Of a DNA stretch of 64,000 nt, positions 1-64,000 are shown one piece after another; the first letter of the stretch is position 1, and every line of letters begins with the position of its first letter. The position numbers and the translations under genes were made by a program. Source of the DNA: Flectobacillus sp. BAB-3569 (lineage in GTDB: Bacteria; Bacteroidota; Bacteroidia; Cytophagales; Spirosomataceae); NCBI RefSeq assembly GCF_002270355.1, contig NZ_NJFZ01000028.1:1-64000 (forward strand), read 5' to 3'. The notes below the pieces were generated by a model, which saw only the letters and a program-made list of their open reading frames with translations, was not told the DNA's origin and searched no databases.

Positions 1-341
1 CTAACGATTCAAGCCTTTTTCGAGTTTGACTAAAGAGAAAATTATCAATGATAGTAGATGTCCATTTTTTGGAACGTAACAGATTACTAATGCGTTTTGT
101 CCCAGCGGGAGCATGTGAAAAACCGCAAATATAGCCACCTAACTCACTAAGCAATAAGCCCATAGAGTTGTGTCGATGCAACTATTAAATCGTAAAAAGT
201 ACGAACTAAACGCTTATCCAGAACAGAATCTAACGATAACTGGACGTCAGCAAGATAAAGATCAAGTTTATGAAGAAGTAAATGAGAGAGTCTTGACTTA
301 CTCGATTTTATGTCATTATTTTGTAGAAATGCTTTATGCAT
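1..341 (-). pseudogene. IS transposase, 5' part, frameshifted and cut by window edge
   Basis: The minus strand from 341 encodes an N-terminal transposase segment (MHKAFLQNNDIKSS...) that stops at about 147. In the next frame, without a new gene start, the reading continues as HRHNSMGLLLSELGG, then GFSHAPAGTKRISNLLRSKKW, out of the window at position 1. The PAGTKRISNLLR stretch resembles the N-terminal region of DDE transposases of IS4/IS701-like elements as I remember them. The frames join near positions 177-181, so one indel separates them. It may be a decayed copy, a base-call error, or a programmed frameshift; I see no A6G-type slippery heptamer at the junction. The catalytic core lies outside the window, so the exact IS family is uncertain. 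Confidence 0.7.
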
Positions 342-437
342 AGAAACCTCCTGTTTGTTTGTGTTTGTCGTGATTCACAAAGTAAACAAGGAGGTTTCGT
401 TTTTAAAAGTCTTCACGAAAAATTCGGGATGACTCAT
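1..437. mobile_element. End of an insertion sequence
   Basis: This covers the transposase fragment plus its upstream 100 bp. Between 350 and 400 lie inverted arms (GAAACCTCC at the left, GGAGGTTTC at the right) that can fold just upstream of the transposase start. Hairpins in this position often limit read-through transcription into IS elements. The outer boundary is a guess: the sequence stops looking IS-like at about 430-440 and ordinary intergenic repeat follows. No terminal inverted repeat or target duplication can be confirmed because the other end is missing. Confidence 0.5.
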
Positions 438-498
438 GTTTTCGGTCAACAACAGAAACATTTTGCCTAATGCCTACCGCTAAAAGCCTAAAGCTCCT

Positions 499-1569
499 TT
501 AGTACTTCAAATGCTGTATTTTCAATAAATCTAGGATTATTACTTTTCCCGAAGTTATTTCAATTAACCCTTCCTGTTTAAAATCTGAAAGTGTTCTTAT
601 CAGCGACTCGGTAGCTGTACCTGCAATTGATGCCAAATCCTCTCTCGAGAGCTGTACCACAATATCGCTTGTCTGATCTGGATGAATATGCTTGGCATAA
701 AACACTAGGGACTCTGCTACCCTTTTTCTCAAAGAATTATAGGCCAATCCCAACAGATACTTTTCTTGTTGAATAATTTCTTGCGCCATCCATTGAATCA
801 GCCCATTAGCCATGGCGCGGTTTTGATGGATAGCTTGTAAAAACAAATCCTTAGGCACATAGAGTAATTCCGTTTCCTCCAACGCTACTGCTGTTTCGGC
901 GTATGAACTAGCACTTAATAAGGCCTGAATGCCCACAAAATCTCCTACTTTATAGAGACCAGTTACGAGTTCTTTACCTTCATTATTTTGTAAAATCACC
1001 TTGATTTTTCCTGACTGAACATAATATAAGCGAGTAGCGTCATCGCCTTCAGCATAGATTACCGATTTCTTTTTGTAATGATGCGGGCGTTTATCTTCGA
1101 GCAATTGTTGTAAACCTTCGGTAAGATAGGCATAGTTAAAATTGTTGCTCATATGCACCTCCTCTACTGGAACAAGCGGTGCTACACCTTGCTGCTGATG
1201 CTCTACTTTGCTTAAACGAGTCTCTATGGCTGAAATCAATTCTACCTCATCGAAGGGCTTAGTCAAATAATCATCAGCGCCTAATTCCATGCCTTTCCTG
1301 AAGTCTCCTCTTTCTGACTTTGCCGTCAACAAAATCACAGGAATACTATTTAAAGTAGGGTTTTTATGTAGAACCTTCAGCACACCATAGCCGTCCAATA
1401 CTGGCATCATCAAATCACAAATCACCAAATCGGGTTGACATTGTAAGGCTTTCTCAACTCCAATTTTTCCATTTTCGGCGGTGTAAACCTCATAGTTAGA
1501 CAATTCAAGAATTTCGGCGGTATTTCTCCGTAACTGGTCATCGTCTTCTATGAGCAATATTTTTTGCAT
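499..1569 (-). CDS. Response regulator with cNMP-binding and CRP-type HTH output
   Basis: 356 residues in three modules. Residues 1-120 are a receiver domain with acidic cluster E8-D9-D10, phosphoacceptor D52 in VICDLMMP, and the switch lysine in LLTAK and TKPF. Residues about 150-270 are a cyclic-nucleotide-binding beta-barrel (YAEGDDATRLYYVQSGKIKV). The C-terminus is a CRP-type winged helix (LSREDLASIAGTATESLIRTL). It is probably a phosphorylation-controlled transcription factor of the CRP/FNR class, a known Bacteroidota arrangement. The start lies 30 bp after the stop of the upstream histidine-kinase-like gene, so the two likely form one operon. The ligand cannot be told from sequence, and the classic cAMP-binding arginine pattern is not obvious. 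Confidence 0.9.
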   Translation of the reverse strand: MQKILLIEDDDQLRRNTAEILELSNYEVYTAENGKIGVEKALQCQPDLVICDLMMPVLDGYGVLKVLHKNPTLNSIPVILLTAKSERGDFRKGMELGADDYLTKPFDEVELISAIETRLSKVEHQQQGVAPLVPVEEVHMSNNFNYAYLTEGLQQLLEDKRPHHYKKKSVIYAEGDDATRLYYVQSGKIKVILQNNEGKELVTGLYKVGDFVGIQALLSASSYAETAVALEETELLYVPKDLFLQAIHQNRAMANGLIQWMAQEIIQQEKYLLGLAYNSLRKRVAESLVFYAKHIHPDQTSDIVVQLSREDLASIAGTATESLIRTLSDFKQEGLIEITSGKVIILDLLKIQHLKY

Positions 1570-1599
1570 GTTCTTGGGGATTTTTTACTCATTATCAAC

Positions 1600-2409
1600 T
1601 TACAGACTTTCTTTTATTTCTTGCATAATCTTAGAAAGATAGAAATTCAAAGGTCTGTCTATAGAATTCTCATCCAATTTGCTCATACTCAAGGATTCTT
1701 CCAAAAGTGCAGTGAGCGTTTTCACATTTTCTAAAATCGACTGGATATGTTCTTCTTGTTTTTGCACATTCCCAATCTTATTGTATTTACTCAAAAGATT
1801 TGCCGATGACGATATTATGCCTAGCGGAGTTCTAAATTCATGAGAAGCAAAAGTAATAAATTGAGACTTTAGCTCATTAAGTCGATGCTCACGATGCAAG
1901 GCCTCAGATAACTCATATTGCGAACGCTCCAACTTGGTAAGAGTTTCGAGCAAGGCAGCAGTGCGGTACGAAATCACTTGATCAATCTGGTTTTTAAAAT
2001 ATTCACGACCTTTGATTCCGTTCTCTTTTTCAAATTGTAAAAGTTTCTCCAAATTAATGATACGAGTAATGAGATACGTTTGAGAATTATATTGAAAAGT
2101 ATCAATGTTAATGATAGCCCAAAATGTGGTACCATCATGAACTTTACATTGTACTTCCTCCGACCATTGTTCGCCTTCTTCTAAGCTTTTTCTCAGTTTC
2201 GCATTTTGCTCACTTGTAATGGGGGTTTCTCGTACTTCAATACCATATTTTTCTGTAAACTCTTTCTCATCTCGAACTTTAAATAACTCTAAACCAGACT
2301 GGTTAACCAGCACAACTTCGTCGGTTTCATAGTTATAGATACTCACAAAAACATTTAAGTGAGTAAGCAAAGCTTCGAGTATTGCATCTTTGAGTGTTGG
2401 GTTAAGCAT
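1600..2409 (-). CDS. PAS histidine-kinase-like protein lacking the ATPase domain
   Basis: 269 residues. Residues 1-120 look like a PAS sensor fold, 130-180 are coiled-coil-like linker, and 180-250 are a HisKA dimerisation/phosphoacceptor domain with H190 in FASHEFRTPLGII. The protein ends right after HisKA; no N, G1 or G2 box follows and only 30 bp separate its stop from the response regulator start, so no hidden HATPase domain can lie in another frame there. It may be phosphorylated in trans, for example by the complete kinase encoded divergently at 2782, act as phosphatase or phosphoacceptor, or be decayed. Its pairing with the CRP-type response regulator suggests it still feeds that regulator. 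Confidence 0.8.
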   Translation of the reverse strand: MLNPTLKDAILEALLTHLNVFVSIYNYETDEVVLVNQSGLELFKVRDEKEFTEKYGIEVRETPITSEQNAKLRKSLEEGEQWSEEVQCKVHDGTTFWAIINIDTFQYNSQTYLITRIINLEKLLQFEKENGIKGREYFKNQIDQVISYRTAALLETLTKLERSQYELSEALHREHRLNELKSQFITFASHEFRTPLGIISSSANLLSKYNKIGNVQKQEEHIQSILENVKTLTALLEESLSMSKLDENSIDRPLNFYLSKIMQEIKESL

Positions 2410-2781
2410 GAATTTAGGACTGGATATTAATTTATATGTGAATCGTTTTGGTCTTCTTCTATGATTTATACTCAGGGTATTTTAGGGCGTCTTTCCGCTA
2501 AAATCCAGCCTGATAACACAACACAATTTGACTAATATACAAAGAGATTTCTACAAAATTCAGATTCTCATCTATGATAAATCCTGACGACTATCATAAT
2601 TAAACCTTGAATCTGGTCAAGGTTTTAGAAGCTCCCAAATGCGAACTTTGTGACATCAAGTGGTAGATTTACTTCATACTTGTAGGTTTAGAGGTTAAAA
2701 AAGAAAGCAGTCTTGATGTTCAGGACTGCTTTTTTGTGTTAAATTTGGTCAAAAATAATCCCATTTAATCCCGCTTGTATT
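2410..2781. other. Divergent intergenic region, 372 bp
   Basis: This region separates two divergently transcribed kinase genes and should hold both promoters. No confident TTTG/TAnnTTTG pair was found. Its only clear structure is the terminator-like hairpin at 2704-2737, annotated separately. Confidence 0.6.
2704..2737 (+). terminator. Orphan Rho-independent terminator
   Basis: Arms AAAGCAGTC and GACTGCTTT enclose an 11-nt loop and run into a T tract. It sits 45 nt before the kinase start on the same strand, with no plus-strand gene ahead of it in the previous 2.7 kb, so it would end a short leader or small RNA begun inside the 2410-2700 gap. Confidence 0.65.
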
Positions 2782-3945
2782 TTGAAAGAGTTAATTGGGT
2801 TTTTCGGAGAAAAACTCTCCGTTGAACATTCCTCTGACTACATTTCTTTTATTGAAGAATTCTATAACAATGCGCCCAATGCCTATCACTCATTGGACGC
2901 TGATGGCTACTTCTTGAAAGTGAATGATACCGAGCTTAAAATGCTGGGATATACCCGCGAAGAGCTTATTGGGAAAAAACGCTTCTTCGATCTCCAAATC
3001 ACCCTTCTCACAGAAAACGCTGAGGAATTTTATCGCCAATTCAAGCAAACAGGTTCTACTCGAAATCTTGAACTAGAACTGGTTTCCAAAACAGGTAATC
3101 ATATACAAGTGCTGCTCAACGCCAATGCTATTTATGACAAAGACGGCAAATTCATAGCCAGTAATTCGGTGATTGTAGATATTACTCATAAAAAAGCCTT
3201 AGAAAAGGAGTTGATGGAGAAAAACCAAGAACTTAATCATCTCAACGAACAGCTTTTTCACACAAATCAAGAAAAAAATCGCTTTATAGGCATTGCTTCA
3301 CACGACTTACAAAATCCCATTACCAACATTAAACTTATTGCTGGAAAATTCAGAAAAACGGCTCAAAATCTGACTGATAGCCAAAAGCGATGGATTGATG
3401 AGTTGGTGAGTACTTCTGAGAGAATGTCTTCGCTTATCAAAAATATGTTAAGCGTCAATCGACTCGAACGTGAGTCTATCTCACCTGAAATAGATTTCCA
3501 TAACATTGTCCAAATACTAACAACCTCTCTAAATAGATTTGAGGAAATTGCTAATAGAAAAGGAATAAGTCTACATTTTGAAAGCCAAGTTCCCATATTC
3601 ATGGCTCAGACAGATCAGGAATATCTTACCGAAATCATCGATAATTTGGTCTCAAATGCCATCAAGTTTTCGTATGCCGATTCCTCTGTCTCTGTAAAAT
3701 TGGAGTGTACAAGTAGCTATTTCGAGATTGCGGTACAAGACCAAGGACAAGGGATTTTACCTGAAGAAATGAATTTATTGTTTGGTCGTTTTCAAAAATT
3801 GAGTGCCAAGCCTACCTCCAACGAATCATCTACTGGCTTGGGACTTTCTATCGTAAAAGAATTAGCAGAACAACTGGGCGGAACAGTAAGCTGCGACAGC
3901 CAAATCGGAAAAGGTACTTGTTTTACCGTAAAGTTTAAGAGTTAA
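2782..3945 (+). CDS. PAS-domain sensor histidine kinase
   Basis: 387 residues, apparently soluble. A PAS domain spans about 30-140 (YHSLDADGYFLKVND, VDITHKKALEKEL), followed by a coiled coil and a HisKA domain with H174 in IGIASHDLQNPI. The HATPase domain is complete: N box EIIDNLVSNAIKFSY, G1 DQGQGI, F box FGRF, G2 STGLGLSIVKEL. The chosen start is TTG at 2782; no ATG in frame gives a better N-terminus before the PAS fold, so this start is tentative. It is divergent from the ATPase-less kinase and the CRP-type regulator and may form a three-protein system with them. No cognate regulator lies downstream. Confidence 0.88.
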   Translation: MKELIGFFGEKLSVEHSSDYISFIEEFYNNAPNAYHSLDADGYFLKVNDTELKMLGYTREELIGKKRFFDLQITLLTENAEEFYRQFKQTGSTRNLELELVSKTGNHIQVLLNANAIYDKDGKFIASNSVIVDITHKKALEKELMEKNQELNHLNEQLFHTNQEKNRFIGIASHDLQNPITNIKLIAGKFRKTAQNLTDSQKRWIDELVSTSERMSSLIKNMLSVNRLERESISPEIDFHNIVQILTTSLNRFEEIANRKGISLHFESQVPIFMAQTDQEYLTEIIDNLVSNAIKFSYADSSVSVKLECTSSYFEIAVQDQGQGILPEEMNLLFGRFQKLSAKPTSNESSTGLGLSIVKELAEQLGGTVSCDSQIGKGTCFTVKFKS

Positions 3946-3966
3946 TCATAGATGTATGAACTAAAA

Positions 3967-3990
3967 AGAGACGCATTTTCATACGTCTCT
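3967..3990 (-). terminator. Hairpin between convergent genes
   Basis: Arms AGAGACG and CGTCTCT with a 10-nt loop. The minus strand continues into a T tract, as expected for a terminator of the L-serine dehydratase gene, and it also closes the plus-strand kinase gene. Confidence 0.65.
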
Positions 3991-4029
3991 ATATTTGCTG
4001 ATAGCCGAAAGCTCAAAGCTACAAGCCTA

Positions 4030-5403
4030 TTAGCATTCAGTCGCACTCAATGCCAAGCCAGCTTCGGAAGTTTCTTTATATTTTTTGGACATATCTTTAC
4101 CTGTTGCCTTCATTACTTTAATCACACTATCGAGTGAGATTTTTTGTAAAGAACTATCCCCTGCCGTTGCCAGTAAAAATGCATTATAGGCTTTTACAGC
4201 TCCCATGGCATTGCGCTCGATACACGGAATCTGTACATAGCCCCCAATAGGGTCGCAGGTCATACCCAAATGGTGTTCAATCGCAATTTCGGCTGCCGAC
4301 TCCATCGCATGAATACTTTTGGTAGCACAATACGTCAGCATAGCCGCTGCCATAGCCGAAGCCGAACCAATTTCGCCCATACAGCCCATTTCAGCACCCG
4401 AAATACTTGCATTATGTTTTACTAAAAAACCAACAGCCGCAGCCGCCAACATTCCTTCACGCATCTCGTTAGGAGAATAATGGAAATGATTTTTTAGTAA
4501 ATAGGTTATGCCAGGGATTACTCCCGATGCCCCTGAAGTTGGCGCGGTCACAACAATATTTCCTGCTGCATTTTCTTCGGAAGCTGCCAAGCAGTAAGCA
4601 TTTAAAAATATCAAAAAACTATCACTTGTAAGTGCCAATTTTTTGGCCTTTTCGTAAAGTAACGGCGCTTTTCTACGTAGTTTGATTGTCCCAGGCAACA
4701 TGCGTTTATCTTTTAAACCACGCTTTACGGCCTTGTGCATAAAATCCAAAATCGCATCTAGCTTTTTATCTATCTCTTTACGCGTCGCCCCCGTCAAAGC
4801 AATCTCGTTGGCATACATCAGCTCTGAGAGTGTCAAATTATGACTTTGCAAGAGCGATTTCAACTCCTTCATATTAGTATAAGGATATTGAGGCGTTGCG
4901 GTGCTGGCCGAAACTTTTTGACCTTTGCGATAGATAAAGCCTCCTCCTACCGAGTAATACTCATGTTGTAAAACAACTATATCGTCCTGTATAAGCTTCA
5001 GTACCATTGTATTGGCATAAGGAGAATCATATTTTACTTTTTCAAATACAATACTCTCAGCCGAAATAGGAATCTCTATTTCATGAACTTTTACAGGATA
5101 TTGCTCTGTTATGTCTTTAAGAAGATTGGAAAATAAAACAGGATCACAAGCTTCGGGAGTCCAGCCCAAAAGACCCGCAATAACAGCACGGTCGGTGCCA
5201 TGTCCCTTACCTGTAGCACTTAGCGAACCATACAAATGAATTCGTATTTGCATTGAAGCGTTTACTTGTGAAGCAGAAAGAGCATTTAGCTCCTTTAAAA
5301 AATCATAGGAAGCCTTCATTGGCCCGATAGTATGTGAGCTTGAAGGACCAGGCCCAATTTTGAATAAGTCAAAAATGGAAGTGGTTATCGGATTTTTTAT
5401 CAT
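4030..5403 (-). CDS. sdaA: L-serine dehydratase (ammonia-lyase), iron-sulfur type, single chain
   Basis: 457 residues from ATG at 5403, chosen because the family consensus begins here (SIFDLFKIGPGPSSSHTIGPMKA); an upstream in-frame extension to 5499 has no family features. The N-terminal beta-domain and C-terminal alpha-domain are fused, as in E. coli SdaA. The alpha-domain has the serine-binding loop (APTSGASGVIPG) and cysteines likely to bind the [4Fe-4S] cluster (GAEMGCMGEIGSASAM, MTCDPIGG, IPCIERN). The enzyme converts L-serine to pyruvate and ammonia in the cytoplasm. It is monocistronic and closed by the hairpin at 3967-3990. The assignment to the family is firm. Confidence 0.95.
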   Translation of the reverse strand: MIKNPITTSIFDLFKIGPGPSSSHTIGPMKASYDFLKELNALSASQVNASMQIRIHLYGSLSATGKGHGTDRAVIAGLLGWTPEACDPVLFSNLLKDITEQYPVKVHEIEIPISAESIVFEKVKYDSPYANTMVLKLIQDDIVVLQHEYYSVGGGFIYRKGQKVSASTATPQYPYTNMKELKSLLQSHNLTLSELMYANEIALTGATRKEIDKKLDAILDFMHKAVKRGLKDKRMLPGTIKLRRKAPLLYEKAKKLALTSDSFLIFLNAYCLAASEENAAGNIVVTAPTSGASGVIPGITYLLKNHFHYSPNEMREGMLAAAAVGFLVKHNASISGAEMGCMGEIGSASAMAAAMLTYCATKSIHAMESAAEIAIEHHLGMTCDPIGGYVQIPCIERNAMGAVKAYNAFLLATAGDSSLQKISLDSVIKVMKATGKDMSKKYKETSEAGLALSATEC

Positions 5404-5624
5404 AGTTGTTGTTGAAGAAGTTGATTCCTTAAAATCCTTTGGCATTACCAGAGATAAAAAGGATGACGAAATTAGAGATTTTTTATAAAATCCGAGCAAA
5501 GATATTCGCTTATATTTTAGGTAGTTTGTTGGTGATGAGTAAGCTGTCTTACCTAAAACCTACAATGGTCTACCAAAACACTAGATAAACTATTTTTTTA
5601 TTTCAAAACATGAATAAACTATCA

Positions 5625-5632
5625 TATATTTG
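5625..5632 (+). promoter_or_regulatory. Possible -7 element TATATTTG
   Basis: This fits the Bacteroidota -7 consensus TAnnTTTG and lies 85 nt before the ArsR-type regulator start. No good TTG -33 element is visible 19-21 nt upstream, so support is weak. Confidence 0.3.
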
Positions 5633-5716
5633 TATACTAAAGTTCTGATTACTAGAATTTATTTGTATTCGAAACTATTAGAATCATCCCTTTCAAATAT
5701 TAAAATACTTTTTGCT

Positions 5717-6025
5717 ATGGCAGCTGTAGCCTACAAAATCAACAAAGAAAAACTCGAAAAAGCCGCTTTTATTCTCAAAACGGTAGCACACCCTACGAGG
5801 TTAGCTATCGTAGATTTGTTATCGATGCAAGAGCGTCTTTCGGTAAATGAAATATGTACAATTCTAGAATGTGAACAGTCATTACTTTCGCATCACCTTA
5901 TCAATATGAAATTAAAAGGAATCTTACGCTCAGAAAAGGATGGACTCAATGTATTCTATTCTTTAAAAGAACGTGATGTCACCAAGTTAATTGAATGTAT
6001 TGAGAATTGTAATTGTAATTTTTAG
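5717..6025 (+). CDS. ArsR-family winged-helix transcriptional regulator
   Basis: 102 residues from ATG at 5717 (MAAVAYKINKEKLEK). A longer frame from TTG at 5630 adds a stretch that does not look like protein. The fold is a classic ArsR HTH: AHPTRLAIVDLLSMQERLSVNEIC, then recognition helix CEQSLLSHHLINMKLKGILRSEKDG and beta-wing LNVFYSLKE. The C-terminus holds CIENCNCNF, three clustered cysteines that could bind a metal or thiophilic ligand, though the canonical ELCVC alpha3 motif is absent (the helix reads ICTILECEQS). It is followed by a terminator, so probably monocistronic. Targets are unknown. Confidence 0.88.
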   Translation: MAAVAYKINKEKLEKAAFILKTVAHPTRLAIVDLLSMQERLSVNEICTILECEQSLLSHHLINMKLKGILRSEKDGLNVFYSLKERDVTKLIECIENCNCNF

Positions 6026-6057
6026 GGCTGGAAAATTATCAACCTAGGAACAGATTT

Positions 6058-6102
6058 AGCCAGAAAACATAAGATTTTACTTATCTCTTTTCTGGCTTTT
6101 TT
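6058..6102 (+). terminator. Rho-independent terminator
   Basis: Ten-base arms AGCCAGAAAA and TTTTCTGGCT with a 20-nt loop and a six-T tail, directly after the ArsR-type gene. Confidence 0.85.
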
Positions 6103-6160
6103 GAGAAAGTATACATGAAAAAACATTCATATAATCATTTAGTTATAACTTACCAAAAAT

Positions 6161-6742
6161 ATGAATAAAGACTATTGGAACGAGCGTTATGCGCAAGGGC
6201 AAACAGGCTGGGATTTGGGAAAAGCTTCTCCTCCTCTTGAAAATTATATAAGGCAGTTAGACAACAAAGATCTTAAAATTCTTTTGCCTGGTTGTGGAAA
6301 TGGATACGAAGCATTACTAATGGCAGAATTGGGTTTTACCAATCTGACCGTTTTGGATATAGCTCCTTTAGCGGTAGAAAAGCTCCAGCACAAACTACAG
6401 AGTTATCCATCGGTTAGGATTCTTTGTGAAGATTTTTTTGAACATGTAGATAGCTATGACCTAATTTTGGAGCAGACCTTCTTTTGTGCTTTGCCCCCAT
6501 CGATGCGAAAACAATATGCACAAAAAATGGCTGAACTTTTAGCTCCACAAGGTAAATTGGTAGGATTATTATTTGCCTCAGAATTTGACAAGGCAGGTCC
6601 ACCATTTGGTGGAACAACAGAGGAGTATTTGCAACTATTTAATCCTTATTTTAAAAGTGAAATTTTAGAACCATGCCATAATTCAATTCGCCCACGACAA
6701 GGCAATGAGTTATTTATCAAATGGGTAAAAAAGGATTTGTAA
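6161..6742 (+). CDS. TPMT-like SAM-dependent methyltransferase
   Basis: 193 residues. The start MNKDYWNERYAQGQTGWDLGKASPPL is typical of the thiopurine/thiol S-methyltransferase family. Motif I for SAM binding is ILLPGCGNGYEALLMAELG, the acidic residue after it is in LTVLDIAPLAV, and motif post-I/II is the EQTFFCALPPSMR region. The C-terminus FIKWVKK is also typical. Bacterial members methylate thiols, selenium, tellurium or halide compounds; the natural substrate cannot be read from sequence. It is cytoplasmic and stands alone, flanked by a terminator upstream and repeat-rich sequence downstream. Confidence 0.88.
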   Translation: MNKDYWNERYAQGQTGWDLGKASPPLENYIRQLDNKDLKILLPGCGNGYEALLMAELGFTNLTVLDIAPLAVEKLQHKLQSYPSVRILCEDFFEHVDSYDLILEQTFFCALPPSMRKQYAQKMAELLAPQGKLVGLLFASEFDKAGPPFGGTTEEYLQLFNPYFKSEILEPCHNSIRPRQGNELFIKWVKKDL

Positions 6743-6749
6743 GTATTAA

Positions 6750-6860
6750 TTTGCATTAGGCTGTAAGCTATAGGCATTAGGCAAAAAGCTTAAATTATTT
6801 CATGAAAAATTCTTTTCAACTTTTAGCCTACAGCATAAAGTCTAGCGTCTAATGCTGGTA
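6750..6860. repeat. Copies of the TAGGCATTAGGC intergenic repeat
   Basis: Contains GGCATTAGGC twice in this orientation and degenerate inverted copies (TTAGCCTACAGC, TCTAATGC) at the right, so the segment can fold on itself. The same words occur in at least seven other gaps in the window. Confidence 0.6.
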
Positions 6861-6987
6861 AAATAAGATTGTTTTATTATCTAGTTTGAGACTTAGGCTT
6901 GGACGAGTGAGTAAAACGACCTTCTATTAACTAATAACAGCTTTCTATTAACCAACAACGGCCTAAAGCCAATAGCTAATTCATTCC

Positions 6988-7287
6988 ATGAACAGTTCAT
7001 TTGAAAATATCATCAACTCAGACAAGCCTGTTTTGGTTGATTTTTTTGCCACTTGGTGCGGACCATGTAAAACAATGACACCTATTTTGGAAGACCTTAA
7101 GAAACGATTGGGCGAGGATATCAAAATCATTAAAATAGACGTGGACAAAGCTCAATCTTTGGCACAAGAGCTTCGTATTAGTGGTGTCCCAACCTTAATT
7201 CTGTACAAAAATGGACAGCAAGTTTGGCGACAGTCGGGTGTAGTTCCTGTACACCAGCTGGAATATACGGTTAAGCAATTTGCTTAA
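6988..7287 (+). CDS. trxA: Thioredoxin
   Basis: 99 residues, close to the usual 105-110. The active site is FFATWCGPCKTMTP with the redox CGPC pair, followed by the DVDKAQSLAQELRISGVPTL segment with the conserved cis-proline (GVPT) and the LYKNGQ turn. There is no signal peptide, so it is a cytoplasmic thiol-disulfide reductant. Repeat-rich sequence lies on both sides and the next gene is 138 bp downstream. Several thioredoxin paralogues are usual in this phylum, so the symbol names the family rather than a proven orthologue. Confidence 0.93.
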   Translation: MNSSFENIINSDKPVLVDFFATWCGPCKTMTPILEDLKKRLGEDIKIIKIDVDKAQSLAQELRISGVPTLILYKNGQQVWRQSGVVPVHQLEYTVKQFA

Positions 7288-7304
7288 CTTTCTTGAAAAG
7301 GATA

Positions 7305-7372
7305 TCCTTTAGGCATTAGGTTAAATAGATTCAAGCATAACCTTTAGCTGATGGCATAAAGCCTAATACCTA
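7305..7372. repeat. TAGGCATTAGGC-type inverted repeat
   Basis: TTAGGCATTAGG at the left faces GCCTAATACCTA at the right, with degenerate words between, forming a loose palindrome between trxA and the DUF983 gene. Confidence 0.55.
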
Positions 7373-7425
7373 TTGCGGACAAAATTAACTTATCTTTCAT
7401 ATTAACGAATCATCTGAATAACTCT

Positions 7426-7812
7426 ATGAACAACGATAGCAAAATCGGGGCAATGGTCAAAGGCAAATGTCCACAATGCCATAAAGGTAAATTATTTACA
7501 CACCCATGGTGGAATATATTCAAATTTGATAAAATGCACGAACATTGCTCAGAGTGCGGACTGCGTTATGAGCGTGAGCCGGGGTTTTTCTATGGTGCCA
7601 TGTATGTAAGTTATGCGTTTACAGTTGGGATTATGCTCGTAGGTGGCTTTGTGATTTATAACTTCTTTGGTGATCCTGAACCACTTGGGTATATTATTCC
7701 TATTGTTCTAATTTCGTTGCTATTTGTTCCTTTCAACTTCCGTATTTCCAGAGTATTATTTTTATATCTTTTCTCAGGGATCAGTTATAAAAGTCAAAAA
7801 AAAGATGAGTAA
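7426..7812 (+). CDS. DUF983 family zinc-ribbon membrane protein
   Basis: 128 residues. The N-terminus has a four-cysteine zinc ribbon (GKCPQCHKGKLF and HCSECGLRYE), followed by PGFFYGAMYVSYA and two hydrophobic helices (about 62-85 and 90-118). This order is the DUF983 signature. It is an inner-membrane protein with a cytoplasmic zinc ribbon. The function of the family is not established; some members sit near cytochrome oxidase genes, but not here. Closed by a perfect palindrome at 7832-7874. Confidence 0.88.
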   Translation: MNNDSKIGAMVKGKCPQCHKGKLFTHPWWNIFKFDKMHEHCSECGLRYEREPGFFYGAMYVSYAFTVGIMLVGGFVIYNFFGDPEPLGYIIPIVLISLLFVPFNFRISRVLFLYLFSGISYKSQKKDE

Positions 7813-7831
7813 ACTCTCATAATCAATTACT

Positions 7832-7874
7832 TTTGTATCAGGAGTCTACTAAATTAGTAGACTCCTGATACAAA
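7832..7874. terminator. Perfect 21-bp palindrome, probable terminator
   Basis: Two 21-nt arms match exactly around a single central base (7853). The outer ends are TTTG and CAAA. It lies 20 bp after the DUF983 gene and 27 bp before the DUF2490 gene, so it separates the two transcripts or forms an intercistronic stem-loop. Confidence 0.75.
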
Positions 7875-7900
7875 TAGTATTTCTTTCCAAGATTGATTAA

Positions 7901-8623
7901 ATGAGATTAAAATTTATCCTATGTACCTTCTGGGTATGTGCATCTTACCATGCCCAAGCTCAGAACTATAACCACTTTGCCGTTTGGACACGTCTGGCTT
8001 TACAGAAAAATATTTATAAAAATTTTGAAGTAAACGTCGAATATCATTTCAGAAGACAAAACGATTATAGAGATACCCCCGCAAATCCTTTTGCATTGCC
8101 CTTATTAGAGGCATATCGACTAGGAATTGTACACCGAGGGCAAAATATAACTGTCTCTTTGTTTAATTCCTTCTTTCATTCTTATCCACTATATGCAAAA
8201 ACTTCTGACTTCAATAGAAAAGATCGTTGGGAATTTCGCCCCTTTTTGATGACAGAATGGATTCACTCACTTAGTCCTAAATGGTTAGTTAGACTTCGTG
8301 GTGGGTATGAATATCGTCTTTTCAAAAACGATGACAATGAATGGAATGAGTCTCAAGGACGTGCTCGCCTGCGAGGCCAGATACGTTATATTTTTAATCC
8401 CAAGAATAACCTATTCCTAAGCGAGGAGCTTTTACAAAACGTTCCACCCAATGTCCCTGCCAATTCTTTTAGCCAAAATCAGCTGTACTTGGGATATTCA
8501 CATAATTTTTCCCCTCACTTTACTCTAGAAACAGGCTATATGTGGAATCATCGACAACGCAGTTCGCTGATTGAGTTTGATGAAGAACACAGTATTCAAA
8601 CACATTTTATTGTGAGGTTGTAA
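7901..8623 (+). CDS. DUF2490 outer-membrane beta-barrel protein
   Basis: 240 residues. The start is a signal peptide (MRLKFILCTFWVCASYHAQAQ), and the mature part begins NYNHFAVWTRLALQKNIYKNFEVNVEYHFR, typical of DUF2490. Alternating polar and aromatic strands run to the C-terminal strand (SIQTHFIVRL), as in small outer-membrane barrels. No transport or enzyme function is established for the family. The next gene begins 80 bp downstream on the same strand and encodes another exported protein; co-transcription is possible. Confidence 0.85.
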   Translation: MRLKFILCTFWVCASYHAQAQNYNHFAVWTRLALQKNIYKNFEVNVEYHFRRQNDYRDTPANPFALPLLEAYRLGIVHRGQNITVSLFNSFFHSYPLYAKTSDFNRKDRWEFRPFLMTEWIHSLSPKWLVRLRGGYEYRLFKNDDNEWNESQGRARLRGQIRYIFNPKNNLFLSEELLQNVPPNVPANSFSQNQLYLGYSHNFSPHFTLETGYMWNHRQRSSLIEFDEEHSIQTHFIVRL

Positions 8624-8703
8624 AGTGTTCTGTCTTTGAGTGAGCATGACGATTTTATGATATTAGCTTATTTTATTTGTGTTTTCAATAAAATGCTATT
8701 TTC

Positions 8704-11700
8704 ATGAAATCGAAAAAACTAAATCTATTCTTAAAACTTTTCTGTGGAGGGTATATATGCCTGTTTTCTTTTACACAAAATACTTTTTCTCAAGAACTAT
8801 ACCCTGTAAAGCTTTCTCCTAAAACATGGCATAACCAAGAATTAGAATTGCGTTATCACCCTGAGGGTAAAGACTTTGTGATTACCAATGGGAAGCGCTT
8901 GTTTACGCGTGCGCTCTATGGCACCAATACAGCATTTCGTGTCGAAACAGGCGACCGTCCTGAATTTGCCTTGTATATGCCCGGTATGGGTGGCAACTTC
9001 AAGCTAGGTATTTCGGTCAACCAACAATGTAAATGGCTAACGCAAGCCGACAGTATCATTGCTCGCTATCGAGCTGGCGCAAGGCTCTATACTATCAAAG
9101 ATGCTCTATTGGGAAATGGCACTCTCGAAATTGAGATATTAGCTTTAGCTGATGGGGAAGGTTTTATTTTAAAAACTCAAGGCAAGAATCTCCCGAAATC
9201 AACAGAGTTATATTGGGCATTTGGGGGAGCAACAGGCAAAAAATTTTCCAGAGATGGAGATATGGGTCCCGACCCAGAATCAAACTTTTATCTACACGCT
9301 AACAATTGTAAAGACAACCAATATGTAATTCCTGAAAAAGGGAAATTCATCCTCAAATATGGCACTGGCTTGCCAGCTACAGGCGATGGGCGATATTTTG
9401 CAGAAGATGCCAAACAGCCTGTCAAACCAAGCAAAGAACAAATTCTACAAGGCACTTTCCCTAGCGAATCAGCACTCAAAATTGCAGATGCTCGAGCCTT
9501 GGCTTCTCCCCTATCTTTATATCAATCACAAGCTGAAAAAGCTCCTGTCATTTGTGGAAAACTGGCTGTAGAAGACCAATTCGACTATTTCTTTACAATT
9601 TATAATCCCGCTACCAAAGCCGACATTCAGTACGAAAAGCTACCTCGTATTTTTCAAGAAGCCGAAAAGACCCGTGAAACCTTAGCCAATCGTATCCAAA
9701 TCAATACTCCTGACCCGTTCATCAATACGATTGGAGGTACTTTAGCCATTGCCTCCGATGCCATTTGGGATTCGCCCACCTATATGCACGGTTCAATTGG
9801 CTGGCGTATGCGTTTGCCAGGTTGGCGTGGTCCGTACACTGCCGATGTGCTGGGTTGGCACAATAGAGCCAAAACGCATCTTGAAGCCTATGCTTTATCA
9901 CAATTTACTACCCCACTTTATGGTCCTATCAAACCCGATAGCACCATGCATTTTGCCCGAAGTACCGAAAAATCAGGCGTAGGAATGTTTAGCAATGGTT
10001 ACATCAATCGTGACCCGAATGGCGCTAATCTACGACCACACCATTATGACATGAATTTGGTATATATCGACCAGTTAGTACGCCATTTTGCTTGGACAAA
10101 AGATACTACTTTCATGCGCCAAACATGGTCGGTTATCAAAAGGCATTTGGACTGGGAAGTAAGAAATTTTGACATCGACAAAAACCATCTATTTGATGCC
10201 TATGCCGCTATTTGGGCAAGTGACGCCCTTCAGTATAGCGGTGGTGATGTAACGCATACTTCGGCTTATAATTATTTGGGTTTTAAAAAAGCCGCACAAA
10301 TAGCCAAATTGATGGGCGACAATCCCAATCCTTATCTGGAAAAAGCTGAAAAGATTTTGAAAGCAATGAATCAAATTTTATGGATGCCACAAAAAGGAAC
10401 TTTTGCCGAGTTTAAAGATGCCCTAGGGAATAAGCTACTTCATCCTTCAGCAGGTATTTGGACGATTTATCATAGTATCGACTCAGAAGTACCTGACAAG
10501 TTTCAAGCTTATCAAATGCTCAGGTATGTAGACAATGAAATTCCACATATTCCAATTAGAGCAAAAGGGTTAGAAGACAAAGGTTACTATACACTCTCTA
10601 CCACCAATTGGATGCCCTATATGTGGTCATTGAACAATGTGGCTTTGGCAGAATCAATGCACCTAATTTTGGCAAATTGGCAAGCTGGTCGCACAGACGA
10701 AGCTTTTAAGCTCTTCAAAAGTGAGGTATTACAATCCATGTATTTAGGAGGAAGTCCTGGCAATATTGTGCAGATTTCGTACTTTGATGCTGCACGAGGC
10801 GAGGCTTATCGAGACTTTGCTGATCCTGTTGGTATGTTCTCTCGAGCTTTGGTTGAGGGTTTATTTGGTATCGTTCCAGATGCACTCAACAACACCTTAT
10901 TGATTCACCCTGGCTTGCCTGCCACTTGGGATTTTGCTTCTTTCAAAACACCTGATATTAGTTTTGATTTTAAAAGAAAACAAAAAACGGATACTTATAT
11001 TATTGCTCCTACTCTTCCCACAAAAGTAGGTCTCAAATTTCAGGTATTGGCGCAAGGACAAGTAGAGCAAGTATTGGCAAATGGTAAAAGTGTTTCTTGG
11101 ACAAACGTCATTGAGGCTGTGGGTAAACCTATGATTGAAATATCACTTCCTAATTTGCCAACATATGAAATCATCATCGTATGGAAGGGAGAAAAACCTA
11201 TTTTACCAACACAAGAAAATGTATATGTTAATCATTCTGAAATCATTAGAACGTTTACAAATGCCAAAGTAGTAAAGATTTTTGATGCTCAAAAAGTATT
11301 AAGAAATATTCAAGTAGCTAAAAGTCAATTCACAGCCCAAATACAAGCTCCTGAGGGAAATTATACGGTTTTTGCTCAACTCCAGCAAGGCCGTTTATCA
11401 TGGTGGATGCCCATATGTTTTAAGGTAAAACCAGCTATTGAGTTAGTAAGTACGCATGAAAAAGAAGAAAATATTACCAAGTTTTGTCTTCAAAATAACA
11501 CCTCAAATCCTCTATTGGCACAGGTGTTTATCAATCATTTTAAAGCTCATTTAAAAATAGAAGCAGGTAAGTTATCAGATACCATTGTTATTTCTGAAAA
11601 CGATTTACTATGTGGAACCAACCAAGTGCGTATTGTTTTTGGAAAAAATCAAACACTTGAAACTACTTTAGTCAATTGGAAAGGCAAACTACAGCTTCGT

Positions 11701-12411
11701 CAGGAAACAGTAGATATTTCTCCCTTTTTTAATGATAAAGTCACTCAAATTTTTCAAAATAAATACCTTTCGCCGCGCCCACAAGCTACGACTTTGCAAT
11801 TACCTTGGCAAGGTATTGGTGACTGGCCACATCCACACGAAAGCTTTGAGGTAAAAGATGAAGGATTGAGAAAACTGGCACAAACTAATGACCAATTCGA
11901 GTTGTCTCAGGGGATTCGTTTTAAAACACCTTCTGACCCAAAGGCCCACAATATTGTTTTTACCTCACAATGGGATAATTATCCTAACGAAAAAGTGATT
12001 CCATTATCTGGAAGTGCCTCACATGCTTGGTTTTTGATGGCAGGCTCGACTAATCCTATGCAAAGTCAGCTAGACAATGGCATTATAACAGTCCAATACA
12101 CTGATGGCACAGAAGAGCTGTTAGCCTTGCGTAATCCTGAAACGTGGTGGCCTATCGATCAAGATTATTTCACAGATGATTTTGCCTTTAAACTCAAGCA
12201 AGCACGTCCAATTAGAATACACCTTGCAACAGGAAAAATAGTAGACGGACAAGAATCTAAGATGTTTTGGAATGGAAAAAAAATAGAAGGTGGCGCAGCA
12301 ACAATATTAGATATGCCTCTCAATCCGAAGAAAATACTCAAGAGCGTCACACTCAAAACCCTTACAAACGATGTAGTAATAGGATTGATGAGCATCACAC
12401 TGGGACATTAG
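8704..12411 (+). CDS. Large exported DUF4450-type protein, glycosidase-like
   Basis: 1235 residues with a signal peptide ending near TFSQ-ELYPV. The N-terminal 250 residues (RYHPEGKDFVITNGKRLFTRALYG, FALYMPGMGG) match my memory of the Bacteroidota family DUF4450. Residues about 340-750 look like an (alpha/alpha)6-barrel: IASDAIWDSPTYMHGSIGWRMRLPGWRG, then helix pairs with W and D/E residues such as RRHLDW-type and IWASDALQYSGGDVTHTSAYNY. The C-terminal third is beta-rich. This layout suggests action on a polysaccharide in the periplasm or cell surface, but no catalytic pair is assigned and no SusC/SusD genes are nearby. Call as family; enzymatic role is inference. Confidence 0.75.
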   Translation: MKSKKLNLFLKLFCGGYICLFSFTQNTFSQELYPVKLSPKTWHNQELELRYHPEGKDFVITNGKRLFTRALYGTNTAFRVETGDRPEFALYMPGMGGNFKLGISVNQQCKWLTQADSIIARYRAGARLYTIKDALLGNGTLEIEILALADGEGFILKTQGKNLPKSTELYWAFGGATGKKFSRDGDMGPDPESNFYLHANNCKDNQYVIPEKGKFILKYGTGLPATGDGRYFAEDAKQPVKPSKEQILQGTFPSESALKIADARALASPLSLYQSQAEKAPVICGKLAVEDQFDYFFTIYNPATKADIQYEKLPRIFQEAEKTRETLANRIQINTPDPFINTIGGTLAIASDAIWDSPTYMHGSIGWRMRLPGWRGPYTADVLGWHNRAKTHLEAYALSQFTTPLYGPIKPDSTMHFARSTEKSGVGMFSNGYINRDPNGANLRPHHYDMNLVYIDQLVRHFAWTKDTTFMRQTWSVIKRHLDWEVRNFDIDKNHLFDAYAAIWASDALQYSGGDVTHTSAYNYLGFKKAAQIAKLMGDNPNPYLEKAEKILKAMNQILWMPQKGTFAEFKDALGNKLLHPSAGIWTIYHSIDSEVPDKFQAYQMLRYVDNEIPHIPIRAKGLEDKGYYTLSTTNWMPYMWSLNNVALAESMHLILANWQAGRTDEAFKLFKSEVLQSMYLGGSPGNIVQISYFDAARGEAYRDFADPVGMFSRALVEGLFGIVPDALNNTLLIHPGLPATWDFASFKTPDISFDFKRKQKTDTYIIAPTLPTKVGLKFQVLAQGQVEQVLANGKSVSWTNVIEAVGKPMIEISLPNLPTYEIIIVWKGEKPILPTQENVYVNHSEIIRTFTNAKVVKIFDAQKVLRNIQVAKSQFTAQIQAPEGNYTVFAQLQQGRLSWWMPICFKVKPAIELVSTHEKEENITKFCLQNNTSNPLLAQVFINHFKAHLKIEAGKLSDTIVISENDLLCGTNQVRIVFGKNQTLETTLVNWKGKLQLRQETVDISPFFNDKVTQIFQNKYLSPRPQATTLQLPWQGIGDWPHPHESFEVKDEGLRKLAQTNDQFELSQGIRFKTPSDPKAHNIVFTSQWDNYPNEKVIPLSGSASHAWFLMAGSTNPMQSQLDNGIITVQYTDGTEELLALRNPETWWPIDQDYFTDDFAFKLKQARPIRIHLATGKIVDGQESKMFWNGKKIEGGAATILDMPLNPKKILKSVTLKTLTNDVVIGLMSITLGH

Positions 12412-12486
12412 TGAGTGTTGAATTTGGAGTGCGGAGTGAGGAATTGAGAAAATGAAGAATGCAGAGTTTGGAGTGCATAGTTGTAC
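12412..12486. repeat. GAGTG/GAATT-rich degenerate intergenic repeat
   Basis: A run of near-repeats such as GAATTTGGAGTGCGGAGTGAGGAATTG follows the DUF4450 stop. It belongs to the word family also found at 19532, 29735, 28045 and 39515. Confidence 0.45.
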
Positions 12487-12672
12487 TTAAGTTAGTACGC
12501 AAAATAAAGTTTAAGATTGTGCTTTAAGCTTTCAGGTATCGGCTTTCGGCGGTGGGCTATGGGAAAATGCATGTCCGTGGTCGTTAAAAACATTTTAACA
12601 CTCTTTGCCTTGTGCCCGTTGCCTTGTCCCTAAAACACAAAATTTAAAGTTTATGGGCAAAATAAAATTCAA
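12487..12672. repeat. MITE-like repeat, copy A
   Basis: Begins GTTAGTACGCAAAATAAAG and has the core CTTTCGGCGGTGGGCT ... AACATTTTAACACTCTTTGCC ... TTGCCTTGTCCCTAAA shared with copies at 32076 and 46133. The ends are degenerate inverted repeats of the GTGCGCAAAATAAAATTTAA type. It has no ORF of its own. The remaining gap to 12850 holds further TAGGC-type repeat words. Confidence 0.7.
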
Positions 12673-12851
12673 CTATTTGGCTTTCGACTTTCAGCAATGA
12701 GCTTTCAGCAAAAATATTCCCAATGAATTCAAACAAGATTTTGGCTTAACGCCTAAAGCTTACAGCCCATAGCGTATTAACTCTATCATCTCTAAGCAGC
12801 AGCCCCCTATACCCGAAAGCCCATATCCGACACCTGATAGCCCCAAGCTAA

Positions 12852-12887
12852 AAAAGGCTCTGCCAACATACGTCAGCAGAGCCTTTT
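12852..12887 (-). terminator. rpsA terminator
   Basis: Twelve-base arms AAAAGGCTCTGC and GCAGAGCCTTTT with a 12-nt loop, flanked by T on both strands. It lies 22 bp past the rpsA stop. Confidence 0.85.
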
Positions 12888-12908
12888 AATATACTCAATC
12901 AGAGATGA

Positions 12909-14713
12909 TTATTTCTTCTTCTCTAATTTTTTCTTAGCTTCTTCACGAGCTGAGTCTTCCATTTGAGCTTTCAAAGCAGTTAAAGCGTCTAAGTCACCCA
13001 AAGTTGATTTCTCAACAGAGCTAGTAACTTTTTCTACATCCTTAGCAGTCTTTTTCTTCTCTTCTTGAACAGCCTCTTCTTTCGCGTCGTTGAAAATTCT
13101 TGTGTGAGAAAGAGCGATTTTACGATCTTCTTTGTTGAATTCGATTACTTTGAAGTCAAGTTGTTCACCAGCTTCAGCAACAGAACCATCTTCTTTCACC
13201 AATTGTTTCAACTGTACAGAACCTTCGATACCGTAAGGCAATTCCAAAGTAGCTCCTTTGTCATTTTTCGCAACGATAGTTGCTTTGTGAACAGAACCTA
13301 CAGTGAAGATTGATTCAAAAGTATCCCAAGGGTTTTCTTCCAATTGTTTGTGACCTAAAGCCAAACGACGGTTGTCTGCGTCAAGCTCCAATACCACAAC
13401 GTCTAATTTCTCACCAACTTTGATGAACTCAGAAGGGTGTTTGATTTTCTTAGTCCAAGACAAGTCAGATACGTGAACCAAACCATCGATACCTTCTTCC
13501 AATTCAAGGAACAAACCGAAGTTTGTCAAGTTACGTACAGTACCAGTGTGCTTAGTACCTACAGCGTATTTGCTCAACAAATCTTGTTTAGTCCAAGGAT
13601 CTTCAGTCAATTGTTTGATACCCAATGACATTTTACGCTCAGAGCGATCCAAAGTCAATACAACTGCTTCGATTTCGTCACCTACTTTCAAGAAGTCTTG
13701 TGGGTTACGCAAGTGTTGCGACCAAGACATTTCTGAAACGTGGATCAAACCTTCAACACCTGGCAATACTTCTAAGAAAGCACCGTAATCAGCAACGTTT
13801 ACAACTTTACCTTTTACTTTAGAACCGATTTCTACTGTAGCTGCCAAAGCATCCCAAGGGTGAGCTTGCAATTGTTTCATACCCAAAGAGATACGTTTCT
13901 TGTTCTCGTCGAAGTCCAAAACAACCACTTGGATTTTCTGATCCAATTTAAGCAACTCTTGTGGATGGTTGATACGACCCCAAGAAATATCTGTGATGTG
14001 CAACAAACCGTCAACACCACCTAGGTCGATGAACACACCGAAGTTAGTCATGTTCTTGATAACACCTTCAAGAACTTGTCCTTTTCAAGGTTGTTCAAGA
14101 TCAATTGACGTTGTTCTTCAAGGTCTTTCTCGATAAGAACTTTGTGAGAAACAACAACGTTATCGTTAGCATGGTTGATTTTAACAACCTTAACTTCCAT
14201 TTTCTTACCAACGAAGATATCAAAGTCACGGATTGGTTTCACATCGATTTGTGAACCTGGCAAGAACGCCTCAACACCGAAGATATCAACGATAAGACCA
14301 CCTTTAGTACGACGCTTAACGAAACCATCGATAACGATATCTTGCTCAAGAGCTTCTTCGATGTTTTTCCATGCAGTCATTACTTTAGCCAATTTACGAG
14401 AAAGAATCAATTGACCAGCTTTGTCTTCTTGGTTCTCAACGTAAACATCTACTACATCTCCAACTTTCAATTCAGGCATATCTCTGAATTCTGAAGTTGG
14501 AACCATACCGTCTGATTTGAAACCGATGTTCAAAATCACTTCACGGTCTGTGATACCTACTACAGTACCTTTTACTACTTCTTTCTCAGTTACAAGGTTC
14601 AATGTACCTTCAATAAGAGCTTCTAATCTTGCTCTCTCTTCGGTAGAGTAACCACCACCGATACCTTTAGTGCCGACTAAATCCCAGTCGAAATCTGCTA
14701 ATTGATTAGCCAT
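12909..14713 (-). pseudogene. rpsA: 30S ribosomal protein S1, intact except for a one-base frameshift
   Basis: Two frames together encode a full S1 protein of about 600 residues. The first runs from ATG at 14713 (MANQLADFDWDLVGTKG) and goes out of frame at about 14080. The second runs from there to 12909 with repeated S1 (OB-fold) domains (GVFIDLGGVDGLLHITDISWGRINHP, VEGLIHVSEMSWSQH, IDGLVHVSDLSWTKK). Inserting one C beside 14080-14081 restores the usual continuous sequence LEKGQVLEGVIKNMTNFG. S1 is essential for translation initiation, so a real null is unlikely and a base-call or assembly deletion is the best explanation. The C-terminus is lysine-rich. Monocistronic, with a promoter at 14797 and a terminator at 12852. 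Confidence 0.9.
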
Positions 14714-14796
14714 GTTTAAATAAAAGCCCTGATACATCAATGTGGCGGGCAAAACACATTGAAATTTAGTTAGTTATTCCCAATTGATTGGGGGTG

Positions 14797-14828
14797 CAAA
14801 GGTATAAAATTTTTCTAATATTCTGAAA
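14797..14828 (-). promoter_or_regulatory. rpsA promoter
   Basis: On the minus strand the -7 element is TACCTTTG (14804-14797), matching TAnnTTTG. A TTTC, one base from the -33 TTTG, lies 20 nt upstream (14828-14825). The distance to the rpsA start is about 80 nt. Confidence 0.55.
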
Positions 14829-14867
14829 ATGAATGAGAAAAAAATTATAATACCTCTTCGATATCCC

Positions 14868-15485
14868 TTACTCTCCTATTGCTTTCCTTACTACTCTATA
14901 CAATCCATATAATGAAATTCCTATCATCAATATAATAGCTACTTGTGCTACAGCTCCCTCACTTGGGTGTTCGATCAATGCCTTGATTTCTTTGGCTTGT
15001 GTACCTACCCATATCGACAAAAGTGTGCGAGGCAGCATACCGATAAAACCTGCCGTAAGAAAGTTTTTCAACTTCGCTCCCGAACAAGAAAACAATAAGT
15101 TACTCACCGCAAAAGGTAATACAGGTGAAAGTCGCGCTAGCAAAATGATTTTAAACTCCTGTTTTTGAAGATTCTGAAGAAGTTCTTTGACCCCTTTTCT
15201 CTCTTCCAAAGCATTCAACAGTCGCCCTCCATCTATTTTAGCCGCCATTACATAGCCAATCCAAGATGCTAGCCAGTAACTAACACAAACAGGTATGAGT
15301 GCTTGCCAACCCAAGAAATACCCACTCAATAGCGCCACAAAGGTCGTTGGCGTAAGCGCAAAGGCCATTGTCAAACTAGCAGCAGCATATACCATCGTCC
15401 ATATAGGCAAGTCGAACTGATGGATTGTTGCTTCATGAAACATCACCCATACTGTAATCGAAGAACTTACCACCAAGGGCATCAC
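14868..15485 (-). CDS. TVP38/TMEM64-type (VTT domain) membrane protein
   Basis: 205 residues from GTG at 15485 (an ATG follows immediately and may be the true start). About five hydrophobic segments surround the VTT/SNARE-associated core: ALTPTTFVALLSGYFLGWQAL, then RLSPVLPFAVSNLLFSCSGAKLKNFLTAGFIGMLPRTLL, with the R-x-S-P-x-x-P-F motif of the family. Bacterial relatives are inner-membrane proteins thought to help lipid or carrier movement across the bilayer. It lies 93 bp downstream of cdd on the same strand, so the two may be co-transcribed. Confidence 0.85.
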   Translation of the reverse strand: MMPLVVSSSITVWVMFHEATIHQFDLPIWTMVYAAASLTMAFALTPTTFVALLSGYFLGWQALIPVCVSYWLASWIGYVMAAKIDGGRLLNALEERKGVKELLQNLQKQEFKIILLARLSPVLPFAVSNLLFSCSGAKLKNFLTAGFIGMLPRTLLSIWVGTQAKEIKALIEHPSEGAVAQVAIILMIGISLYGLYRVVRKAIGE

Positions 15486-15578
15486 CCCTAAAAAAAGGCG
15501 TAAACGATTGAGAATGTATTCTGTTTAAAAAATGAATTCATATGGATTGGTTTCGAATAAAATTTACTCGAAATCTGT

Positions 15579-16055
15579 TTAAAATTCTTCAAACTTCAAA
15601 GGAAGTAAGTCTCCAATAGATTCGGATGCTAATACTTGGTTGTTTGCTCCAAGCATCAATAAACGAATTGGTTGTTTTTGACGCACTTCATACTCAAGCA
15701 TTGCTTGGCGACAAGCACCGCATGGAGGAACACCTCGAAACTCGTCTCCTTTACCGGGGCGTGCAATAACCGCAATAGATTTGATTTTTTTGTCTGGATG
15801 GTTAGCTCCTACCCAAAATATAGCTGATTGCTCGGCGCAAGAGCCTGATGGGAAAGCCGCATTTTCTTGGTTATTGGCCGTGATAATTGTATCGTCTTCT
15901 AGTAATATAGCAGCACCCACATGAAACTGTGAATAAGGCGCATAAGACTTATAAGTAGCTTTACGAGCCTCCATCAATAACAACTGTTCTTTTGCACTCA
16001 ATTCAGTTTCTGAGTCATAAGATTCTAACGAAATGGTTACATTTAATTTCTGCAT
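15579..16055 (-). CDS. cdd: Cytidine deaminase
   Basis: 158 residues. The zinc-binding catalytic motif is FPSGSCAEQSAIF (C-A-E, with the proton-shuttling glutamate) and PCGACRQAMLE (two more zinc cysteines). The N-terminus has the YAPYSQFHVGAAIL substrate loop and ENAAFPSG. This is the short homotetrameric class. It deaminates cytidine and deoxycytidine in pyrimidine salvage in the cytoplasm. A near-consensus -7 element (TACCTTTC, 16088-16081 on the minus strand) lies 26 bp upstream. Confidence 0.95.
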   Translation of the reverse strand: MQKLNVTISLESYDSETELSAKEQLLLMEARKATYKSYAPYSQFHVGAAILLEDDTIITANNQENAAFPSGSCAEQSAIFWVGANHPDKKIKSIAVIARPGKGDEFRGVPPCGACRQAMLEYEVRQKQPIRLLMLGANNQVLASESIGDLLPLKFEEF

Positions 16056-16465
16056 AGTTTATGATGATTTTAGAAATAGGGAAAGGTATAACGTGCTGTT
16101 TTTCAGAAAAGTTCTTAATGAGTATGAAATTTTTTAGCTTGTCATTTTTCTGGATTAAAACTTTTAGAAAATCATCGGTAAAATGCTCAAAAAGCGACCA
16201 TTTAAAACAAGCTTATAAAAACCAAAAGCGCCGTAGATGTGACAGAAAACAAGCTTCTGTCGCACCTACGGCGCTTTTTATATATTTCGTTTCGTTTGTC
16301 GTTGCTACCAAACTGTCGATTCTTTTTATTTCGGATATTAGATTTCCAAAATCAGAAATCCCAAATCTGAAATACTTAGAAATCCTTCGTAAAGTACGAA
16401 TTCATCACTCATACTTGGGTATCATCTCTAATAACGACTAACAAATAACGAATAACCTCTATCAA
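16056..16465. other. 410-bp gap with two palindromes
   Basis: The gap between cdd and tpiA, both on the minus strand. It holds the long hairpin at 16224-16279 and a looser palindrome at 16335-16375 (ATTTCGGATATTAG against CAAATCTGAAAT). A 126-codon plus-strand frame spans both palindromes and has no protein features, so no gene is called. Confidence 0.6.
16224..16279. terminator. Long 24-bp hairpin, probable terminator
   Basis: Arms of 24 nt (5' arm starts AAAAGCGCCGTAG, 3' arm ends CTACGGCGCTTTT) with one mismatch, one G-T pair and a 7-nt loop. It lies 187 bp downstream of tpiA on its strand. The size and GC content are unusual for this AT-rich region. Confidence 0.65.
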
Positions 16466-17227
16466 CTAGAATGATTTTGCGATATTCACAAATTCACGAG
16501 ATTTCAATGATGCACCACCGATTAGACCACCGTCGATGTCCTCACGAGCGAACAACTCAGGAGCGTTTTTCTCGTTACAGCTACCACCGTATAGGATAGA
16601 AGTATTATCAGCTACTTCTTGTCCGTATTTTGTAGCAACATGAGCGCGCAAGAATGCGTGCATTTCTTGTGCTTGCTCAGAAGATGCCGTTACACCTGTA
16701 CCGATTGCCCAGATTGGTTCGTAAGCAATTACTACTTTACCGAAATCTTCTACTGACAAGTGGAAAAGGCTATCAGTCAATTGTGAAGCCACAAACTCCA
16801 AGTATCCTGGAGCATTGCGTTGCTCTAGAGATTCTCCACAACAGAAGATTGGTGTCAAACCATTTTCAAGAGAGATATTTACTTTTTCAGCCAATTGCTC
16901 ATTTGTTTCGCCAAAGTACTGACGACGCTCTGAGTGACCTAAGATTACATATTCTACACCGATTGATTTCAACATTGGCGCTGAGATTTCACCTGTGTAA
17001 GCACCAGAAGCTTTTTGGTGGCAGTTTTGAGCCGAAATACCCAAATTTACTACTGGTTCAGCATATTTTGTCAAAGTACTCAAGTACAAAGACGGAGAAG
17101 CAATCACTACAGTAACATCTGTAGATACCTCATCTTTCACCATGTTTGCTACTTCAGAAGCCAAGATTAATGCTTCTTCAGCTGTTTTGTTCATTTTCCA
17201 GTTACCAGCAACGATTTTCTTTCTCAT
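16466..17227 (-). CDS. tpiA: Triosephosphate isomerase
   Basis: 253 residues, the usual length. It has the N-terminal active-site lysine in AGNWKMNK, the catalytic histidine in ILGHSERR, the catalytic glutamate in VIAYEPIWAIGTG, the flexible loop 6 just after it, and the phosphate-binding ILYGGSCNEKNA and GLIGGASL loops. It interconverts dihydroxyacetone phosphate and glyceraldehyde 3-phosphate in glycolysis. No active-site residue is missing. A TAAATTTG -7 element lies upstream. Confidence 0.97.
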   Translation of the reverse strand: MRKKIVAGNWKMNKTAEEALILASEVANMVKDEVSTDVTVVIASPSLYLSTLTKYAEPVVNLGISAQNCHQKASGAYTGEISAPMLKSIGVEYVILGHSERRQYFGETNEQLAEKVNISLENGLTPIFCCGESLEQRNAPGYLEFVASQLTDSLFHLSVEDFGKVVIAYEPIWAIGTGVTASSEQAQEMHAFLRAHVATKYGQEVADNTSILYGGSCNEKNAPELFAREDIDGGLIGGASLKSREFVNIAKSF

Positions 17228-17310
17228 TTTTTTAAGTAAAGTCGGGGAGAGAAACAGCTTGCGCTGAATCTATTGAACCACTGTTTTTTGGTTGAAACTT
17301 AATTACCCTA

Positions 17311-17318
17311 CAAATTTA
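17311..17318 (-). promoter_or_regulatory. Possible tpiA -7 element TAAATTTG
   Basis: A minus-strand match to TAnnTTTG 84 nt before the tpiA start. No clear TTG is found at -33. Confidence 0.4.
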
Positions 17319-17431
17319 TGGATAAAATATGCTTTGCACTAAAAATTTAGGGATTTGTTTCGGTGAAGCATCACTTGGGCATCTTCTTTAAAATATGTTG
17401 ACTCTTTTCCTAAAAATCAACCTTTTAGCAC

Positions 17432-17944
17432 TTATAAAAAAAGCCTCACAAATATTGCGAGGCTAATGTTGACTTTATATAACCTAGTTTTTACGGCTAG
17501 TATCTTATCTGTCTTTTTGGTGACTTTAGCTTTCTTTTTGGCTTTTAGTTTCGAACCTAACAATTGCAATTCTGCAATCTTACGCTCATAACTTGCTACC
17601 AGTAATGCGCTTTCATATTTTTTGTTTTCTAAATCAGCACTCATTTTTTTCATCTGGTCTTCCAGCTCATCAAATTTTTGCCCCATAGCATCTGCTTGCT
17701 TTTTGATGGTGCTTACTTGATTTTCCAACTTAGCAATCTCCACATTTTTGTATTTGATTTGATCTTCTAAGTTGAGCTTGGTTTCCTTCAGTTCTTTAAT
17801 TTCTTTGTGTGCTCGTTCAACACTTACATCAAGACGATCTTTGTCTTGTATGAGCGCTTGGTATTTTTGCTGGCTAACACAAGAAGACAAAAGTCCCCCT
17901 GCTAATGCAGCATAGAGTATTGGTTTAATAACTACTTTGGACAT
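17432..17944 (-). CDS. Coiled-coil lipoprotein, C-terminus uncertain
   Basis: 170 residues from ATG at 17944 (MSKVVIKPILYAALAGG). LLSSC is a lipobox, so the mature protein starts at that cysteine and is anchored in a membrane facing the periplasm. The rest is charged heptad-like coiled coil (about 30-140) and a lysine-rich stretch KLKAKKKAKVTKK. The last codons (SLAIFVRLFL) are encoded by the terminator hairpin itself, which normally lies after a stop. A small indel near 17480-17520 may therefore have moved the stop. It resembles the N-terminal part of coiled-coil OmpA-like lipoproteins, but has no OmpA domain. Function unknown. Confidence 0.75.
   Translation of the reverse strand: MSKVVIKPILYAALAGGLLSSCVSQQKYQALIQDKDRLDVSVERAHKEIKELKETKLNLEDQIKYKNVEIAKLENQVSTIKKQADAMGQKFDELEDQMKKMSADLENKKYESALLVASYERKIAELQLLGSKLKAKKKAKVTKKTDKILAVKTRLYKVNISLAIFVRLFL
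17436..17464 (-). terminator. Terminator overlapping the end of the lipoprotein gene
   Basis: Arms AGCCTC and GAGGCT with an 11-nt loop containing CA/TG pairs and a seven-T run on the minus strand. The annotated stop lies beyond it. Confidence 0.75.
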
Positions 17945-18200
17945 ATGGGCGTTGGTTTTATGGGAATGTGGGCATTGATGAATACTCGATAATCGGTTTC
18001 TTGTAATCATCAATAAAACTCTTGCAGAAATCTAGCGTTTTAACTATTTTTTCGATGCTAGTTTTCTTAAATATAAGTAATTCTAAAAGCTTATTTCAAC
18101 TTTTGTATCTTTCCTATGATAAATTTAAACAATCTAAGAAAAACATTTGTTTTGTATCCTAAAATACTATAAATTAGATAGATACTAAACAGACAAGAAT

Positions 18201-19531
18201 ATGAGAACTACTTTACTAAAAATTGTTCTTGCGCTGTTCATTGTTTTTTTTCTTATGAGCAGCAATTCGCATCCATTCATCATTCTTTCGTGACGTCGCT
18301 TGGCTTTCCTAAGTCACTTTCTCCCACTCGAACAAAGGAAAAGGTTGTGGAAGAAAAATTTGGATTTCAATTTATTAAAAATAGGAAAATTACTAAAATT
18401 CCTTTCGAGCTACAGGCAAATTTAATCATCATCCCATTAAAAATCAATAATTCAGATACCTTACACTTCATTCTCGACACTGGTGTAAGTACTATTCTTA
18501 TCACTGATCCGCTCTGTTTACAAAAACAGCAGTTAAAGCCGATTCGACAAGTAAAAATTGCGGGGGCGGGGGCAGGCGAAAAACTGGAAGCCAGTATTGT
18601 TCTTAATAATACGATTCAGCTTGGTGAAGTGACAGGCTATCACCAAAATTTGGTCATTCTTCAAGAAGATATCCTCAAACTAAGTGAGTTTGTAGGTCGT
18701 CCTATTCATGGTATTATTGGCTATGAGTTATTTGATCGATTTGCTGTAACTATTGATTTCAACCTTCGGGAAATCACTTTACAAAACCCAGAGAGCTACA
18801 AATACAAGCCCTCTAAAGGCGAAAAAATTGCTATCTCTATCGAGGATAAAAAACCTTATCTCAACACACTCGAACTAATTGATAGCACCACCTCTGTTCC
18901 AATAAAGGTAGTATTGGATACAGGGGCAGGACATGCCCTTTCGCTAGATGCCACGGCTAACTCTAAAATTAAACTTCCTCACAAACTTATTAGCGCTCAG
19001 TTGGGAAGAGGTTTGAGTGGTATCATCAACGGGAAATTAGGTCGTATCCAAAAGTTGAAAATCGGAAAATATACATTACAAAACTTAGTTGCTTCCTTTC
19101 CTGATAGTAACTCCTACAAAGTAATTCCTAATGTCATGGTAAATCCTCGTCAAGGAAATATTGGTTGTGAGTTTTTGAGAAGATTCAAAGTAACCTTCAA
19201 CTATCGTGACCAGTACATTGTGTTGAAGGCTTCTAATAAGTTTCTAAAAGAGCCTTTTGAACATAATATGACAGGCATGGAGTTGGCGGCAAAAGGGCAA
19301 AATTATAATGAATATCTTATCGAAAGAATTGAGGCTAATTCTCCTGCTGAAAGTGCAGGTTTGCAAGAAGGGGACAAATTATTGTTCGTGAACAACAAAT
19401 CCTCACACGATATTTCTATAAGTGAATTGTATAAATTATTCCAAAAAGGGGAAGGTAAACCTCTCAATTTTGTAGTCAAAAGAGGTAATGGCTTGTTTGT
19501 AACTACTTTAACTTTAAAACGGGCAATATAA
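18201..19531 (+). pseudogene. Retropepsin-like aspartic protease with PDZ domain, frameshifted in an N-terminal T8 tract
   Basis: The main frame from about 18290 encodes two aspartic-protease half-domains, each with a catalytic D-T-G (FILDTGVSTIL near residue 60 and VLDTGAGHALS near residue 205), and a C-terminal PDZ domain (IEANSPAESAGLQEGDKLLFVNN). Its signal peptide, MRTTLLKIVLALFIVFF, is encoded from ATG at 18201 in another frame. The two join at the T tract around 18244-18251 if one T is added, giving FFSYEQQFASIHHSF before the main frame. Without it only an unexported protein could start (GTG at 18290). Causes could be a sequencing error, pseudogene or slipped-strand phase variation. 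Family members are probably periplasmic peptidases with unknown targets. Confidence 0.8.
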
Positions 19532-19840
19532 ATGAGTGATGAATTGTGAATGATGAGTTATGAGCGTAATCTCATGATTACTAATGTTTTATCTCATTGG
19601 TTCATTCAACTTAATGCGGCACGATTACTGAAGTAACAATGCAAAATAAAATTGTTTTAATGAGCTTTCGGCTATCAGCTTTGGGCACTTGGCTTGATAG
19701 TGTAACGGAATTATTAGTACATTTTAATGCCTACGGTTTGCTATCTATAACGTAATAGTGCAAAATAAAACCAAATGAATTTTAATGATAAAATATTGAT
19801 ATTTAAAACCTTACATCCGTAATTCAGTATTCATACTTAT
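19532..19840. repeat. Intergenic repeat cluster
   Basis: A plus-strand run of GAATTGTGAATGATGAGTTATGAG words follows the protease gene. It is followed by two partial copies of the GTGCAAAATAAAA repeat end (19636 and 19750) and a TTTCGGCTATCAGCTTTGGG word as in the MITE-like elements. No gene is seen. Confidence 0.5.
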
Positions 19841-19880
19841 TTGAGTGAATGAGATAGATAAAAATCACTCATTCACTCAA
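19841..19880 (-). terminator. Terminator of the NarL-like regulator gene
   Basis: Thirteen-base arms TTGAGTGAATGAG and CTCATTCACTCAA with a 14-nt loop, 19 bp past the stop of the regulator. Confidence 0.7.
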
Positions 19881-19898
19881 TTTCAACTCACTCAACAG

Positions 19899-20546
19899 TT
19901 ATTGTATTGCCATTTTCACTAAATCAGCAGTATTTTTTGCTTTAGTTTTCTTCATCATATTCGCACGGTGATTGTCGACTGTACGAATGCTCAAAAACAG
20001 CTTATCTGCAATTTCACGGCTATTATATCCTTGTACGATAAGGTCAAGAATTTGACGCTCTTTAGGCGTAATTTTCTGAAAAATAGGCTTGCTTTCAGTA
20101 GGTGCACCCCCTGAGAGATTTTTTGCCAATAATTCATCAATAATGACTTCTGATATTTCGGGTGGGAAATACTTACGTCCTTCTGAGACAACGGTCAAAG
20201 CACGTAGTAATTCGTCTTTGCCTGTATCTTTTAGCAAATATCCACTTGCGCCATTCTCGACAGAATTGATAATATACTCACGATTATTATGCATCGAAAA
20301 GATTAAAATCTTTACCGATGGATATTCCTGAGAAATAACTGCAGCAGCTTCGATACCTGTCATTTTAGGCATAGTAAGATCAAGAATGACCACGTCGGGC
20401 ATCAAGATTTTTACTTTATCGATTGCTTCAGCGCCATCGGCAGCTTCGCCAATTACGAGTATACCCTCTTCGTCCTCAAGGAGCATTTTCATGCCTTTAC
20501 GTACCACATCGTGATCGTCGGCCAATAATACTTTTATAGGATTCAT
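19899..20546 (-). CDS. NarL/LuxR-type response regulator
   Basis: 215 residues. The receiver domain has D10-D11, phosphoacceptor D55 in DVVILDLTMP, T/S switch in IFSMH and the lysine in YLLKDTG. The C-terminal LuxR-type HTH is LTPKERQ-like (ITPKERQILDLIVQGYNSREIADKLFLSIRTVDNHRANMMKK). Its start overlaps the stop of the upstream sensor kinase by 4 bp (ATGA type), so the two are translationally coupled. With the NarX-like sensor and the nitrate genes next door it is probably the nitrate/nitrite-responsive activator of this island, by analogy with NarL/NarP; direct targets are inferred, not shown. Confidence 0.9.
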   Translation of the reverse strand: MNPIKVLLADDHDVVRKGMKMLLEDEEGILVIGEAADGAEAIDKVKILMPDVVILDLTMPKMTGIEAAAVISQEYPSVKILIFSMHNNREYIINSVENGASGYLLKDTGKDELLRALTVVSEGRKYFPPEISEVIIDELLAKNLSGGAPTESKPIFQKITPKERQILDLIVQGYNSREIADKLFLSIRTVDNHRANMMKKTKAKNTADLVKMAIQ

Positions 20547-22081
20547 ATCGTCGTTGTCTGTTGAGTTAATGTTTTTTTCTTTGAAATAGTGGATGACTTC
20601 TTTTTATTCGATAAAGGAATGACCACCTGAATGGCGGTACCTTTTCCAATTCCTGACTGTATTTTGAATTGTCCGTTCAATAAATTACTTCGAGTTTGCA
20701 TGTTTTTCAGCCCGTTTCCGCCGAGTCCTTTCTTGCTTAATCCCAGCTCGAAACCTTTGCCATTATCAATAATATGCATAAGGATTTTTTGATTGGTTTC
20801 TTCAAGATGAACACTGATCAAACTCGCTTCCGCATATTTGATGGCATTATGTAGGGCTTCTTGAGCAACACGGTAAAGGGTAGTTTCTATATTTTCAGGT
20901 AAACGTTTTTGAATATTATCATGAAAATCAATAGCCACCCCTGACATTTTGGATGTTTGCTCGGTCAAAATCCTTACCGCAGGTCCGAGTCCATAGTCAC
21001 TCAGCACAGAAGGCGCCAAATTGAATGAAACAGTACGAGTAGCTTCAATTGTTTCTTGAATCAATTTTTGTAACTCCTCAAAAGACTTTTCTTGCTTGTC
21101 GTTAGTAAATGGCGTACTGCGCACTCTTTCTCCAAGCAGTCGTAAGCCAGTTAGCATCTGTCCAATCCCATCGTGTAGTTCACGAGCAAGACGCTTGCGC
21201 TCTAGCTCCTGCCCCTCCATTAAGGAGGCCGAACGTACTTTTTCTTCTGCTAGTTGTAATTTATATTTCTCCTCAGTAGCCTGAACAAGCGCCGCTTGGG
21301 TTGTTACAAGCATATCGTTGGAGTCTCGCAATTCTGTTTCTGAGTCAGTCAGTTTTTTGATAACCACTCTGATATAATTGGCTATCGGTCTGAATATTAA
21401 GAGTCCTTCAAGTACCAATACCACAAATAATAACACAAACAGGATCAACTCAATACGCTTAATAGTGTCTACTCGCTGGCTGGCTTCTTTATCGTATTGG
21501 AAAACGATTTTATCCATCATTTTCAAGAAATTACGCTCATTACTCAAAATCTGCTTGAGTGAAGCCTGAAGCGTATCTGCCTGATTCTTTACAGGGTTCT
21601 CGATTACCTGACTGATAGTCTTGGCATTGGAGAGCATAATCGTAAAAACGGGATTAATCTCTTCAAACAAACTATCAATCTTTGCACTATTACGAACCGT
21701 GTAGGTTTGTTCGGGGGTATCTAACTCCCCACCTTTCAAACCTTTGTGACACCCCTCCCATAACCGTATGATATCCTTGATATCTTGGCTGTAATGTTCG
21801 GCATCAGCAGGAAAAATATCAGGGCGACAAAGCAAAATCGACGTTTTACATAATCGCTGGCTGAGCATTCTTTGTCTCCCTGCAATGTTAATTACATGAG
21901 AATCATCTAGTAATTGGTGTAGAAACAATTGAATAACCAATTGTCCTGACATAGACAAAGCGGCAACCGTTGTAAGTGCAATCACATACAAGCGGGTCAA
22001 TCGTTGAAAAACTTGGGTATCTAAAGGCCTCATAACCTGAAATATACCAATTTTTCGAAATAAATCGCTAAGTCGTTTCAA
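20543..22081 (-). CDS. NarX-like nitrate/nitrite sensor histidine kinase
   Basis: 512 residues. Two membrane helices (about 32-55 and 210-230) enclose a periplasmic four-helix PilJ/NarX-type domain. Just after helix 1 is VINIAGRQRMLSQRLCK, which matches the nitrate-binding P-box of NarX/NarQ, including the arginine before M. After helix 2 comes a coiled region, a HisKA_3 domain (ELERKRLARELHDGIGQMLTGLR, phosphoacceptor H in ELHDG) and a HATPase (HIIDNGKGF, GGNGLKNMQTR). This is the NarX/LiaS class of kinases. It is coupled to the NarL-like regulator and adjoins nirDB, so nitrate is the likely ligand. No S-helix/GAF module as in NarX is evident. Confidence 0.88.
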   Translation of the reverse strand: MKRLSDLFRKIGIFQVMRPLDTQVFQRLTRLYVIALTTVAALSMSGQLVIQLFLHQLLDDSHVINIAGRQRMLSQRLCKTSILLCRPDIFPADAEHYSQDIKDIIRLWEGCHKGLKGGELDTPEQTYTVRNSAKIDSLFEEINPVFTIMLSNAKTISQVIENPVKNQADTLQASLKQILSNERNFLKMMDKIVFQYDKEASQRVDTIKRIELILFVLLFVVLVLEGLLIFRPIANYIRVVIKKLTDSETELRDSNDMLVTTQAALVQATEEKYKLQLAEEKVRSASLMEGQELERKRLARELHDGIGQMLTGLRLLGERVRSTPFTNDKQEKSFEELQKLIQETIEATRTVSFNLAPSVLSDYGLGPAVRILTEQTSKMSGVAIDFHDNIQKRLPENIETTLYRVAQEALHNAIKYAEASLISVHLEETNQKILMHIIDNGKGFELGLSKKGLGGNGLKNMQTRSNLLNGQFKIQSGIGKGTAIQVVIPLSNKKKSSTISKKKTLTQQTTTI

Positions 22082-22136
22082 GTAATTTATTGGTTATCAA
22101 ATTGTTTCAAAAAAATCTTAAAAGTATAATATTTTG

Positions 22137-22182
22137 CTTTGGACTTGCCCTAAAACAAGGAGGTAAAAACAAGTCCAAAGCG
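22137..22182 (-). terminator. nirD terminator
   Basis: Twelve-base arms GCTTTGGACTTG and CAAGTCCAAAGC with a 22-nt loop, 12 bp after the nirD stop. It separates nirBD from the sensor operon on the same strand. Confidence 0.75.
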
Positions 22183-22193
22183 ATATTGGCTCG

Positions 22194-22550
22194 TTATAAT
22201 CCCACGTAAACCATTCCGTTTTCTACTTTAACAGGATAGGTTTGAATCTGGTAATCATCGCCTGAAAGACAAGCTCCTGTTTTTAAGGAAAAAGTCTTTT
22301 TATGAAAAGGGCAAGCCACTTTAGGTTCTTGTTCTTCGCCCGTCGAGCCAATCATACCTCTCGAAAGAGCCATTTGTTGGCGGTGTGGACAAAGATTTTG
22401 AGTGGCAAACCACTCACCTCTTCTTTTGAAATTATAAATAGCGATTTGTTCTCCTTCGATTAGAGCACAAGCTCCGCCATTTTCGGGTATGTCGACTTCT
22501 GAACATGCCAAATGCCAAACAAGGGTATCTTCTGCTAATATATTGCTCAT
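22194..22550 (-). CDS. nirD: Nitrite reductase small subunit, Rieske protein
   Basis: 118 residues. It has the NirD fold with an intact Rieske [2Fe-2S] site: C-x-H in NLCPHRQ and C-x2-H in ACPFHKKTF. Enterobacterial NirD lacks these ligands, so this version probably carries a cluster. The C-terminus QIQTYPVKVENGMVYVGL is typical. It partners NirB in the cytoplasmic NADH-dependent reduction of nitrite to ammonium. It lies 61 bp after nirB, with a small stem-loop between them, and is followed by a terminator. Confidence 0.93.
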   Translation of the reverse strand: MSNILAEDTLVWHLACSEVDIPENGGACALIEGEQIAIYNFKRRGEWFATQNLCPHRQQMALSRGMIGSTGEEQEPKVACPFHKKTFSLKTGACLSGDDYQIQTYPVKVENGMVYVGL

Positions 22551-22574
22551 GGTATTTGCTTTTTAAGAAATTGG

Positions 22575-22594
22575 GGCAATAGCAATCTATTGCC
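22575..22594 (-). promoter_or_regulatory. nirB-nirD intercistronic stem-loop
   Basis: Perfect 8-bp stem (GGCAATAG/CTATTGCC) with a 4-nt loop, 17 bp past the nirB stop. There is no T tract, so it is more likely an mRNA-processing or stability element than a terminator. Confidence 0.5.
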
Positions 22595-22611
22595 TTCAAT
22601 CAGTTGAATCA

Positions 22612-25122
22612 TTATTTTACCCACTCTGCGGCCTTTATTTGATCACGCATTGGCTCGAATTTGACATTCGGATCTTTTAGGTGTGGCGCATTGACAAAGT
22701 GTGTAAAGCGTTTGCGAAGTTCAGGGTTTGTTACTACCTCTTTCCATTCACAACGATATGCCTCCACGAGCATATTCATTTCATCTTCAAACTGCTTATT
22801 TAAGCCTAATACATCATCGATTACTACTGCTTTGAGGTAGTCTATTCCACCATCGAGTTTATTGAGCCATGTGGCAGTACGAGTCAAAGGTTCTGCCGTT
22901 TTGATATAAAACATCAAGAAACGGTCGATGTACTTGAGACAAGTTTCTGAGTCGATGTCGCTGGCCAACAATAAAGCGTGTTGAGGCTTTACGCCGCCAT
23001 TGCCACATACATATAAGTTCCATCCTTTTTCGGTGGCGATAATCCCAAAGTCTTTCGATTGCGCTTCGGCACACTCACGCGTACAGCCCGAAACAGCCGA
23101 TTTGAACTTATGAGGCGCTCTCAGTCCACGGTATCGCTCTTCGATTTCGATAGCAAAAGATACAGAATCATGCAAGCCAAAACGACACCAAGTTGAGCCT
23201 ACACAAGATTTTACGGTACGTAATGCCTTGCCATAAGCGTGTCCTGATTCAAATCCCGCATTGACTAATTCTTCCCAAATAGCAGGTAAGTCAGATACGT
23301 GTGCACCAAAAAGGTCGATACGCTGACCCCCTGTGATTTTGGTGTATAATCCATATTTCTGAGCAACTTGTCCAATTACAATCAATTTCTCGGGTGTAAT
23401 TTCTCCGCCTGGGATTCGAGGCACAACCGAATAAGTACCATTTTTCTGGATATTCGCTAAATAACGGTCGTTCGAGTCTTGAACGGTGTCATTGCCTTTT
23501 ACCAAAATCATTTCGTTCCATAAACTTGCCAAGATAGAAGCTACGGCAGGCTTACAAGTTTCGCAACCATCGCCATGACCCAAACCGTCCAAAGCCTCTT
23601 CGTAAGTCCTATATCCTTTGATTTTGACAAGGTCAAAAAGCTCTTGGCGTGTGTAATCAAAGTGTTCGCAAATGATATTGCGGATATACACCCCTTGGCT
23701 TTTCATGGTTTCGTTGATAAGGTCTTTGATCATCGGAACACAACCTCCACAACCAGTACCAGCTTTGGTGCATTTTTTAATAGCGTCAAGGGTATTATTT
23801 CCTGCCAAAACTTCCCCACAAATTTGTCCTTTCGAGATAGCTTCACATGAACAAATTGAAGCATCATCTGGCAAAGCCATTACGCCAGCACCTGATTCTT
23901 CTTTACCTCCACGAGCACCTAACATCAAATCCTCTGGGTCGGGAGGAAGAATCGTTTGATTTTTGACATTTTGCAAAAGCATATTGTATTGCTCTGCATC
24001 GCCAATCAAAATCCCTCCGAGCAAGTATTTGCCATCGTTGGAAATATTGATTCTTTTATAAACTCCTTTGGCAGAGTTTTCGTAAACGATAGTCTGGCAA
24101 TTAGGTTCTTGAATAAAAGCATCCCCAAAACTTGCTACATCTACCCCAATCAACTTGAGTTTGGTAGACATATCAAATGGTTTGAATGACTTGTCCTTAT
24201 CCTTCACCAATTGATTTACGACTACATCTGCCATTTCATAGCCTGGCGCTACCAAGCCATATATCATGTGGTGTGCTAAAGCACATTCGCCAATAGCATA
24301 TATATTTGAATCGGAGGTTTGCAAATAATCATTTACAATCACTCCTCCGCGTACACCCACTTCTAATCCTGCGATACGCGCCACTTCGTCACGAGGTTTG
24401 ATACCTGCCGAAATCACTAACATATCTACTTCCAACTCTACTCCATCGGCAAAAAGCATCGAAGAGATAGCCCCATTGCCACGAATTTCTTGGGTATTCT
24501 TATTCAAATGAATCTTCAAGCCCAATTCTTCCAACTTAGTCTGAAGCATTTTTGAGCCTGCATCATCTACTTGGCGAGGCATCAGCCTTGGCGCAAATTC
24601 GATTACATGCGTTTCTTCTAATCCTAGGTCGAGCAATGCCTTTGCTGCTTCAAGCCCTAACAAACCTCCACCGATCACTGCACCTTTTTTCGCTTTTTTA
24701 GCATGATGTTGCATCATGTCCAAATCTTCGATAGTGCGATAAACAAACACGCCGTCTTTTTCAACGCCAGGAATCGGAGGCACAAAGGCAGCCGAACCCG
24801 TAGCTAACACTAAATAATCATACGACTCGACCAAACCATGGTGCGAGCGAACCGTCTTGGCATCTCTATCGATGTCCACGATTGGGTCAGAAAGGTGAAG
24901 GGTAATGCCATTTTCGGCATACCAACTTGCAGGAGCCATTGTCAGGTCTTCGACTGTTTTACCAGCGAAATACGACGACAAGTGAACACGGTCGTAAGCT
25001 GGACGAATTTCTTCGCCAAATACAACCAAATCAAACTCCTGAGCGGTGTCTTTTGCAATAAGCTTTTCACAAAACTTATACCCCACCATGCCGTTCCCCA
25101 CTACGACAATTTTCTTTTTCAT
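22612..25122 (-). CDS. nirB: NAD(P)H-dependent nitrite reductase large subunit
   Basis: 836 residues, the usual length. In order: FAD/NAD(P)H flavoprotein domain (VVVGNGMVGYKFCEKL; second Rossmann GAVIGGGLLGLEAAKAL), a BFD-like [2Fe-2S] domain at about 420-475 (SICSCEAIS, GTGCGGCVP), a second C-x2-C element (GDGCETCKPA), then the ferredoxin-like halves and the sirohaem/[4Fe-4S] site formed by C-x5-C (SCVGSTWC) and C-x3-C (GCTRECAEAQ). All ligands are present. It reduces nitrite to ammonium in the cytoplasm using sirohaem. It is first in the nirBD operon and divergent from cobA, which makes the sirohaem precursor. Confidence 0.96.
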   Translation of the reverse strand: MKKKIVVVGNGMVGYKFCEKLIAKDTAQEFDLVVFGEEIRPAYDRVHLSSYFAGKTVEDLTMAPASWYAENGITLHLSDPIVDIDRDAKTVRSHHGLVESYDYLVLATGSAAFVPPIPGVEKDGVFVYRTIEDLDMMQHHAKKAKKGAVIGGGLLGLEAAKALLDLGLEETHVIEFAPRLMPRQVDDAGSKMLQTKLEELGLKIHLNKNTQEIRGNGAISSMLFADGVELEVDMLVISAGIKPRDEVARIAGLEVGVRGGVIVNDYLQTSDSNIYAIGECALAHHMIYGLVAPGYEMADVVVNQLVKDKDKSFKPFDMSTKLKLIGVDVASFGDAFIQEPNCQTIVYENSAKGVYKRINISNDGKYLLGGILIGDAEQYNMLLQNVKNQTILPPDPEDLMLGARGGKEESGAGVMALPDDASICSCEAISKGQICGEVLAGNNTLDAIKKCTKAGTGCGGCVPMIKDLINETMKSQGVYIRNIICEHFDYTRQELFDLVKIKGYRTYEEALDGLGHGDGCETCKPAVASILASLWNEMILVKGNDTVQDSNDRYLANIQKNGTYSVVPRIPGGEITPEKLIVIGQVAQKYGLYTKITGGQRIDLFGAHVSDLPAIWEELVNAGFESGHAYGKALRTVKSCVGSTWCRFGLHDSVSFAIEIEERYRGLRAPHKFKSAVSGCTRECAEAQSKDFGIIATEKGWNLYVCGNGGVKPQHALLLASDIDSETCLKYIDRFLMFYIKTAEPLTRTATWLNKLDGGIDYLKAVVIDDVLGLNKQFEDEMNMLVEAYRCEWKEVVTNPELRKRFTHFVNAPHLKDPNVKFEPMRDQIKAAEWVK

Positions 25123-25407
25123 TTGATGGTTATTTATAGGATGATAAATGCTTGATTACTGATTTGTACAGATACCCTTTTTTTGTATTAAGTATCTTTA
25201 CTCTATTTAAGCCGTTGTGAAGTTTGTATAAAAAAAAGTTAAGTAATTTTGCTTAACTAGTAATAAATACTCAGTTTAAGTATGGCAAATAGAGAATGTG
25301 CAATTAGTTATTTATCACTACAAATACTAAATGAAAAACTGCTATCAATTGTATTAATTCTATAACAAATTTATTCAATTTTTCCCACATCTCCTTTGTT
25401 TGTGTAT

Positions 25408-25440
25408 CAAATTTAAACCTATTTTTATTGATTTTGCAAA
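25408..25440 (-). promoter_or_regulatory. Probable nirB promoter
   Basis: On the minus strand TTTG (25440-25437), a 21-nt spacer and TAAATTTG (25415-25408) match the Bacteroidota TTTG/TAnnTTTG pattern exactly. It implies a leader of roughly 280 nt before nirB, which is long. Confidence 0.4.
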
Positions 25441-25475
25441 TTTTTTCAAAAAAATACCTAAAATTTCAACTTAAA

Positions 25476-25507
25476 TTTTGGATTTAAACATTTTTATAGC
25501 ATTTTTG
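25476..25507 (+). promoter_or_regulatory. Probable cobA promoter
   Basis: TTTTG (25476-25480), a 19-nt spacer, then CATTTTTG (25500-25507), one base off TAnnTTTG. It ends 60 nt before cobA. Confidence 0.4.
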
Positions 25508-25567
25508 TATCGAAATCATAACTGAGTAGTTTCAATCATAAGCAAAAATATCAAAAAAGAGCAGAAT

Positions 25568-26335
25568 ATGAATATTCCAAGAATAAGTTTGATTGGAGCT
25601 GGCCCAGGTGATATAGAGTTAATTACTCTAAAAGGTATCAAAGCAATAGAGTCAGCAGACGTTATTCTATATGATGCCTTAGCAAATGAAGAACTTTTGG
25701 CATATGCCAAGCCCGAAGCGATAAAAGTATATGTGGGAAAACGCTTAGGTAAATATGTTTATACGCAAGAACAAATCAATTATCAGTTAGTACAATTGGC
25801 TCTTGATTATGGGCATGTAGTAAGGCTCAAAGGTGGTGATCCTTTTGTATTTGGAAGAGGCTTTGAAGAAATAGAATATGTTCGTTCATTTAATATTCCT
25901 TGTGAAGTTATTTCGGGTGTTACTTCTGCCATTGCGGCGCCAGCTTCAGTAGGAATTCCAGTTACAACGAGAGGATATGCTGAAAGCTTTTGGGTAATTA
26001 CGGGTACTACCAAAACAGGTGAGCTTTCAAATGACCTAAGGCTAGCCGCTCAATCAACAGCAACTGTGATTGTTTTGATGGGGATGAGTAAACTAGACCA
26101 GATTTGTGAGATTTTTACAGAATATCAAAAACAAGAAACACCAGTAGCAATTGTTCAAAACGGCACCCGTGACAACGCCAAGCACCTAGTCGGAACAATT
26201 GAAGATATTGGAGCAAAAGTAAAAACACAAAAACTGAGCAATCCAGCGGTGATTGTTATTGGAGAAGTGGTAAGTCTTCATCCAGAATATATAGAAACTT
26301 ACCTAAAAGAAGAAATTAGAACGATGCGTGGTTGA
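25568..26335 (+). CDS. cobA: Uroporphyrinogen-III C-methyltransferase
   Basis: 255 residues, a stand-alone SUMT. The signatures are SLIGAGPGDIELITLKG at the N-terminus, the YDALAN segment, VRLKGGDPFVFGRGFEE (SAM-binding loop) and GVTSAIAAPASVGIPVTTRG. It methylates uroporphyrinogen III twice to give precorrin-2, the first step to sirohaem. The oxidase/ferrochelatase that finishes sirohaem is not fused here and is not in the window. Its place next to nirB fits the sirohaem demand of NirB. Confidence 0.95.
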   Translation: MNIPRISLIGAGPGDIELITLKGIKAIESADVILYDALANEELLAYAKPEAIKVYVGKRLGKYVYTQEQINYQLVQLALDYGHVVRLKGGDPFVFGRGFEEIEYVRSFNIPCEVISGVTSAIAAPASVGIPVTTRGYAESFWVITGTTKTGELSNDLRLAAQSTATVIVLMGMSKLDQICEIFTEYQKQETPVAIVQNGTRDNAKHLVGTIEDIGAKVKTQKLSNPAVIVIGEVVSLHPEYIETYLKEEIRTMRG

Positions 26336-26483
26336 GGTCATTTTATTAGAACGTAATCAAACACTATATAAAACAAAAAGAGGTTTCAACGATATTTCAG
26401 CGAAACCGTTCCACTAATTACCTTGATAAATTAGACTACTTCATTTTTCATCAACACTCTCAAAATTAGATAATCTTATATCC

Positions 26484-26536
26484 TGCCCGCTTTCTGGGCA
26501 CTTTAGTTCTTTATTTCCCTTCAACGGTTTGTTGAA
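26484..26536 (+). promoter_or_regulatory. Upstream hairpins of the narK leader
   Basis: Two small stem-loops, TGCCC/GGGCA (26484-26500) and TTCAAC/GTTGAA (26520-26536), precede the two TGGGGG hairpins. They may be part of one folded 5' leader. Confidence 0.4.
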
Positions 26537-26537
26537 A

Positions 26538-26569
26538 ATGGTCATTCGTGGGGGCGAATGTAAAACCAT
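26538..26569 (+). promoter_or_regulatory. TGGGGG-loop RNA hairpin 1, narK leader
   Basis: A 6-bp stem CATTCG/CGAATG (26543-26548 and 26555-26560) closes a TGGGGG hexaloop (26549-26554). A lower stem ATGGT/ACCAT (26538-26542 and 26565-26569) extends it across a 4-nt bulge. The same loop recurs in hairpin 2 and upstream of the porin and nrtA. Confidence 0.75.
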
Positions 26570-26576
26570 CTGTATT

Positions 26577-26596
26577 ATGATTGTGGGGGCAGTCAT
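26577..26596 (+). promoter_or_regulatory. TGGGGG-loop RNA hairpin 2, narK leader
   Basis: A 7-bp stem ATGATTG/CAGTCAT with one G-U pair closes TGGGGG at 26584-26589. It lies 7 nt after hairpin 1, so the two form a tandem. The conserved box CGCAAAACTCTGT begins 31 nt downstream at 26627. Confidence 0.75.
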
Positions 26597-26619
26597 GTTA
26601 CTGAAAACAGGAATAAATT

Positions 26620-27930
26620 ATGTTATCGCAAAACTCTGTATCAAACAGGGCTCCGTTGGAGTCTTTGAATGTATTGTCGTGGAAAGGAATCCAAATGAAG
26701 ACTTTTCATATTACATGGATTACTTTTTTCTTTTGCTTCTTTGGTTGGTTTGGCATTGCGCCATTGATGAAAATCGTCAAAGATGATTTGGGACTTACCA
26801 AAGCTCAAATCGGAAATGTAATGATTGCTTCGGTTTCGGCAACAATTTTTGCTCGCTTAATTATCGGACGTTTATGTGACACGTTAGGACCACGCTTGAC
26901 CTACACGGGGTTACTTATCCTAGGTTCAATTCCTGTTATTGGTATCGGATTATCCAATAGCTACGAAAGTTTCTTATTGTTTCGCCTGGCCATTGGCGTG
27001 ATCGGCGCTTCTTTTGTAATTACTCAATACCATACTTCTATGATGTTTGCTCCCCAAATTAAAGGAACAGCCAATGCTGTTGCTGGAGGCTGGGGCAATT
27101 TGGGAGGCGGTATTACCAACATGGTTATGCCCTTGGTATTTGCCGCTTTTGTTGGAGCAGGGTATACCAAACCAGAAGCTTGGAGATTAGCCATGATGAT
27201 TCCGGGAGTGATTTTATTGGTCATGGCATTCGTATATTTCCGTTTTACAAAAGACACGCCTGCTGGTAACTTCGCAGACATTACTCGCCAACAACAAGCC
27301 AAAGGTTCATTCTGGGCAGCAGCCTCTGATTTTCGTACTTGGATTTTGTTTTTGGCGTATGGAGCTTGTTTTGGTATCGAAATTACCTTTGACAATGTGG
27401 CTGCTTTATACTTTTCAGAATACTTCAAATGTGATTTAGCAACAGCAGGCTTATTAGCGGGTATCTTCGGGTTCATGAACTTGTTTGCAAGAGCCATCGG
27501 TGGAATCGTAGCCGACAAGGTAGGAGCAAAAATGGGAATGCGTGGCAAAGGCTGGTTATTGGCTGGATTATTAAGTTTGGAAGGTATCGGTATTATTCTC
27601 TTTGCTCAAACTAATTCCTTAGCAATGGCTGTGGTAGCGATGTTGGGCTTTGCTTTCTTCTTAAAAATGGCAAACGGCGCTACGTATGCAATCGTACCAT
27701 TTATTGATTCAAAAAATGTAGGTTCTGTTTCGGGAATCGTAGGTGCTGGTGGCAACCTTGGTGGTGTGCTAGCAGGCTTTTTATTCAAATCTGAAAACAT
27801 TACTTATAACCAAGCATTCTTCTATATTGGTTTGGTAGTAGGCGCTATTGGTTTAGTGGTAGCGATAAGTCGTTTCGAAAAACAATCTCAAACTTCAAAA
27901 AAATTACAGTTAGAACCAGAAATGGCTTAA
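26620..27930 (+). CDS. narK: NarK/NasA-type nitrate/nitrite transporter (MFS)
   Basis: 436 residues from ATG at 26620; an internal ATG at 26695 is possible, but the upstream LESLNVLSWKGIQMKTF stretch resembles N-termini of the family. There are about 12 membrane helices. Signatures are FFFCFFGWFGIAPLM in helix 1, RLIIGRLCDTLGPR, and the two nitrate-signature glycine-rich motifs AGGWGNLGGGITNMVMP and GIVGAGGNLGGVLAGF. It imports nitrate or exchanges nitrate and nitrite at the inner membrane. The leader carries the tandem TGGGGG hairpins. If the 26620 start is right, the conserved CGCAAAACTCTGT box lies in codons 3-7. Confidence 0.95.
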   Translation: MLSQNSVSNRAPLESLNVLSWKGIQMKTFHITWITFFFCFFGWFGIAPLMKIVKDDLGLTKAQIGNVMIASVSATIFARLIIGRLCDTLGPRLTYTGLLILGSIPVIGIGLSNSYESFLLFRLAIGVIGASFVITQYHTSMMFAPQIKGTANAVAGGWGNLGGGITNMVMPLVFAAFVGAGYTKPEAWRLAMMIPGVILLVMAFVYFRFTKDTPAGNFADITRQQQAKGSFWAAASDFRTWILFLAYGACFGIEITFDNVAALYFSEYFKCDLATAGLLAGIFGFMNLFARAIGGIVADKVGAKMGMRGKGWLLAGLLSLEGIGIILFAQTNSLAMAVVAMLGFAFFLKMANGATYAIVPFIDSKNVGSVSGIVGAGGNLGGVLAGFLFKSENITYNQAFFYIGLVVGAIGLVVAISRFEKQSQTSKKLQLEPEMA

Positions 27931-28100
27931 TAAAATTTAAGTTGTGAGGCAATAGGCATTAGGCAAATAGTTTTAAAAACTGATACATTTTGCTCAATGC
28001 CCATTGCTGCAAACCAAAAGCTTAATGTTTAGATTTAATTAAAATTTCACATTCACAATTCACAACTCATAATTCAGCACTAGTACTTCACATCTATTTT
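27931..28100. repeat. Intergenic repeat words between narK and porin
   Basis: Contains AATAGGCATTAGGCAAATAG (27950) and GCTCAATGCCCATTGC (27998), then a TTCACAATTCACAACTCATAA run (28048). These belong to two intergenic repeat families of this genome. Confidence 0.5.
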
Positions 28101-28122
28101 TCTTTTAAAACAAACAAAAAAA

Positions 28123-28173
28123 CCCGAATGAGATGGGGGTCTCAATTCGGGCGAAAATCGCAAAACTCTGTTA
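28123..28173 (+). promoter_or_regulatory. TGGGGG-loop RNA hairpin plus conserved box, porin leader
   Basis: Arms CCCGAATGAGA and TCTCAATTCGGG (one bulged A) close TGGGGG at 28134-28139. Seven nt later comes CGCAAAACTCTGTTA (28159-28173). The porin start is 25 nt further. Stem and spacing differ from the narK and nrtA copies, but loop and box are the same. Confidence 0.75.
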
Positions 28174-28198
28174 AAATTTTACAATCAGCTACAAAAGT

Positions 28199-29731
28199 AT
28201 GAAAAAAACTTACAAAATCAAGGCTGCATTAGCCTTATTGGTGGGGGTTTCTACTCACTTTGTGTCGAAGGCACAATTCTCTTTGCAAGGTCAAGTTAGA
28301 ACTCGTACTGAGGTTCGCAATGGACTAGGTAACCTAGTTCCGACAGGTTCAGATGCTGCGGCATTTACCTCTCAACGTACTCGTTTGATTTTTGGTTACA
28401 AGTGGGACCGTGTAACATTTGGAGCTACCGTTCAGGACATTCGTGTATGGGGACAAGATGCCTCAACTATCTCGAATAATGATGGTAGTCGTTTGATGTT
28501 ACATGAAGGCTGGGCTGAAGTAACCTTAGCCAACAAAGCTGACACTACCATTAAATTCAAGGCAGTTGATCAACTTTCGATCAAAATTGGTCGCCAAGAA
28601 TTAAGTTATGACGATGTTAGATTAATAGGAAATTTGGATTGGTTGCAACAAGGGCGTCGTCACGACATGGTATTACTCAAAGGAATGCACTCAGGTTGGC
28701 AGTTTGATGTAGGTTATGCTTTTAACCAAAATACTGATGCATTTAATACAACGGGGACTATTTATACACCTGCCAACACACCACAGTATATGCCAAATTC
28801 GAAAGGCACCTTGGTGGCAGTACCCGCAGGAACGATTCCGAACGGAGCGGTATTTACGAGTAATCCGAGTACAAACGGTGCTACGCAAGATTATAAATCA
28901 TTCAAAAGCGTATATATCTCCCGTAAGTTTAACCAGACTAAGTTTTCAGGCTTATTTTTCAATGATGATTTTGGGAAATACAAGATGGATACCTTGGTCG
29001 GAAACAGTTCGACAGGGTATTTATATGGCAGAGATTTTAGAGGACAAAAAGGGGTAAACAGCCGAGTAACTTACGGTTTGATGATTAACCATACTTTAGG
29101 CAATGCTTCAGGATTTGGTAAAATTGCTTTCCAAGGTGCGTATTATGCGCAAACAGGCAAAGACCGTGATGGTGTAGCAATGGATGCTTATCACTACACG
29201 CTTTCGGCGACTTATCAAAAAGGCAAATGGGCATTTACGCCAGGCTATGATGTTCTTTCAGGAAATGATGCGGTAAATCCTAGTGGCAAAAACAATCGCT
29301 TTGACCCACTTTATGGAACACCACACCGCCACTGGGGCTATATGGATTACTTTTATGTGGGTACAGGCGCACCAGCAGGAGGCTTGAACAATGCTTATTT
29401 CAAAGTAAAATATACCACCAATGTATTGACAGTTGGCTTGGATTACCACTCATTTGCTTTAAACAAAGCTATGGTAAAAACAGGCTCTGATGGTATCAAA
29501 AGCACGATTAATAACCAATTGGGTACTGAGTTAGACTTTACGTTGAATTACAACATGAACAAGTTTACCAATATCGAACTAGGCTATTCAATCATGAATG
29601 CAACCGACAGTATGCCCATTGCCAAAGCACAAAGCGCAACAGCAACTTACGACAAAACAGGTACATGGTTTTATGCGATGATTAACATTCGTCCAGATTT
29701 CTTTTACTCAAAACCAGTAGCGTTAAGGTAA
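28199..29731 (+). CDS. Alginate-export-type outer-membrane porin of the nitrate island
   Basis: 510 residues with a signal peptide (MKKTYKIKAALALLVGVSTHFVSKAQ). The mature part FSLQGQVRTRTEVRNGLG and the region KIGRQELSYDDVRLIGNLDWLQQGRRHD match alginate-export/porin-like barrels, with alternating strands to the C-terminus (FYAMINIRPDFFYSK). It lies between narK and nrtA and its leader has the same RNA hairpin and box, so it is probably a channel for nitrate or nitrite across the outer membrane. That role is inferred from context; the family name alone would suggest other substrates. Confidence 0.8.
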   Translation: MKKTYKIKAALALLVGVSTHFVSKAQFSLQGQVRTRTEVRNGLGNLVPTGSDAAAFTSQRTRLIFGYKWDRVTFGATVQDIRVWGQDASTISNNDGSRLMLHEGWAEVTLANKADTTIKFKAVDQLSIKIGRQELSYDDVRLIGNLDWLQQGRRHDMVLLKGMHSGWQFDVGYAFNQNTDAFNTTGTIYTPANTPQYMPNSKGTLVAVPAGTIPNGAVFTSNPSTNGATQDYKSFKSVYISRKFNQTKFSGLFFNDDFGKYKMDTLVGNSSTGYLYGRDFRGQKGVNSRVTYGLMINHTLGNASGFGKIAFQGAYYAQTGKDRDGVAMDAYHYTLSATYQKGKWAFTPGYDVLSGNDAVNPSGKNNRFDPLYGTPHRHWGYMDYFYVGTGAPAGGLNNAYFKVKYTTNVLTVGLDYHSFALNKAMVKTGSDGIKSTINNQLGTELDFTLNYNMNKFTNIELGYSIMNATDSMPIAKAQSATATYDKTGTWFYAMINIRPDFFYSKPVALR

Positions 29732-29734
29732 TTG

Positions 29735-29848
29735 TGAGTGGTGAATTTTGAATTGTGAGTGGCGAGTTGTGAATGATGAATATAAACATCTAGCTATCAA
29801 CACCCTAAACTCAATATCAATTCTATATTTTCACTCATAATACAAAAC
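29735..29848. repeat. GAATTGTGAGT-type repeat run
   Basis: Directly after the porin stop, words such as GAATTTTGAATTGTGAGTGG and GAGTTGTGAATGATGAAT repeat with variation. Confidence 0.45.
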
Positions 29849-29940
29849 CACTTTGTGCCTTTGTACCCGTACACTCTGTACTTCTATACCTGTACACTTT
29901 GTGCCTTTGTGCCCGTACACTTTGTGCCTTTTTACTGAAT
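29849..29940. repeat. Four tandem 23-bp repeats
   Basis: Units of exactly 23 bp start at 29849, 29872, 29895 and 29918, with consensus CACTTTGTGCCTTTGT-CCCGTA. Units 1 and 3 are nearly identical, 2 has six or seven changes, and 4 loses its last third. They lie just upstream of the nrtA leader hairpin. Confidence 0.85.
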
Positions 29941-29964
29941 TACTCATTTTTCAATATACAACTT

Positions 29965-29992
29965 CCTTAGACCGATGGGGGTCGGTCTAAGG
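29965..29992 (+). promoter_or_regulatory. TGGGGG-loop RNA hairpin, nrtA leader
   Basis: A perfect 11-bp stem with arms CCTTAGACCGA and TCGGTCTAAGG closes the TGGGGG hexaloop (29976-29981). The box CGCAAAAACTCTGTTA follows at 30025-30040 and overlaps codons 2-7 of nrtA. Confidence 0.8.
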
Positions 29993-30019
29993 ATTGTTTT
30001 AAACCATTTCATAATCGTT

Positions 30020-31231
30020 ATGAACGCAAAAACTCTGTTAAAGCAAGTATTAGTGTTGGTAGGTTTAGTAGCTACAACACTACAATTGTCGGCAAATCCG
30101 ACGCCTTCAGGAAAGAAAATAAGATTAGGGTTTATTCCACTGACAGACTGTGCTCCGCTAGTAGCCGCTAAAGAGTTGGGATTATTCGCAAAATATGGTG
30201 TCGATGTAGAGCTTTCGAAAGAAGCCTCATGGGCCAATGTTCGTGATAAAATCTTGAATGGTGAATTGGATGGAGCACACTGTCTTTTCTCGATGCCTTT
30301 GTCAGTATATACAGGAATTGGTGGTAAAGCTGGCTCTGAAATGAAGATTGCGATGGTAATCAACAACAATGGACAAGGTATCACACTTTCGAAAGACTTC
30401 TGTGGCATGGTTGGCTTCAAAGAAGTAAACAAAGTAGCAGCTACCGTAAAAGCCGTACAAGCTCGCAAAGAAGTTACGTTTGCCATGACTTTCCCAGGTG
30501 GAACCCACGACATATGGTTACGCAACTGGTTAGCAGCAGCAGGTGTCAATCAAAAATCGGTGGGTATTATCACAATTCCTCCTCCACAAATGGTGGCAAA
30601 TATGCGTGTAGACAACATGGAAGGCTATTGCGTAGGCGAACCTTGGAATGGCGTAGCCGCTACTCAAAACGTAGGTTTTACACATATTGCGTCACAGGAT
30701 ATCTGGAAACATCACCCAGAAAAAGCTTTGGTTGTCAACAGCAAATTTGCCGCAGAGGATAAGGAAGATTTGAAAAAAGTGATGAAAGCTATTATCGAAG
30801 CTTGTCGCTGGTTAGACAATATGAGCAATCGTAAAAAAGCAGCTTCATGGTTGACTAAACCTTATTATGTAAATGCAGCATTGCCAGTAATTGAAGCACG
30901 TCTTTTAGGTTCAAACGATTTGGGTTGCGACTTGGGTGTTCAAAAGTACAAAGACGACTACATGACTTTCTATAACAACGGTGTCGTGAATATGCCTCGC
31001 AAATCTCATGCAATGTGGTTTTTGGCACAGTATGTTCGTTTTGGTTATTTAAAAGCTGAACCAAATTATAAAGCAATTGTCGAAAAATTGATTTTGGATG
31101 ATTTGTATCAAGAAGTAGCCAAAGAAATGGCGGTGCCTATGCAACCAGACATGAAGCCTTTCAAAACTACGTATGACGTAAACTTCGATCCAGCCAATAT
31201 CGACGATTATCTCAAAGCAACTCGTAAATAA
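30020..31231 (+). CDS. nrtA: Nitrate ABC transporter substrate-binding protein
   Basis: 403 residues from ATG at 30020, chosen because it opens a signal peptide (MNAKTLLKQVLVLVGLVATTLQLSA). Upstream in-frame GTG/ATG codons fall inside the leader hairpin. The mature part has the NrtA/CmpA pattern: IRLGFIPLTDCAPLVAAKELGLF, the SWANVRDKILNGELDGAH segment, AFPGG-like TFPGGTHDIWLRNWL, and PPPQMVANMRVDNMEGYCVGEPWN. No lipobox cysteine is seen. It is the periplasmic nitrate (or nitrite) binding subunit of the NrtABD importer. A stem-loop follows before nrtB. Confidence 0.93.
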   Translation: MNAKTLLKQVLVLVGLVATTLQLSANPTPSGKKIRLGFIPLTDCAPLVAAKELGLFAKYGVDVELSKEASWANVRDKILNGELDGAHCLFSMPLSVYTGIGGKAGSEMKIAMVINNNGQGITLSKDFCGMVGFKEVNKVAATVKAVQARKEVTFAMTFPGGTHDIWLRNWLAAAGVNQKSVGIITIPPPQMVANMRVDNMEGYCVGEPWNGVAATQNVGFTHIASQDIWKHHPEKALVVNSKFAAEDKEDLKKVMKAIIEACRWLDNMSNRKKAASWLTKPYYVNAALPVIEARLLGSNDLGCDLGVQKYKDDYMTFYNNGVVNMPRKSHAMWFLAQYVRFGYLKAEPNYKAIVEKLILDDLYQEVAKEMAVPMQPDMKPFKTTYDVNFDPANIDDYLKATRK

Positions 31232-31241
31232 GATTTCCACA

Positions 31242-31270
31242 GTACTTCCTTGTGACAAGCAAGGAAGTAC
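31242..31270 (+). promoter_or_regulatory. nrtA-nrtB intercistronic stem-loop
   Basis: Perfect 11-bp stem GTACTTCCTTG/CAAGGAAGTAC with a 7-nt loop and no T tract, 10 bp after nrtA. Such hairpins often protect the upstream message and raise binding-protein levels over permease. Confidence 0.6.
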
Positions 31271-31286
31271 CCAAACATACCATATC

Positions 31287-32075
31287 ATGAATTCATTTTC
31301 TCTCAAAAATTCGATTAGTAATACGCTTTACTTTATCGGAAGTATGTTGGTGCTGATTGGCTTGTGGCAGTTGGTAACAATTTTAACTAAAAACGAAATC
31401 CCTGGACCTGTAGCCACATGGCAGGTATTTATGGAACTTATGAGTGAACCATTTTACGACCGTGGCCCCAACGATAAAGGTATCGGCAACCAATTGGTTA
31501 GTTCATTAATTCGCGTTTTCAGTGGTTTTGGCGCTGGAAGTATCGTCGCTATTCCCCTTGGTTTGTTGATGGGTTCTTCTAAAACTGGGATGAAACTCCT
31601 CAACCCTATTGTGCAGATTTTGCGCCCAGTATCGCCTTTGGCTTGGTTTCCATTGGGCTTATTGGCTTTCAAAGCCGCAGAAGGAGCTACTATTTTTATC
31701 ATCATGATTACTTCATTATGGCCAACACTTATCAACACAGCTTTTGGCGTAGCAAGTATTCCTGATGACCATAAGAATGTAGGCAAGGCTTTTGGTTTTT
31801 CTACGTGGAAATATATTACCAAAATCATGTTGCCTTATTCTATTCCACATATTATTACAGGTTTGCGTCTTTCGATTGGCGTAGCGTGGATGGTAATCGT
31901 AGCAGGCGAAATGCTTTCGGGTGGTGTTGGTATTGGGTTCTTTGTTTGGGATAGTTGGAATGCCCTTTCATTAGAGCGTATCCTCGTAGCGATTTTGATT
32001 ATCGGTACCGTAGGACTTTTGTTGGATAAAGGCTTCAATGCCTTACAAAATGCTTTTTCTTACAACCAAAAGTAA
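31287..32075 (+). CDS. nrtB: Nitrate ABC transporter permease
   Basis: 262 residues with about six membrane helices. The C-terminal half has the permease EAA-type loop for contact with the ATPase (GKAFGFSTWKYITKIMLPYSIPHIITGLRLSIGVAWMVIVAGEML), typical of the NrtB/SsuC/TauC class. It follows nrtA by 55 bp and precedes the ATPase gene, so it forms the membrane channel of the nitrate importer. Confidence 0.92.
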   Translation: MNSFSLKNSISNTLYFIGSMLVLIGLWQLVTILTKNEIPGPVATWQVFMELMSEPFYDRGPNDKGIGNQLVSSLIRVFSGFGAGSIVAIPLGLLMGSSKTGMKLLNPIVQILRPVSPLAWFPLGLLAFKAAEGATIFIIMITSLWPTLINTAFGVASIPDDHKNVGKAFGFSTWKYITKIMLPYSIPHIITGLRLSIGVAWMVIVAGEMLSGGVGIGFFVWDSWNALSLERILVAILIIGTVGLLLDKGFNALQNAFSYNQK

Positions 32076-32260
32076 TAAGTTAGTGGGCAAAATAGAATTT
32101 AATTTTTGTGCCTAAAGCATTCAGCTATCAGCTTTCGGCGGTGGGCTTTGGAAAAAAGCATAGCTGTGGTTAATAAAAACATTTTAACACTCTGTGCCTT
32201 GTGCCTGTTGCCTTGTCCCTAAACACATAACTTAAATATTTTTCTGCTCGATTACTTAAG
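32076..32260. repeat. MITE-like repeat, copy B
   Basis: Starts at the nrtB stop with GTTAGTGGGCAAAATAGAA, has the core CTTTCGGCGGTGGGCT, AAACATTTTAACACTCTGTGCC and TTGCCTTGTCCCTAAA, and ends in an inverted copy of the start (TTTTTCTGCTCGATTACTTAA). It separates nrtB from nrtD inside the operon. Confidence 0.7.
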
Positions 32261-32394
32261 TAGGAAAACGCTATTAGTTAAAAGTACATTGGTTATTTGA
32301 AGGTATTCATAATCAAAATATTATGGTAAAATTTCACCTCAGATGTACTATTAATTTAATCTTTCCTACTACTTATCTAAAACCTTTGCTACAA

Positions 32395-33252
32395 ATGAAT
32401 ACTAGCGATAAATCACTCAATTTGGTCGATTCGGCCAATGATTTCCATAAAATTAATAGTCGTGAAACGGCTATCAGTATCAACAACGTTGAAGTATCTT
32501 TCTCAACACCCAAAGGAAAGTTTACGGCTGTAAAAGATATCTCTCTCGACATCAAAAGAGGTGAAATTATTTCCCTAATCGGTCACTCTGGTTGTGGAAA
32601 ATCTACCTTGATGAATACTATTTCGGGAATGGTATTACCTACTTCAGGAGAGGTAATCGCCAACGATAAAGTAGTAAAAGGACCAGGCCCCGATCGTGGT
32701 ATCGTATTCCAAAATTATTCATTGTTACCTTGGATGTCGGTGTACAAAAACATCTTTGTCGCGGTTGATTCAGTTTTTAAGGATAAATCTACCGACGAAA
32801 AACACGCCATTGTCAACCATTACATCGAAATGGTAAACCTTACCTCACACAAAGACAAATTGCCAAGTCAGTTGTCGGGTGGGATGAAACAACGAGTAGC
32901 TATTGCGCGTGCATTTGCCATCAATCCAAGCATTTTGTTATTGGACGAACCATTCGGAGCATTGGATGCACTCACCAAAGGTTCGATGCACATCGAGTTA
33001 TTGAAATTATGGAACCTAGATAATCGTAACAAAACTATCGTGATGGTAACTCATGACATAGAAGAAGCGATTTTCTTATCTGATAAAGTAGTGGTAATGA
33101 ATAACGGGCCAGCGGCTACTATCAAAAAGATTGTAGAGGTAAATCTAGAAAGACCGCGTAATAAAAAAGCAATTGCTCACGACCCTGAATACATCCGAAT
33201 TCATGATGAACTATTAGGATTGTTGTTTGATAAGTTTTCTATTGAAGACTAA
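32395..33252 (+). CDS. nrtD: Nitrate ABC transporter ATP-binding protein
   Basis: 285 residues from ATG at 32395; an upstream in-frame ATG at 32323 adds residues unlike the family. All motifs are present: Walker A GHSGCGKST, Q-loop VFQNYSLLPW, signature LSGGMKQRVAIARA, Walker B ILLLDEPFGALD, and switch histidine VTHDIEEA. It powers NrtAB. Most cyanobacterial systems also have NrtC; none is here, so this is probably a homodimeric ATPase. The 319-bp gap from nrtB is filled by a repeat element, so it may have its own promoter. Confidence 0.92.
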   Translation: MNTSDKSLNLVDSANDFHKINSRETAISINNVEVSFSTPKGKFTAVKDISLDIKRGEIISLIGHSGCGKSTLMNTISGMVLPTSGEVIANDKVVKGPGPDRGIVFQNYSLLPWMSVYKNIFVAVDSVFKDKSTDEKHAIVNHYIEMVNLTSHKDKLPSQLSGGMKQRVAIARAFAINPSILLLDEPFGALDALTKGSMHIELLKLWNLDNRNKTIVMVTHDIEEAIFLSDKVVVMNNGPAATIKKIVEVNLERPRNKKAIAHDPEYIRIHDELLGLLFDKFSIED

Positions 33253-33265
33253 TAGGTATAAAAAA

Positions 33266-33288
33266 GCCCGAAATAAATGATTTCGGGC
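33266..33288. terminator. Hairpin after nrtD
   Basis: Nine-base arms GCCCGAAAT/ATTTCGGGC with a 5-nt loop, 13 bp after the nrtD stop. The A run is on the left, so the plus-strand T tract is poor. The rest of the gap to 33570 has no gene or clear element. Confidence 0.6.
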
Positions 33289-33570
33289 AAGACTCTTACT
33301 TTTCATTGATATGAAAAGTCTCAAACTGGTCTAATCGAGCTGATAGTTTCCAACATAGCGGTGTCAAAAACCAATGACATCAGTAGCGGCCGATGTTCAT
33401 ACCGAATTAGGGTTTCAAGAATTTATGAATTCCGCAATCCTCATATCAATGTATGCAAAAGTAGGGTGATTATTGAAGGAATAATCATCAAAACCTTAAA
33501 CATAAACCATGCCATCTTTGCGGAAAATTCATGATGAAACACTTTTGAAACAAAATAAAACACTTTGTAT

Positions 33571-36500
33571 ATGAGTATTCCGTCCAATAAGAAACAAATA
33601 AAATCTACCTGCTCTTACTGCGGTGTGGGATGCGGTGTAGTACTGACCGACCACGGAAAAGGAAAGCTGACCCTTGAAGGTGATAAGTCACATCCTTCAA
33701 GTAAAGGTATGCTTTGTTCAAAAGGGATGAATCTTCATTATACAGTAATGGATACTTCCGACCGTTTGCTGTACCCGACCATGCGCTACAACCGTGATAT
33801 GCCGCTACAACGTGTATCGTGGGACCAAGCACTAGACCGTACAGCGGCTGTTTTTAAAGCTATTATCAAAAAATATGGCCCAGATTCAGTCGGATTCTAC
33901 GTTTCAGGACAATGCTCTACTGAAGAATACTATGTAATCAATAAGCTCATCAAAGGTTTTATTGGTTCTAATAATATCGATACCAACTCCCGCTTGTGTA
34001 TGTCGTCGGCTGTAGTAGGTTACAAACTTACCCTCGGCGAAGACTCTGTACCTGTTTGTTATGATGACATAGAATTAGCTGACACTTTTTTAGTAACAGG
34101 CGCCAACCCAGCTTGGGCGCACCCTATTATCTGGCGAAGAGTCGAAGCACACAAGCAAGCCAATCCTAATGTCAAAATAATTGTGGTAGATCCACGTCGT
34201 ACCCAAACAGCCTCACAAGCTGATTTGCACTTGCAAATTACGCCAGGCTCCGATGTGACACTTACCAATGCCATAGGAAGGGCTTTGATTGAAAACGACT
34301 GGATTGATACAGATTTTATTCTATCTCATGCAGATGGCTTTGAAGCTTACAAAGACCAAGTTATGCAGAGAAGTATACCAGAGGCAGCCGAAATTTGTGG
34401 TATATCTTCCGAAGAAATTTATTTAGCTGCTCGCTATATTCATGAAGCCAAAGGCTTTTTGTCGATGTGGACAATGGGACTCAATCAGTCGGTTATTGGT
34501 GTAAACAAAAACCTATCTCTCATTGATTTGCATTTGATTACGGGTAAAATCGGAAAAGAGGGAAATGGTCCATTTTCGCTTACAGGACAGCCCAATGCCA
34601 TGGGCGGACGCGAAGTAGGTGGTTTGGCTAATATGCTACCAGCGCATAGAGATTTGCTCAATCCAGCCCATAGAGAAGAAGTTCAAGCTTTTTGGGGTGG
34701 GACCAAAATCTCTGATAAGCCAGGTTTTACCGCTACCGAAATGTTTGAGGCCTTGGCGGATGGTCGCATGAAAGCTATCTGGATTGTATGTACCAACCCG
34801 ATGGTAAGCTTGCCCAATATCAACGCTGTTGAAAAAGGTTTACAAAACGCTAAATATGTCGTAGTACAAGATATCTCGAACCGTTCGGATACTGTCAAAT
34901 ATGCCGATGTCGTATTGCCTGCGGCATCTTGGGCTGAAAAAAACTCCGTTTTTACAAACTCCGAACGCCGTATTACCTTTTTACCCAAATTAATTAACGC
35001 CCCTGGCGAAGCCAAAGACGATACTCAAATCATTGTTGAGTTTGCGCAAAAAATGGGTTTCGAAAAGGCTTTTGATTACCAAAATACAGCCGAAGTTTAT
35101 GCCGAACATTGTCGCTCAACTATCGGAACCAACATTGACATTTCGGGTTTGAGTTATGAAGTTTTACAACAAAAACGCTCTGTTCAGTGGCCTTTTCCAC
35201 AAGAAAAGGCTATTCAAGACCCTGATTATGTGGGCACTAAACGACTTTTTACGGATAACCAATTTTATACCGCTAATCGCCGTGCCAAAATTCATGCTGT
35301 CCCAGACCAAAATCAGTCTGAGGCTTTGAGTAAAGAATTTCCCCTAATCCTTACCACAGGTCGTATTCGTGACCAATGGCATACCATGACCAAAACGGGT
35401 AAGGTGAATAAACTAAATCAACATATTTCACAGCCTTTTATCGAAATACATCCAAAGGATGCTGCCGAAAGAGGTATCACCGAAAATCAAATTGTAGAGG
35501 TAAAAACCATTCGTGGAGAGGCTCGCATTAAAGCAAAAATTACGACCGACATCAAACAGGGCGTATGTTTTATGCCGATGCACTTTGGTAAAATTCAAGA
35601 AAAAACTTTTGGTCGTACCAACAACCTGACCAATACCTTAGTTGACCCACGTTCAAAAGAGCCTGATTTTAAGTATTCGGCGGTACAGGTTTTAGCTTAT
35701 CAAAAACCTGTCGAAAAAATTGTGATTATTGGAGCTGGCTCTGCTGGCTTAGGCTTTATCAAAGCCTATCGTGAACTCAATCAACAAGATGAGATTCATG
35801 TTTTTTCAAAAGAAATCTATCCTTTTTATAATAGAGTCATGCTCCCTGATTATATCTCAGGAGCACAAAATTGGGAACAGTTGGTCAAGCTTCGTGAAGA
35901 CCAATTTGCGGAGGCAAATATCCACGTACATAAAGGCGTAGAAATTGTGCATATTGACCGTGCCAACAAAGTTTTAACTGATTCTTTGGGTCAAGAACAC
36001 ACCTACGACCGATTAATGCTGGGGATGGGTTCACGAGCCTTTATGCCTCCGAGCGTTCCTAAGATTCCTGGCATTTTCAATATGCGTTCTCGTATCGATG
36101 CCGATAGTCTCATGCCTTTTTTACAACAACCTAATCCTCATGCAGTGATTGTAGGAGGTGGTTTATTGGGCTTAGAATTAGCAGCTTCTCTTCGAGAAAT
36201 GAATATAGAAGTCACTGTAATTCAGCGAAGTGGTCGTTTTATGGACCGTCAACTCGACAAGCTTGGTTCAGAAATGCTCCATCACGAAATCGTAGATTTG
36301 GGCATTGAAGTATTTTATAATGATGAGGTTTCGTCTATTTATGGAACAGACCAATTGGAAGGTGTTCGTCTTAAATCGGGACGACGAATCGATGCACAAG
36401 TTGCTGTATTTGCCATTGGGACTACGCCCAATACCGAAATTGCCAAAGCTGCAGGCTTGGAAGTAAAACGTGGAGTGGTGGTCAATGATTATTTACAAAC

Positions 36501-37116
36501 GTCTGATCCTTCTATTTTTGCCGCAGGCGAAATGGCACAATGGCGTGGCGAAATGTGGGGTATTACGGCTGCTGCCGAGCACCAAGCCGAAATTATTGCC
36601 AAATATATTGCTGGCGACTGGGCAAGTTATTATCAAGGTTCGCTTTCGATGAATATCATGAAAATCCAAGGAGTACAATTATGTTCATTAGGAATGATTG
36701 ATTCTCCTACGAATAATCCTGAATATGAGGAGATTATCTTTATCGATAAAGCCAAACGCTATTATAAAAAATGTATTGTTCACCGCGACAAATTGGTAGG
36801 CGCTATTTTGATTGGCGATAAATCTGAATTTTTAGAATTCAAAGATTTGATTGGGAATAAAATTGAGCTTTCCGACAAACGCATGGAATTGTTGCGTTCG
36901 GGCAAAAAAGCTGATCCTGTGATGGGTAAATTGGTATGCTCGTGTAACAATGTGGGAGAAGGCAACCTCAAAAATGCGATTGCTGGAGGTTGTACAGATT
37001 TTACACAATTGTGTACTCAAACAGGCGCTGGAACAGGCTGTGGAAGTTGTAGACCAGAAGTAAAAGCAATATTAGAATCGCTAAGCAAAAAAGAAGATGC
37101 TTTAGCGGAGAAATAG
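33571..37116 (+). CDS. narB: Assimilatory nitrate reductase fused to flavoprotein and BFD [2Fe-2S] domain
   Basis: 1181 residues from ATG at 33571. Part 1 (1-700) is a molybdopterin nitrate reductase: N-terminal [4Fe-4S] motif C-x2-C-x3-C ... C (CSYCGVGCGVVL, MLCSKGM), the active-site region SGQCSTEEYYVINKL, GQPNAMGGREVGGLANMLP, and the dinucleotide-binding C-domain (LTTGRIRDQWHTMTKTGKV). Part 2 (about 710-1100) is a NirB/NasB-like FAD/NAD(P)H reductase (VIIGAGSAGLGFIKAY, AVIVGGGLLGLELAASL). Part 3 is a BFD-like domain (LVCSCNNVGEG, GTGCGSCRPEV). In other bacteria parts 1 and 2 are separate (NasC-NasB), so this could pass electrons from NAD(P)H to nitrate in one chain. It may also take electrons from the rubredoxin protein at 38065. 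Confidence 0.93.
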   Translation: MSIPSNKKQIKSTCSYCGVGCGVVLTDHGKGKLTLEGDKSHPSSKGMLCSKGMNLHYTVMDTSDRLLYPTMRYNRDMPLQRVSWDQALDRTAAVFKAIIKKYGPDSVGFYVSGQCSTEEYYVINKLIKGFIGSNNIDTNSRLCMSSAVVGYKLTLGEDSVPVCYDDIELADTFLVTGANPAWAHPIIWRRVEAHKQANPNVKIIVVDPRRTQTASQADLHLQITPGSDVTLTNAIGRALIENDWIDTDFILSHADGFEAYKDQVMQRSIPEAAEICGISSEEIYLAARYIHEAKGFLSMWTMGLNQSVIGVNKNLSLIDLHLITGKIGKEGNGPFSLTGQPNAMGGREVGGLANMLPAHRDLLNPAHREEVQAFWGGTKISDKPGFTATEMFEALADGRMKAIWIVCTNPMVSLPNINAVEKGLQNAKYVVVQDISNRSDTVKYADVVLPAASWAEKNSVFTNSERRITFLPKLINAPGEAKDDTQIIVEFAQKMGFEKAFDYQNTAEVYAEHCRSTIGTNIDISGLSYEVLQQKRSVQWPFPQEKAIQDPDYVGTKRLFTDNQFYTANRRAKIHAVPDQNQSEALSKEFPLILTTGRIRDQWHTMTKTGKVNKLNQHISQPFIEIHPKDAAERGITENQIVEVKTIRGEARIKAKITTDIKQGVCFMPMHFGKIQEKTFGRTNNLTNTLVDPRSKEPDFKYSAVQVLAYQKPVEKIVIIGAGSAGLGFIKAYRELNQQDEIHVFSKEIYPFYNRVMLPDYISGAQNWEQLVKLREDQFAEANIHVHKGVEIVHIDRANKVLTDSLGQEHTYDRLMLGMGSRAFMPPSVPKIPGIFNMRSRIDADSLMPFLQQPNPHAVIVGGGLLGLELAASLREMNIEVTVIQRSGRFMDRQLDKLGSEMLHHEIVDLGIEVFYNDEVSSIYGTDQLEGVRLKSGRRIDAQVAVFAIGTTPNTEIAKAAGLEVKRGVVVNDYLQTSDPSIFAAGEMAQWRGEMWGITAAAEHQAEIIAKYIAGDWASYYQGSLSMNIMKIQGVQLCSLGMIDSPTNNPEYEEIIFIDKAKRYYKKCIVHRDKLVGAILIGDKSEFLEFKDLIGNKIELSDKRMELLRSGKKADPVMGKLVCSCNNVGEGNLKNAIAGGCTDFTQLCTQTGAGTGCGSCRPEVKAILESLSKKEDALAEK

Positions 37117-37212
37117 TTACCAGAAAGAAGGTTGGAATAGAAAAGGAAAAACGAGAAAGGATGGTTTTTCTGAAGTGTACTGGAAAAGATGATTTTTAAC
37201 CTTTTAGGCTCC

Positions 37213-37267
37213 GGAATCAAATTACTGGAATTAGAAACGAGCTTCTAAATTCCAGTAATTCAATTCC
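37213..37267. terminator. Bidirectional terminator between convergent genes
   Basis: A long imperfect hairpin of about 24 bp with 5' arm GGAATCAAATTACTGGAATT and a matching 3' arm ending GTAATTCAATTCC around a 6-nt loop. It lies between narB (+) and the small secreted protein (-). Confidence 0.7.
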
Positions 37268-37321
37268 AAAGAACCTATATTCCTGAGGTTAAAACATGTC
37301 ATCGTCATAGGTCGTCATTAA

Positions 37322-37723
37322 TTATTTCTGACGAGCCACTACTAAATCACGAGTAGTAACAAAGTTAGTTTTGATTTCGAAAGTTTTAGCGTCGATAACG
37401 TCGATGTTTGAGCTAAGAACTTGGATAGTGTATTTACCATCGCTCAAGTTAGAGAAATCAAAAGTTTTTGCAAATTTACCTGATTTAGCGTCAACGTACT
37501 CACGGTGTACTTCGTTGTTGTCTTTGTCAACTACTACTACAGTAACTTTTTTGTTGTTTGGTTTTTCTACCCAAACGTTGAAGCTAAGGCTGTTAGTAAC
37601 TGGAGCGATTTTAGACTTTACAAATGCTTCTTCATCATTTGAGTTAGCGATTGCACTTACGTTTGACAAACAAGTCATAGCAGCTGCTACGAACATAGCT
37701 TTGATTACATTGTTGTTTTTCAT
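37322..37723 (-). CDS. Small secreted protein with one beta-sandwich-like domain
   Basis: 133 residues from ATG at 37723 (a second ATG three codons upstream is possible). A signal peptide MKNNNVIKAMFVAAAMTCLSNVSA is followed by an acidic linker and a beta-rich module (FNVWVEKPNNKKVTVVVVDKDNNEV, FDFSNLSDGKYTIQVLS), as in short DUF3244-like or T9SS-linked sandwich domains of this phylum. It has no catalytic motif. It lies inside the nitrate island in the opposite orientation, so a link to nitrate use is not supported. Function unknown. Confidence 0.75.
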   Translation of the reverse strand: MKNNNVIKAMFVAAAMTCLSNVSAIANSNDEEAFVKSKIAPVTNSLSFNVWVEKPNNKKVTVVVVDKDNNEVHREYVDAKSGKFAKTFDFSNLSDGKYTIQVLSSNIDVIDAKTFEIKTNFVTTRDLVVARQK

Positions 37724-37732
37724 GGTATTCAT

Positions 37733-38064
37733 TATTTATGAGAGTGAAACATCAAATTTCTTAGAAAAGTCATATCTACTAAAAAAGGTTCATTTTTGAG
37801 AAAATTTCTTAAATGCTATCCTGTTTTGGACTGTCTAAAACTAAGAAACTGTACTTGTGTCATTTGTTTGACGATTTAAAGTTATAATCTTATTTCCGAA
37901 TAGCAATGGATTAGGGTAAAAAATTTGAACAAAATCAAGAAAGTTCTTCTAAATAAAATTATATTTCTTAAAAAAGTTACATTTTCCGAATTGCAATTAT
38001 ACTTTATATTGGAAAAGTGATATGGAGTTGATTATCAAATTGTTAAGTATAAATTACTAAAATC
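37733..38064. other. 332-bp gap with a spaced direct repeat
   Basis: TTTCCGAATAGCAAT (37893-37907) and TTTCCGAATTGCAAT (37983-37997) are 14/15 identical and exactly 90 bp apart. They lie between divergent genes and could be binding sites for a regulator of the rubredoxin gene. No standard promoter is clear. Confidence 0.45.
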
Positions 38065-39519
38065 ATGCGAGACTACTCTTTAGTTAAAATAAATCTGACT
38101 GGTGGCATTGCTTCGCCAGGGATGCTCGAAGGAATTCTTTTGATGGCACACAAAGCAGGTGTTAAAGAAGTAAGTATCGGTGCTCGTCAGCAATTATTAA
38201 TGTGGGTAAAGGCTGATACTCAGCGTGGTTCGGGCTTGCCTAGCCTACGCGAAAGCCTTGAAGCAATGCACATTGATTTTGAAATTGATACCCACCAATA
38301 TCCTAACATTATTTCGTCTTATTGTGCCCAAGAGGTATTCCAAACGGGACAATGGCTATCGGAAGGCATTTATCGTGACTTACTAGATGGTTTTGATTTT
38401 CAACCTCAACTCAAAATCAATATATCAGACTATCAACAGTCATTCACGCCCTTTTTTACGGGCAACTTAAACTTCATTGCATCTTCGATTCCCAATTTCT
38501 GGTATTTATATATTCGTCAAAAGCAATCCAATACTATTTTTAGATTTCCCTTGTTGATTTATACACTTGAAATCTCCAAAGTTTCAAAACGATTAGAGGG
38601 TATTCTATTATCAGGAACTGATTTATCGGAAGAGGAAATTTATGAAAAAATGATTGCCCAAGGCGAAATCATTTCACAGCTAGTACAAGAAGATTTGGTT
38701 CTACCGCAATTCATGTTGCCTTATTACGAAGGTTTCAATCGTTATGGCAACAAAACTTGGTTGGGAATCTACCGTCGTCACGAGACTTTTGAGGTGGCTT
38801 TTTTATTAGATGTTTGTAAAATTTGTTTAGATACCAAAGTCGGACAGATTTGTACAACCCCTTGGAAATCGCTCATTATTAAAGGTATCGAAAACGAAGA
38901 TAGGGTATTGTGGGACAAACTCTTAGGAAAATATGGTATCAACGTGCGTCATGCAGCCAACGAGCTCAATTGGCAAGTAGAAGATCACTGTCAAGAAGGA
39001 TTAGCACTCAAAAACACGATTATCCGTGAATTTGACCAAGAGGATATTCGTACGTTTGGTTTGTGTTTTGCTATTCAGACTCGTTCAAAGTCAGAGGTAT
39101 TTGGTTCGGTTGTAATCAAAAAGCGAAAAATACTCGCAGGATTAACGCAGGTATATGATGTGTATCACACGGTAGATTTTAATCCAAATACTCGTCAATT
39201 GGTTTTATTTGAAAAAGGACTTCATAAAGCACATATTGCCGAAATCCTCCAACGACTCACCAAACGATACTATCATAGAAGTACCGCTTCAATCACAGAA
39301 AAGCCTGCACAACCTCAAGCGAACCCCACAAATACGCATCAAGTGCATCAATGCAAAGTATGTATGACCATTTATGACGAAAAATTGGGCGATTCACAGC
39401 AAGGAATAAAGGCAGGAACGAAGTTTGAGGAATTACCAGCCAGCTATTGCTGTCCTGTTTGCGATTCAGAAAAGGAAAACTTTGAGGTAAAAACAGTAGA
39501 AACAACGTATCAGTTGTGA
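38065..39519 (+). CDS. Rubredoxin-tailed protein with sulfite/nitrite-reductase-like half-domains
   Basis: 484 residues. The N-terminal 390 residues (LVKINLTGGIASPGMLEGILLMAHKAGVKEVSIGARQQLLMWV) look like the ferredoxin-like halves of sirohaem nitrite/sulfite reductases. However, the C-x5-C/C-x3-C sirohaem ligands are absent; only scattered cysteines such as VCKICLDTKVGQICTTPW occur. The C-terminal 60 residues are a rubredoxin with both iron-binding pairs (CKVCMTIYD and CCPVCDSEK). The protein sits at the end of the nitrate island and is probably an electron carrier for nitrate or nitrite reduction. Catalysis by the N-terminal part is unlikely without the ligands. It is cytoplasmic, with no signal peptide. 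Confidence 0.8.
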   Translation: MRDYSLVKINLTGGIASPGMLEGILLMAHKAGVKEVSIGARQQLLMWVKADTQRGSGLPSLRESLEAMHIDFEIDTHQYPNIISSYCAQEVFQTGQWLSEGIYRDLLDGFDFQPQLKINISDYQQSFTPFFTGNLNFIASSIPNFWYLYIRQKQSNTIFRFPLLIYTLEISKVSKRLEGILLSGTDLSEEEIYEKMIAQGEIISQLVQEDLVLPQFMLPYYEGFNRYGNKTWLGIYRRHETFEVAFLLDVCKICLDTKVGQICTTPWKSLIIKGIENEDRVLWDKLLGKYGINVRHAANELNWQVEDHCQEGLALKNTIIREFDQEDIRTFGLCFAIQTRSKSEVFGSVVIKKRKILAGLTQVYDVYHTVDFNPNTRQLVLFEKGLHKAHIAEILQRLTKRYYHRSTASITEKPAQPQANPTNTHQVHQCKVCMTIYDEKLGDSQQGIKAGTKFEELPASYCCPVCDSEKENFEVKTVETTYQL

Positions 39520-39735
39520 GTTATGAATTGTGAGTTGTGAATTGTCCTTGCCTAAAATAGGTTGCCTCTGATTACTGGACAAAATTGAAGTTCCTAGTTC
39601 AAGACTTAAATAATGATGTAAAATAAGATTGAATTATTACGCTTTATGGAATAAGCCGTAGGCATTAGGCTAAAGCGTGCAAAGTATTGATATTTAAAAT
39701 TTACATTCACAATTCACAACTCACAATTCAGCACT
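39515..39735. repeat. Intergenic repeat cluster
   Basis: Starts over the stop codon with GTTGTGAGTTATGAATTGTG words, holds TAGGCATTAGGCTAAAGC at 39659, and ends with the inverted form TTCACAATTCACAACTCACAA (39702). The two ends can pair across 180 bp. Confidence 0.55.
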
Positions 39736-39745
39736 AATACTTTCG

Positions 39746-40219
39746 TCACATTCTAAAATAAGGCTTAAATACTTTTTTGTCGAGAATAAATACCGCAAGC
39801 AGAGCATTGGTCATTAATAAAAAGTTGATAAGCTCTTTTTGATGTATCATATTAGTAAGTACACTAAAATCTAAAGGTACTTTTACCGACTGCACCGAAG
39901 GCATTCCCGAACTCAAAGCAACCACCAGTACAATCAAAGCACACATCACTGCCAAGAAGTATAGATGCAAATGGCTTTTAGGTTTTAGTATTACTTCAGG
40001 CTCTTGAGCAAGCTCCCATTGATCTATTAGTTTATCCGTAAAATTCACTGCAGTTTTCTCCATCGGCAAATCCTCCAACAGGGCATGTGTAGTAGCATAT
40101 TCTCTAAATAGCAATTGATATTCTTCGTCCTCTTGCAACAGACGCTCATGCCTTTGCAAAAGCTCCTCAGAGGCGATGCCATCGAGGATGTCAAATATTT
40201 CTTCGTCTGTGATATTCAT
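39746..40219 (-). CDS. Probable anti-sigma factor or sigma-linked membrane protein
   Basis: 157 residues from ATG at 40219. The first 85 residues are soluble and acidic (MNITDEEIFDILDGIASEELLQRHERLLQEDEEYQLLFREY), similar to the N-terminal regions of Bacteroidota anti-sigma proteins. Two membrane helices follow (about 92-112 and 128-148). No zinc H-x3-C-x2-C motif is present. It lies 171 bp downstream of the ECF sigma gene on the same strand, the usual place for an anti-sigma partner. The role is inferred from position and layout. Confidence 0.6.
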   Translation of the reverse strand: MNITDEEIFDILDGIASEELLQRHERLLQEDEEYQLLFREYATTHALLEDLPMEKTAVNFTDKLIDQWELAQEPEVILKPKSHLHLYFLAVMCALIVLVVALSSGMPSVQSVKVPLDFSVLTNMIHQKELINFLLMTNALLAVFILDKKVFKPYFRM

Positions 40220-40390
40220 TGTATTGAAATTGAAGCTGTTTAAACTTTTTAGTCTCAGGTGAATAAATTCACCCACTAAGTGGAATTGTTGGTCAAGACC
40301 TAGTCATATTATTAACTTTAGTTTCGGTCTCAACAAAGTATTTTCTACCTATTTTATCATTAAGCTCCTAGCCGACTGCTCAAAGCCAAG

Positions 40391-40978
40391 TTAATATACC
40401 AAACTATGTAACTCATTGCCCAATAGTCGTTTCATCTCTTCTGCCAAACGCTTACGAGCACGACAAAGTTTAACTTTTGCCGTATCTGCACTAATACCAA
40501 CAATTTGGGCGATTTCCTCTAAACTTTGTTCTTTGAGATAAAACAAGGTAATCATAGTTACATCGTCGGGCGAAAGATGATTGAGCGCCATTTGGATATA
40601 TCTCTTCTGTTCAGCACTTTTTATTTCATCTGAAGTATCTGCCGAAGCAGCTTGTGCCGACTGAGAAGCCTCAATGTCGTCGGTTTGTATGCGATTTTTG
40701 CGTTTAAACATCAATGCTGCATTAAACACAATTCTGTAAAACCATGTCGTAAACTTAGACTCTTTATTGAACTGTGGCAATGCCTGAAATGCCTGAATAA
40801 AGGCATCCTGAGCCACCTCTTCGGCATCTTCTCGAGTACCCACGATTTTGTAGGCTACCGTAAAGGCATAATCCTTATGACGATTTGCCAAATCCCGATA
40901 CCCAGCTTTATCGCCTGCCAAGATTCTTTCAATAATAGATATGTCTGATTCCAACGTTTTCACGACAATAGGATGCAA
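40391..40978 (-). CDS. ECF-type RNA polymerase sigma factor
   Basis: 195 residues. Region 2 is complete (YRDLANRHKDYAFTVAYKIVGTREDAEEVAQDAFIQAFQALPQF, FTTWFYRIVFNAALMFKRK), followed by an acidic linker and region 4 (LSPDDVTMITLFYLKEQSLEEIAQIVGISADTAKVKLCRARKRL). It is a group 4 sigma of the SigW/RpoE-like class that directs RNA polymerase to stress or envelope promoters. The neighbour downstream is a likely membrane anti-sigma protein. Targets are unknown. Confidence 0.92.
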   Translation of the reverse strand: MHPIVVKTLESDISIIERILAGDKAGYRDLANRHKDYAFTVAYKIVGTREDAEEVAQDAFIQAFQALPQFNKESKFTTWFYRIVFNAALMFKRKNRIQTDDIEASQSAQAASADTSDEIKSAEQKRYIQMALNHLSPDDVTMITLFYLKEQSLEEIAQIVGISADTAKVKLCRARKRLAEEMKRLLGNELHSLVY

Positions 40979-41108
40979 GTTGGTTTAGAAAGGTTACAGG
41001 AATTTACTCTTTTTTTCAAAAAAATAAAAAAGAGATGTAATGAGGTGATTGAATTTTACTCGTAGAGACGCATTGCTTTGCGTCTAAAAAAGTGTCATTC
41101 TGAAATTT

Positions 41109-41160
41109 AGTATCAAAAAAGGCGTTCGAAAAATTAATTTCGAACGCCTTTTTTGATACT
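41109..41160 (-). terminator. Perfect 23-bp inverted repeat terminator
   Basis: Two 23-nt arms (outer part AGTATCAAAAAAGGCG) match exactly around a 6-nt loop, with six-T runs on both strands. It lies 106 bp past the stop of the S41 peptidase gene on its strand. It is flanked by a short AGACGCAAAGCA-type word on both sides (41075 and 41187). Confidence 0.8.
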
Positions 41161-41265
41161 CCTATGCTACATTTGGCTCTGCTTAAGACGCAAAGCATTT
41201 TGTCACTACTGATAGAATACAAATTTTAACATAATCACTCATTCTCTCATTTTCAAATCAAAAAC

Positions 41266-42774
41266 TCAATGCCCTAATTTGCTGATCTCGGCACGTCGGA
41301 TGAGCTCGTAGGTTTTTTCTAATTCCAAATCAGCCTTATTGAGTCTTTCTTGGATAGTATATTCAACATTGACATTGGGTATTACTCCACGACCAATATT
41401 AGGAGCTTTGACCGCTGTTGTAATTCTAAAATGTGGAAATTGTAAACGCAGTTTGGTTGCAGGTAAAACCACCGTAGAAATGATACCACCATTACAGCCA
41501 GCTTCGCCCCCACCCGTCTCACGACCGACTAATGTTGCTTTTCGCTGTTCTTTCAAACTTGCCACAAAGCTCGATGCTGCCGAAAAAGTTTGTTCGCCAA
41601 TCAAAATGTATAAGTTGCCTTTAAAACGATATTGTTCGTAAGGCTTATGTTTTCCAACCGATGGGACATTCAAGCAGTAAGTCCCTTCACCACACTTTTT
41701 AACGATTCTTTCTGAAAAAGCACGACTAGCATCTTGTTCTTCAACATCATTATTAAGTATAAAAGATGGAATCATCACAGGAGCCTCCGCATGTGAGGTT
41801 AACACAAAAGTGCTATCCATCAAATACTTCATCAGGTCGAGGGCAATTTCATGGTTTCCTCCTGAATTTTGGCGTAAATCAATGATAAGGTTTGCGGCGT
41901 GGTTTTGTTCTATTTCTTGAAAAAATCTTTCATGTGTCATCAAAAACGACTCGTAGTCATCATACGAAAAGCTAGAAATACGCAACAAGGCCGTTGAGGC
42001 AACTTCTTTCGGGAAACTTAAGCCACGCAAACGAGTCAAACGTCGTTGTGTTTCGTCCTCCTTAGATAACCGAGGAGGTCTATTACCAGTAGGAACCCTT
42101 GGCTTAAACTCCAGTATTTGTGGCTTTACTTCTCCTTGTGCATTTTTGATAGAAAATTGATATTTTTCTTTTCCTCCAAAAACACTCAAATAGTATTCGT
42201 CAAAAAAACCAGCCTCTAGTGTAGCATCCTTAAAAGCTTCGCCGTAGCCATCAGCAGGTAGGTATTTCCTTAATGTACGAAGAATTTTCCCTGCGGTATT
42301 TCCTTCTATTTCCAACACCTCCGAACCTAGTACTAAGGAAGGGTCATTGCTATCATTGCGAGCAATAAAAAGGCGGTCGCCTTGGATAAAAAAGCCAAGC
42401 GGAAGTATGAAACTACGGTTTTTAGCACGTTCCCATTTGCGAGTTTCGGGTGAAAAACGCAAGTCTGTATGTCCACAACGAATTTTAGCGACCAAGGGCT
42501 TAAGCAATAGCCCAAAGTCCTTTTCGGTCATTTCATCAGCTATCTTTTTATAGGCATCTTCAAAAGCTATGTTCATAGATTCTTTTGAAGTGTACCAATT
42601 CACCCCTGGATGCTCTTGTTCTAAAATACTTCTCAAATATCTAAAATCTGCTCTCAACTCTACCTTCGAGAACTTTCGCTCATAGTTGATAGGCGAAGCA
42701 GCCCCTTGTCCTTTTACATCCTGTGACCAACAGAATAACGTAACAGACAGTATAACAACACATAACAACCTCAT
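41266..42774 (-). CDS. S41-family (C-terminal processing type) peptidase
   Basis: 502 residues with a signal peptide (MRLLCVVILSVTLFCWSQDVKG). The N-terminal helical region (LRADFRYLRSILEQEHPGVNWYTSKE) is typical of Bacteroidota S41 proteins, and the core has NLIIDLRQNSGGNHEIALDLMKYL and the catalytic serine region GEQTFSAASSFVASLKEQ, followed by VGRETGGGEAGCNGG. No PDZ domain is evident. It is probably a periplasmic or outer-membrane-facing serine peptidase; substrates are unknown. It is monocistronic. Confidence 0.87.
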   Translation of the reverse strand: MRLLCVVILSVTLFCWSQDVKGQGAASPINYERKFSKVELRADFRYLRSILEQEHPGVNWYTSKESMNIAFEDAYKKIADEMTEKDFGLLLKPLVAKIRCGHTDLRFSPETRKWERAKNRSFILPLGFFIQGDRLFIARNDSNDPSLVLGSEVLEIEGNTAGKILRTLRKYLPADGYGEAFKDATLEAGFFDEYYLSVFGGKEKYQFSIKNAQGEVKPQILEFKPRVPTGNRPPRLSKEDETQRRLTRLRGLSFPKEVASTALLRISSFSYDDYESFLMTHERFFQEIEQNHAANLIIDLRQNSGGNHEIALDLMKYLMDSTFVLTSHAEAPVMIPSFILNNDVEEQDASRAFSERIVKKCGEGTYCLNVPSVGKHKPYEQYRFKGNLYILIGEQTFSAASSFVASLKEQRKATLVGRETGGGEAGCNGGIISTVVLPATKLRLQFPHFRITTAVKAPNIGRGVIPNVNVEYTIQERLNKADLELEKTYELIRRAEISKLGH

Positions 42775-43168
42775 GCTCTGACGTGGACAAAAAATTAAGA
42801 AAAAAACAGAAAATTATATACTCAGCAATACAAAAGGCAAAATTACTCATAATATTACCAAATAGAAGAAAAACCAACTGAATTCGCCTATAGACCAGCG
42901 CTAAATCTAGCAAGTGGCTTATTAGTCTCTTGACTTTTTCAACAAACTACAAAAAATCAGTTTGTTAGGGTAGATTTCTCCTCTTTTATACCTTACCTTT
43001 TACATCTTAGCATCGAGAATATTTCATTGAGAATAACGATATTCTTTTTTATTACGCTATCCCATTGTGTACATATTCATTTACTTATCTGGTTTTTCGG
43101 TTCTCATTTGGGTGAGATTTCGGTAAATTGCATTACTATTAATTATGAAATAAACTTCAAACATATAG
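42775..43168. other. 394-bp divergent gap
   Basis: An AT-rich region between divergent S41 peptidase and MFS genes. No RNA gene, repeat or convincing promoter pair is seen; a plus-strand frame from 43027 overlaps the MFS gene and is not protein-like. Confidence 0.5.
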
Positions 43169-44413
43169 ATGAAAAAACGTTATCAAGTATTACTCGTACT
43201 ATCAATTCTTTCCACTGTTACCTTTCTCGACCGCATTGCTATCTCTACAGCAGGCGAACGTATTTCAAAAGATTTGGGGCTAAGTCCTGTTCAATGGGGC
43301 TGGGTATTGGGGATGTTTACCCTTGCCTATGGACTTTTTGAAATTCCCACAGGATTATTGGGCGACCGACTCGGCGCCAAACGCCTTCTTATTCGAGTAG
43401 TATTGTGGTGGTCATTTTTTACAGTACTCACAGGCTTTTCGACAGGTTTTGTCATGCTTCTTGCAGTACGATTCTTATTTGGTATTGGCGAAGCTGGGGC
43501 ATATCCCAATATTTCGATAGCCTTGAGCAAGTGGTTACCAGCCTTCGAAAGAGGAAAAGGGCAAGCACTTATTTGGGCAGCGTCAAGAATTGGTGCAGGG
43601 TTGACTCCTATTTTAGTCATTCCTATTCAACAAAAATATGGCTGGCAGATGTCCTTCTATATCCTCGGGGGAGTTGGTTTACTTTGGGTGATTTTTTGGA
43701 TTTTCTGGTACAAAGAAGAGCCTTCTGAAGCTAAGGATATTTCGAAGGAAGAATTGAATTTTATCTTAGAAAATAGACAACTCAGCGACCACTCTCCCAA
43801 ACAATCAGTCTGGAAAATACTCAACCATCCTAACCTTTGGATTCTATTCTTGATGTATTACTGTTATGCTGCGGGGGCTTATTTTTTCCAAAGCTGGATG
43901 CCCAAATATCTACAGCAGGGACGTGGTATTTCGGAAGAAAATATGAAGTTTATAGCTTCTGCTCCTTTTATTTTGGGAGCGGTAGGATGTTTTCTAGGAG
44001 GGATTTTGAGTGATTATACGGTCAAGAAATATGGTAAAAAATGGGGTCGTCGCATTGTCCCAATGATTGGGCTTAGTCTTTCGGGTATCTGTCTCATTAC
44101 GGCGTCTCTTAGTCAAAACGATACTTTGGCCGTTGTACTTTTGTCTTTGGGGCTTGCCACTATGGATGTCACCGCACCAGTGGCATGGGCTGTAGCCATG
44201 GATATTGGAGGCAAACAAAGTGGTACTGTATCGGGAGCGATGAACTCGGCGGGCTTGATTGGAGCCTATATCAATACTGTATCTTTTGGATATCTTGCCA
44301 CGACTTTCGGGTACTACTTTCCTGTACTTATGATTGGTGGTTTATTGATACTTGGATCTATACTTTGGCTAAAAATTGATGCTACTCACCAAGTATCCGT
44401 TCAATCAGAATAG
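43169..44413 (+). CDS. MFS transporter, anion:cation symporter type
   Basis: 414 residues, about 12 helices. The N-terminal half has the family pattern FLDRIAISTAGERISKDLGLSPVQWGWVLGMFTLAYGLFEIPTGLLGDRLGAKR (loop 2-3 motif GDRLGAKR) and RFLFGIGEAGAYPN. This class (ACS family) moves hexuronates, glucarate, phthalate or similar organic anions. No catabolic gene is adjacent, so the substrate cannot be named. It is divergent from the S41 peptidase. Confidence 0.88.
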   Translation: MKKRYQVLLVLSILSTVTFLDRIAISTAGERISKDLGLSPVQWGWVLGMFTLAYGLFEIPTGLLGDRLGAKRLLIRVVLWWSFFTVLTGFSTGFVMLLAVRFLFGIGEAGAYPNISIALSKWLPAFERGKGQALIWAASRIGAGLTPILVIPIQQKYGWQMSFYILGGVGLLWVIFWIFWYKEEPSEAKDISKEELNFILENRQLSDHSPKQSVWKILNHPNLWILFLMYYCYAAGAYFFQSWMPKYLQQGRGISEENMKFIASAPFILGAVGCFLGGILSDYTVKKYGKKWGRRIVPMIGLSLSGICLITASLSQNDTLAVVLLSLGLATMDVTAPVAWAVAMDIGGKQSGTVSGAMNSAGLIGAYINTVSFGYLATTFGYYFPVLMIGGLLILGSILWLKIDATHQVSVQSE

Positions 44414-44794
44414 TCAAAAAAAATATCGCTAAAACTTTCGTTTCAAATATTTAAAAATCAAATAGTTACAACCAAACGAATGTTTAATTTCAAAAAAACA
44501 TGATAAAAAACAACTGCATTTTCTGCCAAACTATCCCTATCTTTGGAAAGAATTTCGGAAGAACAAGAAACAATTTTAGCTAACAAATTGTAGTCTCAAA
44601 GGAATATATTTTCACTACCGAGACTAAAGAGATAGGTAGAAAAATAGCGAAGTTAATTTTTGTCAACTTTGATGATTTCTAAGACAAAATAGTTTAAATT
44701 TAGCCAAGGTAAGCGCGCTTCAACATGAGCCGAAAGCTATCATTTAAACAATCCTTTTTATTTTTAGATAACTAGTAACTTATACCATACGACC
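44414..44794. other. 381-bp leader region of nrdB
   Basis: AT-rich. A TATCTTTG word at 44538-44545 matches the -7 consensus, but no TTG lies at the proper distance. No NrdR-box pair was recognised. Confidence 0.45.
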
Positions 44795-45778
44795 ATGTCA
44801 CAGGCAGCAATTATTGAACCCTTACTTCAAGAAGACCCAAATCGTTTTGTGTTATTTCCAATCAAACACAATGACATTTGGCAATTTTATAAAAAAGCGG
44901 AAGCTTCTTTCTGGACAGCTGAAGAAATTGACCTTTCTCAAGACTTAAATGACTGGGAAAACAAGCTTACAGCTGATGAAAAGCACTTTATTTCGCATGT
45001 ATTGGCCTTCTTTGCGGCATCGGATGGTATCGTAAACGAAAACCTTGCTGTTAACTTCCTTTCGGAGGTTCAGTATGCAGAAGCTAAATGTTTCTATGGC
45101 TTCCAAGTAATGATGGAAAACATTCACTCTGAAACATACTCTTTGTTGATTGATACTTATATCAAAAACCCAATCGAAAAAGACCGTATGCTTCGCGCCA
45201 TCGAAACCATCGATTGTGTTCAGAAAAAAGCAGAATGGGCTTTGCGTTGGATTGGCAGTGAAAACTTTGTAGAACGTCTGATTGCATTTGCAGCTGTAGA
45301 AGGTATTTTCTTCTCAGGTAGTTTCTGTTCTATTTTCTGGTTGAAAAAACGTGGTTTGATGCCAGGTCTTTCGTTCTCAAACGAGCTTATCTCTCGCGAC
45401 GAAGGTTTGCACTGTGATTTTGCTTGTTTGCTTTACGCAGACCACATCAAAAATCAATTGCCACAGTCAAGAGTAATTGAAATCATTACTGATGCTGTGA
45501 CTATCGAAAAAGAATTTGTAACAGATTCGCTTCCTGTTTCATTAATCGGTATGAACGCTAACTTGATGTGTCAATACATTGAGTTTGTAGCTGACCGCTT
45601 GTTGGTAGCTTTGGGATGTCCAAAAGTATATAACGCAACCAATCCATTTGATTTCATGGAAATGATTTCGTTACAAGGCAAAACTAATTTCTTCGAAAAA
45701 CGTGTTGCTGAGTATCAAAAAGCAGGTGTCATGTCAGAAAAAGAAACGATGTCTTTCTCTTTAGATGAAGATTTTTAG
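44795..45778 (+). CDS. nrdB: Ribonucleoside-diphosphate reductase small chain (class Ia)
   Basis: 327 residues. The di-iron ligands and radical tyrosine are in the expected places: [47 protein letters not shown] (E, Y and E-x2-H) and the C-terminal E/E-x2-H pair ([15 protein letters not shown]). The sequence resembles eukaryotic-type R2 proteins, usual in Bacteroidota. The C-terminal tail SFSLDEDF is the peptide that docks to NrdA. nrdA is not in the 18 kb downstream or anywhere in this window. A strong terminator follows, so this is a one-gene transcript. Confidence 0.95.
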
Positions 45779-45800
45779 AATTTCTTAAAAATAATCAAAA

Positions 45801-45838
45801 CAAAACGGCTCGTTGCAAGATTGCAACGAGCCGTTTTG
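45801..45838 (+). terminator. nrdB terminator
   Basis: Perfect 18-bp arms (outer part CAAAACGGCTCG) with a two-nt loop, followed by a T-rich tail, 22 bp after nrdB. Confidence 0.9.
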
Positions 45839-45894
45839 TTTTGGAGCCTTAAAGACCTATGTATCATTTTAAGTTGTACTGAGTTTGTTTTCGG

Positions 45895-45930
45895 AAAAAA
45901 CCCCACTTTGTCTTAACAGCAACAGTGGGG
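45895..45930 (-). terminator. Orphan minus-strand terminator
   Basis: Arms CCCCACT/AGTGGGG with a 16-nt loop and a six-T run on the minus strand. The nearest minus-strand gene upstream is moaD, 1.4 kb away across a plus-strand gene, so the hairpin may end a small or antisense RNA. Confidence 0.5.
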
Positions 45931-46132
45931 TATGTATTATATGAATTGGATAGATAGATAATGTGACAAGCTTTTTATGAAAGATTTTGGCAAACTTGGC
46001 TTTTTTCAGTAATTTTTTACCCGATTATATGCCAAAAAATCATCTTTTTATTCAAATCTCCATATTTTCAATCATGTGAATTTGAATTTACCCAACCTCA
46101 ATTTGTCTAGCCTTCATCCTATTGCAATTGAT

Positions 46133-46310
46133 AGGTTAGTGCGCAAAATAAAATTTAAGATTGTGCTTTGGGCTTTCAGGTAACGGCTTTCGGCGGGGGC
46201 TTTGGAAAAAGCATGTCGGTGATTATTAAAAAACATTTTAACACTCTTTGCCTTGTGCCTGTTGTCTAGTGCCTAAACAAAATTGAATCTTATTCTGCAC
46301 TATTACTTAC
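46133..46310. repeat. MITE-like repeat, copy C
   Basis: Best preserved copy. The left end GTTAGTGCGCAAAATAAAAT and the right end, read on the minus strand as AATAGTGCAGAATAAGATTC, are inverted repeats. The core CTTTCGGCGG, AAACATTTTAACACTCTTTGCC, and TTGTGCCTGTTG is shared with copies A and B. No coding capacity. Confidence 0.75.
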
Positions 46311-46491
46311 TCAAAATTAAATTAGCATTTAGAGAGACTCTTTCTTGAAAAGAAAAACCAAAGCTCTCTTTATTTATATTTCTTTGTGGTTAGGTAAAAA
46401 ATTGTAAAAACTATTGTATCAAGCAGATACAATATTAATTGTTTTATTCTAATATTACAATTCTTTTTTAAATTTGAACAAAATTTATTTT

Positions 46492-47262
46492 ATGGAGCAT
46501 ACAACAGAATATAAAGACCTAGTTAACCCTGAACAAGACTTTTTACCGGGCATATCGATTGATTGCGTAATTTTTGGTTTTCATGAGAATCAATTGAAGG
46601 TGTTATTGATCAAATTTGCCAATACCGAAATATATTCCCTCCCAGGAGGATTTATCTATAAAGAAGAAAGTTTGGATGAAGCCGCAAGTAGAATTCTTGA
46701 CCATCGTACAGGAATTGAGGATACTTATCTGGAGCAATTTTATGTATTTGGTAACCCCAATAGAGTGAACCCTGAGGAACATCGACTTATCATGCAAAAA
46801 AATGGGTTAGATCTTCCTAATGGCCACTTTTTGCTTAATCGACATATTACAGTAGGGTATTACGCTTTGGTAGACTTTACAAAAATACAACCACACTCCC
46901 ATCTCAATCTTGAAGAAGGTGGCTGGTTTGATATTTATGACTTGCCTGAAACAATTGCTTTTGACCACCGTGAAATTTTACTCAAGGCACTCGACTCGCT
47001 TCGTTTGTTTTTAGATCATAAACTATCAGTCTTTAACCTCATGCCCGAAACCTTTACCATGGGCGAATTACAAAGTCTTTATGAGACTATTTTGAACAAA
47101 AAACTCTTGAGAGCTAATTTCCAACGCAAAATGCTCAGTTTGGGGATACTCGAAAGACTAGATAAAAAATGGGGAGGTGGTGCCCACAAGGCTCCATATT
47201 TGTATCGATTTGATTCGCAAAAGGCTGAAGCTAGCAAATTTGCTAATCAGTTTGAGGAGTAA
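46492..47262 (+). CDS. NrtR/AraR-like transcriptional regulator with degenerate Nudix domain
   Basis: 256 residues from ATG at 46492. Residues 20-160 are a Nudix fold (SIDCVIFGFHENQLKVLLIKF, LPGGFIYKEESLDEAASRIL), but the catalytic R-E-x2-E-E core reads RILDHR, so the metal-binding glutamates are missing and hydrolysis is unlikely. The C-terminal 70 residues form a winged helix (FTMGELQSLYETILNKKLLRANFQRKMLSLGILERL). The family includes NrtR (NAD metabolism) and the Bacteroidota arabinose regulator AraR. No sugar or NAD genes are adjacent, so its effector is open. It stands alone after a large intergenic gap. Confidence 0.87.
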   Translation: MEHTTEYKDLVNPEQDFLPGISIDCVIFGFHENQLKVLLIKFANTEIYSLPGGFIYKEESLDEAASRILDHRTGIEDTYLEQFYVFGNPNRVNPEEHRLIMQKNGLDLPNGHFLLNRHITVGYYALVDFTKIQPHSHLNLEEGGWFDIYDLPETIAFDHREILLKALDSLRLFLDHKLSVFNLMPETFTMGELQSLYETILNKKLLRANFQRKMLSLGILERLDKKWGGGAHKAPYLYRFDSQKAEASKFANQFEE

Positions 47263-47299
47263 AGAATAGACTATTACATAACCTATATAAAATTAGAAT

Positions 47300-47352
47300 T
47301 TTGATTTCGGAACATAATGCTGAACATTTCTGATATCTCCGAAATCAAAAAT
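47300..47352. repeat. GATTTCGG palindrome between convergent genes
   Basis: TTTTGATTTCGGA at the left and TCCGAAATCAAAA at the right form a 13-bp perfect outer stem. It lies between the convergent regulator and moaD genes and may terminate both. Confidence 0.6.
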
Positions 47353-47376
47353 CTATCGTCGAGAGACTGACTCAAA

Positions 47377-47619
47377 CTATCCCCCACTCACTGGTGGAAT
47401 TAACGCAATTTCGTCTCTTTCTGATAATACTAAATCCTGCTCGGCATATTCGTTATTTACAGCCAACAATAACGAGCGAATGGAAGCCAACGGTGGGTAT
47501 TCTGCTCTGAGCAAGGTCAACAAACCATCGGTTGTGAGGGTATCTGATACCTCCAAAGTCGTCGAGCTATTGCCAACAATTTCTTTGGTGATTCCAAACA
47601 AAGCAATTGTATATTTCAT
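47377..47619 (-). CDS. moaD: Molybdopterin synthase sulfur carrier subunit
   Basis: 80 residues with the ubiquitin-like MoaD/ThiS fold (YTIALFGITKEIVG, LLLAVNNEYAEQDLVLSERDEIALIPPVSGG). The C-terminal Gly-Gly, which receives the thiocarboxylate, is intact. IPPVSGG is typical of MoaD rather than ThiS. It donates sulfur with MoaE to make molybdopterin for the nitrate reductase. It is divergent from moaA, 197 bp away. moaE, moaC and moeA are not in the window. Confidence 0.93.
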   Translation of the reverse strand: MKYTIALFGITKEIVGNSSTTLEVSDTLTTDGLLTLLRAEYPPLASIRSLLLAVNNEYAEQDLVLSERDEIALIPPVSGG

Positions 47620-47816
47620 TAGGTTAAATTTTTGATTCTAGGATTCAATAGTATATTTGTTTTTATTGATTACAGAAATACTATCAGCGATAAATATAGA
47701 CGTTTCTTTTTGAACAAATTTTCCTATATTTTGATTGCTAATATAACGAAGTAAATCAATAATTTGAGGACACCCAATGGGGATTTACCCAAAATACTAC
47801 TATATCATTCGTATCT

Positions 47817-48842
47817 GTGACAACTAATCCATCCATAACAACTCCCGATAATCGTCCAGTGATTTATGACAATCACGGTCGACCGATTACTTATTTGAGG
47901 CTGGCTGTCACCGACCGATGCAATTTGCGTTGCTTTTATTGCATGCCTGAAGAAGGCATCAAATACCTCCACAAATCCAAACTGCTTAGCTACGAAGAAA
48001 TGCTTCGTATCGTTGGTGTACTGGCCGAATTAGGGGTGCACAAAGTGCGTATTACAGGTGGAGAACCTTTTGTGCGTAACAACCTCGTAGATTTTTTGTA
48101 TCGCCTTGCTGACATTCAAGGAATCGATGAGCTGAATATTACCACCAACGGCGTTTTGACGGGACAGTATCTCAAACAAATGAAAGAAATCGGGATTCGT
48201 TCTGTCAATTTGAGTTTGGATACTTTGGATGCGCAACGCTTTTTCGAAATTACCCGTCGTGATGAATTCTCAAAAGTCTATCAAACGCTTTTTGATTTAC
48301 TCGATGCAGGTTTTGAAGTAAAAATCAATGCTGTAGTAATGGATGGGAAAAATACAGATGATATTTTACCCTTGGTAGCTCTTACCGAGCATTATCCTGT
48401 AGCAGTTCGCTTTATCGAAGAAATGCCTTTCAATGGCGAAGGCTCACATTATCCTGTACTTCATTGGAATATCCATCGTATTTTAGAAACAATCCGAGGT
48501 ACCTATCCGAGCCTAAGCAAAATTGAAGATGCTCCACATTCTACTTCGTATAACTACCACGTCCCAGGCTTCAAAGGCAATATTGGCGTGATTGCAGCGT
48601 TTTCAAGAACCTTCTGTGGCACTTGCAATCGCATCAGAATGACCGCACAAGGCGAATTAAAAACTTGTTTGTACGACGAAGGTGTATTAAGCATCCGAGA
48701 TTTGATTCGTTCGGGCATTAGCAACGAAGAATTGAAAGGAGTTTTTATCAATACTTTTCAAAAAAGAGCTAAAGATGGCTTCGAAGCTGAGAAACGTAGA
48801 ACCAAGCTTGTTACTGAATCCATGACAACCATTGGAGGATAA
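47817..48842 (+). CDS. moaA: GTP 3',8-cyclase
   Basis: 341 residues from GTG at 47817. It has the radical-SAM motif C-x3-C-x2-C (DRCNLRCFYCMPEEG), the N-terminal TYLRLAVT, and the C-terminal second [4Fe-4S] site (FCGTCNRIRMTAQGELKTCLY). The C-terminal double glycine (TTIGG) that activates catalysis is kept. It makes 3',8-cyclo-GTP, the first step of molybdenum cofactor synthesis. It serves the nitrate reductase of the island 10 kb away. Confidence 0.95.
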   Translation: MTTNPSITTPDNRPVIYDNHGRPITYLRLAVTDRCNLRCFYCMPEEGIKYLHKSKLLSYEEMLRIVGVLAELGVHKVRITGGEPFVRNNLVDFLYRLADIQGIDELNITTNGVLTGQYLKQMKEIGIRSVNLSLDTLDAQRFFEITRRDEFSKVYQTLFDLLDAGFEVKINAVVMDGKNTDDILPLVALTEHYPVAVRFIEEMPFNGEGSHYPVLHWNIHRILETIRGTYPSLSKIEDAPHSTSYNYHVPGFKGNIGVIAAFSRTFCGTCNRIRMTAQGELKTCLYDEGVLSIRDLIRSGISNEELKGVFINTFQKRAKDGFEAEKRRTKLVTESMTTIGG

Positions 48843-48876
48843 TCCATAAAAATCTTAATTTTGCAATTCATTTAAT

Positions 48877-48918
48877 CCCCTGTCAACCCAATAGTATTTT
48901 GGACTGGGCTGACAGGGG
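48877..48918 (+). terminator. moaA terminator
   Basis: Nine-base arms CCCCTGTCA/TGACAGGGG with inner CCCA/TGGG pairing and a 12-16-nt loop. It lies between moaA and the heptose kinase gene and precedes an AT-rich tail. Confidence 0.75.
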
Positions 48919-48936
48919 ACATATTTTATATAGACA

Positions 48937-49917
48937 ATGACAATCGAGCAAATTTTTGAAGGTTTCAATCAACTAAAAGTCCTCATCATAGGCGATTTGA
49001 TGATTGATGCTTATACCTGGGGTAAAGTAGAACGTATCTCTCCTGAAGCTCCAGTACCAGTAGTAAATGTAAAACAAAGAGAAATGCGTTTGGGTGGTGC
49101 TGGCAATGTGGTGATGAACGTTCAGGCACTTGGCGCAAAAGCTATTATTTGTTCGGTAATCGGAAAAGATTCTTATGGTAATGCACTATTAGATTTATTG
49201 GAAGAAAGGGAGTTATCTACAGAAGGTATTCTTCAATCTGATGAACGCATCACTACAGTAAAAGAACGTATTATCGCAGGTACACAGCAAATTGTACGCG
49301 TAGATACCGAAACTGACAAATTGATTTCTGAGAATGAGCGCAATTTGCTTTTAGACAAAATCAAGGTATTAGCACTCGACGCTCAGGTAATTATCTTTGA
49401 AGATTATGATAAAGGCGTTTTATCAAAAGAGCTTATTGCTGAGGTAATAGACTTTGCACAAGAACACCACATTCCTACAGTCGTAGATCCGAAAAAGCGT
49501 AACTTTTTGAATTATCAAAATGCTACCTTATTCAAACCAAATTTGAAAGAACTCAAAGAAGGTCTCAACATTCAGTTTGATTCAAAGGATCCAGCAGAGC
49601 TAGCGATGGCGGTTAATATGCTCATAGAAACCCTTGAGGTGAAAGGTGCTTTTGTTACTCTTTCGGAACAAGGTGTGTTTATCAATTTCAAAGACGAAGA
49701 AAAACATATTCCTGCCCATATTCGACAAATTGCAGATGTTTCAGGAGCTGGCGATACCGTAATTTCAATTGCAGCCTGCTGTGTAGCACTCAATTTATCT
49801 CCAGAATTAGTAGCAGGACTCTCCAATTTAGGTGGTGGACTCGTATGTGAATCGGTAGGAGTTGTTCCAATCAATAAAGAAAGACTGTTGGCAGAAGCCC
49901 AACAAAACTATAATTAA
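48937..49917 (+). CDS. rfaE1: D-glycero-beta-D-manno-heptose-7-phosphate kinase
   Basis: 326 residues, PfkB family. It has KVLIIGDLMIDAYTWGKVERISPEAPVPVV, GGAGNVVMNVQALGA, DYDKGVLS, the ATP-binding VDPKKRNF and NLKELKEG segments, and the catalytic ADVSGAGDTVISI (GAGD base). This corresponds to the first domain of HldE. The nucleotidyltransferase domain (RfaE2) is absent, so it must be separate. It acts in the ADP-heptose pathway for lipopolysaccharide core synthesis. Confidence 0.92.
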   Translation: MTIEQIFEGFNQLKVLIIGDLMIDAYTWGKVERISPEAPVPVVNVKQREMRLGGAGNVVMNVQALGAKAIICSVIGKDSYGNALLDLLEERELSTEGILQSDERITTVKERIIAGTQQIVRVDTETDKLISENERNLLLDKIKVLALDAQVIIFEDYDKGVLSKELIAEVIDFAQEHHIPTVVDPKKRNFLNYQNATLFKPNLKELKEGLNIQFDSKDPAELAMAVNMLIETLEVKGAFVTLSEQGVFINFKDEEKHIPAHIRQIADVSGAGDTVISIAACCVALNLSPELVAGLSNLGGGLVCESVGVVPINKERLLAEAQQNYN

Positions 49918-50024
49918 GTATTAATAGGCTTTAGGCTATAAGCTCTAGGCATTAGGCAAAAAGGGGCCTTTTTTTCAGTTAAATTTTAAGAAAATTCCGC
50001 TCCGAAAATAAATTCTACATTTTT

Positions 50025-50136
50025 TGAAAAATAATTTAACTATTTTTCAATGCGTAAACTATTTTACCTCAATAGACGTTTATCTATTATCAACCGCAAA
50101 AAAGCCTTGCTATCTATTTAGCAAGGCTTTTTTATT
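50025..50136 (+). ncRNA. sRNA-like element, copy 1
   Basis: A 5' hairpin TGAAAAATA/TATTTTTCA, about 50 nt of variable sequence, then an 11-bp terminator hairpin AAGCCTTGCTA/TAGCAAGGCTT with a T tail (50102-50132). A second copy with the same ends lies 615 bp downstream. It may be a small RNA or a repeated leader; no promoter was found. Confidence 0.55.
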
Positions 50137-50168
50137 TGATGCTAATTTGAATGTTTCTGCGCCGTTTT

Positions 50169-50489
50169 TTACTTCTTACTATCAGGCTTATCCTCTATTC
50201 CCAAAGTGCTTATCGAAGGATTGATTGTTCGTGCGGTAATTACAATTTTGAAAATTTTATTTCCTGCAAAACTAAATTCTGCCACATATTTCCCCTTTGC
50301 TTTTAGGTTACGATACACAGCTGTGTAATTCATTTTACTTTCCCAACCATGCACTGCCAAAGCACCCAACAAATGGTCAAGGCATTTTTGAAGATTCGAA
50401 AAATAATTTAGCACAGGTTCTTTAGTTCGAACAGCATTGAGCGAACCAATCGAAATCACGGCAACCTCGTAGATAGTTTGTTGTTTCAT
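50169..50489 (-). CDS. Unrecognised 106-residue protein
   Basis: 106 residues, no signal peptide or membrane helix. Features are a helical N-terminal region (NAVRTKEPVLNYFSNLQKCLDHLLGALAVHG), an aromatic-basic segment (WESKMNYTAVYRNLKAKGKYVAEF) and a short C-terminal tail. I do not recognise the family. It is flanked by the two sRNA-like repeat copies, pointing the other way. The amino-acid composition looks like a true protein, but expression is unproven. Confidence 0.6.
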   Translation of the reverse strand: MKQQTIYEVAVISIGSLNAVRTKEPVLNYFSNLQKCLDHLLGALAVHGWESKMNYTAVYRNLKAKGKYVAEFSFAGNKIFKIVITARTINPSISTLGIEDKPDSKK

Positions 50490-50640
50490 CTTGAAACCTT
50501 ATGGGTTACTTGTTAATCTGATATTTGAGATAAACTTGGAATCTTTATCTCCGTTTTCTCGTATTTGATATCCACATCACAAGTCGTTAGAGAGTCCATT
50601 TTGATATAATTTTCAGCAATTTGAAAAAAATAAAATAAAT
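50490..50640. other. AT-rich gap before second sRNA-like element
   Basis: About 150 bp with no gene or strong structure seen. Confidence 0.4.
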
Positions 50641-50750
50641 ATGAAAAATAATTTAACTATTTTTCAATACCTAAACTATTTAGGCACTTCTGACGTTTTA
50701 AATATATCAATCACAAAAAAGCCTTGTTAGTGTTCCTAGCAAGGCTTTTT
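50641..50750 (+). ncRNA. sRNA-like element, copy 2
   Basis: Same 5' hairpin as copy 1 (ATGAAAAATAATTTAACTAT), the same length and ending AAGCCTTGTTAG ... CTAGCAAGGCTT with a T tail. The middle third differs from copy 1 without length change. It could also encode a 29-residue peptide (MKNNLTIFQYLNYLGTSDV...) that aligns without gaps to a TTG-started frame in copy 1. Confidence 0.55.
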
Positions 50751-50791
50751 GATTTTTAAGGTTTTAGCCTTTATCATGGAGCTATTCCAAC

Positions 50792-50823
50792 AAAAAAAGC
50801 CAGTGAACAAATCCACTGACTTT
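50792..50823 (-). terminator. Terminator of the RidA gene
   Basis: Arms AAAGCCAGTG and CACTGACTTT with one mismatch and a seven-T run on the minus strand, 55 bp after the ridA stop. Confidence 0.7.
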
Positions 50824-50877
50824 CTCTTTTAGAGGTATATTGGATAGTTCCTTTACCTCCTCTTACTCCAATATATT

Positions 50878-51261
50878 TTATTGAGCAATTGCTGTAAATT
50901 CAATCTCTACTAAGTAATCTGGAGATACTAATTTAGAAATCTCATAGATACCTGTTGTTGGTTTGATTTCGCCGAAATAAGCGCCATGAGCACGAGCAAT
51001 ATCATCAAATTTGGTAATATCTGTTGTGAAAATACGAGTTCTTACCACATCTTTTGTCGATACGCCAGCTTCTTCTAATACTTTAGCGATACGCTCTAAG
51101 ATATTCAACGTTTGTGCATAAGCATCGTCAGCCTTTACTTTTTCACCATCAACGATTGCTACAGTTCCTGATACTTCTACGATGTTTCCGATTCTTACGG
51201 CACGGCAATAGCCCATTTTGTCTTCCCACGGCGAGCCCGTTAAGATATTTTGTCTAGACAT
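50878..51261 (-). CDS. ridA: RidA-family enamine/imine deaminase
   Basis: 127 residues, near the usual length. It has the YjgF/UK114 pattern: GSPWEDKMGYCRAVRIGNIVEVSGTVAI, TLNILERIAKVLEEAG, and the C-terminal PTTGIYEISKLVSPDYLVEIEFTAIA (family site near the final acidic residue). The catalytic arginine position known in RidA (usually VKATVF then R105) is replaced here by the ISKLV context, as in other subfamilies, so the exact activity is uncertain. It is cytoplasmic and usually removes reactive 2-aminoacrylate from PLP enzymes such as serine dehydratase. Confidence 0.85.
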   Translation of the reverse strand: MSRQNILTGSPWEDKMGYCRAVRIGNIVEVSGTVAIVDGEKVKADDAYAQTLNILERIAKVLEEAGVSTKDVVRTRIFTTDITKFDDIARAHGAYFGEIKPTTGIYEISKLVSPDYLVEIEFTAIAQ

Positions 51262-51337
51262 ACTTAATAATTGTTTTTTGGTTACGATACAAAGATAAGA
51301 TAAAAGCCGAGGGATATTTACTCAAAAAGGCATAAAA

Positions 51338-51367
51338 AAAGGCTCAAACTAATGTGTTTGAACCTTT
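51338..51367 (-). terminator. Acyl carrier protein terminator
   Basis: Arms AAAGGCTCAAAC/GTTTGAACCTTT with one mismatch and a T run on the minus strand, 22 bp after the gene. Confidence 0.75.
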
Positions 51368-51389
51368 AACATACCAAAAATCGTTGCCT

Positions 51390-51638
51390 TTACGCACGTA
51401 CAGCTACTAAATTAGCTTCCATCAAAGAAGCCAATTCTTCCACAGTCTGTACTCTATCTATCTCCTGATCTGGTAATGTAATACCATACGTATTTTCCAA
51501 ATAAGCTACTACTTCTAGGAACTCTAATGAGTTCATTCCCAAATCGGCATAAAAGCGTTTTTGAGGAGCTATCAACCTCGGACTAATATAAAAATTCCGA
51601 GATAAGAACTTTGTCAATGTTTCTGTGCTGAATCTCAT
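51390..51638 (-). CDS. Acyl carrier protein
   Basis: 82 residues. The phosphopantetheine-attachment motif is FYADLGMNSLEFLEVVAYLE, with serine in the D-x-G-M-N-S-L position, followed by helix III and IV sequence (LPDQEIDRVQTVEELASLMEANL). The FabB/F neighbourhood of the main fatty-acid ACP is missing, so this is probably a dedicated carrier for another lipid or secondary pathway. It stands alone between RidA and the RND pump. Confidence 0.88.
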   Translation of the reverse strand: MRFSTETLTKFLSRNFYISPRLIAPQKRFYADLGMNSLEFLEVVAYLENTYGITLPDQEIDRVQTVEELASLMEANLVAVRA

Positions 51639-51864
51639 CGGTTTCTTGATTTATATATATTTTGACGATTGTTATGCTTGATTAACGAGCTTTTTTGAAT
51701 AATAGTGCCCGAATTTTAAGTTTTTTTTAGAAAAAATGAGAAAAATCAATAAAAACTCTTAAATATTATGCTTACAGAGCATTCTTGAATTATTTAAAGA
51801 TTCCTCTCATGATTTATTAAAAAATATTAAAAACTATTTTCGGGAAATTTGCTCCTTTTAAAAC

Positions 51865-54800
51865 CTAGTTTTGTATCGTTTCTTTGACCGGAATAATGGT
51901 GGGTGGAAGCAACTTATACATAACTGGTGTAACCAAACGAGCAAGTAATGTTGAACTGATAATTCCACCTATAAGCACTAAAGCCAACGGAGAATACAAT
52001 TCTGAATATTCGACAACCAATGGCACTAAGCCTCCTATGGCCGTAAGTGATGTTAACACGATAGGGACAAATCTCACTTCGCCTGCTTCTCGAATCGCCT
52101 CCTCAAGTCCAAAACCTTCTTCTCGAAGTTGATTGGTAAAATCTACCAACAATAAGGAGTTTTTGACCTCGATTCCTACCAGTGCGATAAAACCGATAAC
52201 AGCCGTAAATGATAAGGTTTCGCCCCAAAGTAATAGCATCAAGATAGCTCCAACTATACCCAATGGAATTACTGACAATACAATCAAGGTTGATTTGAAG
52301 TTTCGGAATTCCAAAATTAGGATAGCTATCATTCCGAAGACAGTTATCAAAACTATCACCCCTATGCCTCCGAAAGATTTTTCTGCATTTTCGGCCTCTC
52401 CTGCTACTCTGTACGAAAATCCTTTTGGAAACTTAAAGGTATTTAATTGCTTTATTAATTCTTGGTTTACTTGTGCCGTATTATAACCAGACTTCAAAAA
52501 GGTCGAAACCGTCACATATCGTTCTTTGTCGAAGTGCAAAATTTGATTTTGAGATGTCTCTAACTTAATATCTACCAATTGTTTAAGTGGAATTGCCGTC
52601 CCTAAAGCATTGTTGACATACAAACGATTAAATACATCCAAATCTTGTTGAACACCTGTTCTTGGAATCGAGATGTTGATATTATAGCCGTCCTTTTGGC
52701 CATCTTCTCTGTAAGTACCCACATTTAATCCTGCTATTCCTAAACGTACCACTCGGTCGATTTCGGCAGAGCTGACACCCATCAATCCAGCCTTTTCTTT
52801 ATTAACCACCACACGAATATCCGTCGGTTGGACTTTCAAAGGGTTGTTTACATAAATAGCGCCTGGGTGATTGGCTAATATTTTCTCTATTTTGAAAGCT
52901 ACATTTCTCAGAGTATCCAAATTTTCTCCAAAGATTCGATAAGCAATTGGTGCTTCTAATGGTGGTCCTTGTTCAAAATCTTTTACCTCAATTTTGGCAT
53001 TAGGATACGCTCCCATATTACCACGCAAATCGTCGATTAAAGCTTTTTTCTCAGAAGTTTCCATGTCTTCGAGCAGGACAAAAATTTGTGCTCGGTTTTC
53101 GGACTGACCTCTTTCTACGGTATTGTAATAAATACGAGGATTGACACGACCTACGTTTGAGGCAAAGTTTCTAATCTCAGGTACTTTCTTTAATTTTTCT
53201 TCTACATACTTCACTACTTTAGTCGTAGCAGCCATATTTGTTCCGACTGGAGTTTCGATATTTACTAAAAACATCGGTTTTTCGGAAGTAGGAAAAAGTG
53301 AAAAGCCTAAGAATAATTTAGCCATCATCATCACACCTACAAATACCCCTAATGCGCCTGCCAAGGTAGTTTTCGGATGCTTTAAACACCAATCCATTAA
53401 GCGACCATAAGTGGCAGAAATGATTTTTTTCATTCCTCTCAAAATCACATTCCCTTCTGGATTATGATTTTCTGTCAATAAAACAGATGACAAAAACGGA
53501 ACAATCGTCAAAGACACAATCATCGAAGCCAATACCGTAAACATTACAGCCATTGGTAAACTACGAATAAATTCACCCGCTGCTTCTGGCAAGTTGGCAA
53601 TTGGTAAAAACGCAAAGCATAACAATACTGTACACCCTACTACCGCCAAACCAATTTGCTTTGTCGCATCAATAGCTGCTTGCTTGCGTTTGATGCCCAT
53701 ACGCATAAAGCGTTCAATGTTTTCAACAACTACGATAGAGTCATCCACCAAAATTCCTAGGGCAACAATCATCCCTACGATAGACAGCTGGTTAATAGTA
53801 TAACCGAATACGTTGAGTAATGTTAAACCAATCGCTAACGAAAGTGGAATCGAAATCATTACGACAATACTCGCACGTGTACCCAAAGGCAATAGCGTAA
53901 TCAATACTAATAAAATCGCTATTCCGAAATCTTTAGCAAAACGAGTCAAACGATTATCTACAGATTCGGCTTGGTCAAAAACTTTTACGACGTCGACACT
54001 TGGAGGTAGTTGTGCTTTGTATTTTTCAACAATAGGCTCCACAATCTTTCTAATACCAATAATATTCTGTCCTTGCTTTTGGCATGCTGTTACAAAAACA
54101 CAACGATGACCGTTGAGACTAGTAATATGTGTTTCGTCCTCGTAAGCAAATTTTACCTGAGCGATATCCTTGAGATATACGATTTTGGTACCGTTGGTGT
54201 ACACAATCGTATTCTGAATTTCGTCGAGATCATTATATGCTCCTGAGGTTTTTACATTTAGTTTTTTACTCGAAACATTGATACTACCCCCGGGTATATT
54301 GACATTTTCGGACTGGATTGCTCCTAATACCTGATTGACTGGAATACGGTCATGCGCCATTTTTTCCAAATTCAATTCAACGGCTACTTTGCGAGCAGGA
54401 AAACCCCATGATTTGATATTAGTCAAAGGCTTTACCTTTTCGAGTTGTTTTTCCAAGTCATCTGCATATTCCTTTAATTTGGAATAGGGCAAATTTTCAC
54501 TGACTAGCGCAAACTGATAAATATTTACATCAGTTGGTCTAAACTTTTGTACTCGAATATCCAGAATTTCGGCTGGAAGGTCTTTTCTGATAGCATTTAC
54601 TTCACGTACAACCTCCTGATATTTTTCTTCTGGGTCTTGTTCAAAATCATATTCTATCTGAAATACTGCCGCTCCATCTAGTATGACTGTACTTATGCGC
54701 TGAATGTTGTCTAGCTCGTTAATTCTTTTTTCAAAAGGGTCAACTACCAGCTCTTCCATGTCGTTGGGAGTAGCTCCAGGATAGATAATGGTAACGCCAA

Positions 54801-54933
54801 ACTGAGGAGATTCAAACTCTGGATCTTCGCCTCGTGGCATGTTCAACAAGGAATATAGCCCGATTGATAATACCGCCAGAAATACCACTAAGGTAAACTG
54901 GTAATTTTTTACGGAAAATTCTGCGATTTTCAT
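51865..54933 (-). CDS. RND-family efflux transporter, AcrB/HAE1 type
   Basis: 1022 residues with 12 predicted membrane helices and two large periplasmic loops. It begins MKIAEFSVKNYQFTLVVFLAVLSIGLYSLLNMPRGEDPEF and has the helix-4 proton-relay pair (GILVDDSIVVVENIERFMRMG). It follows the adaptor gene by 83 bp and works with it and the TolC-type protein as a tripartite pump. Substrates are unknown; it is less like AcrB proper than the MdtB-type sequences of this phylum. Confidence 0.92.
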   Translation of the reverse strand: MKIAEFSVKNYQFTLVVFLAVLSIGLYSLLNMPRGEDPEFESPQFGVTIIYPGATPNDMEELVVDPFEKRINELDNIQRISTVILDGAAVFQIEYDFEQDPEEKYQEVVREVNAIRKDLPAEILDIRVQKFRPTDVNIYQFALVSENLPYSKLKEYADDLEKQLEKVKPLTNIKSWGFPARKVAVELNLEKMAHDRIPVNQVLGAIQSENVNIPGGSINVSSKKLNVKTSGAYNDLDEIQNTIVYTNGTKIVYLKDIAQVKFAYEDETHITSLNGHRCVFVTACQKQGQNIIGIRKIVEPIVEKYKAQLPPSVDVVKVFDQAESVDNRLTRFAKDFGIAILLVLITLLPLGTRASIVVMISIPLSLAIGLTLLNVFGYTINQLSIVGMIVALGILVDDSIVVVENIERFMRMGIKRKQAAIDATKQIGLAVVGCTVLLCFAFLPIANLPEAAGEFIRSLPMAVMFTVLASMIVSLTIVPFLSSVLLTENHNPEGNVILRGMKKIISATYGRLMDWCLKHPKTTLAGALGVFVGVMMMAKLFLGFSLFPTSEKPMFLVNIETPVGTNMAATTKVVKYVEEKLKKVPEIRNFASNVGRVNPRIYYNTVERGQSENRAQIFVLLEDMETSEKKALIDDLRGNMGAYPNAKIEVKDFEQGPPLEAPIAYRIFGENLDTLRNVAFKIEKILANHPGAIYVNNPLKVQPTDIRVVVNKEKAGLMGVSSAEIDRVVRLGIAGLNVGTYREDGQKDGYNINISIPRTGVQQDLDVFNRLYVNNALGTAIPLKQLVDIKLETSQNQILHFDKERYVTVSTFLKSGYNTAQVNQELIKQLNTFKFPKGFSYRVAGEAENAEKSFGGIGVIVLITVFGMIAILILEFRNFKSTLIVLSVIPLGIVGAILMLLLWGETLSFTAVIGFIALVGIEVKNSLLLVDFTNQLREEGFGLEEAIREAGEVRFVPIVLTSLTAIGGLVPLVVEYSELYSPLALVLIGGIISSTLLARLVTPVMYKLLPPTIIPVKETIQN

Positions 54934-55016
54934 ATATGATGAGTTGTCGGCATAAGCTGTCTTACAATGACATTATGCACGTTTAGGTCTATATAAAATT
55001 GATTAGTTGTAAAAGC

Positions 55017-56066
55017 TTATTTCATCACTTTTACTTTTGTGCCCTCTACCAGATAAGCCGAGCCATCTGTTACCACTTGACTAACTCCCGCCAATCCCTC
55101 ACGAACAAATGCCTGTTGGTTATTGACATAGGCAATCAACAGAGAAACTCTCTTTGCTTTTCCGTTTTCTACAACATATACAAAAGCTTGGTCGCCATTG
55201 CCTTCAATAATGGCATCAACAGGAACAGACGCATATTGGTATTTGATAGAAGGATAAATCAATGCTTTGGCAAATAAGCCAGTCGCCATTTTTTTACCTT
55301 GTGTACTAATTTTTAATTCTGCTTGATAGAGGCCTGAAGCTTGGTCGGCACCTTGAGAGAGGGTTGTCACATTTGCCAAAAACTTAGTATCTGGAAATGC
55401 GTCGAGAGTGATGTCGGCTTTATCGCCTAATTTGAGACGAGTCCAATCTTTATCTGCGATACCCACTTTTACCACCCAGTCGTTCGCACCTGCGGCGTTT
55501 ACAAAAAACACAGGACTACCAGACGAGGCTAGTTCTCCTTCATTCATCATTTTTTTGACCACAACGCCATTGGTTGGTGCATAAATTTTGGAATATCCTT
55601 GGTTGTATTGGGCTATTTGCAAACTTTGTTTTGCTACGCTCAAGGCTGTTGTAAGATTTTGGACTTGCTCAAGTGTGGCAACCGAATCACGGTAAAGCGC
55701 ATTGACACGCTTTAAATCTCTTTCGATTTTGCTCACATTTTCTTGTGCTTGTGAAACTTGTGCATTGATTTCGGTCAAATTGAGGGTTGCCAATAATTGA
55801 CCTTTAGCAATATTTTGCCCTTCTTTTACAAAGATTTTTTCGATAATTCCGCCCGTTTTAAAAGATAGTCGAGCTTCATGTAAGGAGCTAATCAAGCCCG
55901 AAGCTTTGATGGGTTCGGTAGAATTAGCATTTGAAACATCCACTAATTTTACGGCTACAGTTTCGTTATCTGCAATTGTTTTTTTGTCGGTTTTCTTTTT
56001 GCCACAGGCAAATACCGTTGCTATGATTAGACCTAGAATGAGGCTATTTTTTAAGGAAGTCAACAT
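55017..56066 (-). CDS. RND efflux periplasmic adaptor, lipoprotein
   Basis: 349 residues. The N-terminus ends in a lipobox (IIATVFAC-GKKK), so it is membrane-anchored. It has the barrel-sandwich halves (IIEKIFVKEGQNIAKGQLLATL and IYAPTNGVVVKKMMNEGELASSGSPVFFV), the coiled hairpin (AQVSQAQENVSKIERDLKRVNALYRDSV), and a C-terminal beta-barrel/MP domain. It is the middle gene of the TolC-adaptor-RND operon, 49 bp after tolC-like and 83 bp before the pump. Confidence 0.92.
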   Translation of the reverse strand: MLTSLKNSLILGLIIATVFACGKKKTDKKTIADNETVAVKLVDVSNANSTEPIKASGLISSLHEARLSFKTGGIIEKIFVKEGQNIAKGQLLATLNLTEINAQVSQAQENVSKIERDLKRVNALYRDSVATLEQVQNLTTALSVAKQSLQIAQYNQGYSKIYAPTNGVVVKKMMNEGELASSGSPVFFVNAAGANDWVVKVGIADKDWTRLKLGDKADITLDAFPDTKFLANVTTLSQGADQASGLYQAELKISTQGKKMATGLFAKALIYPSIKYQYASVPVDAIIEGNGDQAFVYVVENGKAKRVSLLIAYVNNQQAFVREGLAGVSQVVTDGSAYLVEGTKVKVMK

Positions 56067-56115
56067 TTTTCAAGAGGATTTTACTTAGCACAAGGCTAAA
56101 GAGATTTTTAGATTT

Positions 56116-57480
56116 TTATTTCAAGTCAAAAGCGGCAGCACTGCGTTCGAGTTCTACCCATTTGAGCCAAACATCATATTGAGCTATCACTTGCTGCAAT
56201 TGAGTGCGAGTCAGTTGGGTCTGGGCATCTAGTAGTTCAATAAAACTAAGATTACCTTCTTTGTAACGGCGCATCATATCGCGATAATAGCGCTGTGCCG
56301 AACTTATCTGATTGGCTTTAGATTGATGAATTTCTTTAGCGGCAGTCAATGCGTTTTGTGCTAAAGTATTTTGTAAATCAAGTTGATTTTTGACTTGCTG
56401 AAGTTGCGTATCTGCGGTAGCAACATCCATTTCGGCTTGTTTTACTTTCAACTGATTTCGTCCTGAGGAATATACAGGTAAGTCAATTGATACTCCGACC
56501 AAGAAAAAGGCATTGGGAGAAATAAAATTCTTGTCAGCCGCGGCGATTTGAGCAAAACGACCTTGAGAACCTAAATCCAATGATGCTCCTATTTTGGGTT
56601 GGTTGTAGGACTGGCTCAATTTTAAGATTTGCTTATTGATATTCAAATTGGTTTCGAGCTTGTCAATTTCTTCACGGTGGGCTAAGTCTATTTTAGCAGG
56701 AATTACAACATTTTTTAAACTGGAGTCAACTTTGATTTCCTGTGTAAACTCACGGTTTAATAAGAAATTGAAATACGCTGCTGCATTTTTCTGTATTCCT
56801 TTGGCAGCTTCTACTTCTGATTCGATACTAGCAATTTCGTTTTGGGTACGAATAGAAACCGTCGGGTTAGCCATGCCATTTTGAATCAACGCTTGGTTGA
56901 CACGCTCACTTTCACGAAGTAGACGTAAAGCATTTTCATAAATACTCAATGCTTCCGTAGCTTTCAAATAATTGAAATAGGCCATTTTTATATCTTTGAC
57001 CAATTCACGTTTATAGACATTGGTTTCGGATTGCTGTAAACCAATCAGTTCCTTTTTGATGCTTTGATTATACTTCAGTTCGGCATTGATCAAAGGCATT
57101 GAGGTCTTGAATCGCATGTCATAAAAGTCCTTTGGAATCAATTGCTCACTCACATTTGAGATTTGTGGAAAAGCGTTTGAGTTAGTCAAGCGATTGAGCG
57201 TCGCATATACAGGGTTTACCAAATCCCCAACAGGAATATCAATCGTACGACCACCCAATGCAGAAGAGACAGTCGTATTGAAATTCACGGCAGGTTTGAA
57301 CAAACTTTTGGCCTCATCTAAAGCCCAAATAGCTTTTTGTAGCTGAAAACGTTGCTGCTTGAGCGTCTGACTATTTTGTAACCCTTCTTGTACATACTGA
57401 TTGAGTACTTCTGATTGAGCCATAGTTCCATAAGCGAGCCAACAGCACACCAAGGATAAATAATACTTCATAGGTTTCAT
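56116..57480 (-). CDS. TolC-family outer-membrane channel
   Basis: 454 residues with a signal peptide (MKYYLSLVCCWLAYGTMAQ, from the second ATG of the start). Long alpha-helical hairpins repeat twice (SEVLNQYVQEGLQNSQTLKQQRFQLQKAIW and the KEIHQSKANQISSAQRYYRDMMRRYKEGNLSFIELLDAQTQL half). The family signature is the latter YKEGNLSFIELLDAQ. It is the first gene of the efflux operon and forms its outer-membrane exit. Confidence 0.92.
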   Translation of the reverse strand: MKPMKYYLSLVCCWLAYGTMAQSEVLNQYVQEGLQNSQTLKQQRFQLQKAIWALDEAKSLFKPAVNFNTTVSSALGGRTIDIPVGDLVNPVYATLNRLTNSNAFPQISNVSEQLIPKDFYDMRFKTSMPLINAELKYNQSIKKELIGLQQSETNVYKRELVKDIKMAYFNYLKATEALSIYENALRLLRESERVNQALIQNGMANPTVSIRTQNEIASIESEVEAAKGIQKNAAAYFNFLLNREFTQEIKVDSSLKNVVIPAKIDLAHREEIDKLETNLNINKQILKLSQSYNQPKIGASLDLGSQGRFAQIAAADKNFISPNAFFLVGVSIDLPVYSSGRNQLKVKQAEMDVATADTQLQQVKNQLDLQNTLAQNALTAAKEIHQSKANQISSAQRYYRDMMRRYKEGNLSFIELLDAQTQLTRTQLQQVIAQYDVWLKWVELERSAAAFDLK

Positions 57481-57824
57481 GTATTAAACATTTATAATTT
57501 TATAAACACCGTTCAGTAAAAGAGTAAATAAAAAGCATCAATTCATGGGGAATCAATGCCGAATGGGCTTTGAGCTATCGGGTTTTAGCTTTCAGCACTA
57601 GTTATAAAGTATACTAATGCAGGCCGACTGCTCAAACTGAATGCCAAAAGCTGTCATAAGTCAGACCTGTGGGAGATTTTGCTGCCCACAGGTCTTTCTA
57701 GGGGATTTTTAGATTTTTTCAGCTTAAGTAAACTGTTAAATCTTTACTGCTTAATTCACTTTGTAAATCCTTAAAATCAGTTAGTTACTGGTCTTTCAAA
57801 GATTCAAAGACAAAGTAACTAAAA
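57481..57824. other. 344-bp gap ahead of the efflux operon
   Basis: Contains TTTTAGCTTTCAGC-type repeat words (57578) and the hairpin at 57663-57695. Any tolC-like promoter lies here; no clear TTTG/TAnnTTTG pair was seen. Confidence 0.5.
57663..57695 (-). terminator. Hairpin after the thioesterase gene
   Basis: Perfect 11-bp arms AGACCTGTGGG/CCCACAGGTCT with an 11-nt loop. It separates the TetR-thioesterase pair from the efflux operon on the same strand; the minus-strand T tract is weak. Confidence 0.65.
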
Positions 57825-58268
57825 CTATTTAATAGTATTGCTTGTTGCCACCAAATTGGTTGTACATTTTGCAATTAAAATATCATCTTGGTTACGAATT
57901 TCGCCTTCTGCATGAGCGATTTTCTTTCCCATTCTTACAATCTTAGATTTTACGCGAACGGTCTCGCCTAGTCGTGCGCTAAAAAGGTAATCTACCGAAA
58001 GATTGACAGTACTATAAAAAACACCATTGCCCATCATAAAAACAGTCATCCCAATAATATCGTCCAACATCGTAGCAGCAATACCGCCATGTAGGATACG
58101 AGCAGGATTTACCATTTCTTCTTTGACTTGGTATTCTATTTCGATACCGTGGTCATGAACTCCTACCAATACGCCATCCAACAATTTGGCCACTGGCGAA
58201 ATACTTTTTTCGGCTACACGAGTACCAATATATTCTTTAAAAACCTCTAATGCGTGTTTATTACTCAT
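57825..58268 (-). CDS. PaaI-type hotdog thioesterase
   Basis: 147 residues. The hotdog signature is MVNPARILHGGIAATMLDDIIGMTVFMMG (HGG-x-D-type acyl-CoA site), followed by STVNLSVDYLFSARLGETVRVKSKIVRMGKKIAHAEGEI. It probably hydrolyses a CoA thioester in the cytoplasm. Its start overlaps the end of the TetR gene by 8 bp, so the two are coupled. The substrate is unknown. Confidence 0.88.
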   Translation of the reverse strand: MSNKHALEVFKEYIGTRVAEKSISPVAKLLDGVLVGVHDHGIEIEYQVKEEMVNPARILHGGIAATMLDDIIGMTVFMMGNGVFYSTVNLSVDYLFSARLGETVRVKSKIVRMGKKIAHAEGEIRNQDDILIAKCTTNLVATSNTIK

Positions 58269-58893
58269 TTTTCTTTTTTATAAGATTCAACATGAAGTCC
58301 AACGACTCTCCTATGAGCTTCTCAAGCTGTATTTCTGGATTTAGTTCACAAAATGGTTCAAATCGCCCTCTGATATTTAATGATACCAGACCATGAACAT
58401 AAGACCAGATTGACATAGACAATACATCGATGTCGGCTGGCAAAACAGAGCCTTGTTCGATACAGAGCGCCAAGTTTTTTTGTAGTGCCACAAAATTGTG
58501 CATGCCACAATCCCAGCCAGCTTCTTGTTTTTTGAGAGCGTGCATAGGCGCGTCTTTTATAAACATCAAGTCGTATAGCTCAGGGTTTTCGAAAGCGAAT
58601 TTTAAGTAAATCAGTCCTCTCATACGCAGTTGTTGAAAACCATCTTCGATACTTTCAACAGGACGAGTCATTTCGGACAATTTATCAAAACCTAATTCAT
58701 GTACCGCATAAAACAACTCATCTTTATCCTTATAATGAAGATAAATGGTAGCTGGACTATATTCTATTTTATCAGCAATAGCTCGAATAGAAGCCTTATC
58801 AAAGCCTTCTTTGATAAAGATTTCTTTAGCAGCTTCCAAAATTCGCTGCTTTAATTCAAGTTTTTCGCGTTCTTTTCTTTCTAAAATACCCAT
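58261..58893 (-). CDS. TetR/AcrR-family transcriptional repressor
   Basis: 210 residues. The N-terminal HTH is LKQRILEAAKEIFIKEGFDKASIRAIADKIEYSPATIYLHYKDKDELFYAV. The C-terminal ligand domain is helical, with EQGSVLPADIDVLSMSIWSYVHGLVSLNIRGRF typical of the TetR_C_33/WHG-type group. It is coupled to the thioesterase gene and lies ahead of the efflux operon on the same strand; it is probably the local repressor of that pump or of lipid genes, a role inferred from position. Confidence 0.9.
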   Translation of the reverse strand: MGILERKEREKLELKQRILEAAKEIFIKEGFDKASIRAIADKIEYSPATIYLHYKDKDELFYAVHELGFDKLSEMTRPVESIEDGFQQLRMRGLIYLKFAFENPELYDLMFIKDAPMHALKKQEAGWDCGMHNFVALQKNLALCIEQGSVLPADIDVLSMSIWSYVHGLVSLNIRGRFEPFCELNPEIQLEKLIGESLDFMLNLIKKKNE

Positions 58894-58966
58894 TTCTTAA
58901 TAAACCAATCTTAGTATACAGGCAAATTTACGCAAAGTGTATAGGCATTCCCAACAGGTAGCAGGC

Positions 58967-59389
58967 TTATTTCACTTTTGTCCACACAGTAGTACGTCCC
59001 AGTAACGAAACGCCCACAAAGCCTCTGATTTCTAATTCATCCGCTTTTTTAAGTTTCATATTGCATGAATAGCTTTTGCCATTTTTAGGGTCATAAATAC
59101 TCCCTTCTTCCCATGCTTTTCCTGTAAACTCAAAATTTTTCAGAATCACCAATCCTAATAAAGGTTGACTACGCAACGATGCATCAGGATTATTTACATC
59201 TTTTTTGTTTGCGTCCTTTATCCAAGAAAGTTTACCAAAATACTTTTCTCCTTGTTTAAATATCAACACCTTACCGTCTTTACTTTCAGATAGCCATTCA
59301 CCCAACACGGCGTCTTTGGTAGGGTTTTGAGCCTGTACGATTTGCATAGTAAATAACAAGGTGGCAAGAATAAATAATAGCTTTTTCAT
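58967..59389 (-). CDS. DUF2147 exported protein
   Basis: 140 residues with a signal peptide (MKKLLFILATLLFTMQIVQA). The family pattern is AVLGEWLSESKDGKVLIFKQGEKYFGKLSWIK, DASLRSQPLLGLVILKNFEF, and GSIYDPKNGKSYSCNMKLKKADELEIRGFVGVSLLGRTTVW. Fold is a lipocalin-like beta-barrel and it is probably periplasmic. No function is established for DUF2147; the context adds none. Confidence 0.88.
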   Translation of the reverse strand: MKKLLFILATLLFTMQIVQAQNPTKDAVLGEWLSESKDGKVLIFKQGEKYFGKLSWIKDANKKDVNNPDASLRSQPLLGLVILKNFEFTGKAWEEGSIYDPKNGKSYSCNMKLKKADELEIRGFVGVSLLGRTTVWTKVK

Positions 59390-59981
59390 GAGTTTGTATG
59401 TTTATTATTAAAAGGTTTTGTTTTCAAGGCTTGAGATTCGGAAGATTTTGTAATCTTTGTATTAAATTCTATTAAAACTATAGGATAAAAATACTTATAA
59501 TATATTTAATCAAAATAGGAATGAGATTTGGGTCATTAAGATACTAAGTTTAGGATAATGTGAGTATTATTATTTCCTAAACGATTTAGGGTAAGGTAGT
59601 TCTAGTTATTCTCAGAGTTATAAATATGCTTTGAAGATTAATATTTTATCGTCTTTCATTTTTATAACAATGTAAAATTACTAAACAGTGTTTAGCAAAC
59701 AAATTTTTGATAATATTTTTTGAAAAATCTATGAAAAATTATTTTTTCAAAAAAATTAAATCCCTGATTTACAGAAATTTAACTAAAAGCAATTATTATT
59801 TAAAGACAATCTAGTAAAATAGTAGTTTGTGCCATTTGGAAGATATTTCTAATTTTGCAAAATTGCACGTTCGAATTACCTCATTATTCAATCAAACGAA
59901 TTAATTATTCTGAATAAGTGCAACAAGCACAACATTGTTGTTCTGAAAACCAAATATTTAATCCCAGAAATTTCAAAAAAT
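59390..59981. other. 592-bp divergent gap
   Basis: Very AT-rich, with poly-A/T runs. The only strong element is the promoter at 59826-59857 for the phosphosulfolactate synthase gene. No hidden coding frame or RNA was found. Confidence 0.55.
59826..59857 (+). promoter_or_regulatory. Bacteroidota-type promoter of comA-like gene
   Basis: TTTG (59826-59829), a 20-nt spacer and TAATTTTG (59850-59857) match both consensus boxes with standard spacing. The leader is about 125 nt. Confidence 0.6.
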
Positions 59982-60746
59982 ATGAATTACCCACTTAACC
60001 AGATTCCCGAGAGAACTGAAAAGCCACGTCAAAAAGGTTTGACAATGGTAATGGACAAAGGGCTTAGTCTCAGACAAGTTGAAGATTTCTTGGAGCTTGG
60101 CTCTGGATATACCGATATAGTGAAGTTGGGTTGGGCAACCTCTTTTGTGACTCCAAACCTAAAAGATAAATTGGCTTTGTATAAATCAGCGGGCATCCCT
60201 GTTTATTTTGGGGGTACTCTGTTTGAGGCATTTGTGGTAAGAGGTCAATTTGACGAATACCGTCGTGTTTTAGACCAATATGGGATGGAATACGCAGAGG
60301 TTTCGGACGGTTCTTTGGAAATGGAACAAGATGACAAATGTGGATATATCCAAACTTTAGCTAAACAAGTAACAGTACTTTCGGAAGTAGGCTCAAAAGA
60401 TGAAGCAAAAATCATTCCTCCATACAAATGGATTAAATTGATGAAAGCAGAATTGGAAGCAGGTGCTTGGAAAGTAATCGGTGAAGCTCGTGAAGGTGGA
60501 AACGTAGGGTTGTTCCGTGCATCTGGTGAAGTGCGTCAAGGTTTGGTAGAAGAAATTTTGACAGAAATTCCAGAAGAAAAAATCATTTGGGAAGCTCCTC
60601 AAAAATCTCAACAAGTTTGGTTTGTGAAGTTGGTTGGCGCTAACGTAAACGTTGGGAATATTGCTCCGCATGAAGTTATTTCATTAGAAACAATCCGTTT
60701 GGGCTTGAGAGGCGATACATTCTCTCATTTCTTGGATAAAAAATAA
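59982..60746 (+). CDS. comA: Phosphosulfolactate synthase
   Basis: 254 residues, full family length. Conserved (beta/alpha)8 features are KGLTMVMDKGLSLRQVEDFLELGSGYTDIVKLGWATSFVTPN, VYFGGTLFEAFVVRG, EVSDGSLEM, GEAREGGNVGLFRASGEVRQGLVEEI and IIWEAPQKSQQVWFVKLVGANVNVGNI. It adds sulfite to phosphoenolpyruvate to form phosphosulfolactate, a step to coenzyme M in archaea. In Bacteroidota it is thought to feed cysteate for sulfonolipids (capnine type) of gliding bacteria; this link is inference. No downstream ComB/ComC genes are adjacent. Confidence 0.9.
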   Translation: MNYPLNQIPERTEKPRQKGLTMVMDKGLSLRQVEDFLELGSGYTDIVKLGWATSFVTPNLKDKLALYKSAGIPVYFGGTLFEAFVVRGQFDEYRRVLDQYGMEYAEVSDGSLEMEQDDKCGYIQTLAKQVTVLSEVGSKDEAKIIPPYKWIKLMKAELEAGAWKVIGEAREGGNVGLFRASGEVRQGLVEEILTEIPEEKIIWEAPQKSQQVWFVKLVGANVNVGNIAPHEVISLETIRLGLRGDTFSHFLDKK

Positions 60747-60760
60747 TTATTGTCCTTCAA

Positions 60761-60799
60761 AGAATGATTGGGCAAAGACAACATTTGCTCAATCATTCT
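60761..60799 (+). terminator. comA terminator
   Basis: Sixteen-base arms (AGAATGATTGGGCAAA and its near-complement, one G-U) with a 7-nt loop and a T-rich tail, 15 bp after the stop. Confidence 0.88.
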
Positions 60800-60856
60800 T
60801 TTTTATTTTTTGATTAAGATTCTCACTATCATACCGTACAAAGGTTACTCTTCTTT

Positions 60857-60864
60857 ACTTTTGT
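60857..60864 (+). promoter_or_regulatory. Possible dedA -7 element TACTTTTG
   Basis: Fits TAnnTTTG, 59 nt before the DedA start. No -33 TTG at the right distance is seen. Confidence 0.35.
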
Positions 60865-60922
60865 AGTTTACTTTCACTATTTACTCCAAGCCTCATTTGG
60901 ACATTGTAAATCTTCCCAAACA

Positions 60923-61573
60923 ATGGAAATTATTCAATTTGTATTACAACTTCTCAAAGATCCTTTAACTGCACTCACGCAGTTTATCACTGACAACGGT
61001 ACGCTTACGTATGGTTTGCTGTTCTTAATCGTATTTGCCGAAACTGGTTTGGTAGTTATGCCTTTGTTACCAGGCGATTCGCTTTTATTTGCGATTGGTG
61101 TATTGGCTGCTCCTGCAACAGGTGGCAAAATTGACATTACTTTCGTCATTCCATTGTTGATTGGTGCAGCGCTTTTGGGCGATAATGTGAATTATTTTGT
61201 AGGAAAATATTTGAGTGACTTTGTTAAATCAAAAGATAAAATTCTCTTCTTAAAACGTGAGCACATTATTAAAACAGAAGAGTTTTACGAAAAAAATGGC
61301 GGTCAAACCGTTATTATGGCTCGTTTTGTACCTATCGTACGTACTGTAGCGCCATTTGTTGCGGGAGCAGGTAGTATGAAATATGGCAAATACATTACAT
61401 TCTGTGTAATTGGTGCTATTGTATGGGTTACTTCAATTACTTTGTTGGGATACTTCTTGGGCAACAACGAGTGGGTAAAACACAACTTCGAAAAAGTAGT
61501 ACTTGGTATCGTGGCTATTTCGGTATTACCAATGGTGATTGGTTTTGTAAAAAGTCAATTCAGTCAAAAGTAA
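60923..61573 (+). CDS. DedA-family inner-membrane protein
   Basis: 216 residues with several membrane helices. The family core is NGTLTYGLLFLIVFAETGLVVMPLLPGDSLLFAIGVLAA, then FLKREHIIKTEEFYEKNGGQTVIMARFVPIVRTVAPFVAGAGSMKYGKYI. Both the conserved acidic residue in FAETGL and the R-F-x-P-x-x-R motif are kept. Members are linked to undecaprenyl phosphate recycling and membrane homeostasis, and this one is probably a lipid carrier flippase. A terminator follows. Confidence 0.92.
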   Translation: MEIIQFVLQLLKDPLTALTQFITDNGTLTYGLLFLIVFAETGLVVMPLLPGDSLLFAIGVLAAPATGGKIDITFVIPLLIGAALLGDNVNYFVGKYLSDFVKSKDKILFLKREHIIKTEEFYEKNGGQTVIMARFVPIVRTVAPFVAGAGSMKYGKYITFCVIGAIVWVTSITLLGYFLGNNEWVKHNFEKVVLGIVAISVLPMVIGFVKSQFSQK

Positions 61574-61635
61574 TTTCTTGAGTAAGACGTGTCAATACAC
61601 GCTTTTTACTCCTATCATATAAAGCATTATTTCAT

Positions 61636-61671
61636 CAAAGAGGCAAAAGTTTTCGTACTATTGCCTCTTTG
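61636..61671 (+). terminator. DedA terminator in the aroE leader
   Basis: Perfect 11-bp arms CAAAGAGGCAA/TTGCCTCTTTG with a 14-nt loop and a T-rich tail. It ends only 14 bp before the aroE start codon, so aroE needs a promoter inside or transcription past it. Confidence 0.8.
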
Positions 61672-61685
61672 TTTATTTTTACGCT

Positions 61686-62441
61686 ATGAAAAATTTATTT
61701 GGTCTTATTGGTTTTCCTTTGGGGCATTCGTTCTCAAAAGGATATTTTACGGAGAAATTCGAAAAAATTGGTCTCTCTCAGACACATACGTATGAGAAAT
61801 TTGAGCTCGAAAATATTGAAGACTTCCCTGCTTTGCTTCAATCACATGCAGGTGAGCTGAAAGGCTTGAATGTGACAATTCCTCATAAACAAAATGTGAT
61901 GGCATATCTCGACGAAATCGACCCAGCCGCAAGCAAAATTGGTGCTGTGAATACCATAAAGTTTTTGGAGAATGGTAAAACAAAAGGCTTTAATACCGAT
62001 TACTGGGGCTTTAGATGGACGCTTGAAAAATGGGATGCTTTTAATGAAATCGCTCCTAAAAAAGCGCTAGTACTTGGGAAAGGTGGTGCAGCTAAAGCCA
62101 TTATCGTAGCCTTAGAAGACTTGGGTTTGGAAGTACAATTGGTTTCTCGTACCAAAGAAAGTGATACTATTACCTACGAAGAACTAACGCCAGAAGTAAT
62201 GTCTGAGCACTTGTTCATTGTGAATACTACTCCACTAGGAATGTATCCGAAAGTAGAGAATTGTCCCGCTATTCCTTACGAATTATTGAGTGGAAAGCAT
62301 TTACTATATGACATTGTGTATAACCCACTCGAAACATTATTTTTGAAAAAGGGAACTGAAGCTGGCGTGCGTGGTGTTCACTTTGGACTAGAAATGTTAC
62401 ACGGACAAGCCGAAAAAGCATGGGAAATCTGGAATAGCTAG
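61686..62441 (+). CDS. aroE: Shikimate dehydrogenase
   Basis: 251 residues. Shikimate-binding residues are in LIGFPLGHSFSKGYF and NVTIPHKQNVMAYLDEID (catalytic lysine in IPHK), and N and D in NTIKF and NTDYWGF. The NADPH-binding Rossmann loop is LVLGKGGAAKAI. It reduces 3-dehydroshikimate in the aromatic amino acid pathway. It converges on ribD, with a long palindrome between them. Confidence 0.94.
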   Translation: MKNLFGLIGFPLGHSFSKGYFTEKFEKIGLSQTHTYEKFELENIEDFPALLQSHAGELKGLNVTIPHKQNVMAYLDEIDPAASKIGAVNTIKFLENGKTKGFNTDYWGFRWTLEKWDAFNEIAPKKALVLGKGGAAKAIIVALEDLGLEVQLVSRTKESDTITYEELTPEVMSEHLFIVNTTPLGMYPKVENCPAIPYELLSGKHLLYDIVYNPLETLFLKKGTEAGVRGVHFGLEMLHGQAEKAWEIWNS

Positions 62442-62445
62442 ATAC

Positions 62446-62527
62446 GATTTTGGATTGGGGATTTTTGATTTTGGATTTAAACTTTTATTCAATTCAATCC
62501 GAAATCAAAAATCCCACATCCGAAATC
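62446..62527. repeat. Long GATTTTGG/CCGAAATC palindrome between aroE and ribD
   Basis: Two 32-nt arms (62446-62477 and 62496-62527) pair with about four G-U or mismatched positions around an 18-nt loop; arm start GATTTTGGATTGGGG. It lies between convergent genes and shares the GATTTCGG word with the palindromes at 16335 and 47300. Confidence 0.75.
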
Positions 62528-62531
62528 AATT

Positions 62532-63590
62532 TTATTGTTCAATCGAATACCTCCACAAACTATTATTGCCTATTTCTTTTCTATCAACCAAGCCTTCTGT
62601 TAGTATTGGTGCTGCGATGCCCTCTCCTATCGCTTGCGGACTTATCCAACGATACGCTTCGTCCCACAAATGAGAATCAATACAAGACTGTAACAAGGCT
62701 GTCCCACCTTCAACGATGACCGACTGGATTTTTCGTTGGTACAAATCATCTAAAATCATCGGAAGCCAAGAGTTTTCAGAATTCATTTGGACATAGGAAA
62801 TATGCCCTTTCTGTTGGGACTTGATGGAATTATAGCAAATTGTCGGTGTTGTTCCTGCATAAATAGCCGAATCCTCCGCCACTTGTAAATGTTTATCAAT
62901 CAAAACTCTTATCGGATTTTTACCAGTCCAAAAACGTGTATTCAGCGAAGGGTTATCATATTGTGCCGTTCGTGTGCCCACCATAATGGCATCCTCCTCC
63001 GAGCGCAATCGATGTGTCCAACGTCTGGATAATGCATTAGAAATTTGAACCGCTTGGAAATCAGGTAAGGCTATTTTACCATCAGTCGACTCCGCCCATT
63101 TAAGGAGAATATAAGGTCGCTTTTTTTCGAAAAAGGTAAAAAAACGTCGATTCAATACGCGTCCTTTTTCTTCTAAAACACCCGATATGACTTCAATTCC
63201 TGCATCTCTCAATTTTTGGATACCTTTTCCTGCTACTAAGGGATTGGGGTCATCGTTACAGGTATATACTCTACGAACCTGATGTTTCACCAACAAATCG
63301 GCACAAGGAGGAGTTTTACCAAAATGAGAACAAGGTTCGAGCGTCACAAAAACCTCTGATTCGGGCAAAAGGCTTTGATCTTTTACATCTGCTACCGCAT
63401 TCACCTCGGCATGCCAATGCCCATAACGTTGATGCCAACCTTCCCCTATTATTTTTCCTTGATGTACAATTACGCATCCTACCATGGGGTTCGGAGATAC
63501 ATTTCCTGCTCCCAATTGGGCTAGATCGAGCGCTCGTTGCATAAAGGCTTTTATTTGAGCGTCGTTCAAAACATGATTATTCTTCGACAT
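62532..63590 (-). CDS. ribD: Bifunctional riboflavin deaminase/reductase
   Basis: 352 residues. The N-terminal deaminase has the zinc motif HWHAEVNAVAD (H-A-E) and TLEPCSHFGKTPPCADLLV (P-C-x8-C). The C-terminal reductase has KWAESTDGKIALPD, RSEEDAIMVGTRTAQYDNPSLNTR and VIVEGGTALLQSCID. It converts 2,5-diamino-6-ribosylamino-pyrimidinone phosphate in two steps of riboflavin synthesis. It is divergent from prmC. Confidence 0.94.
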   Translation of the reverse strand: MSKNNHVLNDAQIKAFMQRALDLAQLGAGNVSPNPMVGCVIVHQGKIIGEGWHQRYGHWHAEVNAVADVKDQSLLPESEVFVTLEPCSHFGKTPPCADLLVKHQVRRVYTCNDDPNPLVAGKGIQKLRDAGIEVISGVLEEKGRVLNRRFFTFFEKKRPYILLKWAESTDGKIALPDFQAVQISNALSRRWTHRLRSEEDAIMVGTRTAQYDNPSLNTRFWTGKNPIRVLIDKHLQVAEDSAIYAGTTPTICYNSIKSQQKGHISYVQMNSENSWLPMILDDLYQRKIQSVIVEGGTALLQSCIDSHLWDEAYRWISPQAIGEGIAAPILTEGLVDRKEIGNNSLWRYSIEQ

Positions 63591-63762
63591 TTCTGTAATT
63601 TTGTATATTCATCAATAAAAATGAAACGCATTTAAACATAGGTACAAAGGCTGAGCCACTTTATTTTTCTCAATAGCTCTTGTTTTTAGCATATGCTTAC
63701 AACAAAACACCTTTACACAAAGCTAAAACGAGTACCTCATAGCTCAAAACATACTATTTTCC

Positions 63763-64000
63763 ATGATTCAATCCTCCAAGCAACTATTTGCGGATTTGGT
63801 AGCCGAAATTACGGCAGTTTACTCAGAAAACGAAGCAAAAAGCATGGTCTATCTTTTGCTTGATACGCTTGTGGGTCTTTCAAAAACAGACATTCTGATT
63901 GACAAACCTATAGAAGTTAATATAGATTTTGCACCGCTTGTGGCACGTATCAAATCCTTCGAGCCCATACAGTATGTGTTAGGCGTAGGAGATTTTTACG
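63763..64000 (+). CDS. prmC: Release-factor glutamine methyltransferase, N-terminal part
   Basis: 79 residues before the window ends. MIQSSKQLFADLVAEITAVYSENEAKSMVYLLLD and the final KSFEPIQYVLGVGDFY match the helical N-terminal domain of PrmC/HemK (usual E-P-x-Q-Y-x-L-G). The SAM-binding and NPPY motifs lie outside. It methylates the GGQ glutamine of release factors. Confidence 0.85.
   Translation, partial: MIQSSKQLFADLVAEITAVYSENEAKSMVYLLLDTLVGLSKTDILIDKPIEVNIDFAPLVARIKSFEPIQYVLGVGDFY

Follow-up and report, generated by a model that had tools for sequence, protein, structure and literature searches.

Hairpins in the leaders of nitrate uptake genes

In Flectobacillus sp. BAB-3569, the leaders of narK, of a porin gene and of nrtA carry hairpins with different stems and the same hexaloop. 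The window, that is the whole stretch of 64,000 nucleotides analysed (contig NZ_NJFZ01000028.1), contains the following genes and leader hairpins:

26538..26569, plus strand: narK leader hairpin 1, loop TGGGGG
26577..26596, plus strand: narK leader hairpin 2, loop TGGGGG
26620..27930, plus strand: narK, MFS transporter, predicted target of the small RNA described below
28199..29731, plus strand: porin gene, Alginate_exp family, cis-antisense partner of that RNA
29965..29992, plus strand: nrtA leader hairpin, loop TGGGGG
30020..31231, plus strand: nrtA, NMT1_2 family, predicted target (start set at 30020; the longest ORF starts at 29975)

A first-pass annotation had reported these three hairpins and a fourth in the porin leader, and its observation is confirmed: the coordinates are correct, the stems pair and the loop is TGGGGG in each; on the 3' side of the porin stem a single base is bulged. 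The tandem it described in the narK leader, with 7 nt between the two hairpins, is also present. Two hairpins occur in the window narK and in some porin leaders, but the window nrtA and porin leaders have one each, and the tandem layout is not universal.

The hexamer is no more frequent in the window than expected (13 matches versus 14.3 in shuffles). Outside ORFs, in 88 loci, 39 of its 116 occurrences are closed by a stem of at least 5 bp, versus only 0.5-3% for common A/T-rich hexamers by the same measure; apart from the complement CCCCCA, the next-highest loop-placed hexamers are TGGCGG/CCGCCA and TCATGA. Near the starts of cluster genes 52 of 99 copies are closed by such a stem (45 of 92 once a coding site in cobA is set aside). 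An alignment of 30 hairpins had 87.1% of its cells paired and a covariation score of 1.089 versus 0.263 when shuffled; its rows had been required to have 4 or more pairs next to the loop, which makes the inner pairs partly selected. The stems, described earlier as unrelated, are so between genes, but within one gene the innermost pairs are kept across species. In the Flectobacillus genome itself, all three matches of the hairpin model at E<=2 lie within the nitrate cluster, the nrtA hairpin having escaped this search through loss to filters. The four TGGGGG hairpins are real and not due to chance, but they are only half of the element.

The cluster also encodes a PilJ-domain kinase and a NarL-type regulator, which would suit a reading of the repeats as DNA operators for that regulator or another transcription factor. 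We regard this as very improbable, because the arms vary around a fixed, asymmetric centre, the reverse of what an operator shows, and because stem changes are compensated; the preference of the first-pass annotation for an RNA structure over a DNA operator is borne out by the same features. Nor was its impression of an undescribed RNA contradicted by Rfam: the window and six related loci gave no match at gathering score, the weak matches being atoC in the window (25.8 bits, 50 required) and NsiR1 in L064 (22.8 bits, 39 required).

A predicted small RNA antisense to the porin leader

A second common sequence, GCAAAA(A)CTCTGT, had been overlooked. It is found in narK (26628), in the porin leader (28160) and in nrtA (30026), its only three matches in the window, versus 0.00 expected. 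Also missed were that the porin hairpin is the terminator of a predicted antisense small RNA, and that this RNA is complementary to both the shared loop and the box. Its elements are the following:

28219..28221, minus strand: TTG, possible -33 element, 19 nt from the -7 box
28192..28199, minus strand: antisense -7 box TACTTTTG, overlapping the porin start codon
28187 to 28116, minus strand: predicted small RNA, 72 nt (promoter/terminator layout, covariance model R2, fold)
28156..28186, minus strand: 5' hairpin of the small RNA, holding the seed (fold; antisense-only folding signal)
28157..28171, plus strand: porin-leader box ATCGCAAAACTCTGT, complement of the small RNA seed
28123..28151, minus strand: terminator hairpin, loop CCCCCA (its plus-strand counterpart is the porin hairpin, loop TGGGGG)
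28116..28122, minus strand: terminator U-run, read from the sequence

The Bacteroidota -7 box TAnnTTTG lies antisense at 65 of 86 porin starts versus 35 of 1011 non-porin ORFs (94 of 1097 when all ORFs, porins included, are counted), and at 0-9% of the starts of every other cluster gene. A TTG at a spacing of 19 or 20 from this box occurs in 24 of 80 loci. Porin hairpins have an antisense U-tail in 65 of 77 cases and a sense U-tail in 0 of 77, and box and terminator are found together in 80 of 87 porin loci (median 74 nt); the near duplicate L028 is excluded from the porin-start, U-tail and box-plus-terminator counts. Judged by these signatures, the predicted small RNA would have its own promoter and an intrinsic terminator. 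Its 5' end, set 5 nt past the -7 box following PMC9723704, is a predicted end. The porin terminator, which has a bulged stem, was missed by a scan for sigma-70 promoters and terminators, a method not designed with Bacteroidota promoters in mind.

The region from promoter to terminator folds significantly on the antisense strand only. Over 76 of the 80 small RNA loci (L081, L087, L105 and L039 omitted), the mean z of the 5' part was -2.74 antisense versus +0.19 sense, with p<=0.05 in 48 loci and 4 loci, respectively. RNAalifold returned no structure on alignment A3 (58 rows aligned of 61 loci, after leaving out 18 named loci and L038), in which MAFFT had misaligned the terminators, and a hand-set structure on 18 rows (A4) was used in its place. 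Eighty porin relatives were kept of 394 found, and one row of alignment A5 (L045:11739) is not at a porin.

Covariance model R2 recovered the window copy (28116-28199, 42.2 bits) although the genus of the window had been left out of the model, and 15 of 16 pairs of the R2 element are changed on both sides. At E<=1 it gave 62 matches, 60 of them at a porin start, in 60 of 81 loci; the other 21 had no match at the porin (L028, L043, L049, L060, L075, L079 and L106 were omitted from this search). Across 296 genomes of the phylum, R2 matched at least 4 of 8 porin carriers and at least 3 of 288 others, a tally that is a lower bound, the strict prefilter having lost even the copy of the window; the element is absent from two divergent porin genomes.

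These features bear on the possibility that the hexaloop hairpins are sense-leader sites for an RNA-binding protein, ANTAR-like or other, acting without a small RNA. A fixed loop on free stems, with tandems 35-46 nt apart in several leaders, has the shape of an ANTAR target, and the first-pass annotation had likened the narK tandem to the targets of NasR. However, none of 59 relatives, the genome of the window included, had an ANTAR domain above cut-off (two weak matches fell below it; 0 of 14 control genomes matched, and 3 of 198 genomes elsewhere in the phylum were above it). The hexaloop of ANTAR targets has A at position 1 and G at position 4; the loops met here, UGGGGG, UGGCGG, UGAGGG and UGGCAG, have U at position 1. 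Clustering of 1248 ORFs from 86 loci gave as frequent families enzymes, transporters, a Crp-like regulator (assigned by eye; 40 loci), a response regulator (30 loci) and a kinase (23 loci), and no candidate for a cluster-encoded RNA-binding protein was seen among them. Since a protein site would also leave the shared box, the antisense promoter, the U-run and the antisense-only folding unexplained, we find it unlikely. What stands of the earlier interpretation is a conserved RNA structure with compensated changes; a link to ANTAR/NasR is not supported. We also considered, by eye, whether the loop pairs with the anti-Shine-Dalgarno sequence or with the box in cis, and whether the hairpins are CsrA-type sites; all three ideas were dropped because variants such as TGGCGG and GTCGCA do not fit.

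Complementarity to distant leaders

The terminator loop CCCCCA is complementary to the UGGGGG leader loops, and the seed has complements in the first codons of two genes:

26625..26639, plus strand: narK seed site, at gene positions +6 to +20; complementary without mismatch to 15 nt of the small RNA
30026..30042, plus strand: nrtA seed site, at gene positions +7 to +23; complementary to the small RNA apart from one bulge

The seed duplexes have energies of -22.5 kcal/mol (narK) and -19.6 kcal/mol (nrtA), and loop and seed sites follow one another in collinear antiparallel order, fit for two-point pairing. The nrtA box is coding and may be kept by protein constraint.

Exact seed matches exceeded those of every unrelated small RNA in 6 of 59 narK, 6 of 57 nrtA and 6 of 52 nirB leaders, with about 0.8-0.9 expected for each, and 0 or 1 was observed for other genes; some of these matches are short and may be chance (e.g. 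L120 narK, L095 nrtA, L065 nirB). By unfolded duplex energy, a noisy measure and too noisy for single genes, the cognate small RNA was best in 12 of 52 nirB, 5 of 57 nrtA and 2 of 59 narK leaders, and ten foreign small RNAs rank above it for the narK of the window. Both tests omit L081, L087, L099, L102, L105, L109, L039, L121 and L048, which have doubtful ends. Target stems contain 18 G-U versus 8 A-C, a weak G-U bias that porin stems lack (8 versus 9).

The homologous leaders that the first-pass annotation expected in other Bacteroidota do exist, as hairpins and small RNA homologues with compensated stem changes. Cytophagales, Chitinophagales and Sphingobacteriales have homologues whose loops are specific to the lineage, and a matching loop or seed is found in target leaders of part of those lineages. 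A hairpin of at least 5 bp presents the loop of its own lineage in 16 of 543 other leaders, versus 14 of 16833 for foreign loops, in a comparison of relatives that are not independent (cobA and the mis-set regions L075 porin and L115 nirB excluded). A seed base change in the nrtA of Pseudarcicella is matched in its small RNA. The narK loop of Pseudarcicella is TGGGGG, a mismatch to its small RNA, which fits TGAGGG. Complementarity in trans was seen for narK and nrtA in Flectobacillus, nrtA in Arcicella and Pseudarcicella, and nirB in Mucilaginibacter; among the loci examined, none was seen in Runella or most Chitinophagaceae. In some lineages, complementarity to distant mRNAs is conserved or co-varies.

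The antisense RNA could also be real and act in cis on the porin only, the narK and nrtA matches being leftovers of leader duplication or chance. In many lineages the porin copy alone was indeed found, and the porin complementarity is perfect by its very position. Yet the narK and nrtA stems are unrelated to the porin stem and therefore not copies of the porin leader, and each of the three box matches has a different coding context. Both the seed and the loop recur, with changes that match, and Spirosoma-type loci keep a small RNA-like unit although their porin start is some 200-330 nt away. We judge an action in cis alone to be quite unlikely.

Proposed mechanism and significance

The computed features, namely the promoter and terminator signatures, the antisense structure, the loop and seed complementarity and the lineage-specific matching of loops, are probably best explained if the hairpins are contacted by a small RNA that acts in trans by base pairing, is encoded antisense to the porin leader and represses the mRNAs of nitrate uptake at the start of translation. 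Its gene would run antisense along the porin leader, on the minus strand, with a promoter overlapping the porin start codon, and the RNA would end at an intrinsic terminator; the plus-strand reading of this terminator is the porin hairpin. Once produced, presumably under control of a signal, the RNA would make two contacts: its terminator loop would kiss the UGGGGG loops of the narK and nrtA leaders, and its 5' seed would pair with their first codons at the sites listed above. We infer that such pairing represses its targets by blocking translation initiation, with less nitrate uptake as the expected outcome. The porin leader, as a perfect complement, can be a cis target and is perhaps a sponge, releasing the other targets at high levels of porin mRNA.

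A wider reading, which we offer tentatively as plausible rather than probable, is that of a Bacteroidota-wide, Hfq-independent small RNA coordinating nitrate assimilation, whose recognition code (terminator hexaloop and 5' seed) would have been rewritten several times with changing targets (narK and nrtA in Flectobacillus, nrtA in Arcicella, nirB in Mucilaginibacter, nirD in Emticicia), its promoter, terminator and location meanwhile remaining constant. The porin leader might then be both template of the gene and a sponge coupling outer-membrane porin to inner-membrane transport.

To our knowledge, few Bacteroidota small RNAs have known targets. No Hfq was recognised in 19 relatives searched (5 of 14 controls were positive), so the RNA does not class as Hfq-dependent. 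If correct, our proposal would provide a natural series of small RNA-target pairs with matched loop and seed changes in three orders, and would suggest that common soil and freshwater bacteria control nitrate uptake post-transcriptionally. A porin start codon that doubles as the promoter of an antisense regulator would be an unusual constraint over such a range.

Comparison with known systems

Our literature search, thin on subscription papers and preprints, found no publication on this RNA. ANTAR target RNAs, such as those of NasR (PMC3369931, PMC7496416), are likewise hexaloop hairpins, sometimes in tandem, in nitrate-gene leaders, whereas the present hairpins have another loop, complementarity to an antisense RNA and no ANTAR domain above cut-off in the 59 relatives searched. 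NarS, an enterobacterial small RNA from the narK 3' UTR that represses the nitrite transporter gene nirC (PMC8139620), is also tied to the narK locus, but it is cut from narK mRNA, bound by Hfq and found in a different phylum and place.

SnoA of Bacteroides thetaiotaomicron is antisense to the hcp promoter, with a proposed action on a second gene (PMC13370916), and is thus, like the present RNA, a Bacteroidota RNA antisense to a nitrogen-oxide gene with a second gene proposed as target. It concerns other genes, however, and is proposed to act with HcpR on promoter DNA; the accessible text names no porin, narK or nrtA. The RNA predicted here does not lie antisense to an hcp promoter beside hcpR, and is set apart by its location antisense to the nitrate porin.

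Finally, OxyS of E. coli has two kissing sites on one mRNA, fhlA (PMC2946933), and our model resembles it in a two-point loop pairing with one contact near the ribosome entry site. The sequences are unrelated, and OxyS is a separate gene that works with Hfq, whereas the gene proposed here is antisense to one of its targets.

The nitrate cluster and its leader hairpins

The window most likely belongs to Flectobacillus; the genome measures 6.6 Mb and the window porin is 98% identical to that of a Flectobacillus longus record. The region is a nitrate-assimilation cluster whose genes we take, partly from homology, to be those for a NarL-type regulator, a PilJ-domain kinase, a nirD-like Rieske protein, nirB, cobA, narK, an alginate-export-like porin, nrtA, nrtB, nrtC and a fused molybdopterin reductase. 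An ORF at 38065-39519 combines a nitrite/sulfite-reductase ferredoxin-like half domain with a C-terminal rubredoxin, and its family is present in 63 of 86 nitrate loci. An imperfect tandem repeat with a 23-base unit (CACTTTGTGCC...) occupies 29849-29935, upstream of the nrtA hairpin. The four TGGGGG-loop hairpins of the first-pass annotation were all found in the window and are listed here together with the porin gene and the predicted RNA:

26538-26569, first hairpin of the narK leader
26577-26596, second hairpin of the narK leader
28123-28151, hairpin of the porin leader
29965-29992, hairpin of the nrtA leader
28199-29731, plus strand, porin gene
28187-28116, minus strand, predicted small RNA (sRNA) of about 72 nt, antisense to the porin leader

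TGGGGG showed no enrichment as a plain hexamer. It was enriched in hairpin loops, which hold 39 of its 116 copies outside ORFs over the 88 loci and 52 of the 99 close to cluster gene starts. The proposal that stems change while pairing is kept was borne out in 30 TGGGGG hairpins, from rows chosen to have 4 or more pairs next to the loop: 87.1% of cells were paired and the covariation score was 1.089, against 0.263 after shuffling and at most 0.225 after sliding. Scanned with a covariance model of the hairpin (R1), the own genome gave three matches at E<=2, every one inside the nitrate cluster; the scan lost the nrtA hairpin to filters. Of 30 loci taken from 61 family genomes, the 11 lowest-E matches lay in nitrate clusters or beside cobA, and most others did not.

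A second box, GCAAAA(A)CTCTGT, is common to narK, the porin leader and nrtA. It falls in the first codons of narK and nrtA, in differing frames, and upstream of the gene at the porin. Its pattern has 11 matches in the own genome, and no TGGGGG-loop hairpin was seen in the 120 bases upstream of the other eight.

A predicted antisense promoter and terminator in the porin leader

By porin alignment, 80 of 394 related loci were taken, from Cytophagales, Chitinophagales, Sphingobacteriales and one record titled Flavobacterium. Most porin leaders share the same layout, namely an A-run, a GC-rich hairpin, 30-45 nt and ATG, with a loop that varies by lineage (TGGGGG, TGGCGG, TGAGGG, TGGCAG, GTGCAG, GTCGCA and others). 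Judged by its sequence, this hairpin is a terminator when read on the minus strand: at -120..-40, 65 of 77 hairpins carry an antisense U-tail and 0 of 77 a sense one, and 10 further porin loci have no hairpin in that interval. The -7 box of flavobacteria, TAnnTTTG in the available text of PMC9723704, overlaps the porin start codon in antisense in 65 of 86 cases, mostly at -7 (40) or -3 (21) and rarely at another position. For comparison, the box occurs at 0-9% of the starts of any other cluster gene and at 35 of the 1011 ORFs that are not porins. TTG stands 19 or 20 nt further up from this box in 24 of 80 loci. With box and terminator both required, 80 of 87 loci define a predicted RNA (67 with an exact box, 13 with one mismatch) of median length 74 nt; in the window it reads UGAUUGUAAAAUUUUAACAGAGUUUUGCGAUUUUCGCCCGAAUUGAGACCCCCAUCUCAUUCGGGUUUUUUU.

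Between promoter and terminator the antisense strand is the more stable in 73 of 76 loci. Against dinucleotide shuffles, which remove the effect of base composition from the strand comparison, the mean z was -2.74 antisense and +0.19 sense, with 48 and 4 of the 76 loci, respectively, at p<=0.05. A covariance model of promoter plus sRNA (R2), built from 18 sequences outside the window's genus, detects the window element (42.2 bits, E 3.8e-4). Over 81 loci at E<=1 it gave 62 matches; 60 of these coincide with a porin start and the other 2 do not, and 21 loci are left without a match at the porin. In the alignment of 58 distinct rows, which is fitted to the model and includes one non-porin row, 92.8% of cells pair and both sides change in 15 of 16 pairs.

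Some leaders carry further features. In L078, L079, L084, L096, L103, L106 and L109 the terminator hairpin is preceded, at a distance of about 40-43 nt, by another sense hairpin with an identical loop. At seven of eight Spirosoma-type loci (L089, L102, L104, L108, L110, L120 and L122; not L099) a five-codon ORF (MKKSS, MKKTS, MKKKG, MKNRP and the like) starts at the ATG next to the antisense box, at -138 to -265, and stops at codon 6, the porin start lying about 140-265 nt further downstream; this ORF may encode a leader peptide or be what is left of the old start. L089, Flavobacterium sp. SUN052 by its record title, has a Spirosoma-type leader that may stem from transfer or contamination.

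In the phylum sample, R2 matched 7 of 296 genomes at E<=0.1; in four of them the match (E 2.2e-9 to 0.027) lies opposite the porin, in antisense. Matches elsewhere came from three genomes (E 0.011-0.086) and as a second match in one porin genome (E 1.6e-4). The porin is present in 8 of the 296, and R2 matched 4 of these 8 against 3 of the 288 others (Fisher p 7.6e-6). By reading, six of the eight have the hairpin, the U-run being unclear in one, and two divergent porins lack it. The second match in a porin-carrying genome (G034:C34:75785-75868, locus L160; 47.8 bits) adjoins a 404-aa ORF and is possibly a paralogous sRNA.

Predicted pairing with other leaders

The hairpins are a real RNA element, as first proposed; an ANTAR antiterminator such as NasR, to whose targets they had been likened, is not supported as the partner, which is most likely the small RNA on the other strand. 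By prediction its loop pairs with UGGGGG at -10.7 kcal/mol (hexamers), and its 5' part, the seed, with 15 nt of narK (-22.5 kcal/mol) and, allowing one bulge, with nrtA (-19.6 kcal/mol). The loop site is 5' and the seed site 3' on the mRNA, the seed is 5' and the terminator 3' on the sRNA, and because these orders face each other both duplexes can form together.

With cobA excluded, 16 of 543 other leaders had the own-lineage loop in a hairpin of at least 5 bp, and the count for foreign loops was 14 of 16833; with cobA included the figures were 22 of 588 and 16 of 18228. Exact seed matches were longer than with every unrelated sRNA in 6 of 59 narK, 6 of 57 nrtA and 6 of 52 nirB leaders, where 0.8-0.9 per gene are expected and each other gene had 0 or 1; several of the matches are short. 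The longest lie in sRNA nt 7-32. Flectobacillus has them at narK and nrtA, Arcicella and Pseudarcicella at nrtA, and Mucilaginibacter, one Pedobacter and Fibrisoma at nirB. At the nrtA site Pseudarcicella has TTAGAAA against TTAAA in Flectobacillus, and the Pseudarcicella sRNA carries the matching UUUCUAA.

Other observations speak against pairing. In raw duplex energies, which are weak evidence, the cognate sRNA was best in 12 of 52 nirB, 5 of 57 nrtA and 2 of 59 narK leaders, and at the window narK ten foreign sRNAs outdo it. The Pseudarcicella narK loop TGGGGG mismatches its own sRNA, which fits TGAGGG. The sense G-U excess is mild in target stems (18 vs 8) and absent from porin stems (8 vs 9), and a trans target was not seen in Runella and most Chitinophagaceae. 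The species compared throughout are also not independent of one another.

At cobA +25, within the coding sequence, L089, L099, L108, L109, L110, L120 and L122 have a hairpin (ACTCG/CGGGT) whose TGGGGG loop fits the sRNA loop of those loci; it may reflect the codons used for a conserved glycine-rich motif, or be another sRNA site. Upstream of nirB, Chitinophagaceae loci such as L055, L056, L057 and L059 have in common, by eye, CGATTGCTTGC, which is unrelated to the sRNA seed.

Proposed mechanism and known systems

On the best reading, the trans-acting antisense RNA would pair with the leader hairpin as well as with the first codons and so block the start of the ribosome. Flavobacterium mRNAs, according to the available text of PMC6847099, have no Shine-Dalgarno sequences and show less pairing from -20 to +20, so a duplex at the start region should repress. 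The porin mRNA, fully complementary to the sRNA, may be silenced in cis or serve as a sponge. We infer the repressive sign, the sponge role and the signal alike. Hfq was not found in 19 relatives.

The comparison with Rfam suggested in the first-pass annotation gave no match at threshold for the window and six related loci. As far as the available texts go, NarS (PMC8139620) derives from narK but is enterobacterial, and SnoA (PMC13370916), the nearest idea within the phylum, concerns other genes. The predicted sRNA would work in the manner of OxyS on fhlA (PMC2946933, in its available text), yet stands outside the OxyS family.
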